NCBI RefSeq assembly: GCF_902825155.1
Contig: NZ_CADEAG010000007.1
Location: 1-64,000, forward strand
DNA: 64,000 nucleotides
From: Bartonella taylorii 8TBB
GTDB taxonomy: Bacteria > Pseudomonadota > Alphaproteobacteria > Rhizobiales > Rhizobiaceae
Direction of reading: 5' to 3'
The position numbers and the translations under genes are program-made. Each line of letters starts with the position of its first letter. The first letter of the stretch is position 1. Shown piece after piece: positions 1 through 64,000 of the stretch. The notes under the pieces are model-generated. The model was not told the DNA's origin. It worked only from the letters and a program-made list of their open reading frames with translations, and made no database searches.

Positions 1-356
1 TCCAACACCCAAAAATGAAAATGGCGGGTGCAAGTCCTGATGGGTTCATTGGAGAGGACGGCTTAGTTGAGGTCAAATGCCCACAATCAACCACGCATTT
101 GCGCTTCTTTATATATGACGAAATCAAACCTGAATATATCGCACAGATGCAATTCCAAATGGCGTGCACGGGGCGAAAATGGTGTCATTTCATGAGCTAT
201 AATCCAAACTTTGTAGGCAGATCTACTGGTTTGAGAATGAAAATCAAACGTGTCAACCGTGATGAGAAACACATTGAAGAGATTAATAAAGCGGTCGAAA
301 TCTTTTTAGGGGAAATAGAACAAGAGATGCAAAAGATTTTGACAAAAGCTGCTTGA
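1..356 (+). CDS. YqaJ-family phage exonuclease/recombinase, 3' part
   Basis: The frame is open from the first bases of the window, so the N-terminus is missing; the ATG at 15 is internal, because the preceding codons (Q-H-P-K) continue the family pattern. The visible part carries the lambda-exonuclease/YqaJ nuclease core: GASPDG followed by EVKCP, whose Asp and Glu-x-Lys are the metal-binding and catalytic residues of the PD-(D/E)xK fold, then a helical C-terminus. Such enzymes degrade one strand of double-stranded DNA to give substrates for phage recombination, usually with a RecT/Bet annealing partner, which would lie to the left. Followed by a GC-rich hairpin and an AlpA-like gene on the same strand. 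Confidence 0.8.
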   Translation, partial: QHPKMKMAGASPDGFIGEDGLVEVKCPQSTTHLRFFIYDEIKPEYIAQMQFQMACTGRKWCHFMSYNPNFVGRSTGLRMKIKRVNRDEKHIEEINKAVEIFLGEIEQEMQKILTKAA

Positions 357-362
357 ACCTAT

Positions 363-390
363 GGGGGTGCTTTCTCCTCCCAGCACCCCC
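363..390 (+). terminator. GC-rich hairpin after the exonuclease gene
   Basis: A perfect 9-bp stem (GGGGGTGCT at 363-371 pairing with AGCACCCCC at 382-390) and a 10-nt pyrimidine-rich loop start 6 bp after the exonuclease stop codon. No long U-run follows (GCCCATTTAATT), so this is either a weak intrinsic terminator or an mRNA-stabilising or translation-separating hairpin between two phage genes. Confidence 0.5.
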
Positions 391-428
391 GCCCATTTAA
401 TTAATATAAAAAAGAGAAAGGTAATGAG

Positions 429-617
429 ATGATATTTGATGATGGAGATAGATATGTAACGACACGTGAATGTGCACAGCTTTTTAGTGTATCCACAACA
501 ACGATTCGCAATTGGGTGCTTCAGGGGTTGTTTCCGGAGCCATATAAGCTAGGGAGGGCAGTGAGGTGGAGAAAGAAAGAGATCTTAGCTTTCACTCCAA
601 AGAAAAATAAGGAGTAA
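429..617 (+). CDS. AlpA/excisionase-like helix-turn-helix protein
   Basis: A 62-residue protein that is essentially one MerR/AlpA-type winged HTH (HTH_17): VTTRECAQLFSVSTTTIRNW at about residues 9-28 is the HTH, then a wing with GRAVRW and a basic tail. Such proteins act as excisionases or regulators of integrase and phage genes. The start follows AGAAAGGTAATGAG, with a usable ribosome-binding site. It is the last gene before the tRNA-Thr attachment side of the island, where an excisionase would be expected, but no integrase is visible beside it. Alternative: a generic phage transcription regulator. Confidence 0.7.
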   Translation: MIFDDGDRYVTTRECAQLFSVSTTTIRNWVLQGLFPEPYKLGRAVRWRKKEILAFTPKKNKE

Positions 618-645
618 ATTAGATAAAGTTGTATAAACCGTAAAG

Positions 646-669
646 GGTGGTCTAAAAGGTGGTCTAAAA
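646..669. repeat. Tandem 12-bp direct repeat at the phage/tRNA junction
   Basis: GGTGGTCTAAAA is present twice in immediate succession, about 50 bp from the tRNA-Thr 3' end and outside any gene. Short tandem repeats at this position in integrated elements can be arm-type integrase or excisionase binding sites; that role is inference only. Confidence 0.5.
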
Positions 670-721
670 ACAGCTCTTTAAAGAAAAAATCTATATATTT
701 CAATACATTAAAGATAAAAAA

Positions 722-797
<76 letters not shown>

Positions 798-1005
798 ATA
801 ACCACATAGCAAGTAGCACAAACTTACAAAAAGGAAAATAGAAAATTATCGGTTTTGGAGCATATTTTTTAAAACTTATATCACAAATTACAAAATAATC
901 AGTTTCTTTATTTTCTTACTATCGTTTACAGTAATGTTGGATGTTATTCCTATGTATGCTCTTCATAGAGAAGCGTTGATGAAAATACATCATTTTCTTA
1001 TCGAA

Positions 1006-2364
1006 TTATGAATCTGAAGGAGTTGATTGGTTGGAAAGATATTTTTCTAGCCAGTGGATATTATAATTGCCCTCTGCAATATCTTGATTGTTAATGAGAT
1101 CGCGAAAGAGAGGCAATGTGGTTTCTATTCCATCGACAACAAATTCATCTAAAGCACGTCGTAAACGCATCATGCATTCTAAACGAGTACGCCCATGAAC
1201 AATCAGCTTTCCAATCATGCTATCATAATAAGGGGGAATACGGTAACCTGAATAAGCACCTGAATCAACGCGAATTCCTAAACCTCCAGGTGTATGAAAA
1301 TGTGTAATAGTCCCTGGTGACGGCGTAAAGTTAATAGGATCTTCGGCATTGATACGACATTCAATAGCATGGCCAGAGAAGCAGACATCATCTTGAGTAA
1401 CGGAAAGTTTTTCACCTGATGCAATATGAATTTGCTCATGAACTAAGTCTATACCTGTAATCGCTTCTGTTACAGGATGTTCAACTTGTAAACGCGTATT
1501 CATCTCAATGAAGTAGAATTCACCATTTTCATAAAGAAACTCAATGGTACCAGCACCACGATATTCAAGTTGTGCACAAGCATTTGCGACAATATCACCA
1601 ATCTTTTTCCGTTCAGTTTCATTAAGAGCTGGTGACGTGGCTTCTTCCCATATTTTTTGATGACGTCGTTGAAGTGAACAATCACGTTCTCCTAAATGAA
1701 TAGCATTCCCCACTCCATCGCCTATCACTTGAATTTCAATATGACGGGGCTTTTCTAGATATTTTTCGATATAAACTGCATCATCACCGAAAGCTGATGC
1801 TGCCTCTGAACGAGTTGTTTTGAGAGCTATAGCAAACTCTTGTTCAGAATGGACGACTTTCATACCGCGTCCACCACCACCTGCAGAAGCCTTAATAATA
1901 ACTGGATAACCAATTTCGCAAGCTGTGCGTAAAGCTTCTGCTTCTTCAGTGACTGCTCCATCTGAACCAGGGACTACAGGAATTCCAAGTTTTTTAGCGG
2001 TTTTTTTTGCTTCAATTTTATCGCCCATGGTTCGAATATGCGCAGCCGTTGGGCCGATGAATGTAATATCATGGGCTTCGAGAACATCTGCAAATTTTGC
2101 ATTCTCAGAAAGAAAGCCATAGCCTGGATGAACAGCATCAGCCCCTGTGATCTCGCAAGCTGCAATAATTTGATGAATGCTTAAATACGAATCGCGCGCT
2201 GGAGGAGGACCAATACAGACACTTTCGTCAGCAAGACGAACGTGCATTGCATCGGCGTCAGCAGTGGAGTGAACGGCTACAGTTTTTATTCCAAGTTCTC
2301 TGCAGGCTCGCAGAACGCGAAGAGCAATTTCTCCCCGATTAGCAATGAGGATTTTTCGAATCAT
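1006..2364 (-). CDS. accC: Acetyl-CoA carboxylase, biotin carboxylase subunit
   Basis: 452 residues, normal for AccC. It carboxylates the biotin on AccB using ATP and bicarbonate, the first step of malonyl-CoA and fatty-acid synthesis. Visible: N-terminal domain starting [19 protein letters not shown]-grasp glycine-rich loop [11 protein letters not shown] near residue 165, and the active-site segment [14 protein letters not shown] near residues 288-301, followed by the C-terminal biotin-carboxylase domain. It lies 14 bp downstream of accB on the same strand, so the two are almost certainly co-transcribed. The next feature downstream is the tRNA-Thr and phage-like segment. Confidence 0.97.
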
Positions 2365-2378
2365 GGTAGCCCCTCGCT

Positions 2379-2870
2379 TTATTCAACAACAATAAGTGGT
2401 TCACCAAACTCAACAGGTTGACCATCTTTAACAAAAATAGAGGTCACTGTACCTGAGCGTGGTGATGAAATTTGATTCATCGTTTTCATTGCTTCAATGA
2501 TAAGTAATGCTTGTCCTTCAGAAACATTTTGCCCTATTTCTACAAAAGGTTGTGCGCCTGGTGAAGGTGCAAGATAAGCTGTTCCAACCATTGGAGACGT
2601 TATTGCGTTTTTTGATTTATCTTCTTGTATAGGAGTTTCAGCTATTGAGGCAGAGGGAGGAGTTACGGCAAGAGTAGGGGTGGAAACAGGGGCATAAATT
2701 GTTTGTTCAGGAATGGCTGAGGTATTTTGACGTGATACACAAATACGAAGTTCACCTTGTTGGAGTTCAATGTTTGTTAAATTGGTATCATTTAAAATTT
2801 CAGCAAGATCACGGATAATTTTCGTGTCAATTGTGGTATGTTTTACCTTATCCATTTTTTTTGTGGTCAT
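2379..2870 (-). CDS. accB: Acetyl-CoA carboxylase biotin carboxyl carrier protein
   Basis: Carries biotin between the carboxylase (AccC) and the carboxyltransferase (AccAD). The C-terminal biotinyl domain contains EAMKTMNQI with the biotinylated Lys; the Thr after Lys, instead of the textbook Met, is in my recollection usual in Rhizobiales. It has an Ala/Pro-rich linker and an N-terminal oligomerisation segment ([20 protein letters not shown]). ATG starts are possible at 2906, 2870 and 2855; 2870 (MTTKKMDK, 163 residues) best fits the length and beginning of relatives I know, but no ribosome-binding site clearly decides it. Upstream of accC with 14 bp between them. Confidence 0.94.
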
Positions 2871-3122
2871 TTTGTCACTAACTCCTTGATCAATGAAGAT
2901 CGTCATTACTTAATTCTTATGACTGAATATCTCTAGACTACGGATGATCTTTTTTAAGGCTTTGCTAAAAGCTCTTTACTTTTTTAGAATTATATTTTGC
3001 AATTTTTAAACCAGTACCTGCTATGCGAAACTGCATTTATAAGCCTGTTATTAAAAAAGAGAAAGCATAAAATTATTTCATTTACGGGATTCTTCATAAA
3101 ATGACGAGGTAAGGAAAAATAT

Positions 3123-3995
3123 TCATTGTATATTTTCTATGGCTTCTTTCAAAATATTTTGATCCACGGCTCCGATAAATACTTTATCACCAATAATATA
3201 AGAAGGTGTTCCCGTAATATTAAGTGTAGATGCAATCTGAATATTTTCTTTAAAGGAATTTTGGAGATTAGAATCTTTTATTGCATTGCGCAGCTTTTTC
3301 TCATCTGCTCCTAATGAAACTGCTATTTTTATAGCTTTAGTTTCATTTACTCGACTTTTACTCGTTAAAAGGGCTTTATGAAACTGAGGATATTTCTCTG
3401 GGAATTGTTTACGGAAAACATAGGCAACAGTATGCGCAGCCATAGAATCAGTGCCCAAAATTGGTAAATCTTTGATAATCACTCGGAGGTCTGGGTGTTC
3501 TTTTATTAAGTTTTCTATGTACGAATAAGACATCTTACAATAGCCACAATTATAATCAAAGAAATCAACAAGTACTTTCTTACCATTTGGGTTTCCTAAA
3601 AGGGCATCGTGAGGAGATTGAAAAATTTCTTTTTTCAACAAATTGATGATTGAAGCTTGTTTTTTGGCTTTTTGTTCACTTTTCTTTTCCAGTTTTTCTT
3701 CGAGGCTAAGCTGCATTTCTATCATGATCTCTGGATGAGTAAGCAAATAGTCTCTTATAATTTTTCGAATATCGTGATCATCAATACGCGGTGTGATCTT
3801 TTCTTTGAGCTTCGATAAAAAAGTGGGATCTTCCAAAAGCTGTGTTTTCAGGCTTTCTGCGTTTACATAATTTGCTGTTTTCTCGCGTGATGTTGCGTTT
3901 GATAAAAAAGATGAGCAGATAAAAATACTCAACATAATTGTTGCTGACAATTTTGCAATGAACGTTATCTTTGAGGATTGAGGCTGATGGGTCAT
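3123..3995 (-). CDS. DsbA/Com1-like periplasmic thiol:disulfide oxidoreductase
   Basis: 290 residues. N-terminal hydrophobic segment (about residues 12-35) looks like a signal peptide or anchor, then a charged coiled-coil-like stretch (LEEKLEKKSEQKAKK) and a C-terminal thioredoxin fold. The redox motif is CGYC within FFDYNCGYCKMSY, and the cis-proline loop is GTPSYIIGD. This architecture matches Com1/ScsC-DsbA family proteins that make or isomerise disulfides in exported proteins. Monocistronic in appearance; 216 bp of AT-rich non-coding DNA separates it from accB. A dimeric or trimeric isomerase role for the coiled-coil part is possible but not shown. Confidence 0.88.
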   Translation of the reverse strand: MTHQPQSSKITFIAKLSATIMLSIFICSSFLSNATSREKTANYVNAESLKTQLLEDPTFLSKLKEKITPRIDDHDIRKIIRDYLLTHPEIMIEMQLSLEEKLEKKSEQKAKKQASIINLLKKEIFQSPHDALLGNPNGKKVLVDFFDYNCGYCKMSYSYIENLIKEHPDLRVIIKDLPILGTDSMAAHTVAYVFRKQFPEKYPQFHKALLTSKSRVNETKAIKIAVSLGADEKKLRNAIKDSNLQNSFKENIQIASTLNITGTPSYIIGDKVFIGAVDQNILKEAIENIQ

Positions 3996-4296
3996 TTATA
4001 TGGCTTCTTATTTCTATTTTTCACTGTCATGTTGAGCAGACTGTATGAGATCTATTGCTTACGTGCAATAAAGCATTTGACTATAGTGTAAATTTAGTAG
4101 TTTGCTGAGAAAACATCAATTTTTTTCTCTTGGAAGATTTTATATTGTACATATTTTGCACTAATTGTGTTCTTTAATTGCTAAAATTTTTTATGTGCAT
4201 TTGCTGTGGATAAAGCTTGTTAATAATCCAATTAACAGCATTTGTCTTGACTTTTTACTGTTGCTTTATTGGGCACGGTGGAACAAATTAAATTGA
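3996..4296. other. Divergent spacer between the DsbA-like gene and glpD
   Basis: About 300 bp, very AT-rich, holding the promoters of both divergent genes. TTGACT at 4247-4252 could be a -35 element for glpD, but I cannot find a well-spaced -10. No RNA gene or ORF seen. Confidence 0.5.
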
Positions 4297-5838
4297 ATGA
4301 TGAAAAGTAAAATTATGAAAACTACAACGCATTATGATCTGTTTATTATTGGTGGAGGAATAAACGGAAGTGGATTGGCGAGAGATGCAGCTGGACGCGG
4401 GTTTAAAGTAGGATTGGCGGAGATGAATGATTTGGCTTCAGGGACATCAAGTGCATCAACAAAGCTTATTCATGGCGGTCTTCGTTATCTTGAACACTAT
4501 GAATTCAGATTGGTTCGAGAAGCGTTAAAAGAACGCGAAATCATTTGGCGTATGGCTCCCCACATTGTGCGTCCTTTGCGTTTTCTTCTCCCTTATCATA
4601 AAAATTTGCGTCCTGCTTGGATGTTACGTTTTGGACTTTTCATTTATGATTATCTAGGGAATTGGAATCAAAAACTGTGGCGCAGTAAAACAGTTAATTT
4701 TTCAAAAAATTTTTGCTCTACACTTAAGGAAGAGTATCGTATAGGTTTTGAATATTCTGATGCAAGAGTAGATGATGCGCGTCTAGTGATTGCTAATGCG
4801 CGTGACGCAGAAAAGCAGGGCGCCGATATAAAAGTGCGGACAGAAGTGCTCTCCTTAAAGAAAGAAGAAAAAAAATGGCTTATAATTCTTCGAAATAGAT
4901 TAAGCGGTAAAGAATATAGTGTTAGTGCTTCTTATGTTGCGAATATGACGGGTCCTTGGATTAATCATATTTTGGCAGACGTATTAAACTGTCAAGATAA
5001 AGAGAATCCGCCTGTGCGACTTGTCAGGGGATCTCATATTCTGGTTCCCAAGCTTTATACCCATGATCGTGCTTATATTTTTCAAAACGGTGATGGGCGT
5101 ATTATATTTTCTATTCCGTATCAAGAAGAATTTACATTGCTTGGAACGACCGATTGTGATTATCAGGGTGATCCTGCTGATGTTCATATTACGGATACAG
5201 AGATTGATTATATCTGTACAGCAGCGAGTGAATATTTCATACAACCTGTATTGCGTGAGAATATTGTCTGGACTTACTCTGGTGTTCGTCCGCTCTATGA
5301 TGATGGAGCTTCAAAAGCACAAGAAATCACACGTGACTACATTCTGAAAGAAATGGGGTCAGAAGGTCTACCACGGATTCTTAATCTTTATGGTGGTAAA
5401 ATTACAACGTATCGCAAGTTGGCTGAAGATGCAATGAAATTTGTTGAAGAAGCGCTTGGAACAAAGGGAGCGCCATGGACAGCAAATTCAACGCTTCCTG
5501 GAGGTGATTTTCCGTATAATGGGCTAGATACAATTGAAAATAAAATCGCTCTTTTGATTCCAGATTTAGATGTTTTTACATACCGCAGACTTGCACGGTC
5601 TTATGGTTCGGAGGCGCTGGTGATATTTGCAAATGGTAAGGCGAATAAAGGAAAAGATTTTGGACATGGACTCTATGAAGTAGAGGTCAAATGGTTAATG
5701 GAAAAAGAATGGGCTAAAACATGTGAAGATGTATTATGGCGCCGTTCAAAACTTGGACTTCTATTTAATGATAAAGAGATTGGCGTTCTTTCTGCTTATA
5801 TGCAAAGTCAAAAAGAGAGCAAACAAGATTTGTTATAA
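4297..5838 (+). CDS. glpD: Aerobic glycerol-3-phosphate dehydrogenase
   Basis: 513 residues; an FAD-dependent membrane-associated enzyme that oxidises glycerol-3-phosphate to dihydroxyacetone phosphate and passes electrons to ubiquinone. Seen: dinucleotide-binding motif GGGINGSG at residues 19-26, TKLIHGGLRYLEHYEF typical of GlpD, and the substrate/FAD-domain segment TYSGVRPLYDDG with GGKITTYRKLAED near residue 370. Start: the first of three near ATGs is given; the ATG at 4315 (MKTTTHYD) is equally plausible. No glpK, glpF or glpR next to it, so glycerol uptake, if any, is encoded elsewhere; it may chiefly recycle phospholipid-derived G3P. Confidence 0.96.
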   Translation: MMKSKIMKTTTHYDLFIIGGGINGSGLARDAAGRGFKVGLAEMNDLASGTSSASTKLIHGGLRYLEHYEFRLVREALKEREIIWRMAPHIVRPLRFLLPYHKNLRPAWMLRFGLFIYDYLGNWNQKLWRSKTVNFSKNFCSTLKEEYRIGFEYSDARVDDARLVIANARDAEKQGADIKVRTEVLSLKKEEKKWLIILRNRLSGKEYSVSASYVANMTGPWINHILADVLNCQDKENPPVRLVRGSHILVPKLYTHDRAYIFQNGDGRIIFSIPYQEEFTLLGTTDCDYQGDPADVHITDTEIDYICTAASEYFIQPVLRENIVWTYSGVRPLYDDGASKAQEITRDYILKEMGSEGLPRILNLYGGKITTYRKLAEDAMKFVEEALGTKGAPWTANSTLPGGDFPYNGLDTIENKIALLIPDLDVFTYRRLARSYGSEALVIFANGKANKGKDFGHGLYEVEVKWLMEKEWAKTCEDVLWRRSKLGLLFNDKEIGVLSAYMQSQKESKQDLL

Positions 5839-6263
5839 TTTGGCTTTGCGATAGCCATCTTATTATGGCATCTATTCGCACAATAAGTTGAAAATACTGA
5901 AGGGAGATAAGCCATAATGATGAGAATTATATATAATGCTTTTTTATTGTTTATCAGACACAGCAATATTTTAGATATTGGATAACGCAGATATAATCTT
6001 TAAAGACTCATATGAGAGAAAAGGCATTCAAATAAAAACATTTCTATATATCCGGAAGTCGTTCGGTTAGAAACGGTATATTGCTTTTTTCTTTTGATTT
6101 TAGCAAAATTTTGGTCAATTAAAGAAGACAATAGGATAGAGAGTGTATTTCTACACCTTTAAGTGGTGGTAAAGAGAATAAAGTTTTCTATGGAGTAGAA
6201 AAAGTGGTGGCTTTGTATAGACGAATAGGGCGCATTTAATAGAGATGAGAGAGTAAACTTTTT
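5839..6263 (+). other. Spacer upstream of dusA
   Basis: 425 bp without a convincing gene. One 22-codon ORF at 5917-5985 (MMRIIYNAFLLF...) has a good AGGGAGA ribosome-binding site 8 bp upstream, but is too short and uncharacteristic to call. No tRNA, riboswitch or clear terminator recognised. Confidence 0.4.
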
Positions 6264-7244
6264 ATGATACTTTATGGTTCTCCATCATCAGTAAAATTTG
6301 CAGTAGCACCAATGTTGGGCTGGACAGACAAGCATTGCAGGTTTTTTTATCGTCTTTTAACAAAAAAGGCACTCCTTTATACAGAAATGATTGTAGCCGA
6401 TGCTGTAATCCATGGTGTTCGTAAACAATTGTTGGCTTTGAACTATACAGAACATCCAATTGCGTTGCAATTAGGGGGGGCAGATCCCCAAAAACTGGCA
6501 GAGGCGGCACGAATTGCTGAAGGATTTGGTTATGACGAAATAAATCTCAATGTTGGTTGTCCATCAAATCGTGTTCAAGCGGGTGTATTTGGTGCTTGTT
6601 TGATGTTACATCCTGACATTGTAGCAAATGCTGTGGAAGCGATGAAAGAAGTCGTTACTATACCTGTCACTGTCAAATGTCGTGTTGGTGTGGATGAGCA
6701 GGATGAAGAATTAACTTTAGATCTTTTTGCTGATCAAGTTTGGAATGCTGGGTGTGATGCATTCTGGGTTCATGCACGCAAAGCATGGTTAAAAGGATTA
6801 AGTCCGAAAGAAAATCGTAATATTCCTCCACTTAATTATGAAAGAGTTTATAAATTAAAACGTAAATATTCTCATAAATTCATTGGGATAAATGGTGGAA
6901 TTAAATTGATTAATGAAATAAAAGAGCATTTAATTTTCTGTGATGCTACTATGGTTGGTCGACAAGTGTATCATGATCCAACTTTGTTAAAGCATATTGA
7001 TTTTGAAATATATGGTGAACCGCAGAGTGAACTGAGTGATAGTGAGCTTATTGAGGTCATGTGTGATTATGCTGCTCGGCATATTGCATTAGGAGGGCGG
7101 CTTTCTCATGTAACGCGTCATATGATTGGTTTATTTCATGGTCGAGACGGGGCACGTCGATGGCGGCAAATATTATCAAATGATGCAATAAAAGCTAATG
7201 CGGGCGTGCACGTTTTGAAAGAAGCTTTTTCTGCTCTCATGTAA
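6264..7244 (+). CDS. dusA: tRNA-dihydrouridine synthase A
   Basis: 326 residues. Flavin-dependent reduction of uridines in the tRNA D-loop (U20/U20a in the DusA class). Seen: VAPMLGWTDKHCRFFYRLL at the start of the TIM barrel, the catalytic cysteine in GCPSNRVQAGVFGACLM (about residues 98-114), TVKCRVGVDEQDE, and the C-terminal helical domain with HMIGLFHGRDGARRWRQ that is typical of DusA rather than DusB or DusC. Stands alone with long AT-rich spacers on both sides. Confidence 0.95.
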   Translation: MILYGSPSSVKFAVAPMLGWTDKHCRFFYRLLTKKALLYTEMIVADAVIHGVRKQLLALNYTEHPIALQLGGADPQKLAEAARIAEGFGYDEINLNVGCPSNRVQAGVFGACLMLHPDIVANAVEAMKEVVTIPVTVKCRVGVDEQDEELTLDLFADQVWNAGCDAFWVHARKAWLKGLSPKENRNIPPLNYERVYKLKRKYSHKFIGINGGIKLINEIKEHLIFCDATMVGRQVYHDPTLLKHIDFEIYGEPQSELSDSELIEVMCDYAARHIALGGRLSHVTRHMIGLFHGRDGARRWRQILSNDAIKANAGVHVLKEAFSALM

Positions 7245-7636
7245 CAACAGTTTACAGATTAATCCATGTTAGAGCTTAGATTCCTTAAAGCTTTACTTTT
7301 TTACGTGGATTGTGAACAAACAAGTTTCGTAAATTTCAGAAAGTCATTATCTTTGTTATGGAGGAAATGTTGGTAGCACATGTTAAACAGTATGTGGATC
7401 AATATTCTTCAATATAGAAAAATTAAGAATGTAATATAAAAATATAGTATAAGATATTGATAATATTTGTAATATGTAAATTATTAAAACAGTTATTTTG
7501 TTAGAAAATAGAGTACAAAGATAATTCTCTCATAACATTTAACTTTAAAATGCTGCTTAAAAACCAACAAATTATTCATATCCTGTATATATGAAAAGAT
7601 TCTCATTCAAGATTGTAGATTTGAAAAGGTAACTTC
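7245..7636. other. AT-rich spacer between dusA and cobT
   Basis: 392 bp with no ORF, RNA gene or repeat that I can support. In particular I do not see the conserved boxes of a cobalamin riboswitch upstream of cobT. Confidence 0.4.
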
Positions 7637-8647
7637 ATGACCGTTAGTCCATTTGATGATTTTCGTGCTTTACTCACAAATTTACCTATTGCTGATGCAT
7701 TTTCTATAACTTTGGCAAAAAAAAGGCAAGAAAAATTAACGAACGCTCGAGGAGCGCTAGGAAAATTAGGAGATATTGCGGTTTGGTATGCAGGATGGAG
7801 AGGAACAGAAAAACCGCTTGTAATGCGCCCCTTGGTTGCGATTTTTTCTGGGAATCATGGGATTACAGAAGAAAATGTTACGCCGTTACCACAATCTATG
7901 ACACAAAAGATGGTACAAAATTTTGCAGTTGGTGGTGCTGCTATTAATCAAATATGCATAGCTTATGATCTTGGACTGAAGATATTTGATTTAGCACTGG
8001 AATATCCAACAATGAATATTACCAAAGATGCAGCAATGGACGAGCGTAGTGCAGCTGCTACTATGGCGTTTGGAATGGAATCCATTGCTGGTGGAACGGA
8101 TCTCTTGTGTATAGGTGAATTGGGTATTGGAAACACAACGATAGCTTCAGCTTTGTGTTTAGCATTGTTTGGTGGAGAAGTTGAGGAATGGACAGGAAGT
8201 GGTGATACGGGATCTGAAGGGGAATTTCATCAACGTAAAATAGCAGCGGTCAAGACAGCTATTTCTTTACATAAGAAGCATTTTAAAGATCCTTTTGAAA
8301 TAATGCGCCGTCTAGGAGGGCGTGAAATTGCTGCTATGATTGGTGCCATTTTAGCGGCAAGGATGGAAAAAGTACCAGTTATTTTAGATGGTTTTGTAGC
8401 AACAGCAGCAGCAGCAGTACTGTATAAAATAAATCCAAGAACTCTTGATCATGCTCTTGTTGGACATGTTTCCTCTGAGTCAGTACATCGTAAACTTTTA
8501 AAAAAAATTGGCAAAGAACCGCTTTTAGATCTAGGGATGCGTCTTGGCGAAGGGACAGGTGCGGCTTTAGCGGCTGGTATTGTCAAGGCTGCTGTTTTGG
8601 CACATACACAAATGGCAGTTTTGGAAAAAGAAGGCTCGATTGCCTAA
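7637..8647 (+). CDS. cobT: Nicotinate-nucleotide:dimethylbenzimidazole phosphoribosyltransferase
   Basis: 336 residues, standard for CobT. It transfers phosphoribose from nicotinate mononucleotide to 5,6-dimethylbenzimidazole to make the lower nucleotide loop of cobalamin. Seen: IFSGNHGITEENVTPLPQSMTQKMVQNFAVGGAAI near the N-terminus, GIGNTTIASAL and, at the C-terminus, DLGMRLGEGTGAALA containing the catalytic Glu. No other cobalamin gene is in the window, so this enzyme may serve salvage or remodelling of imported corrinoids; that is inference. Confidence 0.95.
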   Translation: MTVSPFDDFRALLTNLPIADAFSITLAKKRQEKLTNARGALGKLGDIAVWYAGWRGTEKPLVMRPLVAIFSGNHGITEENVTPLPQSMTQKMVQNFAVGGAAINQICIAYDLGLKIFDLALEYPTMNITKDAAMDERSAAATMAFGMESIAGGTDLLCIGELGIGNTTIASALCLALFGGEVEEWTGSGDTGSEGEFHQRKIAAVKTAISLHKKHFKDPFEIMRRLGGREIAAMIGAILAARMEKVPVILDGFVATAAAAVLYKINPRTLDHALVGHVSSESVHRKLLKKIGKEPLLDLGMRLGEGTGAALAAGIVKAAVLAHTQMAVLEKEGSIA

Positions 8648-8691
8648 AGGGTGATAACATCTTTAAAGATTGAAGTAAGCCTTTAAGAGTT

Positions 8692-9174
8692 TTATTCGTT
8701 GGTTTTTTCGTGTAATTTTATATAATCGAGCGGAAGTTCCGTTGTGTATTTAATCTGTTCCATTGCAAAAGAGGATGAGACGTCACGGATATCAATCTTA
8801 GCAATTAATTTCTTATAAAAAAGATCATAAGCTTCAATATTGGGAACAACAACACGTAATAAATAGTCAATATCTCCACTCATCCGATAAAATTCAATCA
8901 CTTCACGAAATTCCTGTACAATTTTAGAAAAACGCTTAAACCATTCATGGCTGTGTGTGTTTGTACGAATAGACACAAAAACAGTAACGTGTGCATTTAC
9001 TTTTTCTGGAGAAAGAACAGCAACACGACGTTGAATAACACCATCTTCTTCAAGTTTTTGAATTCTGCGCCAGCAAGGAGTGGTTGAAAGACCAACTTTT
9101 TTAGCAATATCAGCGACAGACAGAGTCGCATTTTCTTGCAAAAGATGTAAAATTTTTCGATCAAGACGATCCAT
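8692..9174 (-). CDS. Lrp/AsnC family transcriptional regulator
   Basis: 160 residues from the ATG at 9174, which has GAG 9-10 bp upstream; a TTG at 9186 would add four residues. N-terminal HTH (DRKILHLLQENATLSVADIAKKVGLSTTPCWRRIQKLEEDGVI) and C-terminal RAM ligand-binding domain (DYLLRVVVPNIEAYDLFYKKLI). The TPCWRR recognition helix is that of Lrp proper, so leucine-responsive or amino-acid-responsive control is likely. Targets are unknown; the neighbouring UDG-like gene is 20 bp upstream on the same strand. Confidence 0.92.
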   Translation of the reverse strand: MDRLDRKILHLLQENATLSVADIAKKVGLSTTPCWRRIQKLEEDGVIQRRVAVLSPEKVNAHVTVFVSIRTNTHSHEWFKRFSKIVQEFREVIEFYRMSGDIDYLLRVVVPNIEAYDLFYKKLIAKIDIRDVSSSFAMEQIKYTTELPLDYIKLHEKTNE

Positions 9175-9194
9175 GTTTTTTCTCAATATTCAGT

Positions 9195-9830
9195 TTATAA
9201 AAATTTGCGCACCAAACTGCGCAGGCACACGATAAGCTCATCGTTAAACCAAGAGTTTTTCTGTAACCAAGAAGTGTTCCGCCATGATGGATGAGGTAAA
9301 GGCATGACATTATAGCCTCGTGGTTGACGTATGGAAAGAATATTCCTCCAATCACTGACGGTTTCTGAAACAGTTTTATGTTTTAACTCTGTAATATGCC
9401 ACTTTTGCGCATAACTTCCAATAGCAAGGACAAGTTTTATTTGTGGCATAGCCTGAAAGACCTTATCGTGCCATATTTCATGACATTCACGCCTTGGTGG
9501 TAAATCAGATTTATTTTGATCATAGCCTGGAAAACAAAATCCCATAGGAATAATAGCAAAGAGAGATCTGTTATAAAATTCTTCTTTTGTTACGTTGAGC
9601 CAATTACGCAATCTTTCGCCAGAGCGATCATTAAAAGGAATAGAACTTTCATGTACACGTAGACCCGGTGCTTGCCCTGCGATTGCAATCGAAGCTGTAT
9701 CGGATAAATAAGCAACAGGTTTTGGTTCGTGAGGAAGAGGAGGAGGATAATGTGGTTGTTGGGTACAAATGCGACAAGAATAAATTCTCTTTTCAAGTTC
9801 GATAATTTGGCTAGAGTCTGCTTGATTCAT
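9195..9830 (-). CDS. Uracil-DNA glycosylase superfamily protein
   Basis: About 211 residues. Motifs of the UDG fold: GQAPGLRVHESSIPFNDRSGERLRNWL (motif 1 region) and the C-terminal HPSWRNTSW (motif 2 region), plus CxxC-like cysteines near the N-terminus (SCRICTQQP) that may or may not bind a metal or Fe-S centre. This is the uncharacterised single-domain UDG-like family common in Rhizobiales rather than the Ung family. Start is uncertain: the ATG at 9830 is used, a TTG at 9848 is possible, and neither has a clear Shine-Dalgarno sequence. It lies just downstream of the thermonuclease gene. Repair activity is inferred from the fold only. Confidence 0.8.
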   Translation of the reverse strand: MNQADSSQIIELEKRIYSCRICTQQPHYPPPLPHEPKPVAYLSDTASIAIAGQAPGLRVHESSIPFNDRSGERLRNWLNVTKEEFYNRSLFAIIPMGFCFPGYDQNKSDLPPRRECHEIWHDKVFQAMPQIKLVLAIGSYAQKWHITELKHKTVSETVSDWRNILSIRQPRGYNVMPLPHPSWRNTSWLQKNSWFNDELIVCLRSLVRKFL

Positions 9831-9860
9831 TGGAAAATAGGAGATCAAAGAAATTTTTTC

Positions 9861-10418
9861 TTATTCTATTCGAGGATGTGCTCTTCGCCATTCTCTCGGT
9901 CGTTGAAAATTTGATTGCCATATTCCTTTTTTTCTCTCTTTCGCTTCTTGTTCTTCTTTAGGATAAGCGTGGTAACTTACTGCCCAACCATTACGTACAA
10001 GCGTTGCGTTGATATTGCTGACTTGTTTTGTTTTACATGTCGCAAGAATACGGCGATATTTATCTTTTTTGTGCCAATGACATATGACAGGATGGTTTGC
10101 TATGAGTTTTTCTAAATATTTTTTTGCTTCAAGCCCACAGGGATAGCGTGCGTCTTTTTTACCACAAAATTGTTGGAGTTCCGGAGCATCAATTCCTTCA
10201 AGCCGGATTATGACAGAAGAAATCATGATTGAATCGCCATCAATAACAAATGCATGACCTTCGAGTGATGTTTTAGAAGAAAAGACTGCTTTTTGAGGGA
10301 GTACATATTTAAAATAAATTATCATAATGATAAGGATAGTAGCAGCAAGAAGAATGCTAAAACCTATAATCTTTAGGTTAAGGTTTCTTAGATTAAAATG
10401 GGAAAACTTCTTTTTCAT
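9861..10418 (-). CDS. Membrane-anchored or secreted thermonuclease (SNase-like)
   Basis: 185 residues. Basic N-terminus and one hydrophobic segment at about residues 15-36, then a staphylococcal-nuclease-like fold: VIDGDSIMISSVIIRLEGIDAPELQQFC, with the Asp and Arg of the active site, KKYLEKLI, and CHWHKKDKYRRILATC carrying the second catalytic Arg. The expected role is Ca-dependent nucleic-acid hydrolysis outside the cytoplasm. Its stop is close to the start of the UDG-like gene, so they may be co-transcribed. Three cysteines in the exported domain could form disulfides. Confidence 0.85.
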   Translation of the reverse strand: MKKKFSHFNLRNLNLKIIGFSILLAATILIIMIIYFKYVLPQKAVFSSKTSLEGHAFVIDGDSIMISSVIIRLEGIDAPELQQFCGKKDARYPCGLEAKKYLEKLIANHPVICHWHKKDKYRRILATCKTKQVSNINATLVRNGWAVSYHAYPKEEQEAKERKKGIWQSNFQRPREWRRAHPRIE

Positions 10419-10796
10419 GAAATAAAGAAACTGCTACTATGTATATTTTATTTAGTGGAAATTACTTATAATTTTTGTGAAAAATTTCTATTCCTTCAAT
10501 AAAAACACCCTCTCATTTTCATGAGAAAATTTTGTTATAGTTAATGTGCTTTGCATTTTAGCTGCTTATCAAAATAGATCAAATACAATATTACGACAAG
10601 ACTTTATGACTATGAAGTAAATAGGCAACCAAAAAATAAATCAATCCATTTAATTGTGTACAAGGCATAGGAATTACAGATCCACACATCGTGTTACTTA
10701 AATAACAAAAAGACCCCCACAAAAAATAACTCTGAGGAGTAATGAAACCGCATTTACCTTTGGTTGCATAATCTAACAGTTAAACGCTGTAGCCCA
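10419..10796. other. Spacer between thermonuclease gene and rpmG
   Basis: 378 bp with no supported gene. On the minus strand just after rpmG there is a small ACTC/GAGT hairpin followed by TATTTTTTG, which might contribute to rpmG termination, but the stem is only 4 bp. Confidence 0.35.
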
Positions 10797-10964
10797 TTAT
10801 TTAATTTTTGTTTCTTTAAATTCAACGTGTTTTTTTACAACAGGGTCATATTTACGTTTGCTCATTTTTTCTGTCATTGTACGGCTATTTTTCTTTGTCA
10901 CATAGAAAAAACCAGTATCCGCTGTTGACAAAAGCTTGATCTTAATGGTTGCTGCTTTGGCCAT
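10797..10964 (-). CDS. rpmG: 50S ribosomal protein L33
   Basis: A 55-residue protein, [20 protein letters not shown] at its start and ending FKETKIK. It matches bacterial L33 of the cysteine-free type ([28 protein letters not shown]), so it is a zinc-independent large-subunit protein. Very basic, as expected. Rhizobiales relatives usually have this gene near rnr and topA; here about 1.1 kb of apparently decayed DNA separates them. Confidence 0.95.
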
Positions 10965-12068
10965 AATTTATGAATCCTATTTATCCTGAAAACGATATCA
11001 TCTTACTATAAAAATCTATTTCCGATGTAACCAGATTTTACGGCAACACTACGGATGTTCTAAGAAAAGTCAAGAGCTGATTAATTTTCTCATGAGTTGT
11101 ACAAACATCTAAATAATATATAAGCTAAAAAAACAAGCTATTTTTACTAAAAAATCAAATGGTCTTAAAATATTTATGGACTATTCAATAATGGTTAGCC
11201 AATGAGCATCTCGATTCCATAACAAAAAATAAAAAAAGAATGAACAGAGCCAAATTCATATCCTTTGAGGCGTGCACTTAGACGTACAAACCAGATTATA
11301 TAAAGACTGGCAGATACGCCTCTGAGAAGAAAGAGGTCAAACTTATCAAAAGCCATTGATGTTTTGTTATCTATGGTATCATAAAATTTTAACAAAGCCT
11401 AAGATAGCAAAGCTCATAAGAAAATAATGTCAATCTTTTGCATCATTGCTTACAACGTTGCTAGGAATTAAAAAATATGACCAAGTGCGAGAATTACCAT
11501 AAAGTGTGTAGTCTTATTTTCATTATATCCAATGGATAAACTATACAGGACGTTATAAGTGGCAATGCTCTTATTTGGATAGCATCGTTAAACGAGTACT
11601 ACCATCATTGAGTTTGGAACATGGAAAAGATAGGGAACAAATAATATATGTTGGGTTATCTTGAAATTCTGGACTTAATTTCCGATTGCGAGATTGATAT
11701 AGCAGCAAGTACAATAAGGACGTAGTTCGTGGTAAAAGGTGTAAATCTTTTGTACCCATTCCTAATGTTATTCCAACGATATAAATAATTGTGATGGTTG
11801 CAATGATTGCATCATAAAACATTATTTTGAGGGTTCAAAGCTTTTTGATCATAAGGATGACTGAGTTGTGCCTTCGTTCGTTCATTATACAAATCTATCC
11901 TTTACAGATTTTCTCGTTTATATAGTATAATAATTTTTTTCAGATTTTTATAAGCGTTGTTATTGATCAAATAACAAAATATCTGACTTTATGTGATAAA
12001 GAAGGGCAATTGTATAAAAATACAGATAAAGTATATTTTGGTTTTAAATTATCGCTTATTTTGTATTT
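10965..12068 (-). other. 1.1-kb decayed region between rpmG and rnr
   Basis: No intact gene recognised. Two minus-strand open stretches encode hydrophobic segments, 11195-11395 (FDLFLLRGVSASLYIIWFVR) and 11571-11822 (IIATITIIYIVGITLGMG), that look like pieces of one or two small membrane proteins. They lack good starts and known family motifs. In related genomes I expect one or two small genes here (for example a DUF983-type membrane protein), but these fragments do not show the DUF983 cysteine motifs, so I leave them unassigned. Confidence 0.4.
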
Positions 12069-14357
12069 TTAGTTAATATTTTTTCTTCCATAAAAAGCAT
12101 GCTTGCGTTTTTTTGTTATAAATTTACTTTTATGGTAGGATGTAGATGAAAATGGTATTGGACGAGGTTCTGTTAACAGCTCAAAGCATACAGCACCAGC
12201 AAAAGGCTGTACTGTTATAAGCTTCACCTCTACTATATCACTCAGTTGATAGCCTTTATGACTGCGTTTTCCTACAAGAATATGTTGGACTTCATCAAAA
12301 TAATAATAATCATTTTTAAGTGTAGAAATATGCACAAAACCATCTGTATTGAGTTTATCAAGAGAGATAAAAAGACCTGCTTTTGTCACTCCGGAAATAC
12401 GACCTGTAAAGGTACGTCCGATTTTATTGGTTAAATAGTGAGCGACAAGTCGGTCAATGGTTTCTCTTTCAGCCGTCATTGCACGGCGCTCATATAAAGA
12501 AATTTGTGCAGCTATTTCTGCGAGATTTTGTTCTTGTTTCTCGGTTAGTTGGTCATCCCCTAGTTTTAGGGCTTTAATGAGTGCGCGATGAATAATAAGA
12601 TCCGCATAACGACGGATCGGTGATGTAAAATGTGTATAGTTATGTAAGTTCAAACCAAAATGGCCGATATTTTTAGGATTATATTCTGCTTGAGATTGTG
12701 CGCGTAAAATAACCTGATTGATCAATTCTTGTTGCTGACTATTCATGACTTTTGCTAAAATGCTATTAAAGTGTGCTGATGTAAGCTCTGAACTTCGAGA
12801 GAGTGCTATCCCAAGACTTTGAAGAAAAGTTCGCAGGATTTCTTGTTTTGCAAGAGAGGGTTTGTCATGAATACGATAGATAAAGGGTTGATGATGTTCT
12901 TTTAATGTTTCAGAAGCTGCGATATTTGCTTGTATCATGAATTCTTCAATCAAACGATGTGATTCTAGATGTGGTTCACTTACCACATCTTTGATGCATC
13001 CATTTTGATCAAGAATAATTTTTTTTTCTGCTATTTCTAATTCCAGTGGTTGTCGACGATTGCGTGCGATTTTGAGACACCCATAAGCTTGCCATAAGGG
13101 CTGCAAGACACTCTTGATAAGAGGAGCACTTTTTTCATTTATTTTTCCTTCAATGGCTTGTTGTACTTCTTGATAAGAGAGTTTAGCTACTACACGTACC
13201 ATAATACGATGAAAACTATGTTTTCGTTTCTTGCCATTTGCATCAAAAATCATGCGAACGGCTAAAGCAGGCCTTTCTTTTCCTTCACGTAGAGAACATA
13301 AATTATTAGAAATGCGTTCTGGCAACATTGGCACAACGTGATCCGGAAAATAAACAGAGTTTCCCCGTTTTAATGCTTCTTTATCTAAAGCACTTCCCGT
13401 TTTGATATAGTAAGAAACATCTGCAATTGCGACGATAATAATCCAACCGCCGCTGTTTGTAGGATCTTTATCTTTTGTTGCATAAACGGCATCATCATGG
13501 TCTTTGGCATCTGGTGGATCAATTGTAACTAGAGGTAATTGCCGCCAATCTTCACGATTTTCTACGCTGGCAGGTTTTATGTTTTTTACTTGCTCCAAAA
13601 CATCTTCAGGAAAAATATAAGGAATTCCTTTTGAAAGAAGAGCAATCATTGACAGTTTTTTTTCACTTCCAATATGTCCTAAAACATTCTTTATTTGTGC
13701 GCTTTTCAAGCCATAACCAGTATTTTTTTTAATTTCAACTTCAACAAGATCTCCAGATTCTATCTTCATTTTTGAAGATAAGTCAGAGGTATCAAGAATC
13801 AGTTTGTTTGTTTTGCGATCTATAGGTTCCAGTCGCCATTGGTCAGTGTTTAACTTTTGTACCACTCCAAATGTGCTCCTTGGAGATATATCAATTTTAC
13901 GAATAATTCGTCCTGTATAAGGAATGTTTTGAGACGTTTTATTTCGAAAAATTTTTACAAGAATATGATCTCCAACGCCAACGCTCACCCCTTTTATACG
14001 ATAAAAAGGGCGTATTTCAATATTTGGTTTTGGATCCTCTTCCCATTCAAGAGGTTGTGCAATAAAACTGCCATCTTCATCGCGCCCACTAATTTTGACT
14101 AAAGCAACCGGCGGTAATTTTGCTTTTTTGACTGCCCTTTTACACTGTTTTAATATGAGGTTTTGATCCTTTAGCTCACGTAATATATCTCTTAACCAGA
14201 TACGAGAATCGCCTTTTAAGTTAAATGCTTTAGCAATTTCACGTTTACTTGATCGGTCAGGGTTCTCATGAATAAAGGAAAGTATTTCCGCTTTGTTAGG
14301 CAGTCGTTCTATATTAAATGATTGGAAATACTTTGTTTTTTTTTCGCCTTTAACCAA
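12069..14357 (-). CDS. rnr: Ribonuclease R
   Basis: 762 residues. A processive 3'-5' exoribonuclease that degrades structured RNA and takes part in rRNA and tmRNA-linked quality control. Order: N-terminal winged-helix-like segment (NKAEILSFIHENPDRSSKREIAKAF), cold-shock domains, RNB catalytic domain with DPPDAKDHDDAVYA near residue 280 (the metal-binding aspartates), and a C-terminal S1 domain (GRTFTGRISGVTKAGLFISL) followed by a basic tail. Starts 3 bp after the topA stop, so they are co-transcribed. Length and motifs are intact. Confidence 0.96.
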   Translation of the reverse strand: MVKGEKKTKYFQSFNIERLPNKAEILSFIHENPDRSSKREIAKAFNLKGDSRIWLRDILRELKDQNLILKQCKRAVKKAKLPPVALVKISGRDEDGSFIAQPLEWEEDPKPNIEIRPFYRIKGVSVGVGDHILVKIFRNKTSQNIPYTGRIIRKIDISPRSTFGVVQKLNTDQWRLEPIDRKTNKLILDTSDLSSKMKIESGDLVEVEIKKNTGYGLKSAQIKNVLGHIGSEKKLSMIALLSKGIPYIFPEDVLEQVKNIKPASVENREDWRQLPLVTIDPPDAKDHDDAVYATKDKDPTNSGGWIIIVAIADVSYYIKTGSALDKEALKRGNSVYFPDHVVPMLPERISNNLCSLREGKERPALAVRMIFDANGKKRKHSFHRIMVRVVAKLSYQEVQQAIEGKINEKSAPLIKSVLQPLWQAYGCLKIARNRRQPLELEIAEKKIILDQNGCIKDVVSEPHLESHRLIEEFMIQANIAASETLKEHHQPFIYRIHDKPSLAKQEILRTFLQSLGIALSRSSELTSAHFNSILAKVMNSQQQELINQVILRAQSQAEYNPKNIGHFGLNLHNYTHFTSPIRRYADLIIHRALIKALKLGDDQLTEKQEQNLAEIAAQISLYERRAMTAERETIDRLVAHYLTNKIGRTFTGRISGVTKAGLFISLDKLNTDGFVHISTLKNDYYYFDEVQHILVGKRSHKGYQLSDIVEVKLITVQPFAGAVCFELLTEPRPIPFSSTSYHKSKFITKKRKHAFYGRKNIN

Positions 14358-14360
14358 AAT

Positions 14361-16949
14361 TTATGTCTCTTTTCTTTTGGAAGGAGCTCTTTTGGTGGTT
14401 ACTTTTTTACTGGAAGCTTTACCGGTTATTTTTTTACTAGATGCTTTAGCCGATATAAGTTCTAATGCTTCTGAAAGTGTTACACTAATTGGTTCTTTAT
14501 CTTTTGGCAATGTTGCATTAATTTTACCCCAATTAACATACGGACCATATCGCCCATCGCGTATAGTTACAGTCCCTCCATCTGGGTGATCTCCTAATGT
14601 TGCAAGGGTTGCGGATGCTGTTCTATTTCGCGTTGTTTTATTTTCTTGTCTTTCGGCAAGCACTGTAACAGCGCGATTGATGCCAATATCAAAAACTTCA
14701 TCTGCATGAAGAAGGGGCGCTGATTTGCCATCATGACTAAGGTAAGGGCCATAGCGTCCAATTGTGGCTGTAATTATTTTACCTGTTTCAGGATGTGTTC
14801 CAATTTCACGGGGGAGTGATAGTAAGGCCAAAGCTCTATTGAGAGTTATATTTTCTGTTTGCCATTCTTTTGGTAGTCCTGCACGCTTCACTTCTTTGCT
14901 TTCACCAAGTTGAATATAGGGGCCAAAACGACCATTGCGAAAAGAGATCTCTTTTCCTGTTTTAGGGTCGACACCAAGTATAACAGGTTCATCATTATGC
15001 ATGGCTTCATTCTCTTCTCCTGTATCTGTTCCAAGTTGGTGTGTGTATTTGCATTCGGGATAATTAGAACAGCCAACAAATGCACCATAACGCCCAAGTT
15101 TTAAGGATAATTGGCCGTTTGTACAGAGAGGACAAGAACGGATATCACTTCCATCTTCACGTACAGGGAAAGCGAGAGGCGCTAATGTCACGTTTAAAAC
15201 GTCAAGGACATTAGTGATACGCAGTTCTTTGATACTAGTAATAGACGCGTTAAATCCATCCCAAAAATCGCGCATTACATCTTTCCAAGAAAGTTTTCCA
15301 TCCGATATAAGATCCAGTTTTTCCTCAAGATCAGCTGTGAAACCATATTCTACATAGCGATTAAAAAAATTTTCAAGAAAGGCTGTAACAATACGTCCTT
15401 TAGCATCAGGAATAAGCTTTCGTTTATCAATTACAATATATCCACGGTCACAAAGTGTGGACAGTGTAGATGCATAGGTTGAAGGACGTCCAATTCCTAG
15501 CTCTTCCAATTTTTTAATTAAGGAAGCTTCAGAATAACGGGGAGGTGGTTCTGTGGTATGTTGTACAGATTCAACTTTTTCTTTTGTAAGCGTTTCACTA
15601 GTGTTTATTTGTGGCAAACGTGTTGCTTCATTTTCTTCACTATTTTCTTCCTCTCGTTGATCAGTGTAGACAGAAATAAAACCATCAAAACGAATAACAG
15701 AACCTGTTGCACGTAGATTTGCGCAGTTTTGTCCTTGCTGTGCTTCAATTTCAACAGTTGTGCGTTCAATTTCAGCAGAACGCATTTGGCTAGCAATGGC
15801 ACGTTTCCATATCAGCTCATAAAGCTTTACCTGATCACTGTCGAGAAAATTGCGTACTTGATTGGGAATGCGTTGAAAATCTGTTGGGCGTATAGCTTCA
15901 TGTGCTTCCTGTGCATTCTTTGCTTTTGTTGAATAAAAACGTGGTCTTTCAGGAACATAGTCACTACCAAAGGATTCATGAATGACTTTTCGTGCTGAAA
16001 CAATCGCTTCCGGTGCTATTTGCACACCATCAGTACGCATATAGGTAATAAGTCCAGCCATTTCACCATTAATTTCAATACCTTCATAAAGTTTTTGAGC
16101 AATTTGCATGGTGCGAGAGGCTGAGAATCCTAGTTTTGAAGAAGCCGCTTGCTGTAAAGTGGATGTTGTAAACGGAGGAGAAGGATTTCTCTTTGTGGGT
16201 TTTGCTTCAACACTAAGTGTACGATATTTTGCTTCCTCTAACATAAGGCGAATTTGATCTGCTTGTTCTTGAGATTGAATGTCCAGTCTACCAATCTTTT
16301 TTTGATTAAACATTGTTAATCTTGCTTGAAAAGTATCATTTCGGATGGTTTTTAAGTCTGTTGTAATGGACCAATAATCTTCTTTGACAAAATGCTCTAT
16401 TTCTGATTCACGATCACAAATAATACGTAAAGCAACCGATTGAACACGACCAGCCGAACGTGCACCGGGAAGTTTACGCCATAAAACAGGTGAAAGTGTA
16501 AAACCTACAAGATAATCAAGAGCGCGACGTGCAAGGTAGGCATCTACAAGTGATGTATCAATATCACGTGGATTGTCCATAGCATCAAGCACAGACTTTT
16601 TGGTGATGGCATTGAACACAACGCGTTTTACAGGTTTATCTTTTAAAACTTTTTTTTGACGAAGAATATCCAGAATGTGCCAAGAAATAGCTTCCCCTTC
16701 ACGATCAGGGTCCGTTGCTAAGATGAGGCTATCGGCTTCTTTGACTGCTTTTGCTATTTCATTCAAACGCTTAGCGGCAGTAGAATCTATATCCCATTTC
16801 ATAGAAAAATCTTGATCAGGTAGAACAGAACCATCTTTTGCAGGCAAATCACGAACATGTCCGAATGATGCCACTACTTTATATTGAGATCCAAGATATT
16901 TATTAATTGTTTTTGCTTTTGCTGGAGATTCAACGATAACGATATTCAT
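14361..16949 (-). CDS. topA: DNA topoisomerase I
   Basis: 862 residues. Relaxes negative supercoils. Seen: N-terminal Toprim domain (MNIVIVESPAKAKTINKYLG; LATDPDREGEAISWH with the acidic metal site), the catalytic Tyr in GLITYMRTDGV near residue 320, PPRYSEASLIKKLEELGIGRPSTYA, one four-cysteine zinc ribbon (CPLC...CSNYPEC near residue 600), then three zinc-less repeats of the GRYGPY type, and a Lys-rich tail with repeated KKxTxKASSKK. This C-terminal layout is usual for alphaproteobacterial TopA. Upstream of rnr in the same transcription unit. Confidence 0.97.
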   Translation of the reverse strand: MNIVIVESPAKAKTINKYLGSQYKVVASFGHVRDLPAKDGSVLPDQDFSMKWDIDSTAAKRLNEIAKAVKEADSLILATDPDREGEAISWHILDILRQKKVLKDKPVKRVVFNAITKKSVLDAMDNPRDIDTSLVDAYLARRALDYLVGFTLSPVLWRKLPGARSAGRVQSVALRIICDRESEIEHFVKEDYWSITTDLKTIRNDTFQARLTMFNQKKIGRLDIQSQEQADQIRLMLEEAKYRTLSVEAKPTKRNPSPPFTTSTLQQAASSKLGFSASRTMQIAQKLYEGIEINGEMAGLITYMRTDGVQIAPEAIVSARKVIHESFGSDYVPERPRFYSTKAKNAQEAHEAIRPTDFQRIPNQVRNFLDSDQVKLYELIWKRAIASQMRSAEIERTTVEIEAQQGQNCANLRATGSVIRFDGFISVYTDQREEENSEENEATRLPQINTSETLTKEKVESVQHTTEPPPRYSEASLIKKLEELGIGRPSTYASTLSTLCDRGYIVIDKRKLIPDAKGRIVTAFLENFFNRYVEYGFTADLEEKLDLISDGKLSWKDVMRDFWDGFNASITSIKELRITNVLDVLNVTLAPLAFPVREDGSDIRSCPLCTNGQLSLKLGRYGAFVGCSNYPECKYTHQLGTDTGEENEAMHNDEPVILGVDPKTGKEISFRNGRFGPYIQLGESKEVKRAGLPKEWQTENITLNRALALLSLPREIGTHPETGKIITATIGRYGPYLSHDGKSAPLLHADEVFDIGINRAVTVLAERQENKTTRNRTASATLATLGDHPDGGTVTIRDGRYGPYVNWGKINATLPKDKEPISVTLSEALELISAKASSKKITGKASSKKVTTKRAPSKRKET

Positions 16950-17214
16950 AATTTTACCCGAATGTTGAAATGAAAGCCTTTTTATAACTCCCTTTCACAC
17001 GAATAGCTAATAGCAATTAGTTAAAAGCACATAAAAAAAATATTAGCCATATAAAAAACATTAATATTGTACAACTTATGATTGTTATTATTAAAATATA
17101 CCCTATATGAAACTATACAATTTACTTTTTACTGTTAATACAAAAACATACGGCAAAATACTAAGATAACATCTATTGAGAAGTAGGAAAGGAAATGCTC
17201 AAGGATAGAGGATT

Positions 17215-17421
17215 ATGTTTATAAATAATTTAAAAGTTATCCAATATATTACAGATATGTCAAAACAAATGAATCAGATGGCACGTCAAGCACATAGCCC
17301 GCTTTTAGCATTGCTTTTGGACATGGTTGCCAAAGAAGGGCAAAGCATTATTAATAGTGCGGAGGCTCTTGGGGAAGATCCGGACTCGACAATGACACAT
17401 AACCACCAGAGTGTCGAATAA
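17215..17421 (+). CDS. Small conserved-looking hypothetical protein
   Basis: 68 residues. Helical central part (ITDMSKQMNQMARQAHSPLLALLLDMVAKEGQSIIN) that resembles short proteins found near topA/dprA in Rhizobiales, as far as I remember; no function known. A good AGAGG ribosome-binding site lies 5 bp before the ATG. It is on the opposite strand to its neighbours, and its last 71 bp overlap the 3' end of dprA convergently. The overlap makes this a moderate call. Confidence 0.55.
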   Translation: MFINNLKVIQYITDMSKQMNQMARQAHSPLLALLLDMVAKEGQSIINSAEALGEDPDSTMTHNHQSVE

Positions 17422-18553
17422 GCTTTCCAGCAAGCTCGAGCTCCACCAACAAGAGATAGAGGTTTGGGAGTGAAATATCTGAATGGGTGCGAAGTGTGTC
17501 TAAATCGATTGGAGTTGTGGAAAGGGCGGAAAGAACAGCTGCGCGTTCTTTTTCGTCCCCAACGCAAGAGTGACGGCTGTTTTTTTCATCAGTTACACTC
17601 GAACTGTCTTTTTCAAGTTGTAGCGAAACTGATTTTCCTTCCTCAAAAAAATTGAGTTGAGAATGAGTGACTGCTGGAGTTAATGGTGTGAGTGTTTCTA
17701 TAATGTCAGAAGGATGGGTGGTGAGCAGGGCACCTTCCTTGATGAGATTGTTTGTACCAACAGACCTTGGATCAAGTGGAGAACCGGGAATGGCGAAAGT
17801 CAAACGTCCCATTTCAGCAGCTTGGCGTGCGGTAATTAAGGAGCCTGACCGTAGAGCGGCTTCTACGACCAAGAGCCCAAGTGATAGCCCTGCAATAATA
17901 CGGTTTCTTCTCGGAAAGTCGATAGCACGCGGTTTCCAAGCAATGGGCATTTCACTGATAATCGCTCCACCGTTACTGATAATATCTTCATGCAGTTTTT
18001 TGTTTTCAGGAGGATAGATGTGATCAATTCCACCAGCCATTACTGCAACTGTGCCTGTTAATATGCTTGCTTGATGTGCAATACTATCAATGCCACGCGC
18101 TAATCCAGAAATTGTTGTAAAGCCAGCTTCCCCAAGAAAATTCGCAAATTGAGCAGTGAGCTTTTTGCCAGCAGCTGAGGCATTTCGAGATCCAACAATT
18201 CCAACAGAAGGTTTCTGAAAAACCAAAATATTGCCTTTTATGGCAATAAGCGGTGGAGATGCTTCTGTTACCTTAAGAAAAGCTGGATAATCTGGTTCTC
18301 CTATACCAACAAACCGAATACCTAATCTTTCGGCTTCTTGCATTTCTTTCTCTGCTTCTTCTATTGTTGTTATTCGAACAGACGTAGGAAGACCACCCTT
18401 TCTACTAAGCTCGGGAAGCGCTTCCAAAGCATTTTCTGCCGTTTTATAATGATCAATAAGGTTACGAAAACTGACTGCTCCAATATTTTCGCTACGCAAC
18501 AACCGTAACCAGTTTAAACGTTGACGGTCAGTGAGCAGGATTCCCTTATTCAT
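17351..18553 (-). CDS. dprA: DNA-processing protein DprA
   Basis: About 400 residues. DprA binds incoming single-stranded DNA during transformation and loads RecA. Seen: N-terminal SAM-like region (LTDRQRLNWLRLLRSENIGAVSF), Rossmann-fold core with GIVGSRNASAAGKK, SGLARGIDSIAH, DFPRRNRIIAGLS and SGSLITARQAAEMGR, and a C-terminal winged-helix (TPIDLDTLRTHSDISLPNLYLLLVELELAGKL). The ATG at 18553 lies 8 bp after the plsY stop and has GGGG upstream; a TTG at 18589 would overlap plsY and is less likely. No other competence gene is nearby. Confidence 0.93.
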   Translation of the reverse strand: MNKGILLTDRQRLNWLRLLRSENIGAVSFRNLIDHYKTAENALEALPELSRKGGLPTSVRITTIEEAEKEMQEAERLGIRFVGIGEPDYPAFLKVTEASPPLIAIKGNILVFQKPSVGIVGSRNASAAGKKLTAQFANFLGEAGFTTISGLARGIDSIAHQASILTGTVAVMAGGIDHIYPPENKKLHEDIISNGGAIISEMPIAWKPRAIDFPRRNRIIAGLSLGLLVVEAALRSGSLITARQAAEMGRLTFAIPGSPLDPRSVGTNNLIKEGALLTTHPSDIIETLTPLTPAVTHSQLNFFEEGKSVSLQLEKDSSSVTDEKNSRHSCVGDEKERAAVLSALSTTPIDLDTLRTHSDISLPNLYLLLVELELAGKLIRHSGGYVSLSSPDLPQEPPHY

Positions 18554-18560
18554 CCCCGTT

Positions 18561-19193
18561 TTAAGTGCCAATCTTGCTTTCTTTCCCAACTAATAATTTA
18601 CTGATATTTGTATGATGTTTTATAATCACCAAGATGCTCATCGTAATTACCATACAATGGGCATAGAGATAAGGATAGGAAAAATACACAAATATTGGAG
18701 TGATAATAACAGAAACGAGTGCGGATAATGAAGAGTAGCGCGTGAGTAGAAAAATCACCATCCACACAATAATGAAAACAATTGCTGCTGGCCAGTAGAA
18801 TCCTAAGCATATACCCAAATAGGTGGCAACACCTTTACCACCTTTAAATTTGAGCCATATGGGACAAAGATGGCCTAATAAAGCAAAAAAACCAGCTAGA
18901 AAGATAACAATACTGTTTTCTATTGGATTACTCAAAAATTTTATAACAAGAATAACAACGGTTCCCTTCAATATATCGCAAAGAAGTGTGAGAGCAGCAA
19001 CTTTTTTATTTCCTGTTCGTAGAACATTGGTAGCTCCAATATTTCCGGAACCAATCGTTCTCACATCACCAAGTTTGGCTAATCGCGTAAAAAGAAAACC
19101 AAATGGGATTGATCCCATAAGATAGGACATTAGAAATATAAACCATGTAGTGAACTGTAAAAGTGTCTCACCTTCATTCATTAAAAATCTCAT
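18561..19193 (-). CDS. plsY: Glycerol-3-phosphate acyltransferase PlsY
   Basis: 210 residues, multi-pass membrane protein. Transfers acyl from acyl-phosphate to sn-1 of glycerol-3-phosphate, starting phospholipid synthesis. The three cytoplasmic motifs are visible: [25 protein letters not shown] near residue 50, and [10 protein letters not shown] near residue 115. Two in-frame ATGs (19193, 19181) are possible. Five bp after pyrC-like stop, so it is part of the pyrB-to-dprA unit. The partner PlsX is not in the window. Confidence 0.95.
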
Positions 19194-19198
19194 TAAGT

Positions 19199-20494
19199 TT
19201 ATTGATCAAGTTTAAAAATTGATTGTCCTTTAACAAAGGTTTGGATAACACGTCCTTGGAAGCGTGCATTTTCAAAAGGTGTATTTTTTGAGCGTGAATA
19301 CAGCCTCTCTGTAGAAACGGCCCATGGCTCCTCAAGATCAACCAAAATAAGATCTGCATGAACACCTTTTTTGAGTGTTCCTGCATTAAGTCCAAAGAGT
19401 TTTGCAGGTGTGGTTGATAAAAGTTCCGTTAATCGTAGAAGGGATATACTTCCATTATGGTAAAGACGTAAAGCAGCACTCAATAAGGTTTCCATACCAA
19501 TGGCGCCTGCGGCCGCATCGTTAAATGGTAAACGTTTTTTGTCAATACTCTGGGGATCATGGGAAGAGACGATAATGTCTACTGTTCCATCTTTTATTGC
19601 TTCAATCATTGCCATACGATCTTCTTCTGTGCGTAGTGGGGGGATAAGACGGAAAGAGGTACGATATTCACCGATGTCATTTTCATTAAGAGATAAGTGA
19701 TTAATGGATACGCCGGCTGAAATCTTCTCACTTCGCTGCTTTGCTAAGTGAAGTGCGTCAGCAGATAATTTTGTCGATATTTGTGCAGCATGATAGCGTG
19801 TTTGTGTTAATGCCGCTAGGCGCAAATCTCTTTCGAGTGGGATGATTTCTGCTTCGCGAGGTATTCCAGAAAGACCAAGCCAACTCGCTAATAGACCTTC
19901 ATTGATAACACCTTTTCCTGTAAGGTCCTTATCTTGCGTTTCATGCATCAATGGAACATCGAAGTCACGTGCGTAAGTCATTGCACGACGCATAACAGAT
20001 GAATTTTGAAGTGTTTTTTTTCCTTCACTAAAAGCAACCACTCCTGCTTCTTTGAGTAAGCCAAATTCGGTTATTTCTTGTCCGTTGAAACCTTGCGTGA
20101 TCGCAGCAACGGGATAAATATTGACCGATGACATTTCTTGTGCTGTACGCTTAATGAATTCAACAAGGGGTATATTATCAATGACTGGATTTGTGTCCGG
20201 CATCATAAGGAAGGAAGTAATACCACCTGCTGCTGCTGATTGGCTTGCTGATGCAATTGTTTCAAGACGTTCATTTCCTGGTTCTCCAACAAAAACGCGA
20301 GCATCAACAAGTCCGGGTAGAATTGCTTTATTTTGTGCGTTAATAATCTCTGCCCCATCGGGAACTCCCTGATTCAAGGCTTCTTTTCCAGCAGCTGTAA
20401 TTAGTCCATTTTCAACAATAACTGTGCCAATTTCGTCGATTGCGCGTGAAGGATCAATAATGCGGGCGTTTTGAAAGACAATTGGCTTTGTCAT
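19199..20494 (-). CDS. Dihydroorotase-like non-catalytic protein (PyrX/PyrC' type)
   Basis: 431 residues with the amidohydrolase fold of class I dihydroorotase, but the catalytic metal site is missing: the usual HxH after PGLVD is R-V-F (residues 66-68), the His of the HVST motif is Gln (HAAQIST), and the catalytic Asp of the TDHAPH motif is Ser (SSHDPQ). The MPDTNP motif and one His (MHETQD) remain. In Pseudomonas and many Rhizobiales such pseudo-dihydroorotases bind aspartate transcarbamoylase and are needed for its assembly. It overlaps pyrB by 4 bp, which fits that role. A true dihydroorotase should lie elsewhere in the genome. Confidence 0.9.
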
Positions 20495-21456
20495 ATTTTG
20501 TCTCCACTTGGCTGAAGGCGTGAATCCAATAAAGCTTCCATGACAGCCATACGCACAGCGATTCCCATTTCTACTTGTGTATGAATCATACTTTGTGGTC
20601 CATCGGCTATATCAGATGCGATCTCTACACCACGGTTTATTGGACCAGGATGCAGAATAATGCAATCATTTTTAGCGTAGGCTAAATTTTCTTTATGTAA
20701 GCCAAAATAATGAAAATATTCACGAATGGAGGGAATAAAGGAACCTGTCATACGTTCATGTTGTAAGCGTAGCATCATAATGACATCGGCACCTTTAAGT
20801 CCTTCTTTCATTGTGTTAAAAACCTCAACGCTCATATCAGCAACTCCTGCGGGCAAGAGTGTTGAAGGAGCGACAGCACGAACCCGAGCTCCCAAAGCAT
20901 TGAGACTGAGGATATTGGAACGGGCAACACGTGAGTGCAGAATATCTCCACAAATCGCAACGGTTAATCCTTCAATACGGCCTTTTGTTTTTTTTATGGT
21001 CAAAGCATCTAATAAAGCCTGTGTTGGATGTTCATGGGCACCATCACCTGCATTAATAACACAGCAATTCACTTTTTGTGCCAACAAAGCGGCTGCTCCA
21101 GCGCTACTATGGCGAATGACGAGTATATCTGGTTTCATTGCATTGAGGGTTGTAGCTGTGTCAATTAATGTTTCCCCCTTTTTTACAGATGAATTGCCAA
21201 TGGCCATACTCATCACATCGGCTCCTAATCGTTTTCCAGCTAATTCGAAGGAAGATTGTGTTCGCGTAGAAGCTTCAAAGAAGAGATTAATTTGGGTACG
21301 CCCAAATAACAGAGATTTTGTTTTATCAATTTTTTGAGAAAGGGTAATATGTGCATCTGCGCGATCAAGTAATGTGGTAAGGTCTTGTATACTTAATCCT
21401 TTAATGCCTAAAAGATGTTGGTGGGGGAAAAGGGGAAAAAAAGTGTTTTGAGTCAT
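20491..21456 (-). CDS. pyrB: Aspartate carbamoyltransferase catalytic chain
   Basis: 321 residues. Condenses carbamoyl phosphate and aspartate in pyrimidine synthesis. Seen: carbamoyl-phosphate-binding [53 protein letters not shown] and the C-terminal [11 protein letters not shown]. First gene of the unit pyrB, pyrC-like, plsY, dprA; no pyrI regulatory chain is present, as expected where the pseudo-dihydroorotase takes the structural role. Divergent from the acyl-CoA-dehydrogenase-like gene. Confidence 0.97.
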
Positions 21457-21577
21457 AGCATTCTTTTTTATCTCTCTCTAAACAGATTAAACAAGCATTT
21501 GTTTGAATATAATAAATGTTTTTTTAACTGCAAAACGACAAATAGTCTATGATATGAATGATTTGAATAATAGGAAT

Positions 21578-23212
21578 ATGCCTATGAGTGCTGTGTCTGC
21601 GCAAAATGTTCGCCGAAAAAATACGTTTCTCAGTGATACGCTTATGTTTCGTATTGCTTCTACTTTGCCTAAGTTTTTATTAACAAGTTTTGAAGAAATA
21701 GGAGATTTTGTAGCAAGTCGTGAAGCGTGGGAACATTCCTTTTTAGCGAATCGTTATCGGCCAGTATTGCGCTATAATGACGAATGGGGACTGACAACAG
21801 AAAAATTAGAGATACATTCCTCTTATCAAGCTCTTCAAAAGTATTCTAGACAAGCTGGTCTTGTCACATCGCTTTGGGAAAATACTTCTTCAGAAAATGG
21901 GGTGCGCTATCAAGCGCGTGCTATCCGCTTGGCTTTATCTGCTAGTTTGGAAACAGGACATTTGAATGAGATTATTATAACAAGTGCTGCTATTGCAGTC
22001 TTAATTAGTGATGTGGAGCTTTTTAAAAAATGGCAAAATGTACTCTTATCACGTCAATATGATTTATCGTCCAAGCCGATTAATAGTAAAAAGGCTGCTT
22101 CACTTACTTTTGCTTTTGATGATGTTGAACAACGCGAAAAATATTCTTTCAATTTTCCAAGTGTTAAGAAAATTTCTTTTGATGAGAACATAGGGCGTGA
22201 TTTGTATCGTTTAAATGTTGTAAAAACCAATGTTATTAACCCTATAGCAGATGGATATCTTGTGAGTGCAGAGTTAGATGGTCATTTAAGCTGCTTTTTC
22301 GTTCCCCGTATACAAGAAAATGGTGCATTAAATGGTATCATATCAGTTCGCCATTTGGTGCAGCGTTCTGGAGAAGCTTTAACGCCAGAGGGGGTTGTCG
22401 GTTTCCAAGGGTGTTATGGTTGGCTTTTGGGAAATGTTGGAGAGGGAATTAAAGTCATTAAGGATATCGAAACAATGATGCGTTTTGATCAATCTGTTGT
22501 ATCGGCAGGTGTTCTGCGGGCAGCCCTTCAATTTGGTATAGATTTTTTTCGGCAAAAAATGCCAGATCAGGCTTTACCACCACTGACAGAACGTATTTTT
22601 GCAGATATTGCACTGGATATTGCAGCTGCACAAGCATTGGTTTTACGTTTAGCGCGAGCATTTGATAACGCTGCAAATGATCGCTCTGAAGCAGCTTTTG
22701 CGCGAATCATGACGCCTATTATTTCTTATCACGTAAGCCAATTAGTTATTCCTATTATTGGTGAAATTATTGCACAGCTTGGCATTGAAAGCTTTGTAGA
22801 GGGTAATCCATTATCGCAAATGTTGTGTAATGGCCCTGCACGAATTGTGAGAAATAGTTCTTCTAATCAATTGGTAAAGGATGCAATTCTCATTGCTGAA
22901 AAAGCACCAGGATTGTTCCAAAAACTGTTAGAAAAAATTGCTCTTGATATTGGTCCAGCAGGACCACGAGCCATTGAGATTATTAAGTCTGCTGTAGAGA
23001 TGGTATCGACAAACGAGGGAGCCGGAAGATTTTTTGTTGAACAAGTGGCCTATGCAGCGGCAGCAGCAGCGTTACGTTCTACTGACATAGAGCATGTTGC
23101 AAATGCTTATATGGAAAGCCGCCTTGGAGGACAATGGAGATCCTCTTATGGAATGCTCATTGCACGATATAATGCTGGACATTTGTTAAATGTTCTTTAT
23201 CCTTCTATATGA
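21578..23212 (+). CDS. Acyl-CoA dehydrogenase-like protein (AidB-type fold)
   Basis: About 544 residues. The middle and C-terminal parts resemble acyl-CoA dehydrogenases of the AidB group: a central beta-domain ([20 protein letters not shown]), [36 protein letters not shown], and an Ala-rich helical domain. The substrate is unknown, and the N-terminal part is unusually long and hard to align by eye. Start chosen at 21578, where AGGA lies just upstream of [10 protein letters not shown]; ATGs at 21554 and 21584 are alternatives. Its end overlaps ruvX convergently by 16 bp. AidB itself is linked to alkylation stress, but I do not transfer that function. Confidence 0.75.
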
Positions 23213-23676
23213 TGGAGGCTTTGTATTCTGTTAAGAGCGCCTTGTAATATGAAAGCGGCAGCAGCCGAATCAATACGGGTTGCTCTTTTAGCACGCGATA
23301 CATCCATTTCTAGAAGAAAACGTTCTGCGGCAATTGTCGATAAACGTTCGTCCCAAAAAACAAATGGGATTTCTGTATGTGTTTCCATATTGCTCACAAA
23401 AGTTCTGGTTGCTTGAGCACGAGGACCGCTGCTGCCATTCATGTTAAGAGGTAAGCCAATGATAACAGCTCCAACGTTTTCACGATCAAAAATCTGTATA
23501 AGCGCATGAGCATCTAGCGTAAATTTTTTTCGTTGAAGTACAGGACGCGGATTTGAAAAAGTTAGTCCCATATCAGAAACCGCAATTCCGACAGTTTTTG
23601 TGCCCAAATCTAAGCCTGCTATTGTTTGCCTAGGTAAGAGATGTGTAATAACTTCATTTATGTTAATAATGGTCAT
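23197..23676 (-). CDS. ruvX: Putative pre-16S rRNA nuclease / Holliday-junction resolvase-like RuvX
   Basis: 159 residues of the YqgF/RuvX RNase H-like fold. Seen: [18 protein letters not shown] with the first acidic residue, [25 protein letters not shown], and [17 protein letters not shown] followed by [14 protein letters not shown] with the remaining acidic residues. YqgF family members mature the 5' end of 16S rRNA; the Holliday-junction name is historic. Divergent from gatC with 140 bp between. Confidence 0.93.
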
Positions 23677-23816
23677 GAGGTTTATAATTTAGATCTTTTC
23701 GTGTTTCAGGTTCATAGTTATATTCTTTATTTGCGTTATCAATACTCTTGCGCTTGCAAATGCAGCCTTGTATAGCCGATAAATGAATATCAAAATAAAA
23801 AGCAGAAAGGCATAGT

Positions 23817-24104
23817 ATGTCTGTTGATCAAGAAACCGTCAAGCGGATAGCACATTTAGCACGTATTGCTGTTCATGACGATGAAGCAGAGCGTATGACA
23901 AAAGAACTCAATGTCATTTTAGGTTTTGTAGAACAATTGAATGAAGTCGATGTCAGTCGTGTTGAACCATTAACCTCAGTGATGCCAATGACACTACGAA
24001 TGCGTGAAGATAGTATCACAGATGGTGATAAAGTCGCAGATATCGTAGCAAATGCACCTGTTACGGAGGAAAACTTCTTTCTTGTCTCAAAAATCATTGA
24101 GTAA
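23817..24104 (+). CDS. gatC: Asp-tRNA(Asn)/Glu-tRNA(Gln) amidotransferase subunit C
   Basis: 95 residues, full-length Gat[42 protein letters not shown] and the C-terminal [16 protein letters not shown]. It is the small belt subunit holding GatA to GatB, in the pathway that makes Gln-tRNA(Gln) and/or Asn-tRNA(Asn) by transamidation. Starts with AGAAAGG upstream; gatA follows 31 bp later. Confidence 0.96.
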
Positions 24105-24135
24105 TTTTTTATATTTTAAAAACTTGAGAACCAAT

Positions 24136-25620
24136 ATGACCGATTTAACAACTTTCACAATTGCACAAGCCCGTGATGCTCTCATAAAGAAAGAGTTTAA
24201 AGCAACTGAATTAACAGAAGCTTATTTAAAAGCGGTTGAACTGGCGAATCCAACTTTGAACGCTTATGTGGTAATAACAGCAGAACAAGCAAGAAAAATG
24301 GCTACTGAATCAGATAGCCGTTTAGCTAGAGGGCAGGGGAGGATTTTAGAAGGAATCCCTTTGGGAATTAAGGATCTTTTTGCAACACAAGGTGTTCATA
24401 CACAAGCCTGTTCACACATCCTTGATGGTTTTAAGCCGCATTATGAATCAACCGTAACTGCTAATTTATGGCAAGATGGAGCCGTTATGTTAGGTAAGCT
24501 TAATATGGATGAGTTTGCTATGGGATCCTCCAATGAAACGTCATATTATGGTCCAGTTGTTAGCCCATGGAGAAAAAAGGGTTCTCATGAAAAGCTCGTA
24601 CCTGGTGGTTCTTCAGGTGGTTCTGCAGCTGCTGTTGCAGCACGGATTTGTGCTGGTGCAACAGCAACAGATACAGGTGGTTCAATACGTCAACCAGCGG
24701 CATTTACTGGGACGGTAGGGATTAAACCAACTTATGGACGTTGTTCACGGTGGGGAACCATCGCTTTTGCCTCATCACTTGATCAAGCTGGGCCTATCGG
24801 GCGAGATGTTCGTGATTGTGCTATTTTACTTCAATCAATGGCTTCTTTTGATGAAAAAGATTCTACTTCCGTGAATTTGCCCGTTCCTGATTATGAAAGT
24901 TATCTTGGTCAATCAATCAAAGGAATGAAAATTGGTATTCCGAAAGAATACCATCTGGAAGGAATGTCTCCTGAAATTGTCGAACTTTGGCAAAAAGGAA
25001 TGAGTTGGCTAAAAGAAGCAGGTGCTGAAATTAAAGATATTTCGTTACCACATACAAAATATGCCTTGCCTGCTTATTATATTGTTGCTCCTGCAGAAGC
25101 ATCTTCTAACTTAGCACGCTATGATGGTGTTCGTTTTGGTCTCCGTGAACCGGGAAAAGATATCATTGAAATGTATGAGAAAACTCGTTCAGTTGGTTTT
25201 GGAGATGAAGTCAAGCGGCGTATTTTGATTGGTACTTATGTTCTCTCATCAGGTTATTATGATGCTTATTATCTTAGAGCTCAGAAAGTACGAACATTAG
25301 TGAAGCATGATTTTGATCAGTGTTTTGCTTCTGGCGTTGATGCTATCCTCACACCCGCAACACCAACACCAGCTTTTGGCATCGCTGATGAAAAAATAAA
25401 ACATGATACTGTAGCAATGTATCTCAATGATATTTTTACTGTACCAGTTAATATGGCAGGTTTACCAGGAATATCTATTCCTGCTGGTCTCTCATCAAAT
25501 GGTCTACCACTAGGATTGCAATTGATTGGTAAACCTTTTGCTGAAGAAGTTATTTTTCAGATAGCACACATTATAGAACAAGCAGCGGGAACATTTAACT
25601 CTGAAAAATGGTGGGTATAA
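24136..25620 (+). CDS. gatA: Asp-tRNA(Asn)/Glu-tRNA(Gln) amidotransferase subunit A
   Basis: 494 residues from the ATG at 24136 ([16 protein letters not shown]); a longer frame upstream overlaps gatC and is unlikely. Amidase-signature enzyme that releases ammonia from glutamine. Catalytic triad visible: Lys in GIKDLF, cis-Ser in [13 protein letters not shown] and nucleophile Ser in [13 protein letters not shown]. Oddity of context: gatB, which usually follows, is absent here; the next genes are the convergent liv operon. GatB must be encoded elsewhere for the complex to work. Confidence 0.96.
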
Positions 25621-25634
25621 TAAAGAAAACCTTC

Positions 25635-25668
25635 ATCAAAAAAGCATTTCTCTAACAGAGAGATGCTT
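25635..25668 (-). terminator. Intrinsic terminator of the liv operon
   Basis: A 12-bp stem (AAGCATTTCTCT at 25642-25653 with AGAGAGATGCTT at 25657-25668, one G-T pair) and 3-nt loop. On the minus strand it is followed by TTTTTTGA, making a good intrinsic terminator 44 bp after livF. For the plus-strand gatA transcript there is no immediate U-run, so it serves that side weakly at best. Confidence 0.75.
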
Positions 25669-25711
25669 CAGAAGAGAATGAGCCTATTGTTTTTTTAACA
25701 TTGTGTAGTTT

Positions 25712-26422
25712 TTATCCACCAAGATATGCTTCTTTAACACGTGGATCAGAAAGCATAGCTTTACCTTCACCATGAAATAAAATATGCCCTACTTCTAGAA
25801 TATAAGCATAGTCAGCAATAGAAAGTGCAGCAAATGCATTTTGTTCAATAAGAAGAACAGTTTTTCCCATATCATTAATTTTTCGGATAATCGAAAAAAG
25901 TTCCTTTACAAGAAGCGGTGCTAAACCCAGAGAGGGTTCATCTAATATTATCATGTCAGGATTACTCATAAGTGCACGGCCTACAGCAAGCATTTGTTGT
26001 TCACCACCTGACATTGTTCCTCCCAATTGTTTTGCTCTTTCACGTAAGCGGGGAAAAAGATCGAATATCCATTCGATATCACGGGCAATCCTTAGTTTAT
26101 CATGACATATATAGGCACCTAAACGTAAATTTTCTAAAACAGTAAAATGCGGCATAATGCGCCGTCCTTCAGGACTTAGAGCAATCCCCAACCGCAAGAT
26201 TTTTTCCGGTGATTTTTTAACAATTGATTCGCCTTTATAGATAATCTCTCCATAAACAGATCGATTAAGTCCTGTAATGGAACGTACAATGCTGCTTTTT
26301 CCTGCTCCATTGGCACCAATTAAAGTTACTATACTTCCCTTTTTTATAGACATAGAAAGATTTTGGATAGCTTTAATGGCGCCATAATGAACGTGAAGAT
26401 TTTTGATTTTAAGAATATCCAT
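25712..26422 (-). CDS. livF: Branched-chain amino-acid ABC transporter ATPase LivF
   Basis: 236 residues. Walker A GANGAGKSS, ABC signature MSGGEQQMLAVGRAL, Walker B MIILDEPSLGLAP, switch His in LIEQNA (Gln-Asn follow, as in LivF). Start at 26422 (MDILKIKNLHVHYG) because GGCGGAG lies 6 bp upstream; this overlaps the livG end by 14 bp, so the two are translationally coupled. Last gene of the operon livJ-H-M-G-F. Confidence 0.96.
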   Translation of the reverse strand: MDILKIKNLHVHYGAIKAIQNLSMSIKKGSIVTLIGANGAGKSSIVRSITGLNRSVYGEIIYKGESIVKKSPEKILRLGIALSPEGRRIMPHFTVLENLRLGAYICHDKLRIARDIEWIFDLFPRLRERAKQLGGTMSGGEQQMLAVGRALMSNPDMIILDEPSLGLAPLLVKELFSIIRKINDMGKTVLLIEQNAFAALSIADYAYILEVGHILFHGEGKAMLSDPRVKEAYLGG

Positions 26423-27191
26423 AGACATCTCCGCCAAGATAAGCTTCAATAACTTTAGGGTTGTTACGAATTTCATCTGGTGTGCCATTGGCTATGCAAC
26501 AGCCATACTCCATTACCCAAATATATTGACAAAGCCCCATAACAACTTTCATATCGTGTTCAATAAGCAGAATAGTAAGATCGAAGTCTTTTTGCACTTT
26601 TGCTATGAATTTTCTAAGATCTTCACTTTCCTGTGGATTCATTCCAGCCGCAGGTTCATCAAGAAGAAGTAATTTGGGCTTTGTTGCTAGAGCACGCGCA
26701 ATTTCTAGACGACGTTGTACACCATAGGGCAGAGTCATTGCGGATTGATTAGCAATGTGATCAAGTTGTAACCGTTCAAGAAGTTCCATTGAATTTTTAT
26801 GGATTTCTCTTTTTTCTTTCAGTGCTTTTGGAAAAAACAAAGCTGAAGAAAACCATGGATATTTTTGTCTGACATGAGCTCCCACCATAACATTTTGCAA
26901 GACCGTTAATCCTGAAAACAGGCGAATATTTTGAAATGTTCGTGCAATATGACGCCTGCAGATAATGTAAGGAGGGGCTCCAGAAACTTTTTTCTCCTCA
27001 AAAAGAATTGTTCCACTTGTGGGAGTATAAAATCCTGAAATCATGTTAAAAACAGTTGTTTTTCCAGCACCATTTGGACCAATTAATCCAGTAATGGTAC
27101 CACGTTTGATTGCTATATTAATGTTATTTACAGCAACCAACCCACCAAAACGCATCACGATATTATCGAGTGAAAGGATGGTGTCGTTCAT
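26409..27191 (-). CDS. livG: Branched-chain amino-acid ABC transporter ATPase LivG
   Basis: 260 residues. Walker A GPNGAGKTT, then the LivG-type sequence ICRRHIARTFQNIRLFSGLTVLQNVMVG, signature LPYGVQRRLEIARAL, Walker B LLLLDEPAAGMNPQE, and LIEHDMKVVMGLC. The C-terminal PDEIRNNPKVIEAYLGG is typical of this subfamily. Overlaps livM by 4 bp. Confidence 0.96.
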   Translation of the reverse strand: MNDTILSLDNIVMRFGGLVAVNNINIAIKRGTITGLIGPNGAGKTTVFNMISGFYTPTSGTILFEEKKVSGAPPYIICRRHIARTFQNIRLFSGLTVLQNVMVGAHVRQKYPWFSSALFFPKALKEKREIHKNSMELLERLQLDHIANQSAMTLPYGVQRRLEIARALATKPKLLLLDEPAAGMNPQESEDLRKFIAKVQKDFDLTILLIEHDMKVVMGLCQYIWVMEYGCCIANGTPDEIRNNPKVIEAYLGGDVYGYS

Positions 27192-28246
27192 AGTTTTCCC
27201 TCACTATTAGGGAACTTCTTGCGTGTTAAAAAGCAATAAATCCCATTCCACGAGAATTCATGTTGCCCCAACAATCCTTTTCGCCAAAATAAGATAATCA
27301 TTAACAATAACAGAGAAAAAACAACCATACGGAGTCCTGGTATCCCTGGAATATGTATAAAACCTAAGTCAAGCGGACTTTCAATAATACGAAGCCATTC
27401 AAGCATGACTGTAATAATAATGCTACCAATAATGCTCCCTGTAATTGAACCAAGACCACCAGCAACAACAATCATCAAAATATTAAAGGTTAGGAGAAAG
27501 TTAAACATTTTTGGATCAATCGTTGAAATAAGGGCAGCCATCAATGCTCCTCCTATACCGGCAAAAAATGCACCAACAGCAAAGGAAAAGCTACGGTAAA
27601 AAAAAGCGTTAATCCCCATCGTTTTCGCGGCTATTTCATCGTCACGAATAGCACGCAATACGTTACCAGTATTGCTTCGCAGTAAGAAAATAATAAAGAT
27701 AACTGTAAATGCTAACCAACCATAGTTCCACCATAATGTCGCATTTTGAGGTATTCCTTTGATCCCCAAAGAACCATTTGTTAGGGATGTCGTGTTCGTA
27801 ATAATAATTCGAATAATTTCTGCAAAACCTAATGTTGCAATTCCAAGATAATCGCCACCAAGACGTAACACTGGAAGAGCAATCAATAAACCTACGATTG
27901 CAGCACACAGACCACTTATAACAACAGCTACAAAAAAAGGTAATTGCAAATAATGCAGCGGCTCAGCTATAGGTTCGAGAATCCACATCATTTCTTTTTG
28001 TTCAGGGGAAAGAAGTAAAATTGCACATACATAAGCACCAATGGCTATGAAGCCAGCATGCCCAAGAGAAAACATACCTGTGAAGCCATAAATTAAATTA
28101 AGTGAAATTGCTAATATCGCATTAATAGCAATAAGATTAATAACACGAAGTGTATAGTCGTTAAAATAGTTGTTTGCATAAAATAAAAAACCAATAAAAA
28201 TCAAAATACTGGCACATGACAGAAAAGTTGTAGCTAATTTTGCCAT
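27188..28246 (-). CDS. livM: Branched-chain amino-acid ABC transporter permease LivM
   Basis: 352 residues, about ten membrane segments. Family signature NLIYGFTGMFSLGHAGFIAIGAYVCA near residue 48 and LRAIRDDEIAAKTMGINAFFYRSFSF near residue 200, the EAA-like loop that contacts the ATPases. Forms the inner-membrane channel with LivH. Stop/start overlap with livH (shared base) shows tight coupling. A diverged 60-bp copy of the signature segment is found about 3.5 kb away at 31565-31624. Confidence 0.95.
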   Translation of the reverse strand: MAKLATTFLSCASILIFIGFLFYANNYFNDYTLRVINLIAINAILAISLNLIYGFTGMFSLGHAGFIAIGAYVCAILLLSPEQKEMMWILEPIAEPLHYLQLPFFVAVVISGLCAAIVGLLIALPVLRLGGDYLGIATLGFAEIIRIIITNTTSLTNGSLGIKGIPQNATLWWNYGWLAFTVIFIIFLLRSNTGNVLRAIRDDEIAAKTMGINAFFYRSFSFAVGAFFAGIGGALMAALISTIDPKMFNFLLTFNILMIVVAGGLGSITGSIIGSIIITVMLEWLRIIESPLDLGFIHIPGIPGLRMVVFSLLLLMIILFWRKGLLGQHEFSWNGIYCFLTRKKFPNSEGKL

Positions 28247-29322
28247 TAAATTTTCTCCTGACTTTTTTTGCCCATTAAACCAGTGGGCATTACCAATAAA
28301 ATCAGAATCAATAAAATAAATGCGAAGGCATCTCGATATCCAGATAAAGCAGGAAAGAATGCAATAATCATAATTTCAATAAATCCTAGTAATAATCCAC
28401 CTAACATCGCTCCTGGAATTGAGCCAATACCTCCGATAACGGCTGCAATAAATGCTTTTAGTCCAGGAAGAACGCCCATATAAGGTTGAATTTGAGGGTA
28501 GCGCAGAGACCACATGATTCCAGCAATAGCAGCAAGTGCTGAGCCTATCCCAAATGTGAATGCAATGACTTTATTGACGGAAACACCCATCAAACGAGTC
28601 GTTTCAATATCATATGAGATTGCACGCATAGCGAGACCAGGCTTTGTTTTATGGATAATCCATAGCAATAATACAATCAGAAAAAATGACACAGTAGGAA
28701 CAATCAGGGACATAGGAGCAATTCTAATGATTCCTTCTGAGTTTTGTCCTACATGCCATAGAATCGGCTTTACAAGAAAATCTGGCTGCTTTACCCCTTT
28801 GGGAACACCACTAAAGAGTACGGTAGCAAGATTTTCAATAAAAAAGGAAACTCCTATTGCACCAATAAGTGCTGAGATACGTGGAGCATGACGCAGAGGT
28901 CTATAGGCAAATTGGTCAACAGTAACACCTACTGCACTTGTGATAAAAACTGAAAAACAAATAGCTAAAATCCAAATTGGTGTAAAATCTTGTGGAGCAA
29001 TTTTAAAATAATAAATGAACCCTAGAGCAAGAATTAAAAAAACAGCTATCCAATACACTGGAGGCCGTTTTTTAAACCCTATAAATACCGAGTAATAAAT
29101 GAGAACGGCTAGTAACACAAGAAGGATAGCGCCCCACGCAGGCATAAAGCTAATTGTGGAAAAGAAAACAAAATACGCTCCCAGCATAAAAATATCACCG
29201 TGAGCAAAATTAATGAGTCTCAGGATACCATAAACCATGGTGTAACCAATAGCGATAAGCCCGTAAAGTGACCCTAATGCCAGTGCATTAAAAAAATACT
29301 GGATGAACATTTCAGTGCTCAT
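28246..29322 (-). CDS. livH: Branched-chain amino-acid ABC transporter permease LivH
   Basis: 358 residues from the ATG at 29322, which has AAGGACAAGAG upstream; a longer start at 29355 has no such support. Seen: FFNALALGSLYGLIAIGYTMVYGILRLINFAHGDIFMLGAY, and RAISYDIETTRLMGVSVNKVIAFTFGIGSALAAIAG, the ATPase-contacting loop. Slightly longer than E. coli LivH because of extra hydrophobic segments around residues 70-120, common in alphaproteobacteria. Separated from livJ by a hairpin-containing gap. Confidence 0.95.
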   Translation of the reverse strand: MSTEMFIQYFFNALALGSLYGLIAIGYTMVYGILRLINFAHGDIFMLGAYFVFFSTISFMPAWGAILLVLLAVLIYYSVFIGFKKRPPVYWIAVFLILALGFIYYFKIAPQDFTPIWILAICFSVFITSAVGVTVDQFAYRPLRHAPRISALIGAIGVSFFIENLATVLFSGVPKGVKQPDFLVKPILWHVGQNSEGIIRIAPMSLIVPTVSFFLIVLLLWIIHKTKPGLAMRAISYDIETTRLMGVSVNKVIAFTFGIGSALAAIAGIMWSLRYPQIQPYMGVLPGLKAFIAAVIGGIGSIPGAMLGGLLLGFIEIMIIAFFPALSGYRDAFAFILLILILLVMPTGLMGKKSQEKI

Positions 29323-29382
29323 CTCTTGTCCTTCCACATTTGTTAATTCATACAAGATGAAACATGAAGCCTTTAAACTTTT

Positions 29383-29404
29383 AGTTGAGAAAAAATCCTC
29401 AACT
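29383..29404 (-). promoter_or_regulatory. Intercistronic hairpin between livJ and livH
   Basis: AGTTGAG/CTCAACT, a perfect 7-bp stem with an 8-nt loop, sits in the 119-bp gap between livJ and livH. There is no U-run after it. Such hairpins often protect the upstream mRNA for the binding protein or partly attenuate the permease genes, giving excess binding protein; that role is inference. Confidence 0.45.
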
Positions 29405-29441
29405 ACTTTCTGTATTTTTATGAGTAAAACTTCCTGATTTT

Positions 29442-30575
29442 TTAAAAAGCAGGTTTAACTTCATCCAAATAGACCCGTTTCCCACCCTTTATTTCAATTA
29501 TACCGATAGGAATTTTAGGATTATGGTTTTCATCCATAGACATAGCACCGAAAGGTGTTTGAAAATCTTTTAATCTGCTAAGTTCTAAAGTGATCTTTTC
29601 GCGATCATCACTACCAGCATTTTCAATAGCTTTCATAAACATCATATAACTTGTATATCCTAAAACAGAATTGATATTTGGCTCCTTATCAGGATAGTTT
29701 GCATACCACTCATTTGTGAATTCTTGTGCAGCTGCTGACATGTTTGGCATATCTACACTGTAGGGAAGTGTTGTATGTAAGAAACCTTCTGCAGCCTTTC
29801 CTGCGATTGTAGTAGTTTCTGGATTATCCATAGCATCTCCACCCATAATCCGAAACTTTGCACCTAACTCACGCGCTTGTTTCATGATGATAGCACCTTC
29901 GGAAAAATAGGAGGGAATAAATAGAATATCAGGTTTTTGCGCTATAATCTGTGTGAGAACAGCTGAAAAATCCTGATCTCCGGAATTATAGTTTAAGTTT
30001 GAGATAACTTCACCACCTAGTTTTTTGAAAGCGCGTGCAAAATAACTTGCGAGGCCAATCGCGTAATCGCTTGATATATCTTTGAGGATAGCTGCCTTTT
30101 TTACCTGTAAAGTCTGAGCTACATAGGTTGCAATTCCTATACCTTGATAGGAGTCAATAAAGCAAGCACGAAAATAATATTTTTTGCCTTGTGTAACAAG
30201 CGGACTCGTTGAAGAGGTTGCAATAGCCGGAGTCTTTTCTTTTTCAGATATTTCTCCACCAGCCAACGAGAGTGAAGAGCCATAACTACCAATGATTCCG
30301 CTAACTTTCTCACTAGCAGTTAAGCGCATAACAGCGTTAGCTGCTTCTACTTTATCGGATTTATTATCAATGATAATGAGTTCTACTTTACGTCCCAGTA
30401 TTTCTGGGATTTTTTTATGTGCCAGCTGTATACCTCTCATTTCAAGCTGACCTCCAAATGCATTTTGTCCACTTAATGGAAGGTAAACACCAATTTTAAT
30501 AGGCTCACTCGCGCAGACATTCGCTACAAACGCTGTTACAGCAGCGAGTGTAGTAAATATTTTTCTTAATTGCAT
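29442..30575 (-). CDS. livJ: Branched-chain amino-acid ABC transporter substrate-binding protein
   Basis: 377 residues. Signal peptide with Ala-rich end (LAAVTAFVANVCASEP, cleavage likely after VCA), then a periplasmic type-1 binding fold: IKIGVYLPLSGQNAFGGQLEMRGIQLA, SGSYGSSLSLAG-like segment, DQDFSAVLTQIIAQKPDILFIP and NSVLGYTSYMMFMKAIENAG. It captures branched-chain or related amino acids for LivHMGF. First gene of the operon. The exact ligand cannot be read from the sequence; homologues bind Leu/Ile/Val or other amides. Confidence 0.93.
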   Translation of the reverse strand: MQLRKIFTTLAAVTAFVANVCASEPIKIGVYLPLSGQNAFGGQLEMRGIQLAHKKIPEILGRKVELIIIDNKSDKVEAANAVMRLTASEKVSGIIGSYGSSLSLAGGEISEKEKTPAIATSSTSPLVTQGKKYYFRACFIDSYQGIGIATYVAQTLQVKKAAILKDISSDYAIGLASYFARAFKKLGGEVISNLNYNSGDQDFSAVLTQIIAQKPDILFIPSYFSEGAIIMKQARELGAKFRIMGGDAMDNPETTTIAGKAAEGFLHTTLPYSVDMPNMSAAAQEFTNEWYANYPDKEPNINSVLGYTSYMMFMKAIENAGSDDREKITLELSRLKDFQTPFGAMSMDENHNPKIPIGIIEIKGGKRVYLDEVKPAF

Positions 30576-30912
30576 TGTACACCTGCCTTAGTTTAGTTGT
30601 GGATCTTTATCGTAACTTTTAGTCCTTCTTATATTGAACTTCCTCATCATGCAAGCTACACGTTATGCAAATATCGCTATGTGAAAAACCTTAGCTATAT
30701 TACCTCTTGTAAAACGCGTGTTGTGAGATATTTGAAACAGACGATCAAACATTTTTGTAAATATTCAGATTTATGGAGTGATATTAATATTAAGAGATGC
30801 GACAATATGGGGAAATCTTATCTTGGGGCTTGCGTGTTGATACAAGAGCAATGTTTACTTAAAAGTAGAGAATCAATATCGTGTAATTAGACCTACAGGA
30901 TCACATTTTATT
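30576..30912. other. Divergent regulatory spacer between livJ and the cold-shock gene
   Basis: 337 bp with promoters for two divergent genes expected. A plus-strand open frame exists here, but its translation is Cys/Tyr-rich with no start signal and looks like chance. Nothing else recognised. Confidence 0.4.
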
Positions 30913-31488
30913 ATGACAAGTAAGGATGCATTAAAGGATTATTCCCTGTCTGAAGACAGTTTAGGTGCTTGTGGTGAGATTATTGAAATTAGCGGTGTCA
31001 TTAAGTGGTTTGATGGTAGTAAGGGGTATGGGTTTATTATACCTGATTTGCCTGGTTTTCCTGATATATTGTTGCATGTTACGGTAATGCGAAGGGATGG
31101 GTTTCAAACAGCTCTGGAGGGTGCCAAAGTTGTCTGTGCTGTGGAAAAAACTGAGCGAGGGTTAAAGTGTGTTCAAGTAAAATCCATAGATTGTTCTTCA
31201 GCGGTTCATCCGTCAGAGATTCCAGTCCGTACACATGTTGTTGTCACTCCAGAAAGTGGTTTAGAGCGCGCTATTGTTAAGTGGTTTAATCGAGATAAAG
31301 GATTCGGTTTTCTCAGCCGTGGACAGGGAACAGAAGATATTTTTGTTCATATGGAAACATTGCGTCGTTTTGGTTTAGCAGAGCTTCGTTCTGGTCAGGT
31401 TGTCCTTGTGCGTTTTGGTAAAGGGGATAAAGGCTTAATGACAGCAGAAATTTATCCAGATATAGGGATTCCGTTTGTTACGCATTGA
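30913..31488 (+). CDS. Two-domain cold-shock (CspA-type) protein
   Basis: 191 residues with two cold-shock domains: [18 protein letters not shown]...[14 protein letters not shown] (about 29-75) and [18 protein letters not shown]...[14 protein letters not shown] (about 116-160). Both carry RNP1- and RNP2-like aromatic motifs for single-stranded nucleic-acid binding; RNP2 in the first domain is degenerate (ILLHV instead of VFVHI). Such duplicated-CSD proteins are typical of Rhizobiales. Likely RNA chaperone; whether it responds to cold is unknown. Confidence 0.9.
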
Positions 31489-31564
31489 ATTTCCTCTTGA
31501 TGTCAAATGCTCTCTTTGTTTTTTTTAGAGAGAGCTGTTGCTGTGCAAATATGACCAGAAGTAA

Positions 31565-31624
31565 CTATGAAGCCAGCAAGTCCAAGAAGAAATATATCTG
31601 TAAAGCCGTAAATCAAATGAGGTG
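31565..31624 (-). pseudogene. Relic fragment of a livM-like permease gene
   Basis: This 60-bp segment matches livM (28045-28104) at 49 of 60 positions by direct count, in the same orientation. On the minus strand it reads HLIYGFTDIFLLGLAGFIVT, clearly the LivM signature with substitutions. There is no reading frame beyond it. It lies in the 5' spacer of the DUF192 gene. Inference: the last remnant of a second branched-chain transporter permease gene, or a small duplication. Confidence 0.7.
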
Positions 31625-31697
31625 CGTTGCGAGCTTTTTAAAATTCTGGTGTTTTTTATGTAATAAAATTGAAGAATTATCTGTGGTGGTGATAAAA

Positions 31698-32222
31698 ATG
31701 TTAAAGCCTTTTAAAAGAGGGTGCGTTGTTGTATTAACTCTGCTTTATATGTTAGAGTTGAGTGTAGCTGTAGCAAAGAAACCCATGGAGCTTCCTCTTC
31801 ATCCTGTTCCTTTAAGGATACAGACAAAGCAAGGGACGGTCTCTTATAGGGTAGAGATTGCTTTTACGCAATCTCAAGCGGCAGCTGGTTTAATGTATCG
31901 TACTGATTTTCCGCGTAATCACGCAATGCTCTTTAGGCAGCAGGAAAGTAAGAAATTAAAGGACAAGCAGAAATTTTTCATGTGGATGGCAAATACGCCT
32001 TTATCCTTAGATATGATTTTTTTAAACGCTGAGGGAGTTATTGTATCTATTGTCGAAAAAACTTCTCCATTTTCAACGGATATTATTTCATCAGTAGTTC
32101 CTGCAACTTTTGCACTTGAAGTTAACGCTGGTGAAGTTTCTGAAAAACAAATAGAGAAGGGACAACGTGTTATTCATCCTGCTATTTGTGGAAAGTGCGA
32201 AGGCATAAATAATGACGGCTGA
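31698..32222 (+). CDS. DUF192 family exported protein
   Basis: 174 residues from the ATG at 31698 (MLKPFKRGCVVVLTLLYMLE), which gives a proper signal peptide; a longer open frame upstream runs through the livM relic and is not credible. Conserved DUF192 segments: VEIAFTQSQAAAGLMYRTDFP, AMLFRQQ, FFMWMANTPLSLDMIFLNAEGVIVSIVE and ALEVNAGEVSEKQIEKG. Periplasmic; function unknown. Overlaps the following hydrolase by 11 bp, so they form an operon, an arrangement I recall in Rhizobiales. Confidence 0.88.
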   Translation: MLKPFKRGCVVVLTLLYMLELSVAVAKKPMELPLHPVPLRIQTKQGTVSYRVEIAFTQSQAAAGLMYRTDFPRNHAMLFRQQESKKLKDKQKFFMWMANTPLSLDMIFLNAEGVIVSIVEKTSPFSTDIISSVVPATFALEVNAGEVSEKQIEKGQRVIHPAICGKCEGINNDG

Positions 32223-32985
32223 AGATATTCGTTTTTTTGAATATGACGCTTTGCGCTTTGCTTACCGAGAAGAAGGGCAGGGAACGCCTATTTTGTTAAT
32301 TCATGGTTTTGGTTCTTCCGCACGTGTAAATTGGTATTCAACGGGTTGGTTTCGCACCCTTACTGAAGCGGGATATCGTGTTATTGCTCTTGATAATCGA
32401 GGACATGGAGATTCAGTTAAAAGTTACGATCCTTCTTTTTATACGCCTCAAGCTATGGCTGGTGATGCCGTGAGATTGTTGCAGCATTTAAAATTGTCTA
32501 AAGCACATGTCATGGGATATTCTATGGGTGCTCGAATTAGCGCATTTATGGCTCTTTTGTATCCAACATATGTACACAGTGTTATTTTTGGTGGTTTAGG
32601 TATTGGTATGGTAACAGGAGCAGGGGATTGGCAACCTGTTGCTGAGGCGCTTGTAGCAGAAGATATTTCTACCATTACCAATCCACGTGGTTTGATGTTC
32701 CGTAAATTTGCAGATCAAACTAAAAGCGATAGGTGTGCTCTGGCTGCTTGTATTATCACATCAAAACAGGAATTAACAGCATCTGAGGTTTATAAAATTA
32801 AACAACCTGCACTTGTTGCTGTTGGTTCATTAGATGAAATTGGTGGTGAAGCAGAACCATTAGCGGCTTTGTTGCCCTATGGCGAAGCATTACTAATTCC
32901 TAATCGAGATCATATGTTTGCTGTGGGAGATAAAGTCTATAAAAAAGGCGTTATCGATTTTCTTTCTCGTTATCCTATCATATGA
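32212..32985 (+). CDS. Alpha/beta-hydrolase
   Basis: 257 residues, alpha/beta-hydrolase fold. Oxyanion-hole motif HGFGSSARVNW near residue 28, LDNRGHGDS, nucleophile elbow GYSMGARI (Ser near residue 104), and the late NRDHMFAVGD with the catalytic His. Resembles 3-oxoadipate enol-lactonase-type or esterase-type hydrolases, but the substrate cannot be assigned. Translationally coupled to the DUF192 gene; an intrinsic terminator follows about 155 bp downstream. Confidence 0.85.
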   Translation: MTAEDIRFFEYDALRFAYREEGQGTPILLIHGFGSSARVNWYSTGWFRTLTEAGYRVIALDNRGHGDSVKSYDPSFYTPQAMAGDAVRLLQHLKLSKAHVMGYSMGARISAFMALLYPTYVHSVIFGGLGIGMVTGAGDWQPVAEALVAEDISTITNPRGLMFRKFADQTKSDRCALAACIITSKQELTASEVYKIKQPALVAVGSLDEIGGEAEPLAALLPYGEALLIPNRDHMFAVGDKVYKKGVIDFLSRYPII

Positions 32986-33369
32986 TGAATTATTCATAAG
33001 TTTGAGAGTTTGTGAATAATTTAATATGTTTTATATCGAGTAAGGCAGAAAGTTTATTCAGATGATTAATACTTCGTCAAAATATGTTTATGAGTGCGGG
33101 TATTAAAATTGAGAATAAGGTGGAAATCATTAAAAATTTACGGTTTTCTAACCGTTTTTTTGTTTTTTAATCTATACGGTTATATTTCAACAATAGACTT
33201 TTTAACAAAGACCTTTATTAAAAATTTGTCAAGACAGTGCTATTTTGAGTGTGAATAATACATATAAGCAAAGATTGAAACTAAGATTTTTTACTATCTT
33301 TACAGAATCATAGGAGTACCTTATTTGCTACCCAAGAATTAATTTAAAAATCTCAAAAGATAGGAGAGC
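32986..33369 (+). other. Spacer with terminator before the DUF3126 gene
   Basis: 384 bp, AT-rich, no gene. Contains the terminator listed at 33140-33161 and presumably the promoter of the DUF3126 gene. Confidence 0.4.
33140..33161 (+). terminator. Intrinsic terminator after the alpha/beta-hydrolase
   Basis: ACGGTT at 33140-33145 pairs with AACCGT at 33150-33155 around a TTCT loop and is followed directly by a run of T with one G (TTTTTTTGTTTTTT). Classic Rho-independent shape for the DUF192/hydrolase operon. Confidence 0.75.
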
Positions 33370-33585
33370 ATGGTGGATGCTGATGAAATAAAAAAACTTG
33401 ATAGTTATTTTAAAAACATATTCCGAAATTCAGCATTGCAAGTGAAAACACGGCCTAAAAAGGATGATTCTTGTGAGGTTTATATTGGAGATGAGTTTTT
33501 AGGTATTATCTATCGAGATGAAGATGAAAATGAACTATCATACAATTTCTCAATGGCCATATTAGATATTGATTTAGAAAATTGA
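33370..33585 (+). CDS. DUF3126 family protein
   Basis: 71 residues: MVDADEIKKLDSYFKNIFRN followed by EVYIGDEFLGIIYRDEDENELSYNFSMAILDIDLE. Acidic, soluble, matches the short alphaproteobacterial DUF3126 family. ATAGGAGAG ribosome-binding site directly upstream. Function unknown. Convergent with radC. Confidence 0.85.
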   Translation: MVDADEIKKLDSYFKNIFRNSALQVKTRPKKDDSCEVYIGDEFLGIIYRDEDENELSYNFSMAILDIDLEN

Positions 33586-33630
33586 TTCGTTATAAATAAT
33601 TGAATAAAATCTTTCTTCATTCAATAAGAT

Positions 33631-34425
33631 TTATATGATTTTTAATGCTTTAAAACTTGTATGCGTGTTTCGTGCAATAATAAGGTGGTCATGAATAACA
33701 ATGCCTAACGCGTTTGCTGCATCTTTTAATCTATATGTCATTGTTATATCTGCTTTAGAAGGTGTCGCATCACCAGAGGGGTGATTGTGTACTAAGATAA
33801 GTCCTGATGCGGATAATTCCAAAGCTCGAGAAATTACTTCACGTGGATAGACAGGAGTATGATCAATGGTTCCAGTTTGTTGTACTTCATCAGCAAGTAA
33901 ACCATTTTTCTTATCAAGAAATAAAACGCGAAATTGTTCGCGTGTTTCATGAGCCATGACAGCTTTACAATAAGCGAGTACTTTATCCCATGATGAAAAG
34001 ATATCACGTTTAAATAACTCTGCACGAACAATGCGTCCAGCAACGTCTGAAATAATTTTCAAATCAGTTGCAGTTGCTGGCCCACATCCTTGAATTTCTT
34101 GAAGTCGATGAATATCAGCACCCAATACATCAGCTAATGAGCCAAAACGTGCTATCAAGCTCTTGGCTATTGGTTTTGTATTTGCTCGGGGGATAGTGCG
34201 AAAAAGCAGTAATTCAAGGTATTCATAATCCTCAATTGCATTTCCTTTTGACTTTAAATAGCGTTTACGGAGTCGTTCACGATGTCCTTGGTAATGCTTA
34301 TGTGTTTGCAAGCTTTTCTGTAGGTTTTCATTTTTGGTTTTTGATATTGGAGTAAGTGGAGAGCATGATGTTAAAGCAAAATGGTTGCTTTCGATGTCTC
34401 CTTTTTTATTTATTTTTTTAGCCAT
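33631..34425 (-). CDS. radC: RadC family protein (JAMM-fold)
   Basis: 264 residues. Helix-hairpin-helix-like region (LIARFGSLADVLGADIHRLQEIQGCGPATATDLK) then an MPN/JAMM domain with the metal motif HNHPSGDATPSKAD near residues 215-228. Named for DNA repair, but the biochemical role of chromosomal RadC is unclear. The next gene upstream on the same strand is map, 16 bp away. Confidence 0.93.
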   Translation of the reverse strand: MAKKINKKGDIESNHFALTSCSPLTPISKTKNENLQKSLQTHKHYQGHRERLRKRYLKSKGNAIEDYEYLELLLFRTIPRANTKPIAKSLIARFGSLADVLGADIHRLQEIQGCGPATATDLKIISDVAGRIVRAELFKRDIFSSWDKVLAYCKAVMAHETREQFRVLFLDKKNGLLADEVQQTGTIDHTPVYPREVISRALELSASGLILVHNHPSGDATPSKADITMTYRLKDAANALGIVIHDHLIIARNTHTSFKALKII

Positions 34426-34441
34426 GTTGTTTCTACATTAT

Positions 34442-35272
34442 TTAGGCATGTAAATTGGGAATATAAAAAATATCTTTAGGAGATTGTGTAAAAATTTCGT
34501 ATCCTTCATTTGTTACACCAATTGTATGTTCGTACTGTGCGGTAAGAGATCGATCGCGTGTAACGGCAGTCCAGCCATCAGATAAAATCTTAACCTGTGG
34601 CTTTCCAAGATTGATCATGGGCTCAATTGTAAACATCATACCCTGTTTTAGTTCGATCCCTTCTCCTGGGTTTCCATAATGGAGAATATTGGGCGCATCA
34701 TGAAAAAGCTGACCAATTCCATGACCACAAAAATCTTTTACAATTGAGCAGCGTTCAGATTCTGCATACTGTTGAATGGCAGCGCCAATATCACCTGTGG
34801 TTGCTCCAGGTTTGACTGCAGCAATTCCTCTCATAAGACTTTCATGTGTTATTTTTAGCAAACGTTCGGCAGCACGTCTGATTTTTCCCACAGGGTACAT
34901 GCGGCTTGAATCTCCATGCCAACCATCGAGAATAAAAGTTACATCAACATTAACGACGTCACCTTCTTGTAAAGGCTTTTTATTGGGAATCCCATGGCAA
35001 ACAACGTGGTTGATGGATGTACAGCATGAATGTCCGTATCCATGATAATTCAGGTCAGCAGGAAGTGCTCCCTGCTTAGCACCAAAAATAAACACGAAAT
35101 CATCAATTTCTTGCGTAGTAACACCAGGCTTAATAATATCCGTGAGTGCATCGAGACATTCTGCAGCAATGCGACCAACTTCACGCATTTTAACAAAAGC
35201 GTGCTCATCAAAAATGCGGATTTGCCCATTAAATTTTAAGGGTACTTTATTATAGTCAATATATTCAATCAT
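34442..35272 (-). CDS. map: Methionine aminopeptidase, type I
   Basis: 276 residues. Removes N-terminal Met from nascent proteins. Metal ligands visible: DVTFILDGWHGDSSRMY (two Asp), GHGIGQLFHDAPNI (His), FTIEPMINLG (Glu) and TAQYEHTIGVT (Glu); substrate His in HGYGHSCCTSIN / HVVCHGIP. Overlaps sfsA by 8 bp and is followed by radC, giving an sfsA-map-radC unit. Confidence 0.97.
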   Translation of the reverse strand: MIEYIDYNKVPLKFNGQIRIFDEHAFVKMREVGRIAAECLDALTDIIKPGVTTQEIDDFVFIFGAKQGALPADLNYHGYGHSCCTSINHVVCHGIPNKKPLQEGDVVNVDVTFILDGWHGDSSRMYPVGKIRRAAERLLKITHESLMRGIAAVKPGATTGDIGAAIQQYAESERCSIVKDFCGHGIGQLFHDAPNILHYGNPGEGIELKQGMMFTIEPMINLGKPQVKILSDGWTAVTRDRSLTAQYEHTIGVTNEGYEIFTQSPKDIFYIPNLHA

Positions 35273-35981
35273 TGCTTTTTCTGTTTTCTATTTTTACTCG
35301 ATGAATCGGAAAAATACCTTCTATATTTACGTGACATTTTACAGCATAAAATTCTACCCCTGATTTTAATGCTAAATCAAACTTACGTCCATAAGTTGGA
35401 TCAAGATCATGGCAAATTGTGAAAGATGAACAATCTTCCCGTTGAATTATATAAAGCATAGCGGCTCGTTTTCCTTGTTGCACAATTTTTATGAGCTCTT
35501 CAAGATGGCGTGTGCCGCGTTTTGTTACGGTATCAGGAAATTCTGCTAATCCTTTTTGGCGAATAAAGTGGACATTTTTGACTTCTAGGTAACAGTCAGG
35601 TTGAACGCCATCACGCAGAAGAAAGTCAATCCGTGATTGTGTACCATAGTTTTGTTCTTTCAAAATTGTTTTGTACCCGCTTAATTCCGGTAATAATCTA
35701 TTTTGAATTGCTTCCAATGCAAGTTTATTGGGTAAAGTTGTATTGATACCAACCAAAGTATTATTTGCCTCGATAATTTCTAATCGATATGTGTATTTTC
35801 GCTTGGAATTGTTGTTACGTGAAAGCCAAATATTGGAGTTTGGAGTCGTCAATCCAAGCATCGATCCTGTGTTAGGAACTGATACCGTGAAGATTTGTTG
35901 ATCGTCCCATTTAACATCAGCAAGAAAACGTTTATAACGACGGATGAGTTTTGCAGGAAAAAGTTTGGGAATAAAGAGCAT
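35265..35981 (-). CDS. sfsA: Sugar fermentation stimulation protein homologue
   Basis: 238 residues: LIRRYKRFLADVKW, VPNTGSMLGLTTPNSNIWLSRN, SRIDFLLRD, CYLEVKNVHFIR and FPDTVTKRGTRHLEELI. The D-x(n)-E-x-K pattern (RIDFLL...YLEVKNV) suggests a PD-(D/E)xK nuclease-like fold with DNA binding; the E. coli protein is implicated in regulation of maltose metabolism. Conserved with map in Rhizobiales. First gene of the sfsA-map-radC unit. Confidence 0.93.
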   Translation of the reverse strand: MLFIPKLFPAKLIRRYKRFLADVKWDDQQIFTVSVPNTGSMLGLTTPNSNIWLSRNNNSKRKYTYRLEIIEANNTLVGINTTLPNKLALEAIQNRLLPELSGYKTILKEQNYGTQSRIDFLLRDGVQPDCYLEVKNVHFIRQKGLAEFPDTVTKRGTRHLEELIKIVQQGKRAAMLYIIQREDCSSFTICHDLDPTYGRKFDLALKSGVEFYAVKCHVNIEGIFPIHRVKIENRKSND

Positions 35982-36299
35982 ATACCTTTTTTAGAATGTA
36001 TAATTTTTTAGTTCAACTCAGATTGCTATTTGTAAGTGTTATAGAATATTAAATAACGCGCTGTGGATGCAAAAAACATTAAGGTAATTCGTATAACCGC
36101 TCTAAGACTTAAAATGAAAGTTCATTTTTTTCACAATTCATTGTTAATCCTTTTAAAATTATTATTTCATAAACTCTTAATGAAAAGATAATATGCACCG
36201 TAACTTGTTATTTAAAAGGTTGTTTTGGGGCATATTCTATTAAAAGGTTGTATTCAAAAACAGTTATAGGGGCAGAATGTTTGGAATTAGGTAAGACTG
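35982..36299. other. Divergent spacer between sfsA and trmJ
   Basis: 318 bp, AT-rich, expected to hold both promoters. No RNA gene, repeat or regulatory motif recognised. Confidence 0.4.
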
Positions 36300-37136
36300 A
36301 TGGCTGGAACTGATAAGAATCGTACAAATTTAACAAGTGGTCCAACTATTATTTTAGTTGAACCGCAGTTGCCTGAAAATATTGGTATGGTAGCAAGGGC
36401 TATGGCAAATTTTGGGCTCTCTAAGCTCCGGTTAGTTAAACCTCGAGAAGCATTTCCAAATGAAAAAGCCAGAGCTGCAGCTAGTAAAGCAGATCATGTC
36501 ATTAATGATACAATGATTTTTAATACGTTGCGTGATGCTATTGCGGATTTACAGTATGTTTTTGCTACAACGGCACGTGAAAGATGTGGTTTTAAAACTG
36601 TAAAAAGTGCTGTTGAAGCAGCGTGTATGTTACGTCAGTATGAGAATATTGGACATAAAACGGGTATTTTATTTGGAAGAGAGAGATGGGGACTAGAAAA
36701 TGATGAAATCAGTCTTGTTGATGAAATTATCACTTTTCCAGTCAATCCTGCTTTTGCATCACTTAATATTGCACAAGCAGTTTTGCTTATATCTTACGAA
36801 TGGATGAAATCAGGTTTGGAAGATGTGAGAGATACAGCTTTTCGTGCAATAGAGATGAAGCCAGCGAATAAAGCAACCTTTCATGGTTTTTTATCTCAGT
36901 TAGAAGGTGCTTTGGATATCCGTGGATATTTTAGACCCCGAGAGCGCAAAGAAGTGATGGTTGCAAATCTGCGCTCTGTTTTCACGCGTGCTCATTTTAG
37001 TGAATCTGAGATTCGCTTGCTACGGGGAGTTATATCTTCATTGGATCATTTTTCGCCTAAATTTCCACGAGGAAGTGGTGCGCCTGTAGATCGTGATCGC
37101 AAAAAATTAAAAACAAGTGTGAATACTGATGGATGA
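36300..37136 (+). CDS. trmJ: tRNA/rRNA methyltransferase, TrmJ type
   Basis: 278 residues, SPOUT (TrmH/SpoU) fold. Seen: [82 protein letters not shown], the trefoil-knot SAM site, and a C-terminal extension with [39 protein letters not shown] typical of TrmJ, which 2'-O-methylates position 32 of tRNAs. Overlaps murI by 8 bp. Confidence 0.9.
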
Positions 37137-37944
37137 ACGGCCTGTTCTTTTTTTTGATAGTGGTATTGGCGGTTTAACGGTGTTGAGGGAAGTCCGCGTT
37201 CTTATCCCTGAAAGACAATTTATTTATGTTGCTGACGATACGGGATTTCCTTATGGAAGTTGGGAAGAAAATGTTCTGAAAACCCGCATTTTAAAGATTT
37301 TTAAAATTCTTTTAACACTTTATAACCCTGCTTTATGTGTAATCGCTTGCAATACTGTTTCTACACTGATGATGGCAGATTTACGACAAAAATTTCCCCA
37401 TATTCTTTTTGTAGGAACAGTTCCTGCAATTAAATCAGCGGCAGAACAAACAAAATCTGGCTTTATTTCAGTATTAGCTACTCCTGGGACAGTTAAACGT
37501 GCTTATACACATGAATTAATCAATTCTTTTGCTGCTCAGTGTCATGTTCAGCTTGTTGGAAGTGAAAAACTTGCTGGATTTGCTGAAGATTATTTACGTG
37601 GAAAATCTATCGATTTAAGAGAATTACGTCACGAAATTCTTCCGTGTTTTGTTGAAAAAAATGGTAAATATACTGATATCATTGTGTTAGCTTGTACACA
37701 TTATCCTTTTTTGATTAACTTCTTTCGTGAACAAGCTTTATGGCCTGTTGAATGGATTGATCCAGCAAAAGCTGTAGCTAAATACACAAGATCATTATTA
37801 CCGGCAAGAATGCATCAGCAAAACAAAAAAAAGCATCATAAAGATTTTGCGTTGTTTACATCGCAAAATATAACTTCTTCAACGAAGCATTTGTTAAAAG
37901 GATTTGGCTTAAATATTGTGAAAGGAGTTGACTTTTGGGTATGA
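37129..37944 (+). CDS. murI: Glutamate racemase
   Basis: 271 residues. Makes D-glutamate for peptidoglycan. The two catalytic cysteines are visible: VIACNTVST near residue 72 and [10 protein letters not shown] near residue 189; also the N-terminal [15 protein letters not shown] with the Asp-Ser of the active site and [11 protein letters not shown]. Coupled to trmJ. Confidence 0.96.
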
Positions 37945-38126
37945 GATCAATAAAGTTATTTTAGCTGTTTTCTTTCGAGAAAGCAGTATCAATTGACGTG
38001 TCCCGTGGATGACTTTGCATATTATTTATTAAAGTGTCCTGTCGGTCTTTTTATTTAAAGGCAGAGGAGGGTGCGTTTCCTTGGGGTCTACTATAAGGCC
38101 TTGTGTTTTATTTTTAAGGAAATGCG

Positions 38127-38744
38127 ATGAGTAAACGCGAAACAACGAAGTATAAAATTGACCGTCGTATGGGAGAAAATATTTGGGGGCGTCCAAAATC
38201 TCCTGTGAATCGCCGTGATTATGGTCCAGGTCAGCATGGACAGCGCCGTAAAGGGAAGCTTTCTGACTATGGTGTGCAATTGCGTGCTAAGCAGAAACTA
38301 AAGGGTTTTTACGGTGATATTTCAGAAAAACAATTCCGTAAAACTTATGCAGAAGCTTCTCGTCGGCGTGGCGATACTGGTGAAAATCTTATCGGCCTTT
38401 TAGAATCACGTTTGGATGCGGTCGTTTACCGTGCAAAATTTGTACCTACAATTTTTGCTTCTCGCCAATTTATCAATCATGGTCATGTTAAGGTAAATGG
38501 TCGGCGCACGAATATTCAATCGTATCGCTGTAAACCAGGTGACGTTATTGAGATTCGTGAAAAATCAAAACAGCTTGTTTTGGTTTTGGAATCTGTGCAA
38601 TTGGCAGAGCGTGATGTGCCTGAATATATTGAAGCGGATCATAATCAAATGAAAGCAACATTTATGCGTATTCCTGCTTTTGCAGATGTTCCTTATGCTG
38701 TACGAATGGAACCTAATTTAGTTGTTGAATTTTATTCTCGTTAA
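38127..38744 (+). CDS. rpsD: 30S ribosomal protein S4
   Basis: 205 residues. [49 protein letters not shown] is the alphaproteobacterial S4 N-terminus (no zinc cysteines); the S4 RNA-binding domain is [31 protein letters not shown]. Primary 16S rRNA binder starting 30S assembly. AAGGAAATGCG start region. Alone here, followed by an intrinsic terminator about 130 bp downstream. Confidence 0.98.
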
Positions 38745-38874
38745 ATTCTCTATGAGAGAGGCTATTACTCTTTCTGCTTTTTTATATGCTCAAATTCATT
38801 ATATTGCTTTATAGCCATTAATGAAGTGTCTTTTATAAGACGGTGTTGTATTGAGTTTATTTTTTATATTTTAT

Positions 38875-38906
38875 AGCAATGGGGTTTGTATAGCCCATTG
38901 CTTTTC
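38875..38906 (+). terminator. Intrinsic terminator after rpsD
   Basis: AGCAATGGG (38875-38883) pairs perfectly with CCCATTGCT (38894-38902), 10-nt loop, followed by TTTC. The stem is strong and the U-run short, so termination is probable rather than certain. Confidence 0.6.
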
Positions 38907-38997
38907 TATGTATCTCATCTTATAGATTGAATTAGGCTGCACTACACTCGTTGTTGTTTCTGTTACTTTTGTAGAATTTGCTATTTAATGCAGTATT

Positions 38998-39876
38998 ATG
39001 GGTAATGTTTCAGTTGAATATCAGGTAATGGAAGAGAATGTAAAGAGAACTGATTCTTTATTGAGTGAAGTTGATGATTGTCATCCAATATTTCGGATTG
39101 CTCCTTCGACTGTGGAATTTAATAAATTACGTAAACGGCTTTTACGTCATATGCGGCAAGCATTGGATGATTTTTCTATGCTTTCTTCAGGAGACAAATG
39201 GCTTATCGCTTTATCGGGCGGAAAAGATTCTTACGGCTTACTAGCGCTTCTTTTAGATTTAAAATGGCGCGGTTTTTTACCTGTTGAAATTCTAGCTTGT
39301 AATCTTGATCAAGGACAACCAGGCTTCCCAAAGCATATTCTTCCAGACTTTTTAAACTCTTATCAAATTCCATATCGCATTGAGTATCAGGATACTTATT
39401 CCATTGTTACAGATAAATTGACACATACGCAAACATATTGTTCGCTTTGTTCTCGGTTGCGACGTGGTAACTTATACCGCATCGCTCGTGAAGAGGGATG
39501 TTCTGCATTAGTTCTCGGACATCATCGTGATGATGTTTTAGAGACATTTTTTATGAATTTGTTTCATGGTGGACGATTAGCAGCCATGCCTGGAAAGCTT
39601 ATCAACGATGAAGGAGATCTTTTTGTTTTACGCCCTCTTGTTTATGCTGCTGAGGAAGATATGGAAAAGTTTTCTCAAGCAATGCAATTTCCTATCATTC
39701 CTTGCAATCTTTGTGGTAGCCAAGATGGTTTGCAACGCAATACAATGAAAGAAATGCTTAGAGATATTGAAAGAAGGATGCCGGGGCGTAAGGATACCAT
39801 GATTCGTGCTTTGACAAATGTTCGTCCAAGCCATTTGCTTGATAAAAATTTCTTCGATTTTAAAACTTTCTTATGA
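38998..39876 (+). CDS. ttcA: tRNA 2-thiocytidine biosynthesis protein TtcA
   Basis: 292 residues. ATP- and Fe-S-dependent thiolation of C32 in tRNA. PP-loop [16 protein letters not shown] near residue 73, [10 protein letters not shown] (CxxC) near residue 148, [28 protein letters not shown], and [12 protein letters not shown] with the third cluster Cys pair. A partner sulfur donor would come from the Isc/Suf route, and the suf operon lies at the right end of the window. Convergent with rimO. Confidence 0.95.
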
Positions 39877-39920
39877 TTATGAAGATTATTTATTAAGCGC
39901 AATAAGTCTGAGATTTACCT

Positions 39921-41234
39921 TCAAACTGCTATACCATAAAGATCATAAGCATCCGATTCTTCGATTTTTACGGTAACAAATTCACCTACACGTAACGGTC
40001 GTCGTGATGATATATGCACAATGCCATCTATTTCTGGAGCATCATATTGACTACGGCCTTTAGCGGTTTTTCCTTGACTTTCATCAATCAGAACTTGGAG
40101 TCTTTTTCCAATTTTTTTCTTCAAAAGAAGAGCTGAAATTTGTTGTTGTTTTGCCATAAAGCGATGCCAGCGGCTTTCTTTTACTTCTTCGGCAATATTT
40201 TCTAAACCCAAATCATTGGCAGCAGCACCTTTTACTTCTTCATATTTAAAACAGCCGGCACGTTCAATTTTTGTTTCCTCTAACCATTCGAGAAGTATAT
40301 TAAAATCTTCATTCGTTTCTCCTGGAAACCCGACAATAAATGTTGATCGTAAAGTGAGGTCTGGACAAATTTTTCTCCACTTTTCAATTCTACGATTTGT
40401 TTTTTCCATATGTGCAGGACGCTTCATGTTACGTAAAACCGTTGGTGATGCGTGTTGAAAAGGAATATCCAGATAAGGGAGAATTTTTCTTTCCGCCATA
40501 AGTTCAATAACTTCATCAACATGAGGATAAGGATAGACATAATGCATGCGTATCCAAATACCCATGTTGCCTAACTCGCAACAAAGATCGAAAAATTTGG
40601 TTCTTACTGTGCGATCTTTCCAAGGACTTTCGCGATATTTAATATCAATACCGTAAGCACTTGTATCTTGTGAAATAACCAAAAGTTCTTTTACGCCGGC
40701 TTGGACGAGTTTTTCAGCTTCGCGAAGAACATCATTGATAGGGCGTGAAGTAAGGTTACCACGTAGAGTAGGGATAATGCAAAAACTACATCGATTAGAA
40801 CATCCTTCAGAAATTTTTAAATAAGCATAATGGCGAGGTGTTAAGCGAATACCTTGCGGGGGAACTAAATCAATAAAGGGATCATGAATTGGAGGAATTA
40901 CTGTATGAACAGCTTGTATAACACTTTCATAGGCCTGTGGCCCTGTAATAGCTAATACATTAGGATGTGCTTGACGAATAACATCAGGATCAGCACCAAG
41001 ACACCCAGTTACAATAACCTTCCCATTTTCTTTGAGGGCTTCACCAATATTAGCTAATGATTCATTTCGAGCAGAATCAATAAAACCACAGGTATTCACA
41101 ATGACAAGATCAGCACGTTGATGCTTATGTGAGATTTCATAACCTTCAGATCGTAGTCTAGTAATAATTCGCTCAGAATCTACAAGTGCTTTTGGACATC
41201 CTAGGGAGACAAAACTAATACGAGGTGCTGCCAT
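39921..41234 (-). CDS. rimO: Ribosomal protein S12 methylthiotransferase RimO
   Basis: 437 residues. Radical-SAM methylthiotransferase acting on Asp89 of S12. N-terminal UPF0004 domain with [22 protein letters not shown] and VTGCLGA (three cluster Cys); radical SAM motif [18 protein letters not shown] near residue 140; C-terminal TRAM domain ([33 protein letters not shown]). All six cluster cysteines are present, so it should be functional. Confidence 0.96.
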
Positions 41235-41474
41235 GATAAATCCTGCAACTTTATGACAATTAAATTTTATTTGCTGTTTTTACTTCATTGAGAATAAAAA
41301 ACGCTCTTTATCCTTGATACATATGCAACACGACTTGTTACAAAATTATTTGTTTTCTTGCTAAGACATTTTATAGGTGCATACGTTATTGTTGATGAGT
41401 GTGGCACAATATGGAAAAAATACCAAACAATTTTTGCTAAATGTATGAACGTATTAAGAAAATTTCTTCATTTT

Positions 41475-42188
41475 TTAATATTTGCGGATAAGTCCGATAA
41501 GTTTACCTTGTATCTGTACACGCTCAGATCCGTATATGCGTGTTTCGTAGTGAGGATTTGCAGCTTCTAATGTAATAGAGGTTCCTTTGCGTCGATAACG
41601 TTTTAAAGTTGCTTCTTCTTTATCAATGAATGCTACAACAATTTCACCTGATATTGCTGTACTTTGACATTTAACAATTATAGTATCTTTATCAAGAATA
41701 CCAGCTTCAATCATAGAATCATCTCTGACTTCTAAAGCGTAGTGCTCGCCTGAATTAATCATATCTTGTGGTAAAGAGAGCGTGTTTGTTTGTTGCAATA
41801 TAGCGGAGGCAGGCACACTTGCAGCAATGCGACCCATAATAGGAATGGTAATATTCTTTTTGTTTTCTATCTTAAAGTTATCAAGATCATCAAAATTTTT
41901 TGATATTTCTCTTTTGTTCTTCTCTATCTTACTGGGAGAAATTTTACGCGCTAGAGAAAGATTAAATGTTATTTTCTCGGGGAGTCGAATTACCTCTACT
42001 GCACGGGCACGATTTGGCAAACGGCGTATAAAACCTCTTTGTTCTAAGGCTACCATGAGCCTATGAATACCAGACTTTGAAGAAAGCTCTAATGCAATTT
42101 TCATTTCATCAAAGGAGGGAGGAATGCCTGTTTCTTTCATATGATTATGAATAAATAAGAGTAGCTCATATTGTTTACATGTCAGCAT
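41475..42188 (-). CDS. lexA: LexA repressor with altered cleavage site
   Basis: 237 residues. N-terminal winged HTH ([45 protein letters not shown]), a long polar linker, and an S24-type autoprotease domain with catalytic Ser158 (DDSMIEAG) and Lys196 (EEATLKR). The scissile pair, normally Ala-Gly in MGRIAAG, reads Ala123-Ser124 ([13 protein letters not shown]), and the residue before the catalytic DSM is Asp instead of Gly. I find no GTTC-N7-GTTC type SOS box in the 110 bp before the gene. Likely still the SOS repressor, but cleavage may be slower; alternatively a diverged or phage-derived LexA-like repressor. Confidence 0.9.
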
Positions 42189-43049
42189 TCAATATTCCAA
42201 TCAAAAGAATCAAAAGCAAGATAAATAGAAAATAAAATATATATATCTATAAATATTTTAATTTTTTTGATATAAGTTTATAAGAAATTATTTGTTTTTA
42301 GTTTATAATTGATATTAATAAACTAATATTTGTTTATTATTATCGTATATATAAAATAATATTTTTGAATATATTTTACTCATTTTAATTGAGATGAGCT
42401 CTCTTAAGTTAAATTATGCAATCCATTTTGAAAAAAATTATCCATCTCTTCTTAAAAGAGATTTGCGTGCCCGGATCATTCCACATATTATTCATGCTCT
42501 TTATTTTCAGTAATTTATCTATATCTCAAATATTGAGCGTGTTTTTTATTGTTATTTTAATTTAGATAAACTTCCGATTTATATTTATCTTATTTTTTTT
42601 ATAAAAACGAATTTCTTCGTTATATCTCCATTGTGTATTACTAAAATTGCACTCATATCTGAAAATTGGAAAAAAATACTTAAAGATATAAAAATAGATA
42701 ATTATACTTTTAGGAAAATAATATAATATCTATAACTTTCGATAACTATATTTCTTTTTTGTTTTATCCATTAAACTTAACAACAAAACACACAGCTGCT
42801 TTGTTTCTTATTTTCTTTGGTTGTTTATCAACACATTTTACCGTTTGTACAAATTTTCTGCTTTTCCCATAACTTTGAAATATTCACTCTTTTATGCTTC
42901 AGAAGCTGTGATGCCTTTTATGTTGAAATTATCCCTTTTATTCCAATTTAAAACAGGGGAAAAATTGTATACATTAGTAATGGAAAAAACAGAAAAGACA
43001 GAAAATTATTGATAACTAAACTGAATAATAATATTTTTTTCGAAAGGTG
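42189..43049. other. AT-rich 0.86-kb region between lexA and tRNA-Lys
   Basis: No intact gene. Around 42420-42520 the plus strand, read with a frame switch and a stop, gives NYPSLLKRDLRARIIPHIIHAL, which has protein-like composition and may be the tail of a decayed gene, but I cannot identify a family. The remainder is extremely AT-rich with homopolymer runs. No RNA gene seen before the tRNA-Lys promoter. Confidence 0.4.
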
Positions 43050-43078
43050 TTGACCAAATGAAAAGTCAACCGTATGTT
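43050..43078 (+). promoter_or_regulatory. Sigma-70-type promoter of tRNA-Lys
   Basis: TTGACC (43050-43055), a 17-bp spacer and TATGTT (43073-43078), placing the predicted transcription start near 43085, about 30 bp before the mature tRNA. The hexamer match and the exact spacing are good. Confidence 0.7.
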
Positions 43079-43113
43079 CCACTCACTTTCTGCAAGCGAA
43101 ATGACTTGTGTGG

Positions 43114-43189
43114 GAGCGCGTAGCTCAGCTGGTAGAGCAACTGACTTTTAATCAGTAGGTCCAGGGTTCGAATCCCTGCGCGCTCACCA
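43114..43189 (+). tRNA. tRNA-Lys (anticodon TTT)
   Basis: A complete 76-nt tRNA with CCA encoded: acceptor GAGCGCG/CGCGCTC, D arm AGCTCAGCTGGTAGAGCA, anticodon stem ACTGA/TCAGT with loop CTTTTAA (anticodon TTT), T arm CAGGGTTCGAATCCCTG. Its 3' end is followed after 60 bp by a decayed integrase gene pointing toward it, so it is the presumed attachment site of the phage relic to its right. Confidence 0.97.
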
Positions 43190-43249
43190 ATTATCAGTAA
43201 AATCAATAGTTTATATAAAAGTTCGGCAATTTTTGTTCCTTTGATTCTG

Positions 43250-43994
43250 TTAGCTTATTTTTCTGTATGCCCGAACCTTTTTGAAGTTTTTTATTGATTC
43301 TATTGCTAGGCATTTTCTATCGGTTGTTTTAGTATAAAGTGGTGTCATGCTGTCTTCTGTCCAGCCAAAAAATGCTTTCAGTTGTGATTACTGTATCTCC
43401 TGCGTTTACTGCACGTGTTGCTGCTAACTTTCACAATCCATGTACTGATTTTTATTTTAGCTGTATTACATGCTTCGCGAAACGTGGTACCAAAGCATTC
43501 TTTAACAAGCTTATTTTCGCTTTTGCCACAAATGAATGTTTCATTACCAATGGGACTCATTTCAAGTGTTGTGGCTAGTTCCTGTAAAATTGGAAGAAAA
43601 ACAATTGACTTTTTTCTGTTTTGAGATGGATGATGTTATCTTCAGCGTCTTTCCAACTAATGCGAACGGCGTCACCACGGCACAAGCCAGTATAAAAAAG
43701 GACGTCAATCCAAACACGCTCGTGCCTGCCTAGCTGCCAACAACGGTAGTATTGGTCGATATCTGCATCTGACCAAGGTATAAAGCCTTCTGCGTTAAAG
43801 GATTTAGGCGTTTTAATATTAAGGGCAGAATTTTTGTTTAAAAGCGCACTATCAACCGCTTAATTAAAAGAACTATTTAAAGCTGTTAAGAAGTGTCTTG
43901 CTGTTGTGGGTGTTGCACGTCTTCTTTCTATGATATCAAAAATATGTTGTTTTTCATGCAATGTTTCCGATATTTGTGGTATTTGTACTGTCAT
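43250..43994 (-). pseudogene. Tyrosine-recombinase phage integrase, broken
   Basis: Minus-strand fragments in order: core-binding part RRRATPTTARHFLTALNSSFN, a stop, then FIPWSDADIDQYYRCWQLG, RVWIDVLFYTGLCRGDAVRI with the first catalytic Arg context (consensus TGLRRGDAV, here Cys for the first Arg), SQLIVFLPILQELA, FGTTFREACNTA, VHGL followed by a stop where the HxxR Arg should be and KLAATRAVNAG, and finally FFGWTEDSMTPLYTKTTDRK with the nucleophile Tyr. At least two in-frame stops and frameshifts; N-terminal domain missing. Non-functional. The stop codon lies 60 bp from the tRNA-Lys 3' end. Confidence 0.85.
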
Positions 43995-44420
43995 GTTGGT
44001 ATCATTTTATTTTTAAAATATTTTTGTAGTTTGATAAATCGTTTGTATCTCATGCTCTTCTTATGCGCTGAAAAAAGATTGTAGTGATTGTAGATATATA
44101 GATATCATGAGTGCTATATAGCATTTTTGGTGTCTTTTCCCTCTTTATTAGTTATTTGTTGTATAATTGATTCGTTTAGGTGATACAATTTTGAGTTGTT
44201 GATTATAAAAACACCAGATTTAGGTAAGAAAGTAAAAAAACATACAATATCGTGATTTTTGTTGACAGGATGTGAGAAACAGAATTTTACGTCGCTGCTG
44301 TACCAGCTGGGTTGTGTCTAAAATTACAGTAAAGGTATAACCTCTCTTATAAGTTTATATGATTGTCCTGATTCCTGTGTTTGCGGTTTTTTATTGTCTT
44401 GTTCACAAAAAGAAACACAC
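43995..44420. other. Non-coding part of the phage relic
   Basis: 426 bp between the integrase and packaging-gene remnants. No recognisable gene piece, tRNA or repeat; presumably the deletion junction that removed most of the phage lies here. Confidence 0.4.
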
Positions 44421-44738
44421 ATGAAAACCATTGAAAAAACTGCAAAAAGAATGCCTCCAAAGATAGGTCAAGGGCGGAAAAAAGCGTACCAAATAAAACG
44501 ACACGTATTTTGAAAGAAGTGGTGCTTAAAGCAGCAGAACACGCTGGTAAAGAAATATGGTGATGACGGTTTGATCTTTTACCTCGAAAAATAAGCACTC
44601 AAATGTCCCGCTGATTACCTGTCATTGTTGGGGAAGATTTTGCCTCTTCAAGTGATAGGCGCGGATGGCGAAGCTATTAAGATGATAACGCGTGTGGAAA
44701 TTGTAGCCCCTGATTTTGAGAGGAATACTTTAGAGTAA
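44421..44738 (+). pseudogene. Small phage protein upstream of terminase, broken
   Basis: Starting MKTIEKTAKRMPPKIGQGRKK, then with a frame change VPNKTTRILKEVVLKAAEHAGKE, then another change YGDDGLIFYLEK, a stop, and ALKCPADYLSLLGKILPLQV...VEIVAPDFERNTLE. This is the type of small protein (GRPKG-PNKTT N-terminus) that precedes the large terminase in alphaproteobacterial prophages, possibly a small-terminase or packaging accessory; identification is by pattern memory. At least two frameshifts and one internal stop. Confidence 0.65.
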
Positions 44739-44739
44739 G

Positions 44740-45593
44740 ATGGCTGTAAGGCAAGTTATATTAGTTCCAAAGCTTATACCGATATTTACAGGCAGTGCGG
44801 CGGTACATGCGGATTGAGGAGAGAGAGGATCTGGAAAAACAAGATCATTTGCGTCTTGATGGCGGCTTTGAAAGGCTATCAGTTTGGCATGGAAGACATT
44901 TCAAGGACCATTTTTGTGCACAGCGGTTCCAAAATTCGCTAGCTGAAAGTTCTCTGGAAGAGATCAAACGCACATTGAAGTGCATGACTTTTTAAATGAC
45001 TATTGTAAGGTTGGGGAGTCGTCGATTAAGATTGATGCTTGTATCGCTTTTCAGTTTTCTGAACTAGACCGCAATATTGTAAGTATCAAGTCTATGGAGC
45101 GACTTTTGCTTTTTTTTGGGGTTGATGGAAGCAGAGCCTGTTACAGAGACGGCTTGGCAAACGCTTATACCGACTTTACGTGAAGAGGGGGAGGGATGGA
45201 GAGCAGAGTTGTGGGTCACATGGAAACCGTTACGTGAGGATGTCCCCGTTGAGAGGCGGTTTCGTTTTTCCAACAATGAGGCAATTAAGTGTGTTGAGAT
45301 CAACTAGTCAGATAATTCGAAATTTCCAAAGATCTCGAATGAAGCGCGGTTGGATGATCTTAACAATCGTCCAGAGAACTACAAACATATTTGGGAAGGG
45401 GATTATCTGAAAGCCGTTCAGAGTGCCTATTATCAAAAGGAAATGTTGGCAGTTGAGTAGGAGGGACGAATAGGGCGTGGTTGCTCGTGACCCCTTGATA
45501 CAAATGCGTGCTTTTTGGGACATTGGGGGAACAGGCAGCAAGGCAGATGCAACAGCGATATGTATTGCAATACACAAAGTGGACAATGCTTAG
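44740..45593 (+). pseudogene. Phage terminase large subunit, broken and truncated
   Basis: Begins MAVRQVILVPKLIPIFTG one base after the preceding remnant. A frame change leads to GERGSGKTRSFA, an intact-looking Walker A at 44818-44841, then MAALKGYQFGMEDISRTIFVH, SLEEIKRTL, a piece reading VDGSRACYRDG in the wrong frame but matching VDEAEPVTETAWQTLIPTLREEG in another, ELWVTWKPLREDVPVERRFRFSNNEAIKCVEIN, and a last piece HIWEGDYLKAVQSAYYQKEMLAVE. The C-terminal nuclease domain is mostly gone. Several frameshifts and stops make it inactive. Confidence 0.85.
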
Positions 45594-45998
45594 ACATTAC
45601 TAAAGATGATATTTCAAACTTTCAAGAAAATGGTCCGTAATTATTGGATTGTTCTATTAATTTACGTTTTTTTTGCATTAATTAGAGTGATTTACTACTC
45701 GTTATACAGAATCATCATACTTATTCACAGTTTATATTATGAAATCATATTTTTTATGAAGATATTGATTTCTTTATTCTTTAATTCATCCATAACGTCT
45801 ATGAGATTGCATTTATTTCTTGCGAAAAATCATAAAAAGATTAATAATATATTAATTTCTTGATAAAAGGTACTTTTTTGGGCTATTATAGCTGTGCGTG
45901 GGGAATTATCCGAAAATGTGAATTTCTCTGTCGCATATAGAAGGTGCGATGTGATTTTTTTGCAGTAAATATTTAATTAAAAATAAGCGGGATGATAA
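45594..45998. other. AT-rich spacer right of the phage relic
   Basis: 405 bp. A plus-strand open frame at 45606-45863 encodes a string of Ile/Leu/Phe/Tyr with no known pattern and is probably an artefact of AT-richness. The rlpA promoter should be here. Confidence 0.35.
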
Positions 45999-46877
45999 AT
46001 GCTTTTAATTAGCAAAGAGAAGTTTACTTCTATTCTTAACTCAACATTTCAATTTGTTTCTGTAGTAGTTGTTTCCCAGTTATTGGTATCTTGCTGTGCA
46101 AGCCAAACAGCACATTTTACAATAAAAAGTTTTTACAATAATAGAGCAACCAACGTAAAAACTGCTGTTCTTCCTAAAAAAAATGCACGTGGGCAAAATC
46201 AGTTAAAAGAAAAGAAAAATGGGCAGGCTATTGTCGGTAAACCTTACCAAGTAAACGGAAAGTGGTACTATCCCCAAAATGATCCAACCTATCAGCGTGT
46301 TGGAGAAGCATCATGGTATGGTGCAGATTTTCACGGGCGTTTAACTGCAAACGGTGAGATTTATAACATGAATCTTTTGACTGCTGCTCATCCTACAATG
46401 CCTTTACCAAGTTATGCTCGTGTTACTAATCTGAAAAACGGATCTTCACTCATTGTTAGGGTGAATGATCGGGGTCCTTTTATGAAAGATAGAATCATTG
46501 ATTTATCAAAGCAAGCTGCAGAAATACTTGGATATGCAAGTGCAGGCGTAACAAATGTTAAAGTGGAATATATTTCTGAAGCGCCTGTTGGTTATTATGA
46601 TGGTGCTTATTTAATGGCTTCTTATACATCAGGGAATGAGGGTCCATCCTCATTGGTATTGGCGAATATTTCGAAAGAAAGAAAAAATATTGTGCTAGAA
46701 AGAATCGGTGCAGATAATCAAAAACGATTAGATGAATCTGCAATTGAACAAAAACAACTCAATAAAACTCTTTCAGTAAGATTGCCAGAAAATGGTCCAG
46801 TTTTGATTGATAAGCCGATGTCCTTTGATCAAGTGGCTTTCATAAATAAACCAAGCAAAAAGATACGCGTTAATTAA
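45999..46877 (+). CDS. rlpA: RlpA-like septal/peptidoglycan lipoprotein
   Basis: 292 residues. N-terminal hydrophobic segment with lipobox ending LVSC at Cys32, so likely an outer-membrane lipoprotein. Double-psi beta-barrel domain: GEASWYGADFHGRLTANGEIYNMNLLTAAHPTMPLPSYARVTNLKNG and VRVNDRGPFMKDRIIDLSKQAAEILGY, with the catalytic-type His and Asp of lytic transglycosylase RlpA. No C-terminal SPOR domain is visible, unlike the E. coli and Pseudomonas proteins. Followed by a D,D-carboxypeptidase-like gene, in keeping with a cell-wall role. Confidence 0.9.
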   Translation: MLLISKEKFTSILNSTFQFVSVVVVSQLLVSCCASQTAHFTIKSFYNNRATNVKTAVLPKKNARGQNQLKEKKNGQAIVGKPYQVNGKWYYPQNDPTYQRVGEASWYGADFHGRLTANGEIYNMNLLTAAHPTMPLPSYARVTNLKNGSSLIVRVNDRGPFMKDRIIDLSKQAAEILGYASAGVTNVKVEYISEAPVGYYDGAYLMASYTSGNEGPSSLVLANISKERKNIVLERIGADNQKRLDESAIEQKQLNKTLSVRLPENGPVLIDKPMSFDQVAFINKPSKKIRVN

Positions 46878-47156
46878 TTGCAGGTATTTTAAACAAAAAG
46901 ATGAAGCTGCATATTGTTATGAAAAAGGTAACGCTTAAGAGCATCAATTACGCTTTGTAGGCATTTAAAACATTAAAAATAAATTCTACGTGAGAAATGA
47001 AAAGGGAAATGCAGCATGCTTGTTTATTTTGATGATAGTGAGCAAAAATAAGAAACTGTTCTCATTTTTTGGTGATTTTTAATTTACAAGAAAACAAATC
47101 TTTTCTTGCATAAGGAGATTCTTTATGCTGCTCCTTTAGATATAGGAGAAACGGTT

Positions 47157-48320
47157 ATGCGCACAGCATTAAGGGTTTTATTCACCTTATTTTGGATGTT
47201 GACATTGGAAGGGTGGGGGAGAGCACAAAATTTTCAAGATTCTGCACCGCAATTACTATTATTGGATAATGATACAGATACAATACTTCTTGAAAAACAA
47301 AGTGACATTACTTTTTTTCCTGCTTCATTAGTAAAATTGATGACGGCTGAAGTTATATTTCATCAATTAAAAGAAGGCTTGTTAAGTGATACACAAAAAT
47401 TCAAGGTAAGTGAGAATGCTTGGCGCAAAGGTGGAGCACCTTCCGGTACAACTACCATGTTTGCAAAAGTAAAGACAGAAATTAGTGTTTCTGACCTTTT
47501 GCGCGGTTTAATTATTGTTAATGGCAATGATGCTGCTATTATTCTTGCTGAGGGAATAGCGGGAAGTGAGGCTAATTTCGCAAAGCTGATGAATCAGAGG
47601 GCTAAAATACTCGGATTATCACATAGCTGTTTTGTTAATGCGACAGGGCTTCCTGAAGAAGGGCAGTTTGTAACATTGCGTGATATGATCGTACTAACAC
47701 GTCATATTGTTCATGAATACCCCTCTTATTATGCCCTTTATCGTGAACCTTACTTTACTTGGAATAAGATTTTTCAACGGAACAAAAATCCTCTTATTTC
47801 TAAGAAAATTGGTGCAGAAGGGTTTGGTTTTGGCTATAGTGAAAAAGAAGGTTTTTCAATGGTTGCTTCCGTTTATAAAAATCATAGGCGCCTTTTTTTA
47901 GCAGTAAATGGTTTGCAAGATGGTAAAGGATATGCAAAAGAAGTAGAACGCATTCTTCAATGGGGAATGACAGCTTTTGATCTTAAAACGGTTTTTACAG
48001 AAGGAGAAACAGTTGGCTATGCTTCTGTTTATGGTGGAATACACAATTCTGTTCCACTTATTGTTAAAAAGCCAGTAAGTTTTATGCTTTTGAATGAAAA
48101 AAAAATCAATGTTAAAGCAAAAATTAAATACCGTGGTCCATTGAAAGCTCCTATTGCTTTAGGGCAGCCAATTGGTGTTATTCAAATTTTAGAAGATAAA
48201 AAACTTCTTCTTGAAAAGCCAGTTTTTGCTGGAATCAATATTCAGGAGGGAAGTTTCTTTAAAAAAGTAAAAGATGCATTCTATGAAATAACAATTGGAT
48301 GGTTACGAGAATATTTCTAG
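47157..48320 (+). CDS. D-alanyl-D-alanine carboxypeptidase-like protein (PBP5/DacF family)
   Basis: 387 residues from the ATG at 47157 (AGGAGAAACG upstream), with signal peptide MRTALRVLFTLFWMLTLEGWGRA. The serine motif SxxK is intact (Ser57-Leu-Val-Lys60), but the second motif SxN reads Asn122-Gly-Asn124 and the third, KTG, reads Gly224-Phe-Gly226 in GAEGFGFGYSEKEGF. C-terminal PBP5-type beta domain is present. I recall Rhizobiales relatives with similarly unusual motifs, so this may be a subfamily feature rather than damage. Peptidoglycan trimming is the family role; full activity is doubtful. Confidence 0.85.
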   Translation: MRTALRVLFTLFWMLTLEGWGRAQNFQDSAPQLLLLDNDTDTILLEKQSDITFFPASLVKLMTAEVIFHQLKEGLLSDTQKFKVSENAWRKGGAPSGTTTMFAKVKTEISVSDLLRGLIIVNGNDAAIILAEGIAGSEANFAKLMNQRAKILGLSHSCFVNATGLPEEGQFVTLRDMIVLTRHIVHEYPSYYALYREPYFTWNKIFQRNKNPLISKKIGAEGFGFGYSEKEGFSMVASVYKNHRRLFLAVNGLQDGKGYAKEVERILQWGMTAFDLKTVFTEGETVGYASVYGGIHNSVPLIVKKPVSFMLLNEKKINVKAKIKYRGPLKAPIALGQPIGVIQILEDKKLLLEKPVFAGINIQEGSFFKKVKDAFYEITIGWLREYF

Positions 48321-48350
48321 TGCATGCTTCATAAGGATTAAGGTTTACAC

Positions 48351-49019
48351 GTGTCAGGTTATTTTATCACATTTGAAGGGGGGGACGGAGTAGGAAAAAC
48401 AACACAAATTTCTTTCCTTGCTGACCATCTCAAGGGAAAAGGCTATGAAGTTGTTATGACACGAGAACCAGGAGGAACGCTAGGTGCAGAAATAATACGT
48501 CATATTTTATTGTCTGGTCAGATACAACAGTATGAGCCTTTAATTGAAGCTGTCTTATTTACAGCCGCACGCATCGATCATGTTACTGAGGTTATCACGC
48601 CTTCTTTGCAAGAAGGAAAAGTCGTTTTATGTGATCGCTTTATTGATTCTACACGTGTTTATCAAGGACTCCATAATAAAATAAGTTCTTCTATTCTTTC
48701 CGTTTTAGAACGTGTTGCACTCAATGGAATAATGCCTCATTTAACATTTTTATTAGATATATCAGCAAAATATGCTATGAAACGTGCAAATAATCGAAGA
48801 TTCTTGGAAGATGTAAATTACATAAAGAAAACAAAAACGATCGATTATTTTGAAAAAGATAGTTTTGAGATTCAAGAACAAAGGCGCAAAGCTTTTCTTC
48901 GACTGGCAGAACAAGAACCTCATAGATTTCGTGTGATTGATGCAACAAATACAATGCACGTTGTTGCAGACCAAATAAAAAGTATTTGTGATCAAGCAAT
49001 GATGGACCATTTTACATGA
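48351..49019 (+). CDS. tmk: Thymidylate kinase
   Basis: 222 residues. dTMP to dTDP. P-loop FEGGDGVGKTTQ at residues 7-18, DR(F/Y) motif in CDRFIDSTRVYQG, and the LID region after NNRRFLED. GTG start with AAGG upstream. ATGA overlap with holB, the usual tmk-holB-metG-tatD order. Confidence 0.96.
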   Translation: MSGYFITFEGGDGVGKTTQISFLADHLKGKGYEVVMTREPGGTLGAEIIRHILLSGQIQQYEPLIEAVLFTAARIDHVTEVITPSLQEGKVVLCDRFIDSTRVYQGLHNKISSSILSVLERVALNGIMPHLTFLLDISAKYAMKRANNRRFLEDVNYIKKTKTIDYFEKDSFEIQEQRRKAFLRLAEQEPHRFRVIDATNTMHVVADQIKSICDQAMMDHFT

Positions 49020-50062
49020 ATGACGTCAATTCTTTACGCCAATATGATAATATTGATACAGTTTTATCACCTTCACAAAATAGTATGATCTTTGGCCATG
49101 AGGATGCTCGTCATTTTTTGGCACAAATGCATAAGGAAGGACGTTTACACCATGCATTATTATTTGAAGGAGAACATGGGATTGGAAAGGCTACATTGGC
49201 GTTTCATCTTGCGTGGAATATTTTAAGCTCTCAAAAGAGTGATTTCCTGCAACCAGAGTCTAATTCTAGTACGTGGCGCCAAATTATGCAGGGCAGTCAT
49301 CCTGGTCTTTTGCACATTTCACGTCGCTTTGATTTAAAAAACCAAAAGTTCAAAACAGGTATACTTATTGATGATATCCGCGATGTTATGCATTTTTTAA
49401 ACCAGACATCGCGAGATAATGGGTGGCGTATCGTTATCATTGATTCCGCCGATGATATGAATAGAAGTGCGGCTAATGCAATTCTTAAAATGCTTGAGGA
49501 ACCTCCTGCAAAAACTTTATTCATTATTATTACACACTCCTTAGGAAGACTGCTTCCAACAATTCGCTCACGATGCCAACAGATCTCTTTACGACCATTG
49601 CATAATGATGAGATGAAACAAGTCATTACACATGTTTTTTCCAATCACGATTTAAATGATGAAGAAGCTATTGAAGTGATTATTCAAAAATCTAAAGGAA
49701 ATCCTCGAAAAGCTGCCTTACTTATTTTTCACGGTGGATTTGAAATTGTTCAAACCATTGATACTCTCTTTAAGCAATCTGTTTGCAATCCCGCTATCGT
49801 ACACGTTCTTGCTCAAACACTTTCTTCAGATGTTCAATTTCAACAGTTTAGCGATGAAATTCTTGATAAAATTCAAGAAAGAGCTATCATGCTCGTTGAA
49901 AGAGGAGATTTGTTGCTCTCAAAAAATTGTGCGCAAGTGTGGCAAGAGATTCATCAAAAAATAAGAGAAATACAATCGTTTAATCTTGATAAGAAGCAAT
50001 TTATTATAAATCTGCTTTTTAAAATCCATAAGATCATTCGCGAGAGTGAGATTTTTGCGTGA
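49016..50062 (+). CDS. holB: DNA polymerase III subunit delta'
   Basis: 348 residues, clamp-loader AAA+ fold. GEHGIGKATLAFHLAWNIL is the Walker-A region with a Lys, then IVIIDSADDMNRSAANAILKMLEEPPAKTLFIIITHSLGRLLPTIRSRCQQISL, the sensor-1 and SRC motif of delta'. The zinc-binding cysteines of E. coli delta' are not seen, as in other alphaproteobacteria. Coupled to tmk; metG follows after 63 bp. Confidence 0.94.
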   Translation: MNDVNSLRQYDNIDTVLSPSQNSMIFGHEDARHFLAQMHKEGRLHHALLFEGEHGIGKATLAFHLAWNILSSQKSDFLQPESNSSTWRQIMQGSHPGLLHISRRFDLKNQKFKTGILIDDIRDVMHFLNQTSRDNGWRIVIIDSADDMNRSAANAILKMLEEPPAKTLFIIITHSLGRLLPTIRSRCQQISLRPLHNDEMKQVITHVFSNHDLNDEEAIEVIIQKSKGNPRKAALLIFHGGFEIVQTIDTLFKQSVCNPAIVHVLAQTLSSDVQFQQFSDEILDKIQERAIMLVERGDLLLSKNCAQVWQEIHQKIREIQSFNLDKKQFIINLLFKIHKIIRESEIFA

Positions 50063-50125
50063 CAATGTGATTAACAGACGTTATGCCATTTGTAATCTTT
50101 GATTGCGTTTTATAACGAGTATGAC

Positions 50126-51685
50126 ATGCGTGATATATATTATATAACAACTCCAATCTTTTATCCTAATGGTACTCCACATATTGGACATGCCTATAGT
50201 GCAATTGCAAGTGATGCTTTGGCTCGTTTTCAACGATTAGATGGCCAAGTTGTATTTTTTCTTTCTGGTACGGATGAACATGGTTTAAAAATGCAACAGA
50301 CAGCAGAAGCGTTGGGAATGACGCCTAAGCAACTTGCGGATCGTAATAGCGCTGTGTTTCAAAAAATGCTTGCAGTATTAAATTGTTCTAACGATGATTT
50401 TATTCGTACAACAGAAGATCGCCATTATCAAGCTTGTCAAGAAATCTGGAAAAAGATGGAAGCGAATGGCGATATTTATCTTGGCCGTTATACGGGCTGG
50501 TATTCGGTTCGTCAGGAAGCGTATTATGAAGAGAAGGATACGGAGGTTGGAGAAGATAACATCCGTCGTGAAAAGGAATTAGGCTCTCCAGTTGAATGGA
50601 ACGAAGAAGAGAGTTATTTTTTTAGACTTTCCCGTTATGAAAAAGCCCTTCTTGAATATTATGAAAAACATTTTGATTTTATTGCTCCACTCGAACGACG
50701 TAATGAAGTTATAAGTTTTATCAAATCAGGTTTAAAAGATATTTCTATTTCACGGACAAATTTTGATTGGGGAGTTACTGTTCCAAGTAATCCAAAACAC
50801 GTGATGTACGTTTGGGTTGATGCACTAACAAATTATTTGTCAGCAATTGGCTTTTTCGATGAGAGTTCAAAAAAACATAATTTTTGGCCTGCGAACACTC
50901 ATATCATTGGTAAAGATATTATTCGTTTTCATGCAGTTTATTGGCCAGCATTTTTAATGTCTGCTGGAATTGAATTACCTAAGCATATTTTTGCTCATGG
51001 TTTTTTACTCAATCGCGGTACAAAAATGTCAAAGTCCATTGGAAACGTTATTGATCCTTTTGAAATGGTCAATCACTATGGTCTTGATCAGCTCCGTTAT
51101 TTTCTTCTTCGTGAAGTACCATTTGGACAAGATGGCAGTTATAGCCATGATAGTTTTGTGAACCGCATTAATGCAGATCTTGCGAATGATCTTGGTAATT
51201 TAGCGCAGCGCTCTTTGTCTATGATTGCCAAAAATTGCGATGCAAAAATTCCTATACCAGCTGCATTTTTAGATCAAGATGAACAGCTTTTAAAACAATC
51301 TCTTCGAGCACTTGAGACTGTACGCCAAGCTATGTCTTGTCATGAGGTGCATTTAGCACTTTCAGCTATTTTTTCAGTTGTAGCAGATGCAAATCGCTAT
51401 TTTGCCAACGAACAACCTTGGAGTTTACGGAAAAATAATCCAGAAAGATTTTCTACAGTTCTTTATATAACTGTAGAAATCTTGCGACGAATAGGAATTA
51501 TGCTGTTACCTTTCATTCCACAATCAGCAGACAAGCTTCTTGACAGCCTCGCTGTTGCTAAAGACGATCGGTTATTGCATCATATAAGCCATTCAAAGAT
51601 TCAAGAAGGTCTTGATCTTCCGACACCAGAACCAATTTTTCCTCGTTATATCTTGAAGAAAGACGATATTCATCATGTTGATTGA
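50126..51685 (+). CDS. metG: Methionyl-tRNA synthetase
   Basis: 519 residues from the ATG at 50126 ([16 protein letters not shown]); a TTG at 50099 is less likely. Class I synthetase: HIGH-type motif [27 protein letters not shown] in [14 protein letters not shown] near residue 303. The connective domain lacks the zinc-finger Cys sets of E. coli MetG ([11 protein letters not shown]), the short alphaproteobacterial form, and the C-terminal tRBD dimerisation domain is absent. Overlaps tatD by 11 bp. Confidence 0.97.
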
Positions 51686-52448
51686 TACACACTGTCATCT
51701 TGATTTTGAGGATTTTGCGCAAGATTTTGATGATGTCATACAACGGGCTTTAGATGCTAATGTTAAACGTATGATAACGATTTCAACACATGTTCGTAAG
51801 TTGGATAAGCTTTTGGCAATTACACAAGCCTATAATCAAGTATTTTGTTCCGTTGGTACCCATCCCAATAATGCCCATGAAGAACAAAAGATTACAGCTG
51901 AAAGTCTTATCAATCTATCCAAGCATCCCAAGATTGTTGCGTTTGGGGAAGTGGGGCTGGATTATCATTATGATTATTCTTCACCAAAAGAGCAAAAAAA
52001 AATTTTCCACGAACATATTATAGCTTCTAGAGAAACGCAGCTACCTCTTGTTATACATTCACGCAATGCAGATGGAGATATGGAGCAAATATTACGCGAA
52101 CAGATAAAAGAAGGGGCTTTTCCATTTGTACTTCACTGTTATTCGTCTGGGATGCAACTTGCTCGTGCTGGTATTGAACTTGGTGGTTATATTTCCTTTT
52201 CAGGTATTCTTACTTTTAAAAATGCGCTTGAAATCCGTGAAATAGCAAAAATTGTACCTCATGAGCATTTATTGGTGGAAACGGATGCACCATTTTTAGC
52301 ACCTGTTCCTCATCGAGGGAAAAGAAATGAACCATCTTTTGTACGTTATACGGCTACTACTTTGGCTGAAACAATTGGTTTAAGTATTGAGGAAATATCT
52401 CAAATAACAACACGCAATGCTTTTCATTTATTTAGTAAAATGAAATGA
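51675..52448 (+). CDS. tatD: TatD family deoxyribonuclease/metal-dependent hydrolase
   Basis: 257 residues. Metal ligands: [10 protein letters not shown] (HxH), [10 protein letters not shown] (Glu), [11 protein letters not shown] (His), VLHCYSSG (His) and ETDAPFLAP (Asp). TIM-barrel phosphoesterase; TatD members act as 3'-5' DNases or other hydrolases, and this one (YcfH group, by the tmk-holB-metG context) has no defined substrate. Overlaps metG and precedes the metallo-beta-lactamase gene by 10 bp. Confidence 0.93.
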
Positions 52449-52458
52449 GGCAAAAGGC

Positions 52459-53274
52459 ATGTGTGATCGGTACCGATTTACAATATTAGGCTGTGGTTCC
52501 TCTCCAGGAGTTCCACGCCCTAATGGTGATTGGGGAGCTTGTGATCCTAATAATCCTAAAAATAAACGCTACAGAAGTTCTTTATTAGTCGAGCGTATTC
52601 ATACATCAGGAAAAAAAACAACCGTCGTCATAGATACTGGTCCAGATTTTCGATCACAAATGATCGAAGCCCGCGTAAGTCATCTTAATGCCGCCCTTTA
52701 TACGCATTCTCACGCAGACCATATTCATGGTATTGATGATTTACGCAGTTATGCACTTGCGCAAAAATGTTTAATAGATATTTATGCAGATGAGTTTACA
52801 CTAGAGCATTTGAAAAACGCATTCGGATATTGTTTTCAGAAGCCAAGAGGTTCATCTTATTCACCCATTTTAAAAGCGCATACTATCAATGAAGATAGCC
52901 AATTTATAATTCAAGGGCAGGGAGGAGCAATAACCGTCAATACGCATTTACAATGTCACGGTAATATTTACTCTTTAGGTTTTCGTATTGGCAATGTTGC
53001 TTACTGTACAGATGTTAGTAAATTTCCTGAAAAAACGTTACTAAAATTAATGAATTTGGATGTTTTAATTATTGAGGCTCTGCAATTTGAAGCTCACCCA
53101 AGTCATCTTTCTGTTGATCAAGCGTTACAATGGATAAAATATTTAAAACCTCAAAAAGCTATACTCACACATATGGATAGATCACTTGATTACAATAAAG
53201 TTGTAAATTATGTCCCACCATATGTTGAGCCCGCACATCAAGGACTTGTTTTTGAAACAGATGTACAAATCTAA
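52459..53274 (+). CDS. Metallo-beta-lactamase-fold hydrolase (PhnP-like)
   Basis: 271 residues. FTILGCGSSPGVPRPNGDWGACDPNNPKNKRYRSSLLVE at the start, DTGPDFRSQM, metal motif THSHADHIHGIDDLR, YCTDVSKFPE and a late THMDRSLDY. This is the PhnP/phosphodiesterase-like group; it follows tatD throughout Rhizobiales in my recollection. Cyclic phosphate hydrolysis is possible, but no phn genes are here, so the substrate is unknown. Confidence 0.85.
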   Translation: MCDRYRFTILGCGSSPGVPRPNGDWGACDPNNPKNKRYRSSLLVERIHTSGKKTTVVIDTGPDFRSQMIEARVSHLNAALYTHSHADHIHGIDDLRSYALAQKCLIDIYADEFTLEHLKNAFGYCFQKPRGSSYSPILKAHTINEDSQFIIQGQGGAITVNTHLQCHGNIYSLGFRIGNVAYCTDVSKFPEKTLLKLMNLDVLIIEALQFEAHPSHLSVDQALQWIKYLKPQKAILTHMDRSLDYNKVVNYVPPYVEPAHQGLVFETDVQI

Positions 53275-53379
53275 AAAAACAATATTTCCTGTTAACTAAA
53301 ACATTCTTTAAAATTCTAGTCTTTATTTTGTATCATTTTTGACATAGTTGTGTCTTTTTTATGTTAAAAGTGAGGTTTT

Positions 53380-53739
53380 ATGTATAAGTGTTTTAAGCGG
53401 GCAATATGTGTTGTGGTTTTAGCGGTCTCTTTATCAGCATGTGGGGGACGTTTAGAAAAAAATATTTCAGTTACAACATTACACGATGGGGCAATGAGCT
53501 GCGCCGATATTCAACGGGAGCTTTGGGCTAATAAACGCCAAATTGAAGCGACAATAGCAGAACGTTCTAGAGCAAGAAATAAAAATGTAGCTTTAACTGC
53601 AGCAAGTGTTGTATTTGTTCCTGCCTTGTTTTTTCTTGATGTAAAGTCAAGTGAAAGCAATGAAATTTCAGCTTTAAATAACCGCAATGCTGTTTTGAGT
53701 GATCTCGCACATATGAAACGTTGTAAATTATCACAATAG
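53380..53739 (+). CDS. Small lipoprotein of unknown function
   Basis: 119 residues. Signal sequence with lipobox SLSAC (Cys21). The mature part is helical and polar (MSCADIQRELWANKRQIEATIAERSRARNKN), followed by one hydrophobic stretch (VALTAASVVFVPALFFLDVKS) and a short tail. No known domain recognised. A strong terminator follows 34 bp after the stop, so it is a single-gene unit. Confidence 0.75.
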   Translation: MYKCFKRAICVVVLAVSLSACGGRLEKNISVTTLHDGAMSCADIQRELWANKRQIEATIAERSRARNKNVALTAASVVFVPALFFLDVKSSESNEISALNNRNAVLSDLAHMKRCKLSQ

Positions 53740-53772
53740 TTTTTTTATATTATATTTTATTAGTTATTCCTT

Positions 53773-53813
53773 TTTGGCTTTAAGTAATATTACTTAAAGC
53801 CAAATTTTTTTTT
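53773..53813 (+). terminator. Strong intrinsic terminator after the lipoprotein gene
   Basis: A perfect 16-bp inverted repeat without loop bases at its centre (53773-53804, containing TTTGGCTTTAAGTAAT), followed by nine T. In RNA the central bases open to form the loop. Clear Rho-independent terminator on the plus strand. Confidence 0.9.
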
Positions 53814-54202
53814 AATAGATATACTATTCCGTTGTCAAATTTTTGACATACTTTTGTTTAAAAAGTGAATTATGCGACATAAATACGATTAATGTATCTA
53901 AATTAGGATTTGCTCTGTTTTGATCAGGCCCCTCTATTTTTTACTCTACATCATTATTTATCGCATAATATATATTATGGAACTTTTATAAATAGAAAGG
54001 ATATGTTACATGGCAATGGCACTCTGGGGAACTATCTCGACATTACTATGGATATTTTGTTCAAAAGCGACTAGCCCTTGGGATTTATGGTGGGTACCTT
54101 TTGTTTAAGAAAACTTTACGACCTTTTAAGACTGAAAATCGGGGCAGTTATTCTCTGGCTGGCCCGAAAGCCTGAATCGCAATGGTTTCTTTAATTTTTA
54201 AT
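53814..54202 (+). other. Possible small gene remnant before DUF6163
   Basis: Around 54003-54175 an AGAAAGGAT site is followed by ATG codons, and one frame reads GYFVQKRLALGIYGGYLLFKKTLRPFKTENRG with a stop just after, while the ATG frames end early. It looks like a short broken gene, but I cannot name a family. Nothing else in this 389-bp spacer. Confidence 0.35.
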
Positions 54203-54607
54203 CTAGTACTCTCTTGCATGATTCCTTTTTAAAAAGATCATTATAATTTGTAGTATTATAAAAGTTAAAAATAATATTCCATAAAACAATGGTATAAACG
54301 GCTGATAATCGGAATAATACCTCGTTAATATTTCGGTAAATGCTGCAACGCACCATAAAACAACTCCCCACAGTGAATACATCCAAAGTCCAATTAAGGC
54401 GATAGGATAAACAACGGCTAATATGGCTGATGCAAACTGCCACTGCCATGGCATAAGATCAAAACGCCATAGAACACCTGGAAATATACCAATAAGACGC
54501 ACCCAATAAAAAACACTTAAACCTAAGCAAATGAGTGCTAAAAATCGCAAATAGCACTTATAAATTAAAGTGATTTTTGAAATCTGTTTTTGAAGTTTCT
54601 TTTTCAA
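54203..54607 (-). CDS. DUF6163-type small membrane protein
   Basis: 134 residues, four hydrophobic segments (about 20-40, 55-80, 83-95, 105-125), basic at both ends. FYWVRLIGIFPG and RFDLMPWQWQFAS resemble the alphaproteobacterial DUF6163 family. Function unknown. Its start overlaps the hydratase/hydrolase stop by 4 bp, an operon arrangement kept in relatives as I recall. Confidence 0.7.
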   Translation of the reverse strand: MKKKLQKQISKITLIYKCYLRFLALICLGLSVFYWVRLIGIFPGVLWRFDLMPWQWQFASAILAVVYPIALIGLWMYSLWGVVLWCVAAFTEILTRYYSDYQPFIPLFYGILFLTFIILQIIMIFLKRNHAREY

Positions 54608-55650
54608 AATAATAATTCTTTTTCAACAGGTTGAAAGTAAGCATCTATCATTTCATCTGTTACAGATGAAAGTTTGTTTGGTTGCCATTTAGGTGTTTTG
54701 TCTTTATCAATTAACATTGCACGCACACCTTCACGGAAATCATGTGAACTGATCATATGATGTGCGATGCGGTTTTCAATTTTCATACAATCTTCCAAAG
54801 TTTGAAATAGGTTCTGTTTCATTTGTTTCCAAATAATTTTTAAACTTGTTGGAGAACGCGACTGCAAAATATCATAACATTCTTTGGCGAATAAGACCCC
54901 TTGATTACTTTTTTTATAAAGTAATTCAATACATTCCTCCAATATGTGGGTACTAAAACAAGCGCTGATAACACGACGTATTTTATGGCTTGTTTCATAG
55001 TCTTTTATAATCGCTTGTTTATCTAAAGCTAATTTAGGGTTTCCTTGCTCAATAATAGCTTTTCTAATGTATTCTAATTCAACTGCAGGAACAGCATGTG
55101 TTGCTAACCCTAAATTTAAGCAATCCCCCCATTTTATGCGTGCACCGGTCAATGCAAGATAAATGCCAAAATGATCAGGAAGAGATGGTAAAAAAAAGCT
55201 TGCGCCAACATCTGGAAAAAATCCAATAGCGCCTTCTGGCATAGCAAAGATTGTATTTTCTGTAACAATTCGGTGTGAACCGTATATAGAAATACCTACC
55301 CCTCCTCCCATCCAAATACCGTTCAAGAAAGAAATGTAGGGTTTTGGAAAACGCTTAATGTAAGCGTTTAAGCGGTATTCATCTCTAAAATATTGGTAAG
55401 AAGAGTCTTTCTTTCCCATATGATAAATTTCTACAACATCTCCACCAGCACAAAAAGCACGCCCCTCTCCTTCAACCAAGACGCAAGAAACATCATCATC
55501 TGTTTCCCATGTATTAAGAGCTTTTTGAAAAGCAAACACCATTCGTTGATTAAGAGCGTTTAATGCTGAAGGGCGTGTGAGCTTTATAATACCAGCATGC
55601 CCTTCTTTTGTAAAAGAGATATCATTCCCTGCTCCAAAATCAATTTGCAT
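54604..55650 (-). CDS. Enoyl-CoA hydratase/isomerase, 3-hydroxyisobutyryl-CoA hydrolase type
   Basis: 348 residues, longer than plain enoyl-CoA hydratases. Crotonase fold: GRAFCAGGDVVEIYHMGK, YISFLNGIWMGGGVGISIYGSHRIVTENTIFAMPEGAIGFFPDVGASFFLPSL with the catalytic Glu/Asp of 3-hydroxyisobutyryl-CoA hydrolase, and FREGVRAMLIDKDKTPKWQP. Predicted to act in valine degradation by releasing 3-hydroxyisobutyrate. Downstream of pcs by 29 bp. Substrate is inferred from family only. Confidence 0.85.
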   Translation of the reverse strand: MQIDFGAGNDISFTKEGHAGIIKLTRPSALNALNQRMVFAFQKALNTWETDDDVSCVLVEGEGRAFCAGGDVVEIYHMGKKDSSYQYFRDEYRLNAYIKRFPKPYISFLNGIWMGGGVGISIYGSHRIVTENTIFAMPEGAIGFFPDVGASFFLPSLPDHFGIYLALTGARIKWGDCLNLGLATHAVPAVELEYIRKAIIEQGNPKLALDKQAIIKDYETSHKIRRVISACFSTHILEECIELLYKKSNQGVLFAKECYDILQSRSPTSLKIIWKQMKQNLFQTLEDCMKIENRIAHHMISSHDFREGVRAMLIDKDKTPKWQPNKLSSVTDEMIDAYFQPVEKELLF

Positions 55651-55679
55651 TTTATCCCCGTCTTTAAATATCTATTATC

Positions 55680-56492
55680 TTATTGTTTTATTATGCTTTT
55701 TGCTCCAAATTGGGGAAATAGTTGCATGACAGCACCAATACAATACATATAAATACCTGTTACTGAAATCCCTATCTTAACCCAATATGGAGCATTAAGC
55801 TGATAAAAGAAGGCAACAACACCAAAAGAACACCATAAGAGAAAAATTGGAAAATTAAGCCACCGCAAACGGATAACTCTTACTGGGTGAATGAAATAAA
55901 TTGGTAAAAAAGATATAACTGCTGATAAGACAATAATAGTAAAAGTAATCCATTCTCTTGGATTCACTACAAAAAGCGTGAAAACCATCATATTCCAAAC
56001 TACAGGAAACCCTTTAAAAAAGTTTTCTTTGGTTTTCATTCCGGTATCTGCATAATAAATAGCTGATGAAATGACAATGATAGCACTCAATAAAAATGAC
56101 AATCCTGAACCTATCAAACCACTTTGATAAAGCGCGAAAGCTGGAATTAAAACATAAGTTACATAATCAATGATATTATCTAAAAGTTCTCCAGACCATG
56201 TTGGAAGTACGTATTTAACATCAAGTTTGCGTGCAATTGGCCCGTCAATACCATCAACGAGAAGTGCAAGCCCAAGCCAACAAAACATGGCAGTCCATTC
56301 TTTTTGAGACGCCGATATAAGGGAAAGAAATGCTAAAAATGAACCCGAGGCTGTGAGTAAATGGACAGAAAAGGCTTTTGCTTGTGGCATCGTTACTTTT
56401 TTATGGCGCAATCGATCAGCATTTGTTTTAATTTTTTTTGCTAGCTTACGTTTCAAGGTTTTCTTATCCTCGTTTTTAAAATTTTTATCCAT
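55680..56492 (-). CDS. pcs: Phosphatidylcholine synthase
   Basis: 270 residues, CDP-alcohol phosphotransferase fold with about eight membrane segments. Motif DGIDGPIARKLDVKYVLPTW...ELLDNIIDYVTYVLIPAFAL carries the D-G-x2-A-R-x(n)-G-x3-D-x3-D signature; the WSGELLDNIID form points to Pcs, which condenses choline directly with CDP-diacylglycerol. Host-derived choline could thus make phosphatidylcholine, a trait of host-associated Rhizobiales. Basic Lys-rich N-terminus before the first membrane segment. Confidence 0.9.
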   Translation of the reverse strand: MDKNFKNEDKKTLKRKLAKKIKTNADRLRHKKVTMPQAKAFSVHLLTASGSFLAFLSLISASQKEWTAMFCWLGLALLVDGIDGPIARKLDVKYVLPTWSGELLDNIIDYVTYVLIPAFALYQSGLIGSGLSFLLSAIIVISSAIYYADTGMKTKENFFKGFPVVWNMMVFTLFVVNPREWITFTIIVLSAVISFLPIYFIHPVRVIRLRWLNFPIFLLWCSFGVVAFFYQLNAPYWVKIGISVTGIYMYCIGAVMQLFPQFGAKSIIKQ

Positions 56493-56675
56493 ATAACCAG
56501 TACGCCATTTTTTCCATGATATGATTTTAATTGTAAAAAAAAATCACAAAAAGGTTACTTTTTTATATCGCATTATTTATTACATAATATAATAGAATAA
56601 CTTCATATAATAAAAAGAGATTATTCATATAGAAATGTTAAAATATTTGATAAATGGGGAAAGGTTCAAGTAATT

Positions 56676-57884
56676 GTGACATTAAAAAGAAACGATCATA
56701 AAGATATTGCTATCATTGGTGCAGGCCCAGTCGGCATGTTAGCAGCACTTAGTCTTGCAGATAAAGGGCACTCTATTTGTCTTATTGGTCCACCTTCTCA
56801 TGCAAATGAATTACGGACAACCACTCTTATGATGCCAGCAATACGTGTCCTTCAAAAACTCAATATTTGGAATATTCTTAAAGGTCATGCAGCCGCTTTA
56901 TCTTTTATTAGAATCATAGATATAACTTCTAGGATTGTACGCGCTCCTACTGTGGATTTTTCTTCTGCTGAAATTGGTGAGGAAGCTTTTGGTTATAATA
57001 TTCCTAATATAGAGTTAAACAATGCTTTAGCTTGTCGTATCACACATACGCCCAATATTACAAGATTTGTTTCTTCGGCAAAATCTTTCCACCACCAAAA
57101 GAGTCATGTACGGATTACCCTTGCAGATGAGAGGGTTATTCAAACATCACTTGTTGTCGCTGCTGATGGACGCCGTTCTCTAACACGAGCGGCAGCGGGT
57201 ATAGGTGTTAAACAGTGGGATTATCCACAAAAAGCACTGATTCTCAATTTTTCTCATGATTTTTCTCATCAAAATACATCAACTGAATTTCATACAGAAC
57301 ATGGTCCATTTACACAGGTTCCACTACCAGGAAAAAGATCCAGTCTTGTATGGGTCGTTAGTCCTTGTCGTGCTGAAAAATTATTGAATATGAAGGAAAA
57401 AACAATTGCAAAAGTCATAGAAGACCAGATGCAATCAATGCTTGGAAAGTTAACATTAGAAACGGCAATTCAGGTATGGCCACTTTCAGGACTTATTTCT
57501 CATCGTTTTGCTGCCAATCGAACGATTTTAGTGGGTGAAACAGCCCATGTCTTTCCTCCTATTGGAGCGCAAGGATTAAATTTAGGGTTTCGTGATGTGC
57601 AAACTTTGATTGATATTTTACCTAAGAAAATATCCAATTATAATTCTGAAATGATTGTTGCACGTTATAACAAGTGTCGAAAACCTGATATATTGATCCG
57701 AAGTGGATCTGTTCATATGCTCAACTCTACTCTCCTTTCTAATATGTTACCTGTTCATATCGTACGAAGCCTTGGTCTCGGATTATTACGTAGTTGCTCA
57801 CCGTTACGTAATTTATTCATGCGAGAAGGAATGTATCCTGGTCACGGATTCAAAGAAATTATACAAATATTTCCGATTAAATAG
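56676..57884 (+). CDS. UbiH/UbiF/COQ6-type FAD monooxygenase
   Basis: 402 residues. FAD site DIAIIGAGPVGMLAALSLADKG near residue 10, the dual-binding VVAADGRRSLTR (DG motif), and GETAHVFPPIGAQGLNLGFRDVQTL (GD-like motif, here GE). Belongs to ubiquinone-ring hydroxylases; which position it hydroxylates (C5, C6 or C1, or broad UbiL type) cannot be told by eye. GTG start at 56676, a TTG one base earlier is out of this frame. Monocistronic. Confidence 0.85.
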   Translation: MTLKRNDHKDIAIIGAGPVGMLAALSLADKGHSICLIGPPSHANELRTTTLMMPAIRVLQKLNIWNILKGHAAALSFIRIIDITSRIVRAPTVDFSSAEIGEEAFGYNIPNIELNNALACRITHTPNITRFVSSAKSFHHQKSHVRITLADERVIQTSLVVAADGRRSLTRAAAGIGVKQWDYPQKALILNFSHDFSHQNTSTEFHTEHGPFTQVPLPGKRSSLVWVVSPCRAEKLLNMKEKTIAKVIEDQMQSMLGKLTLETAIQVWPLSGLISHRFAANRTILVGETAHVFPPIGAQGLNLGFRDVQTLIDILPKKISNYNSEMIVARYNKCRKPDILIRSGSVHMLNSTLLSNMLPVHIVRSLGLGLLRSCSPLRNLFMREGMYPGHGFKEIIQIFPIK

Positions 57885-58523
57885 CCTAAAAAATTCCATT
57901 AATATGAAAAAATAACTGATACCAATGAAGTAAACTAATGAACAATAATAACAAGAATAATATTTAATTTTGCAGATAAATTTACTAATTAAATCAAGCA
58001 AATATAAATTATTTTATACAGTGCATAAAGCAAAAAAAGAAAAAATTATTTTAGCACCAAAACATAATAATTATTGATAAGAAAAATATTTCTGATTTTT
58101 ACATTTTACTTAGACATTTAAACTTAAGCACTGTTTTATTTTTTACACTGTTTTTTTCACTTCTGAAAAACAAATAAAATTGGAAAAAGAAGAAATTATA
58201 TGCAGGAGTTATTAAAACATTCTGATATCTCACATTCTCTTAGATAAGAATTCTTACGTAATAGATTTTTTTATATCAGAGTTGATGATATGAGTACTGT
58301 AAAATCGTATATTTGAATAAATAACGAGATAGAAAAATTCTTTTAAAATAGTTAATTGCGTTATTTTGTTTCATAAAAAAATAAAGAAAAAAATGACTTT
58401 GGTTAAGCAATATAGATTTTCATAAGTTTTCTTCGTTAAGTATAATATTAAAATAAAATATTATTGGGAACCTGTTATCAATATAAAGGTTAATGAGTTA
58501 GTATTTTAACATATGGTAATAAG
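57885..58523. other. Very AT-rich 0.64-kb spacer
   Basis: No gene, RNA or clear repeat. Base composition is far more AT-rich than the genes either side, and short runs of A and T are abundant, as in degraded gene-free DNA. Confidence 0.4.
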
Positions 58524-58868
58524 ATGATATTAAGTAGAATTTTAAAATTAATTATTTTTTTTATAATTGTTATATGTCTATCGTCTATAGTTACGGCTTC
58601 AATAAGTAAAGTTTTTTATGCCCCCTATTGTCAAACTTCTGCATATAGCTTCACTAAAGACATTACTAAACCAGGACAAAATTCGTTTACTGCTTCACAA
58701 ATTAGAAACTGCTTCATGCAAAATGGTTTCACAAATGTTAAACGATTGCGTTTAGACGATAAAGGCATTTGGCGTGCTTTAGTAGAATTTAAAAAGTGCT
58801 ATTTTATCGTATCAGTTGATTATTCTGGAACAGTTAGCGTTCAAAATGAAAGAAAAAAATGTGATTGA
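58524..58868 (+). CDS. Orphan secreted or anchored protein
   Basis: 114 residues: strongly hydrophobic N-terminal signal or anchor (LIIFFIIVICLSSIVTAS), then a small exported domain with four cysteines and FTASQIRNCFMQNGFTNVKRLRLDDKGIWRALVEFKKCYFIVSVDYSGTVSVQ, which resembles a PepSY-like alpha/beta unit. Function unknown. Overlaps the next gene by 23 bp in another frame, so the two are likely translated from one mRNA. AT-rich surroundings and lack of recognisable family suggest a lineage-specific gene. Confidence 0.6.
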   Translation: MILSRILKLIIFFIIVICLSSIVTASISKVFYAPYCQTSAYSFTKDITKPGQNSFTASQIRNCFMQNGFTNVKRLRLDDKGIWRALVEFKKCYFIVSVDYSGTVSVQNERKKCD

Positions 58869-59172
58869 TTTTAAAATCTATAGTAATGTTGCTTCTAATA
58901 GCTATAAAAGAACTTTTTTTAAAAAAATCTTTCACTCTATTAAAGAACCAGCTTTTATTGGAAGTGTAAATGGCAGTATATCAGGAGCAATCGCAGCAAT
59001 TCTTGCAACTTATGGTTATATTGCTCTGCCAGGATTTGGTCCAATTATCGCAATGGGTATAGGTATAGCATTTTCGATCGGAATAATAATTGGTGCAATG
59101 ATAGGATCAATAATGGGTATTTTGGTCGGTACATTTTGTGTTTTCATGGGAAATTTATACACATCACAATAA
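58846..59172 (+). CDS. Orphan glycine-zipper membrane protein
   Basis: 108 residues from the ATG at 58846 (MKEKNVIDFKIY), inside the end of the previous gene. Basic N-terminal third, then two hydrophobic helices rich in Gly and Ala with small-residue spacing (GSVNGSISGAIAAILATYGYIALPGFGPIIAMGIGIAFSIGIIIGAMIGSIMGILVG), a glycine-zipper pattern found in pore-forming peptides, bacteriocins, holins and oligomeric membrane proteins. No homologue recognised. Partner of the upstream secreted protein by overlap. Confidence 0.6.
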   Translation: MKEKNVIDFKIYSNVASNSYKRTFFKKIFHSIKEPAFIGSVNGSISGAIAAILATYGYIALPGFGPIIAMGIGIAFSIGIIIGAMIGSIMGILVGTFCVFMGNLYTSQ

Positions 59173-59603
59173 TTATTTCTTTGTATAAACTTCATAATAA
59201 AAAAATCGCGTTACCTTATGACCAAGGTATTAGCTAATTTATTAAAATTACTTACTTGATTTCTCATGAGACATTAAAAATCTCTGTTTTTTTAGAACCG
59301 TCTCTTGAATAAATGTAAGTGAAATATAATTATCAGTCTATAAAAGCTGCATTATTTAAGAGATATGAAATATTATTTTAGATATTCTTAGAAATGTGTA
59401 AAAAGAGTGACTTTGAACTTATAAAGTTTTCTCTCTTAATCATACTTTTTAAGCAAAGTATTGTTAGAATTATTTTAGAAAATAGCAAAACACGTATAAT
59501 ACAAAAACACTCTTTATCAAGCATAGCACTGCATTTACATTTTATACTTAATGTAAAGACTTTATCAAAATAAATATTTTTAAATTTATAAAAGTTGTTT
59601 AAA
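59173..59603. other. AT-rich spacer before sodC
   Basis: 431 bp. No gene, tRNA or repeat supported; holds the sodC promoter region. Confidence 0.4.
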
Positions 59604-60152
59604 ATGAATAGAAAAAAATACTCTATAAATAAAATTTTCCTTCCATTCTTAGCTTTACTAACGTTTTGCATTTATCATAATACTGTATTAGCAAAATCTA
59701 TAAAAGTAAAAATTTATGAGATACAAAAGAACAACATAAAGAACCCTATTGGTACAATTGAAATTGAAGAAAATGCACATGGTCTGATTTTTACACCAAA
59801 TTTGTCCACCTTACCGGAAGGTTTGCACGGCTTTCATGTGCATGAAAATCCTTCATGTGATACGAAAGAGGGTGTGATTGGTGGTGCTGCAGGTGGACAC
59901 TATGACCCGAACCATACTTATAAACATCTTGGACCTTATAATATGAATGGTCACTTGGGTGATTTACCTGTACTTTACGTCGATGATAAAGGCGATTCAA
60001 CAATGAGTGTTCTTGCTCCACGAATTAAAAAACTTTCAGAAATTACAGGGCGCTCGTTAATAATTCATATAGGGGGAGATAATCAATCCGATAAGCCATT
60101 ACCACTTGGCGGAGGTGGTGCACGTTTGGCGTGTGGTATTATAGAAGAATAA
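59604..60152 (+). CDS. sodC: Periplasmic Cu/Zn superoxide dismutase
   Basis: 182 residues, with a signal peptide (about 30 residues, cleavage near VLAKS). Copper/zinc ligands: GFHVHENPSC, GGHYDPNHTYKHLGPYNMNGHLGDLP and the late RSLIIHIGGDN; disulfide cysteines in NPSC and LACG. GGGGARLACGII is the bacterial SodC C-terminus. Disproportionates superoxide in the periplasm, often protective against host oxidative burst. Starts at the ATG at 59604. Convergent with sufT. Confidence 0.95.
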   Translation: MNRKKYSINKIFLPFLALLTFCIYHNTVLAKSIKVKIYEIQKNNIKNPIGTIEIEENAHGLIFTPNLSTLPEGLHGFHVHENPSCDTKEGVIGGAAGGHYDPNHTYKHLGPYNMNGHLGDLPVLYVDDKGDSTMSVLAPRIKKLSEITGRSLIIHIGGDNQSDKPLPLGGGGARLACGIIEE

Positions 60153-60273
60153 GACTGACATCACGATGAACTATGAAACTATAAGATTCTCTATAATAGT
60201 AGATTGTCCTTAAATTTAAATGATTGCAGAAAATCAATAAATTTACTTATAAATGCATTAAATAAGAATAGTA

Positions 60274-60675
60274 TCAGTACCATCCGACAGCAATTTGCGC
60301 TTCTTCTGACATACAATCAGGTGTCCATGGTGGATCAAACGTCATGGTGACTTCAACATGTGAAATACCTTCAACTGCGCTTACAGCATTTTCTACCCAT
60401 CCTGGCATTTCACCAGCAACGGGGCACCCTGGTGCTGTGAGTGTCATTTCAATTTTTACTGAACGATCATCTTCAATATCAATACGATAAATCAATCCTA
60501 GCTCATAAATATCAGCAGGAATTTCCGGATCATAAACTGTTTTAAGAGCAGCAATAATATCATTGGTCATACGATCAATTTCATCTGCCGGAATTGTTGA
60601 TATATAGGATTTTTTATTTTCCCTTACAGTTTCAACAGATTCTGTAGAATGATGCTCTTCAATTGATTTAGCCAT
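60274..60675 (-). CDS. sufT: SUF-associated DUF59 protein SufT
   Basis: 133 residues. DUF59/MIP18 domain: TNDIIAALKTVYDPEIPADIYELGLIYRIDIED, MTLTAPGCPVAGEMPGWVENAV with the conserved Cys, and VEVTMTFDPPWTPDCMSEEAQIAVGWY. Involved in Fe-S cluster maturation or transfer. Overlaps sufS by 8 bp. The A-type carrier often found after sufT is not between it and sodC. Confidence 0.93.
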   Translation of the reverse strand: MAKSIEEHHSTESVETVRENKKSYISTIPADEIDRMTNDIIAALKTVYDPEIPADIYELGLIYRIDIEDDRSVKIEMTLTAPGCPVAGEMPGWVENAVSAVEGISHVEVTMTFDPPWTPDCMSEEAQIAVGWY

Positions 60676-61912
60676 TAAAAAATGTCCTTGCTTTTTCTAA
60701 TGCTTCGACTAACTGGTCAATGTCTTCATGATTACTATACATGGCTAATGATGCACGACAAGCAGATATTAAACCAAAATGTTGTAATAAAGGTTGTGCA
60801 CAATGCGTTCCTGCACGTATAGCAACACCTTGCCTATCAATAAACATAGCGATGTCATGCGCATGAATGCCTTCTATTTCAAAAGATATAATAGTGCCTT
60901 TATGAGGAGAACGGCCGTAAATACACAATGATTTAACCGTTTCAAGTCTTTCATGTGCATAGGATAAAAGCGCTTTTTCATGTGCGTGAATAGCATTTCT
61001 ATCTTTTTTCTCTATATAATCAATAGCAGCCGCCAATCCAATGGCTTCAGCTATAGGAGGAGTGCCCGCTTCAAAGCGATAAGGGGGAGCATTATAAAAA
61101 ACCTTATCAATAGTTACATCCTCAATCATTTCCCCTCCCCCTTGAAAAGGGTGCATTTCCTCTAGCCTATATTCTTTACCATAAAGAACGCCAATACCTG
61201 TAGGACCATAAAGCTTATGTCCCGTAAAGACGTACCAGTCACAATCAAGGTTTTGCACATCAACTGTTAAATGTACAGCAGCCTGAGAACCATCAACAAG
61301 AACAGGAATACCATTTTGGTGCGCTAGCTTAACAATCTCTTTAACAGGAGTAATAGTCCCCAATATATTGGACATATGCGTAATAGCAACAAGCTTCGTT
61401 CTATCAGTTAAAGCCTTTCTAAAATCTTCAATATGTAAGATACCATTCTCATCCACTGGTACAAACACAAGTTTAACACCTTTTTGTTCACGAATAAAAT
61501 GCCACGGAATAATATTGGAATGATGTTCCATAATAGTGAGAACAATTTCATCACCTTTATTTAATTTTGACATCCCCCAACCATAAGCAACGGTATTAAT
61601 AGCTTCTGTCGCACTTTTCGTAAAAACAATTTCTTTCACAGTTTGAGCATTTAAAAAAGCACGAACCGTTTCGCGAGCATTTTCATAAGATTGTGTTGCT
61701 GCATTCGATAAAAAATGTATCCCTCGATGCACATTTGCATAACGACATTGATAGAAATTATTCATCGCATCAAGCACAGCTTGCGGTTTTTGAGCAGATG
61801 CACCACTATCAAGATAAGCCAATCGCTTACCATAAACACTATGGTGCAAAAGAGGAAAATCATGCCGAATTGCTTCTACATCATAATTTAATGTTTGTAC
61901 GTTATTTCCCAT
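60668..61912 (-). CDS. sufS: Cysteine desulfurase SufS
   Basis: 414 residues from the ATG at 61912 (MGNNVQTLNYDVEAIRHDFPLL), which has AAGG upstream. PLP enzyme taking sulfur from cysteine: EHHSNIIPWHF, PLP-Lys in FTGHKLYGPTGIGVLYG, catalytic Cys in RAGTHCAQPLLQHFG near residue 365. Group II (SufS/CsdB). Eight bp after sufD, overlapped by sufT. SufE partner not in the window. Confidence 0.96.
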   Translation of the reverse strand: MGNNVQTLNYDVEAIRHDFPLLHHSVYGKRLAYLDSGASAQKPQAVLDAMNNFYQCRYANVHRGIHFLSNAATQSYENARETVRAFLNAQTVKEIVFTKSATEAINTVAYGWGMSKLNKGDEIVLTIMEHHSNIIPWHFIREQKGVKLVFVPVDENGILHIEDFRKALTDRTKLVAITHMSNILGTITPVKEIVKLAHQNGIPVLVDGSQAAVHLTVDVQNLDCDWYVFTGHKLYGPTGIGVLYGKEYRLEEMHPFQGGGEMIEDVTIDKVFYNAPPYRFEAGTPPIAEAIGLAAAIDYIEKKDRNAIHAHEKALLSYAHERLETVKSLCIYGRSPHKGTIISFEIEGIHAHDIAMFIDRQGVAIRAGTHCAQPLLQHFGLISACRASLAMYSNHEDIDQLVEALEKARTFFNG

Positions 61913-61920
61913 TTTGTACC

Positions 61921-63189
61921 TTAAACATTTTTTTCTAACCACGTACTCATAATATTTTCCAAAATAGTTTGAATATTATCCTGCTTAATGTCTTCAATAA
62001 GCTCGAAGACAAATCCTTTAATTAAAAGTGCACAAGCTGCTTTAAAAGGAATACCGCGCGCCATGAGATAAAAGAGATGATCATGATTAATGTTGGCAAC
62101 TGTCGCACCATGACCACATGCCACATCATCAGCAAAAATTTCTAATTCAGGTTTTGCATTAAATTCTGCATCATCTGAAAGAATAAGACTATTACAAGCC
62201 ATGCGCGCATCTGTTTTTTGCGCTTTTTGAGCAACGCGTATTATTCCTTGAAAAACACCAACTGCTTTATCCGTAACCACATTGCGTATAATTTCAGTTG
62301 AAGTTGATTTTTCTTCAACATGATGAACGTTCATTGTAAGATCGCTATGCGTTTGCCCCGATAGCAAATTTATTGCTCGTAATTGAAAATCAGCCTCTTC
62401 TCCCTGTAATTCAATATCAATTTCGTGTCGATTAAGTTGACTACCTATATTAATCACATAAAGCGATAATTTAGCTCCTTGACCAAGAACCGCACGAAAT
62501 CGGCCAAACTGTGTAGAACTGAAACCACGATTTCGAATAATTATCCATGTAATATCACTATAAGCCGCAATGTCTAAAGAAAATATCGAACTGACAAAGG
62601 TATCTTTATCATTACCAATCTGATGTTCAACAAACACAGCTTGACTGTTTTTATCAATTTTTATGTCTGAAAAAATGTGGGATTGCCCACCCATTTGAAT
62701 ATTTTGTAATTCGATGGGAACAGCTAACTTCGTATTTTCAGGAATGTGAAAAAGCCAACCATCCGTAACAAAAGCTGTATTTAATTGTCCAATAAAATCG
62801 TCATTAGAAATAATTTGATCTATCTTTACAGGATTTTCTTTTAATGCATCTGCAAGACGTTCTACTGTAATACTTTCCATGTTTGACGCTGTAGATGTTT
62901 TTCCATTCTTAATAGAAAAAACAATTCCTTCTGGAAATAAGGGATCAACAAATTTCCCATCATTTAGTTCTGAAAAATTATTAACAGATTTTAATAACGT
63001 GCGAAGATTCGTATAGTGCCAACTTTCGATTTTACGTGAAGGAAGCCGTGTATTTTGAAACAATTCAATAGCTCTCTTACGGACTGCCCGCACCGCCCTA
63101 TCGCCGGGTAAATTGCTTATAGATCGGTTGAAATTATTGAGTATATCTTTTTCAACCTCTAACAATTCTTGCTGTGCGTTCACGCTCAT
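61921..63189 (-). CDS. sufD: Fe-S scaffold subunit SufD
   Basis: 422 residues from the ATG at 63189 (MSVNAQQELLEVEK), with GAGG upstream; a TTG at 63204 is less likely. SufD beta-helix family: RKIESWHYTNLRTLLKS, the C-terminal VACGHGATVANINHDHLFYLMARGIPFKAACALLIKGFVFELIEDI with the His/Cys cluster region. Forms the SufBCD scaffold. Overlap context with sufC shows one operon. Confidence 0.96.
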   Translation of the reverse strand: MSVNAQQELLEVEKDILNNFNRSISNLPGDRAVRAVRKRAIELFQNTRLPSRKIESWHYTNLRTLLKSVNNFSELNDGKFVDPLFPEGIVFSIKNGKTSTASNMESITVERLADALKENPVKIDQIISNDDFIGQLNTAFVTDGWLFHIPENTKLAVPIELQNIQMGGQSHIFSDIKIDKNSQAVFVEHQIGNDKDTFVSSIFSLDIAAYSDITWIIIRNRGFSSTQFGRFRAVLGQGAKLSLYVINIGSQLNRHEIDIELQGEEADFQLRAINLLSGQTHSDLTMNVHHVEEKSTSTEIIRNVVTDKAVGVFQGIIRVAQKAQKTDARMACNSLILSDDAEFNAKPELEIFADDVACGHGATVANINHDHLFYLMARGIPFKAACALLIKGFVFELIEDIKQDNIQTILENIMSTWLEKNV

Positions 63190-63200
63190 ATTCAATGACC

Positions 63201-63956
63201 TCAAGCCGCTTCATGGATAATATCAGCATATCCATTTTGTTCTAAATAAAGTGCTAACGATTTATCGCCGCTTTTAATAATGCGTCCTTTATAAAGAACA
63301 TGTACCGTATCAGGGATAATATAATTAAGCAGACGTTGATAATGAGTAATAACCAAGAATGAACGCTTTGAATCTCGAAGTTTATTAACACCATCTGCAA
63401 CAATTTTTAACGCATCAATATCTAGACCAGAATCTGTTTCGTCTAAAATACAAAGTTTAGGTTCAAGAAGTGCCATTTGTAGAATTTCAGCTCGTTTTTT
63501 TTCTCCACCTGAAAAACCTACATTTAATGGACGTTTTAGCATGTTCATATCTATTTCAAGTTTTGAAGAAATCTCTTTAACATATTTTATAAATTCAGGA
63601 ATTTTAAGCTCTTCATCACCACGTGCTTTGCGTTGAGAATTCATCGCAACTTTTAAAAACTCCATCGTTGCTACTCCAGGTATTTCCATTGGATATTGAA
63701 ATGCAAGAAAAATACCATATGCCGCACGTTCTGCTGGATCCATGTCTAAAATGGATTGTCCATTGTAAAGAATATCACCTTCTATCACTTCATAATCCTC
63801 ACGACCAGCAAGCAAATAAGACAAAGTCGATTTTCCAGCTCCATTTTGTCCCATGATAGCAGCAACTTCACCATCTTGAATCGTCAAATTCAAACCGCGA
63901 ATAACTTCTGTATCGGTCCCAACAATCCGGGCACGTAAATTTTTTATCTCTAACAT
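63201..63956 (-). CDS. sufC: Fe-S assembly ATPase SufC
   Basis: 251 residues from the ATG at 63956 (AGGA upstream). ABC-type ATPase: Walker A GQNGAGKSTLSYLLAG, SufC-specific FLAFQYPMEIPGV, signature FSGGEKKRAEILQMAL, Walker B LCILDETDSGLDIDAL and the His switch VITHYQRLLNYI. Energises SufBD. The 44 bp to the window edge do not show the end of sufB, which is expected next. Confidence 0.96.
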   Translation of the reverse strand: MLEIKNLRARIVGTDTEVIRGLNLTIQDGEVAAIMGQNGAGKSTLSYLLAGREDYEVIEGDILYNGQSILDMDPAERAAYGIFLAFQYPMEIPGVATMEFLKVAMNSQRKARGDEELKIPEFIKYVKEISSKLEIDMNMLKRPLNVGFSGGEKKRAEILQMALLEPKLCILDETDSGLDIDALKIVADGVNKLRDSKRSFLVITHYQRLLNYIIPDTVHVLYKGRIIKSGDKSLALYLEQNGYADIIHEAA

Positions 63957-64000
63957 AATTAAATCCTGTTTTGGCCGTTTTACGTTAAGCACGCTCTTAC

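Follow-up and report, generated by a model that had tools for sequence, protein, structure and literature searches.

Outside a basal clade of the genus Bartonella, LexA is, with fair probability, a non-SOS and probably poorly cleavable regulator of run-off replication (ROR), as judged from genome comparison. The protein would have left the SOS response and been retained as a putative DNA-binding regulator of this phage-derived locus, which partners the Bartonella gene transfer agent (BaGTA). The window, i.e., the whole stretch of DNA analyzed, comprises 64,000 nt of Bartonella taylorii 8TBB (GCF_902825155.1, contig NZ_CADEAG010000007.1, positions 1-64,000, forward strand); its own genome is labelled G000. 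For the genus comparison, 71 Bartonella genomes were searched with the LexA protein of the window.

The lexA gene of B. taylorii 8TBB

The lexA gene (41475..42188, minus strand) encodes a protein of 237 aa with an altered cleavage site. In the profile search its product reached 164.1 bits with TIGR00498 (cut-off 110.95), and both the LexA DNA-binding domain (PF01726) and the S24 domain (PF00717) were found above their cut-offs. The DNA-binding domain spans residues 1-66 (41991..42188, minus strand). Its residues 37-42, SKSGIH, are the same in all 14 basal Bartonella and all 25 aligned LexA proteins of other genera.

Upstream of lexA lies a tRNA-Lys(TTT) gene (43114..43189, plus strand) and downstream a gene which we take to be rimO (39921..41234, minus strand). 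Both were used as synteny anchors and the latter also as a control for selection. The order tRNA-Lys - lexA - rimO supports orthology by neighbourhood; a tRNA-Lys gene stands beside lexA at locus L080 as well. Apart from this tRNA, the region of about 3.8 kb upstream of lexA (42189-45998) contains no open reading frame of at least 150 aa.

The pair Ala123-Ser124 (41817..41822, minus strand), reported by the first-pass annotation in place of the normal Ala-Gly, was borne out by the reading frame and by the alignment, as were the positions of the catalytic Ser158 and Lys196 (41601..41603, minus strand), so that the Ser-Lys dyad is complete. The nucleophile is part of Asp156-Asp157-Ser158 (41715..41723, minus strand), where Gly-Asp-Ser is normal; this change, which had been described as DDSM instead of GDSM with the altered residue next to the nucleophile, is real and located at position -2. 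For self-cleaving proteins of the LexA/UmuD/CI type, Ala-Gly or Cys-Gly is called conserved in two papers (PMC10020695, PMC8565304), and the LexA of the window departs from both with Ala-Ser.

A second S24-type protein, perhaps a prophage repressor, was observed at G000:C17:2069-2383 (L002), in an open frame of 225 aa.

Distribution of lexA and of its cleavage site in Bartonella

An alignment of LexA from many Bartonella and their relatives, as the first-pass annotation had proposed, was built from 60 intact Bartonella proteins and 25 from other genera; the latter are the best-matching fetched loci from a sample of the family, with matches in 288 of 297 genomes. Three broken lexA genes were excluded from the residue counts. 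Glycine was confirmed as the usual residue after the scissile bond: A-G, GDS, Lys196 and Arg43 were found in 25/25 rows of other genera and in 14/14 rows of the basal clade, which comprises 14 of the 71 genomes and presumably represents the insect-gut bartonellas.

The remaining 57 genomes carry an intact lexA in 46 cases and a broken one in three (G011, G031 and G039, each in two stretches with stops), while the gene is absent from eight (G002, G007, G008, G010, G037, G042, G043 and G047, with a weak partial match only in G007). The LexA DNA-binding profile bore this out, matching 0/8 of these genomes compared to 6/6 lexA-bearing ones. At four of the eight loci (L212-L215) tRNA-Lys and rimO are about 280-455 bp apart, with lexA missing between them. 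In the other four genomes (G002, G007, G008 and G047) the search for rimO yielded no close match, the best relatives having at most 32% identity; one deletion perhaps took both rimO and lexA there. With three broken and eight absent copies, lexA is therefore dispensable.

Among the 46 intact non-basal LexA proteins, 37 do not carry A-G, which exceeds what chance would give. The scissile bond was found to be A-S in 29, A-G in nine, T-G in four, A-A in two, and A-N and S-G in one each. Residues 156-158 read DDS in 27, DNS in 13 and GDS in six. Ser158 is retained in 46/46 and Lys196 in 45/46, the exception being an Arg in L071, whose bond is still A-G. At residue 43, which adjoins the SKSGIH motif, Lys replaces Arg in 33/46. 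The change had been seen as a peculiarity of its own lineage, which does not hold given 29 of 46 relatives with A-S. A sequencing error or single-genome oddity is ruled out, since close relatives carry the same change. The first-pass annotation had further considered the anomaly to be without functional meaning if all close relatives shared Ser and cleaved at normal rates; the 29 of 46 A-S proteins bear on the sharing part alone, which they support.

A-G was found in none of the 34 rows of the crown group, which contains the LexA of the window. On the LexA tree, judged by eye, the loss of Gly at -2 is placed below the scissile-bond change for this group. The order is not strict, because S-G occurs together with GDS in L080, and L083 carries DDS although its sisters have GDS.

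Loss of SOS operators and Y-family polymerases

LexA of the Alphaproteobacteria, including the Rhizobiaceae, belongs to the operator class of GTTC/GAAC direct repeats. The missing operator noted earlier for the window was corroborated: neither an exact GTTC-N7-GTTC nor an exact GAAC-N7-GAAC was found within 300 bp upstream of lexA. Exact GAAC-N7-GAAC sites are located upstream of lexA in 14/14 basal and 25/25 other-genus loci and in 1/46 of the remaining loci; for two lexA loci the upstream sequence is short (about 230 bp in L005 and about 143 bp in L028). Decay in place could be followed in the alignment, with both half-sites present in L078, one in L075 and L081, and altered ones in L080 and L074. 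An operator overlooked through misalignment is therefore ruled out, as the decaying operator is traceable in place through the relatives. In the window the ancestral operator region (42189..42330, minus strand) has decayed, and no recognizable remnant was seen in the same upstream alignment. By eye, no conserved replacement motif was seen at the former operator.

The search for SOS boxes before recA, uvrA and lexA, likewise suggested by the first-pass annotation, revealed no exact box at any of the three in G000. Across the genus, recA is present in 71/71 genomes, with an exact upstream box in 12/14 basal vs. 0/57 other genomes; the two basal genomes without it have only 152 and 88 bp of upstream sequence before the contig ends. 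The uvrA box was found in 4/4 basal vs. 0/26 other genomes tested. Y-family polymerases (PF00817) are encoded in 14/71 genomes, which are exactly the basal clade, and in 0/57 others including G000. G000 is thus without the lexA, recA and uvrA operators and the Y-family polymerases that would mark an SOS master regulator. At the level of sequence, LexA appears disconnected from SOS outside the basal clade, where the recA, uvrA and lexA operators and the Y-family polymerases have been lost. Of the 'weakened or altered SOS induction' claimed earlier, the altered wiring is strongly supported and extended by the loss of these operators and polymerases; weakened cleavage is something that we infer.

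In many respects the LexA of the window resembles that of the Alphaproteobacteria and Rhizobiaceae: it is an ortholog with both domains, the tRNA-Lys and rimO neighbours, the Ser-Lys dyad and SKSGIH beside residue 43. It differs in its A-S bond and in the missing operators of lexA itself, recA and uvrA, as well as the missing Y-family polymerase.

No genome-wide excess of GAACAN6GAAC over a reversed-pattern control was found in the sum of 12 non-basal genomes (184 vs. 192), the single genomes ranging from 17 vs. 28 (G027) to 18 vs. 9 (G015). Of three basal genomes, two showed an excess (36 vs. 18 and 29 vs. 15) and one none (29 vs. 29). In G000, GAACN7GAAC is rarer than the control pattern (32 vs. 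61), and the 64-kb window contains 35 boxes with at most one mismatch, compared to 37.6 expected.

Selection on LexA

In the codon model, omega of the crown group was determined to be 0.07 for residues 1-66, 0.23 for the linker, 0.12 for residues 113-237 and 0.13 overall. The corresponding values are 0.05, 0.19, 0.08 and 0.11 for the intermediate group and 0.009, 0.10, 0.010 and 0.035 for the basal clade, where saturation of synonymous sites may depress omega. For crown LexA, omega = 1 was rejected with 2dlnL values of 408, 116 and 590 (residues 1-66, linker and 113-237, respectively); all runs used fast searches, and kappa was fixed at 4.5 in the omega = 1 model.

The RimO control gave 0.059 (crown), 0.058 (mid) and 0.038 (basal). 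With a threshold of at least 97% gene coverage, and with many loci breaking off within rimO, it draws on 26 of the 60 rows, of which 5 are crown, 9 mid and 12 basal. The shift between crown and basal clade is larger for LexA (0.13 vs. 0.035) than for RimO (0.059 vs. 0.038). From these values and the rejection of omega = 1, LexA is relaxed yet far from neutral, and the intact protein is, by this codon-level measure, under purifying selection.

A conserved LexA-type box in the ROR locus

All 32 exact GAAC-N7-GAAC sites of G000 were examined with a reading-frame threshold of 95 aa. Thirty are located inside reading frames and two are intergenic. One of the latter lies between genes that we assume to encode a CinA-like protein and an amidase. 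The other (G000:C1:61603-61617) was found again in relatives and is located in ROR. Recurrence of boxes was judged among the matches listed, i.e., in part of the genomes. The recurrent box GAACAGAATTGGAAC near ROR is located within the exonuclease gene and was set aside; GAACAGGCAAAGAAC is found within a frame presumed to be rpsM, and GAACACGCAAAGAAC within a presumably fusA-like frame.

The module around the ROR box consists of genes for a 105-aa HTH protein, a 129-aa protein and a YqaJ exonuclease and of a divergent gene for a DUF1376/primosomal protein. The 105-aa HTH gene adjoins the box; its product matches a PHROG repressor family (E 4e-6), and the Pfam HTH match is under its cut-off. 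A 361-base query from the module matched 57/57 non-basal and 0/14 basal genomes. In G006, reading-frame coordinates equal those of the B. australis ROR genes (PMC3610622, Table 2), at both ends for BAnh111090 and at 1395225 for BAnh111070. BAnh111110 of the same table agrees with a G006 frame at its start (1397835), its end lying outside the compared stretch. The box is thus enclosed by the ROR segment associated with BaGTA, as described in PMC3610622, PMC2697382 and PMC6899734. None of the three papers uses the words LexA or SOS in its main text. A literature search of titles and abstract openings yielded no paper on LexA in Bartonella; a 2017 paper on BaGTA regulation is outside this coverage and may hold relevant data.

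Over the 49 genomes with an intact or broken lexA, the box ranks first in conservation among 239 noncoding 15-mers and sixth among all 406, the five windows above it being within the opening codons of the 129-aa gene. Mean conservation in these genomes is 0.981 for the box, compared to 0.74 (22 bp to its left) and 0.61 (60 bp to its right). Without G015, where the box is missing, it ranks 1/406 over the remaining 48 genomes. Over all 57 non-basal genomes it ranks 9/239 (noncoding) and 29/406 (overall), and in the eight genomes without lexA it ranks 129/239 with a mean of 0.67 (window genome as reference).

The exact box was identified in 45/46 genomes with intact, 3/3 with broken and 0/8 with absent lexA. 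Of the 45 boxes accompanying an intact lexA, 44 are at the aligned position; in G048 the box at that position is broken and an exact one is found 21 bp off. One-mismatch versions occupy the position in the lexA-absent genomes G002 and G047. The best recA tree implies three losses of lexA, all of them in lineages without the box. G015, with intact lexA and no box, is the sister of one of these groups. The ROR box thus represents a conserved operator candidate that tracks lexA, within the limits of three lexA losses and the one exception G015. As the co-loss of lexA and box provides only two to three independent pairs, it cannot be called significant.

In five genomes (G017, at locus L321, and G020, G025, G028 and G056) three exact boxes overlap at ROR in steps of 11 bp; a repeat search at ROR found nothing further. 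A promoter-like TTGACA/TATAAG element is retained in the same region in 57/57 genomes. The seven spacer bases of the box are also conserved (0.88-1.00), which is beyond what LexA should need, and so another factor may share the box.

Proposed role of LexA and alternative explanations

It is proposed that LexA binds the ROR box and would thereby repress a promoter there. With ROR alone left under LexA, RecA-dependent cleavage would no longer be useful, and the scissile site could have drifted in several ways (A-S, A-N, A-A, T-G, S-G, and Lys to Arg). Ser at P1' is expected to weaken LexA cleavage, and this drift would uncouple ROR from DNA damage.

It is unlikely that LexA is only a slowly decaying relic, in which, after the loss of SOS genes and operators, no selection for cleavage or regulation is left. 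The three broken and eight absent copies among 57 genomes, the variable scissile bond and an omega above that of the basal clade are what such decay would produce. An omega of 0.07-0.12 in both domains with rejection of omega = 1, an intact frame in 46/57 genomes, and a LexA-type box that tops noncoding conservation at ROR where lexA is present and is missing where lexA is missing argue against it. Quite unlikely, too, is a rewired SOS response, in which LexA recognizes a changed operator and still runs the damage response, cleaving at Ala-Ser, perhaps more slowly. The retained Ser158 (46/46) and Lys196 (45/46) and the persisting A-G bond (9/46) agree with this, as does Lys instead of Arg at residue 43 in 33/46, adjoining the conserved SKSGIH. 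However, by eye no conserved motif has taken the place of the former lexA operator, no exact GAAC-N7-GAAC lies upstream of recA, the Y-family polymerases that LexA could control are gone, and P1, P1' and Lys196 have changed in several ways.

The ROR box could also serve the adjoining phage-type HTH regulator or another host factor, its likeness to the LexA operator and its co-occurrence with lexA being coincidental. The neighbouring 105-aa gene of a PHROG repressor family, the conserved spacer and the few independent lexA losses are in line with this. However, in 6/8 lexA-absent genomes (those displayed), where the box has decayed, the HTH gene aligns at its 3' end, and the exact operator spacing and the sets of three exact, overlapping boxes (11-bp steps) in five genomes are better suited to LexA, which renders the explanation improbable.

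Several observations count against LexA as a regulator of ROR, namely G015 and G048, the spacer conservation, the few losses, the dispensable lexA, the relaxed omega, the A-G bond in 9/46 and the missing box excess. A wider reading is put forward tentatively: in the radiation of mammal-infecting bacteria, LexA without SOS control and normal self-cleavage may now be an operator-bound regulator devoted to ROR, a domesticated phage origin which amplifies and exports host-adaptation genes via the gene transfer agent, so that gene exchange would be independent of damage.

Damage-independent gene exchange agrees with reports that the system is active in those growing cells which are the fittest. In a 2019 review (PMC6899734), ROR is described as a phage-derived run-off origin coupled to BaGTA, and disruption of the origin or of some ROR genes abrogates transfer. 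According to the same review, healthy growing cells produce BaGTA, and ppGpp controls it by a 'yet elusive mechanism'; production in such cells fits a system uncoupled from damage. A longer, more moderate production in stationary phase is also described (PMC11841831), which fits less well.

As a functional parallel by analogy, RogA of Caulobacter may be considered, a LexA-like repressor of gene-transfer-agent activators without key catalytic residues (PMC9632790). Both are S24-type repressors with impaired cleavage residues and a link to a gene transfer agent. The Bartonella protein differs in being the orthologous LexA itself, with the dyad mostly retained and ROR/BaGTA as its proposed target. 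The P1' glycine is also changed in lexA3 (Gly85Asp), a non-cleavable LexA, of which the equivalent G91D was made in Listeria (PMC6872733). Compared by sequence alone, the Bartonella change differs from lexA3 in being natural, clade-wide and to Ser.

The ROR box, as a conserved LexA-type operator, offers a cheap direct test of one BaGTA regulator. If the proposed role is true, a widespread stress regulator has been retained without its regulon and its defining reaction for one phage-derived target, an emergency repair switch has turned into a gene-transfer controller, and the persistence of LexA in genomes without SOS operators is explained.

A small reverse-strand reading frame in ROR

A reverse-strand reading frame (MSDLELI..., about 46-49 aa) that has a good ribosome-binding site was observed in ROR near G000:C1:61368-61727. 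It was found in 56/57 genomes (first 20 codons open). In L356 it extends over 1554-1694 (plus strand) and shares sequence with the 3'-terminal part of the HTH gene (1615-1932). For codons 2-20, pN/pS is lower in frame (0.44) than in the two alternative frames (0.63 and 1.04). The ROR box is flanked by the 129-aa gene on the side opposite this frame. Of the 29 genomes measured, 24 have the box starting 50-53 bp upstream of the small frame's start codon, and the others have it farther upstream.
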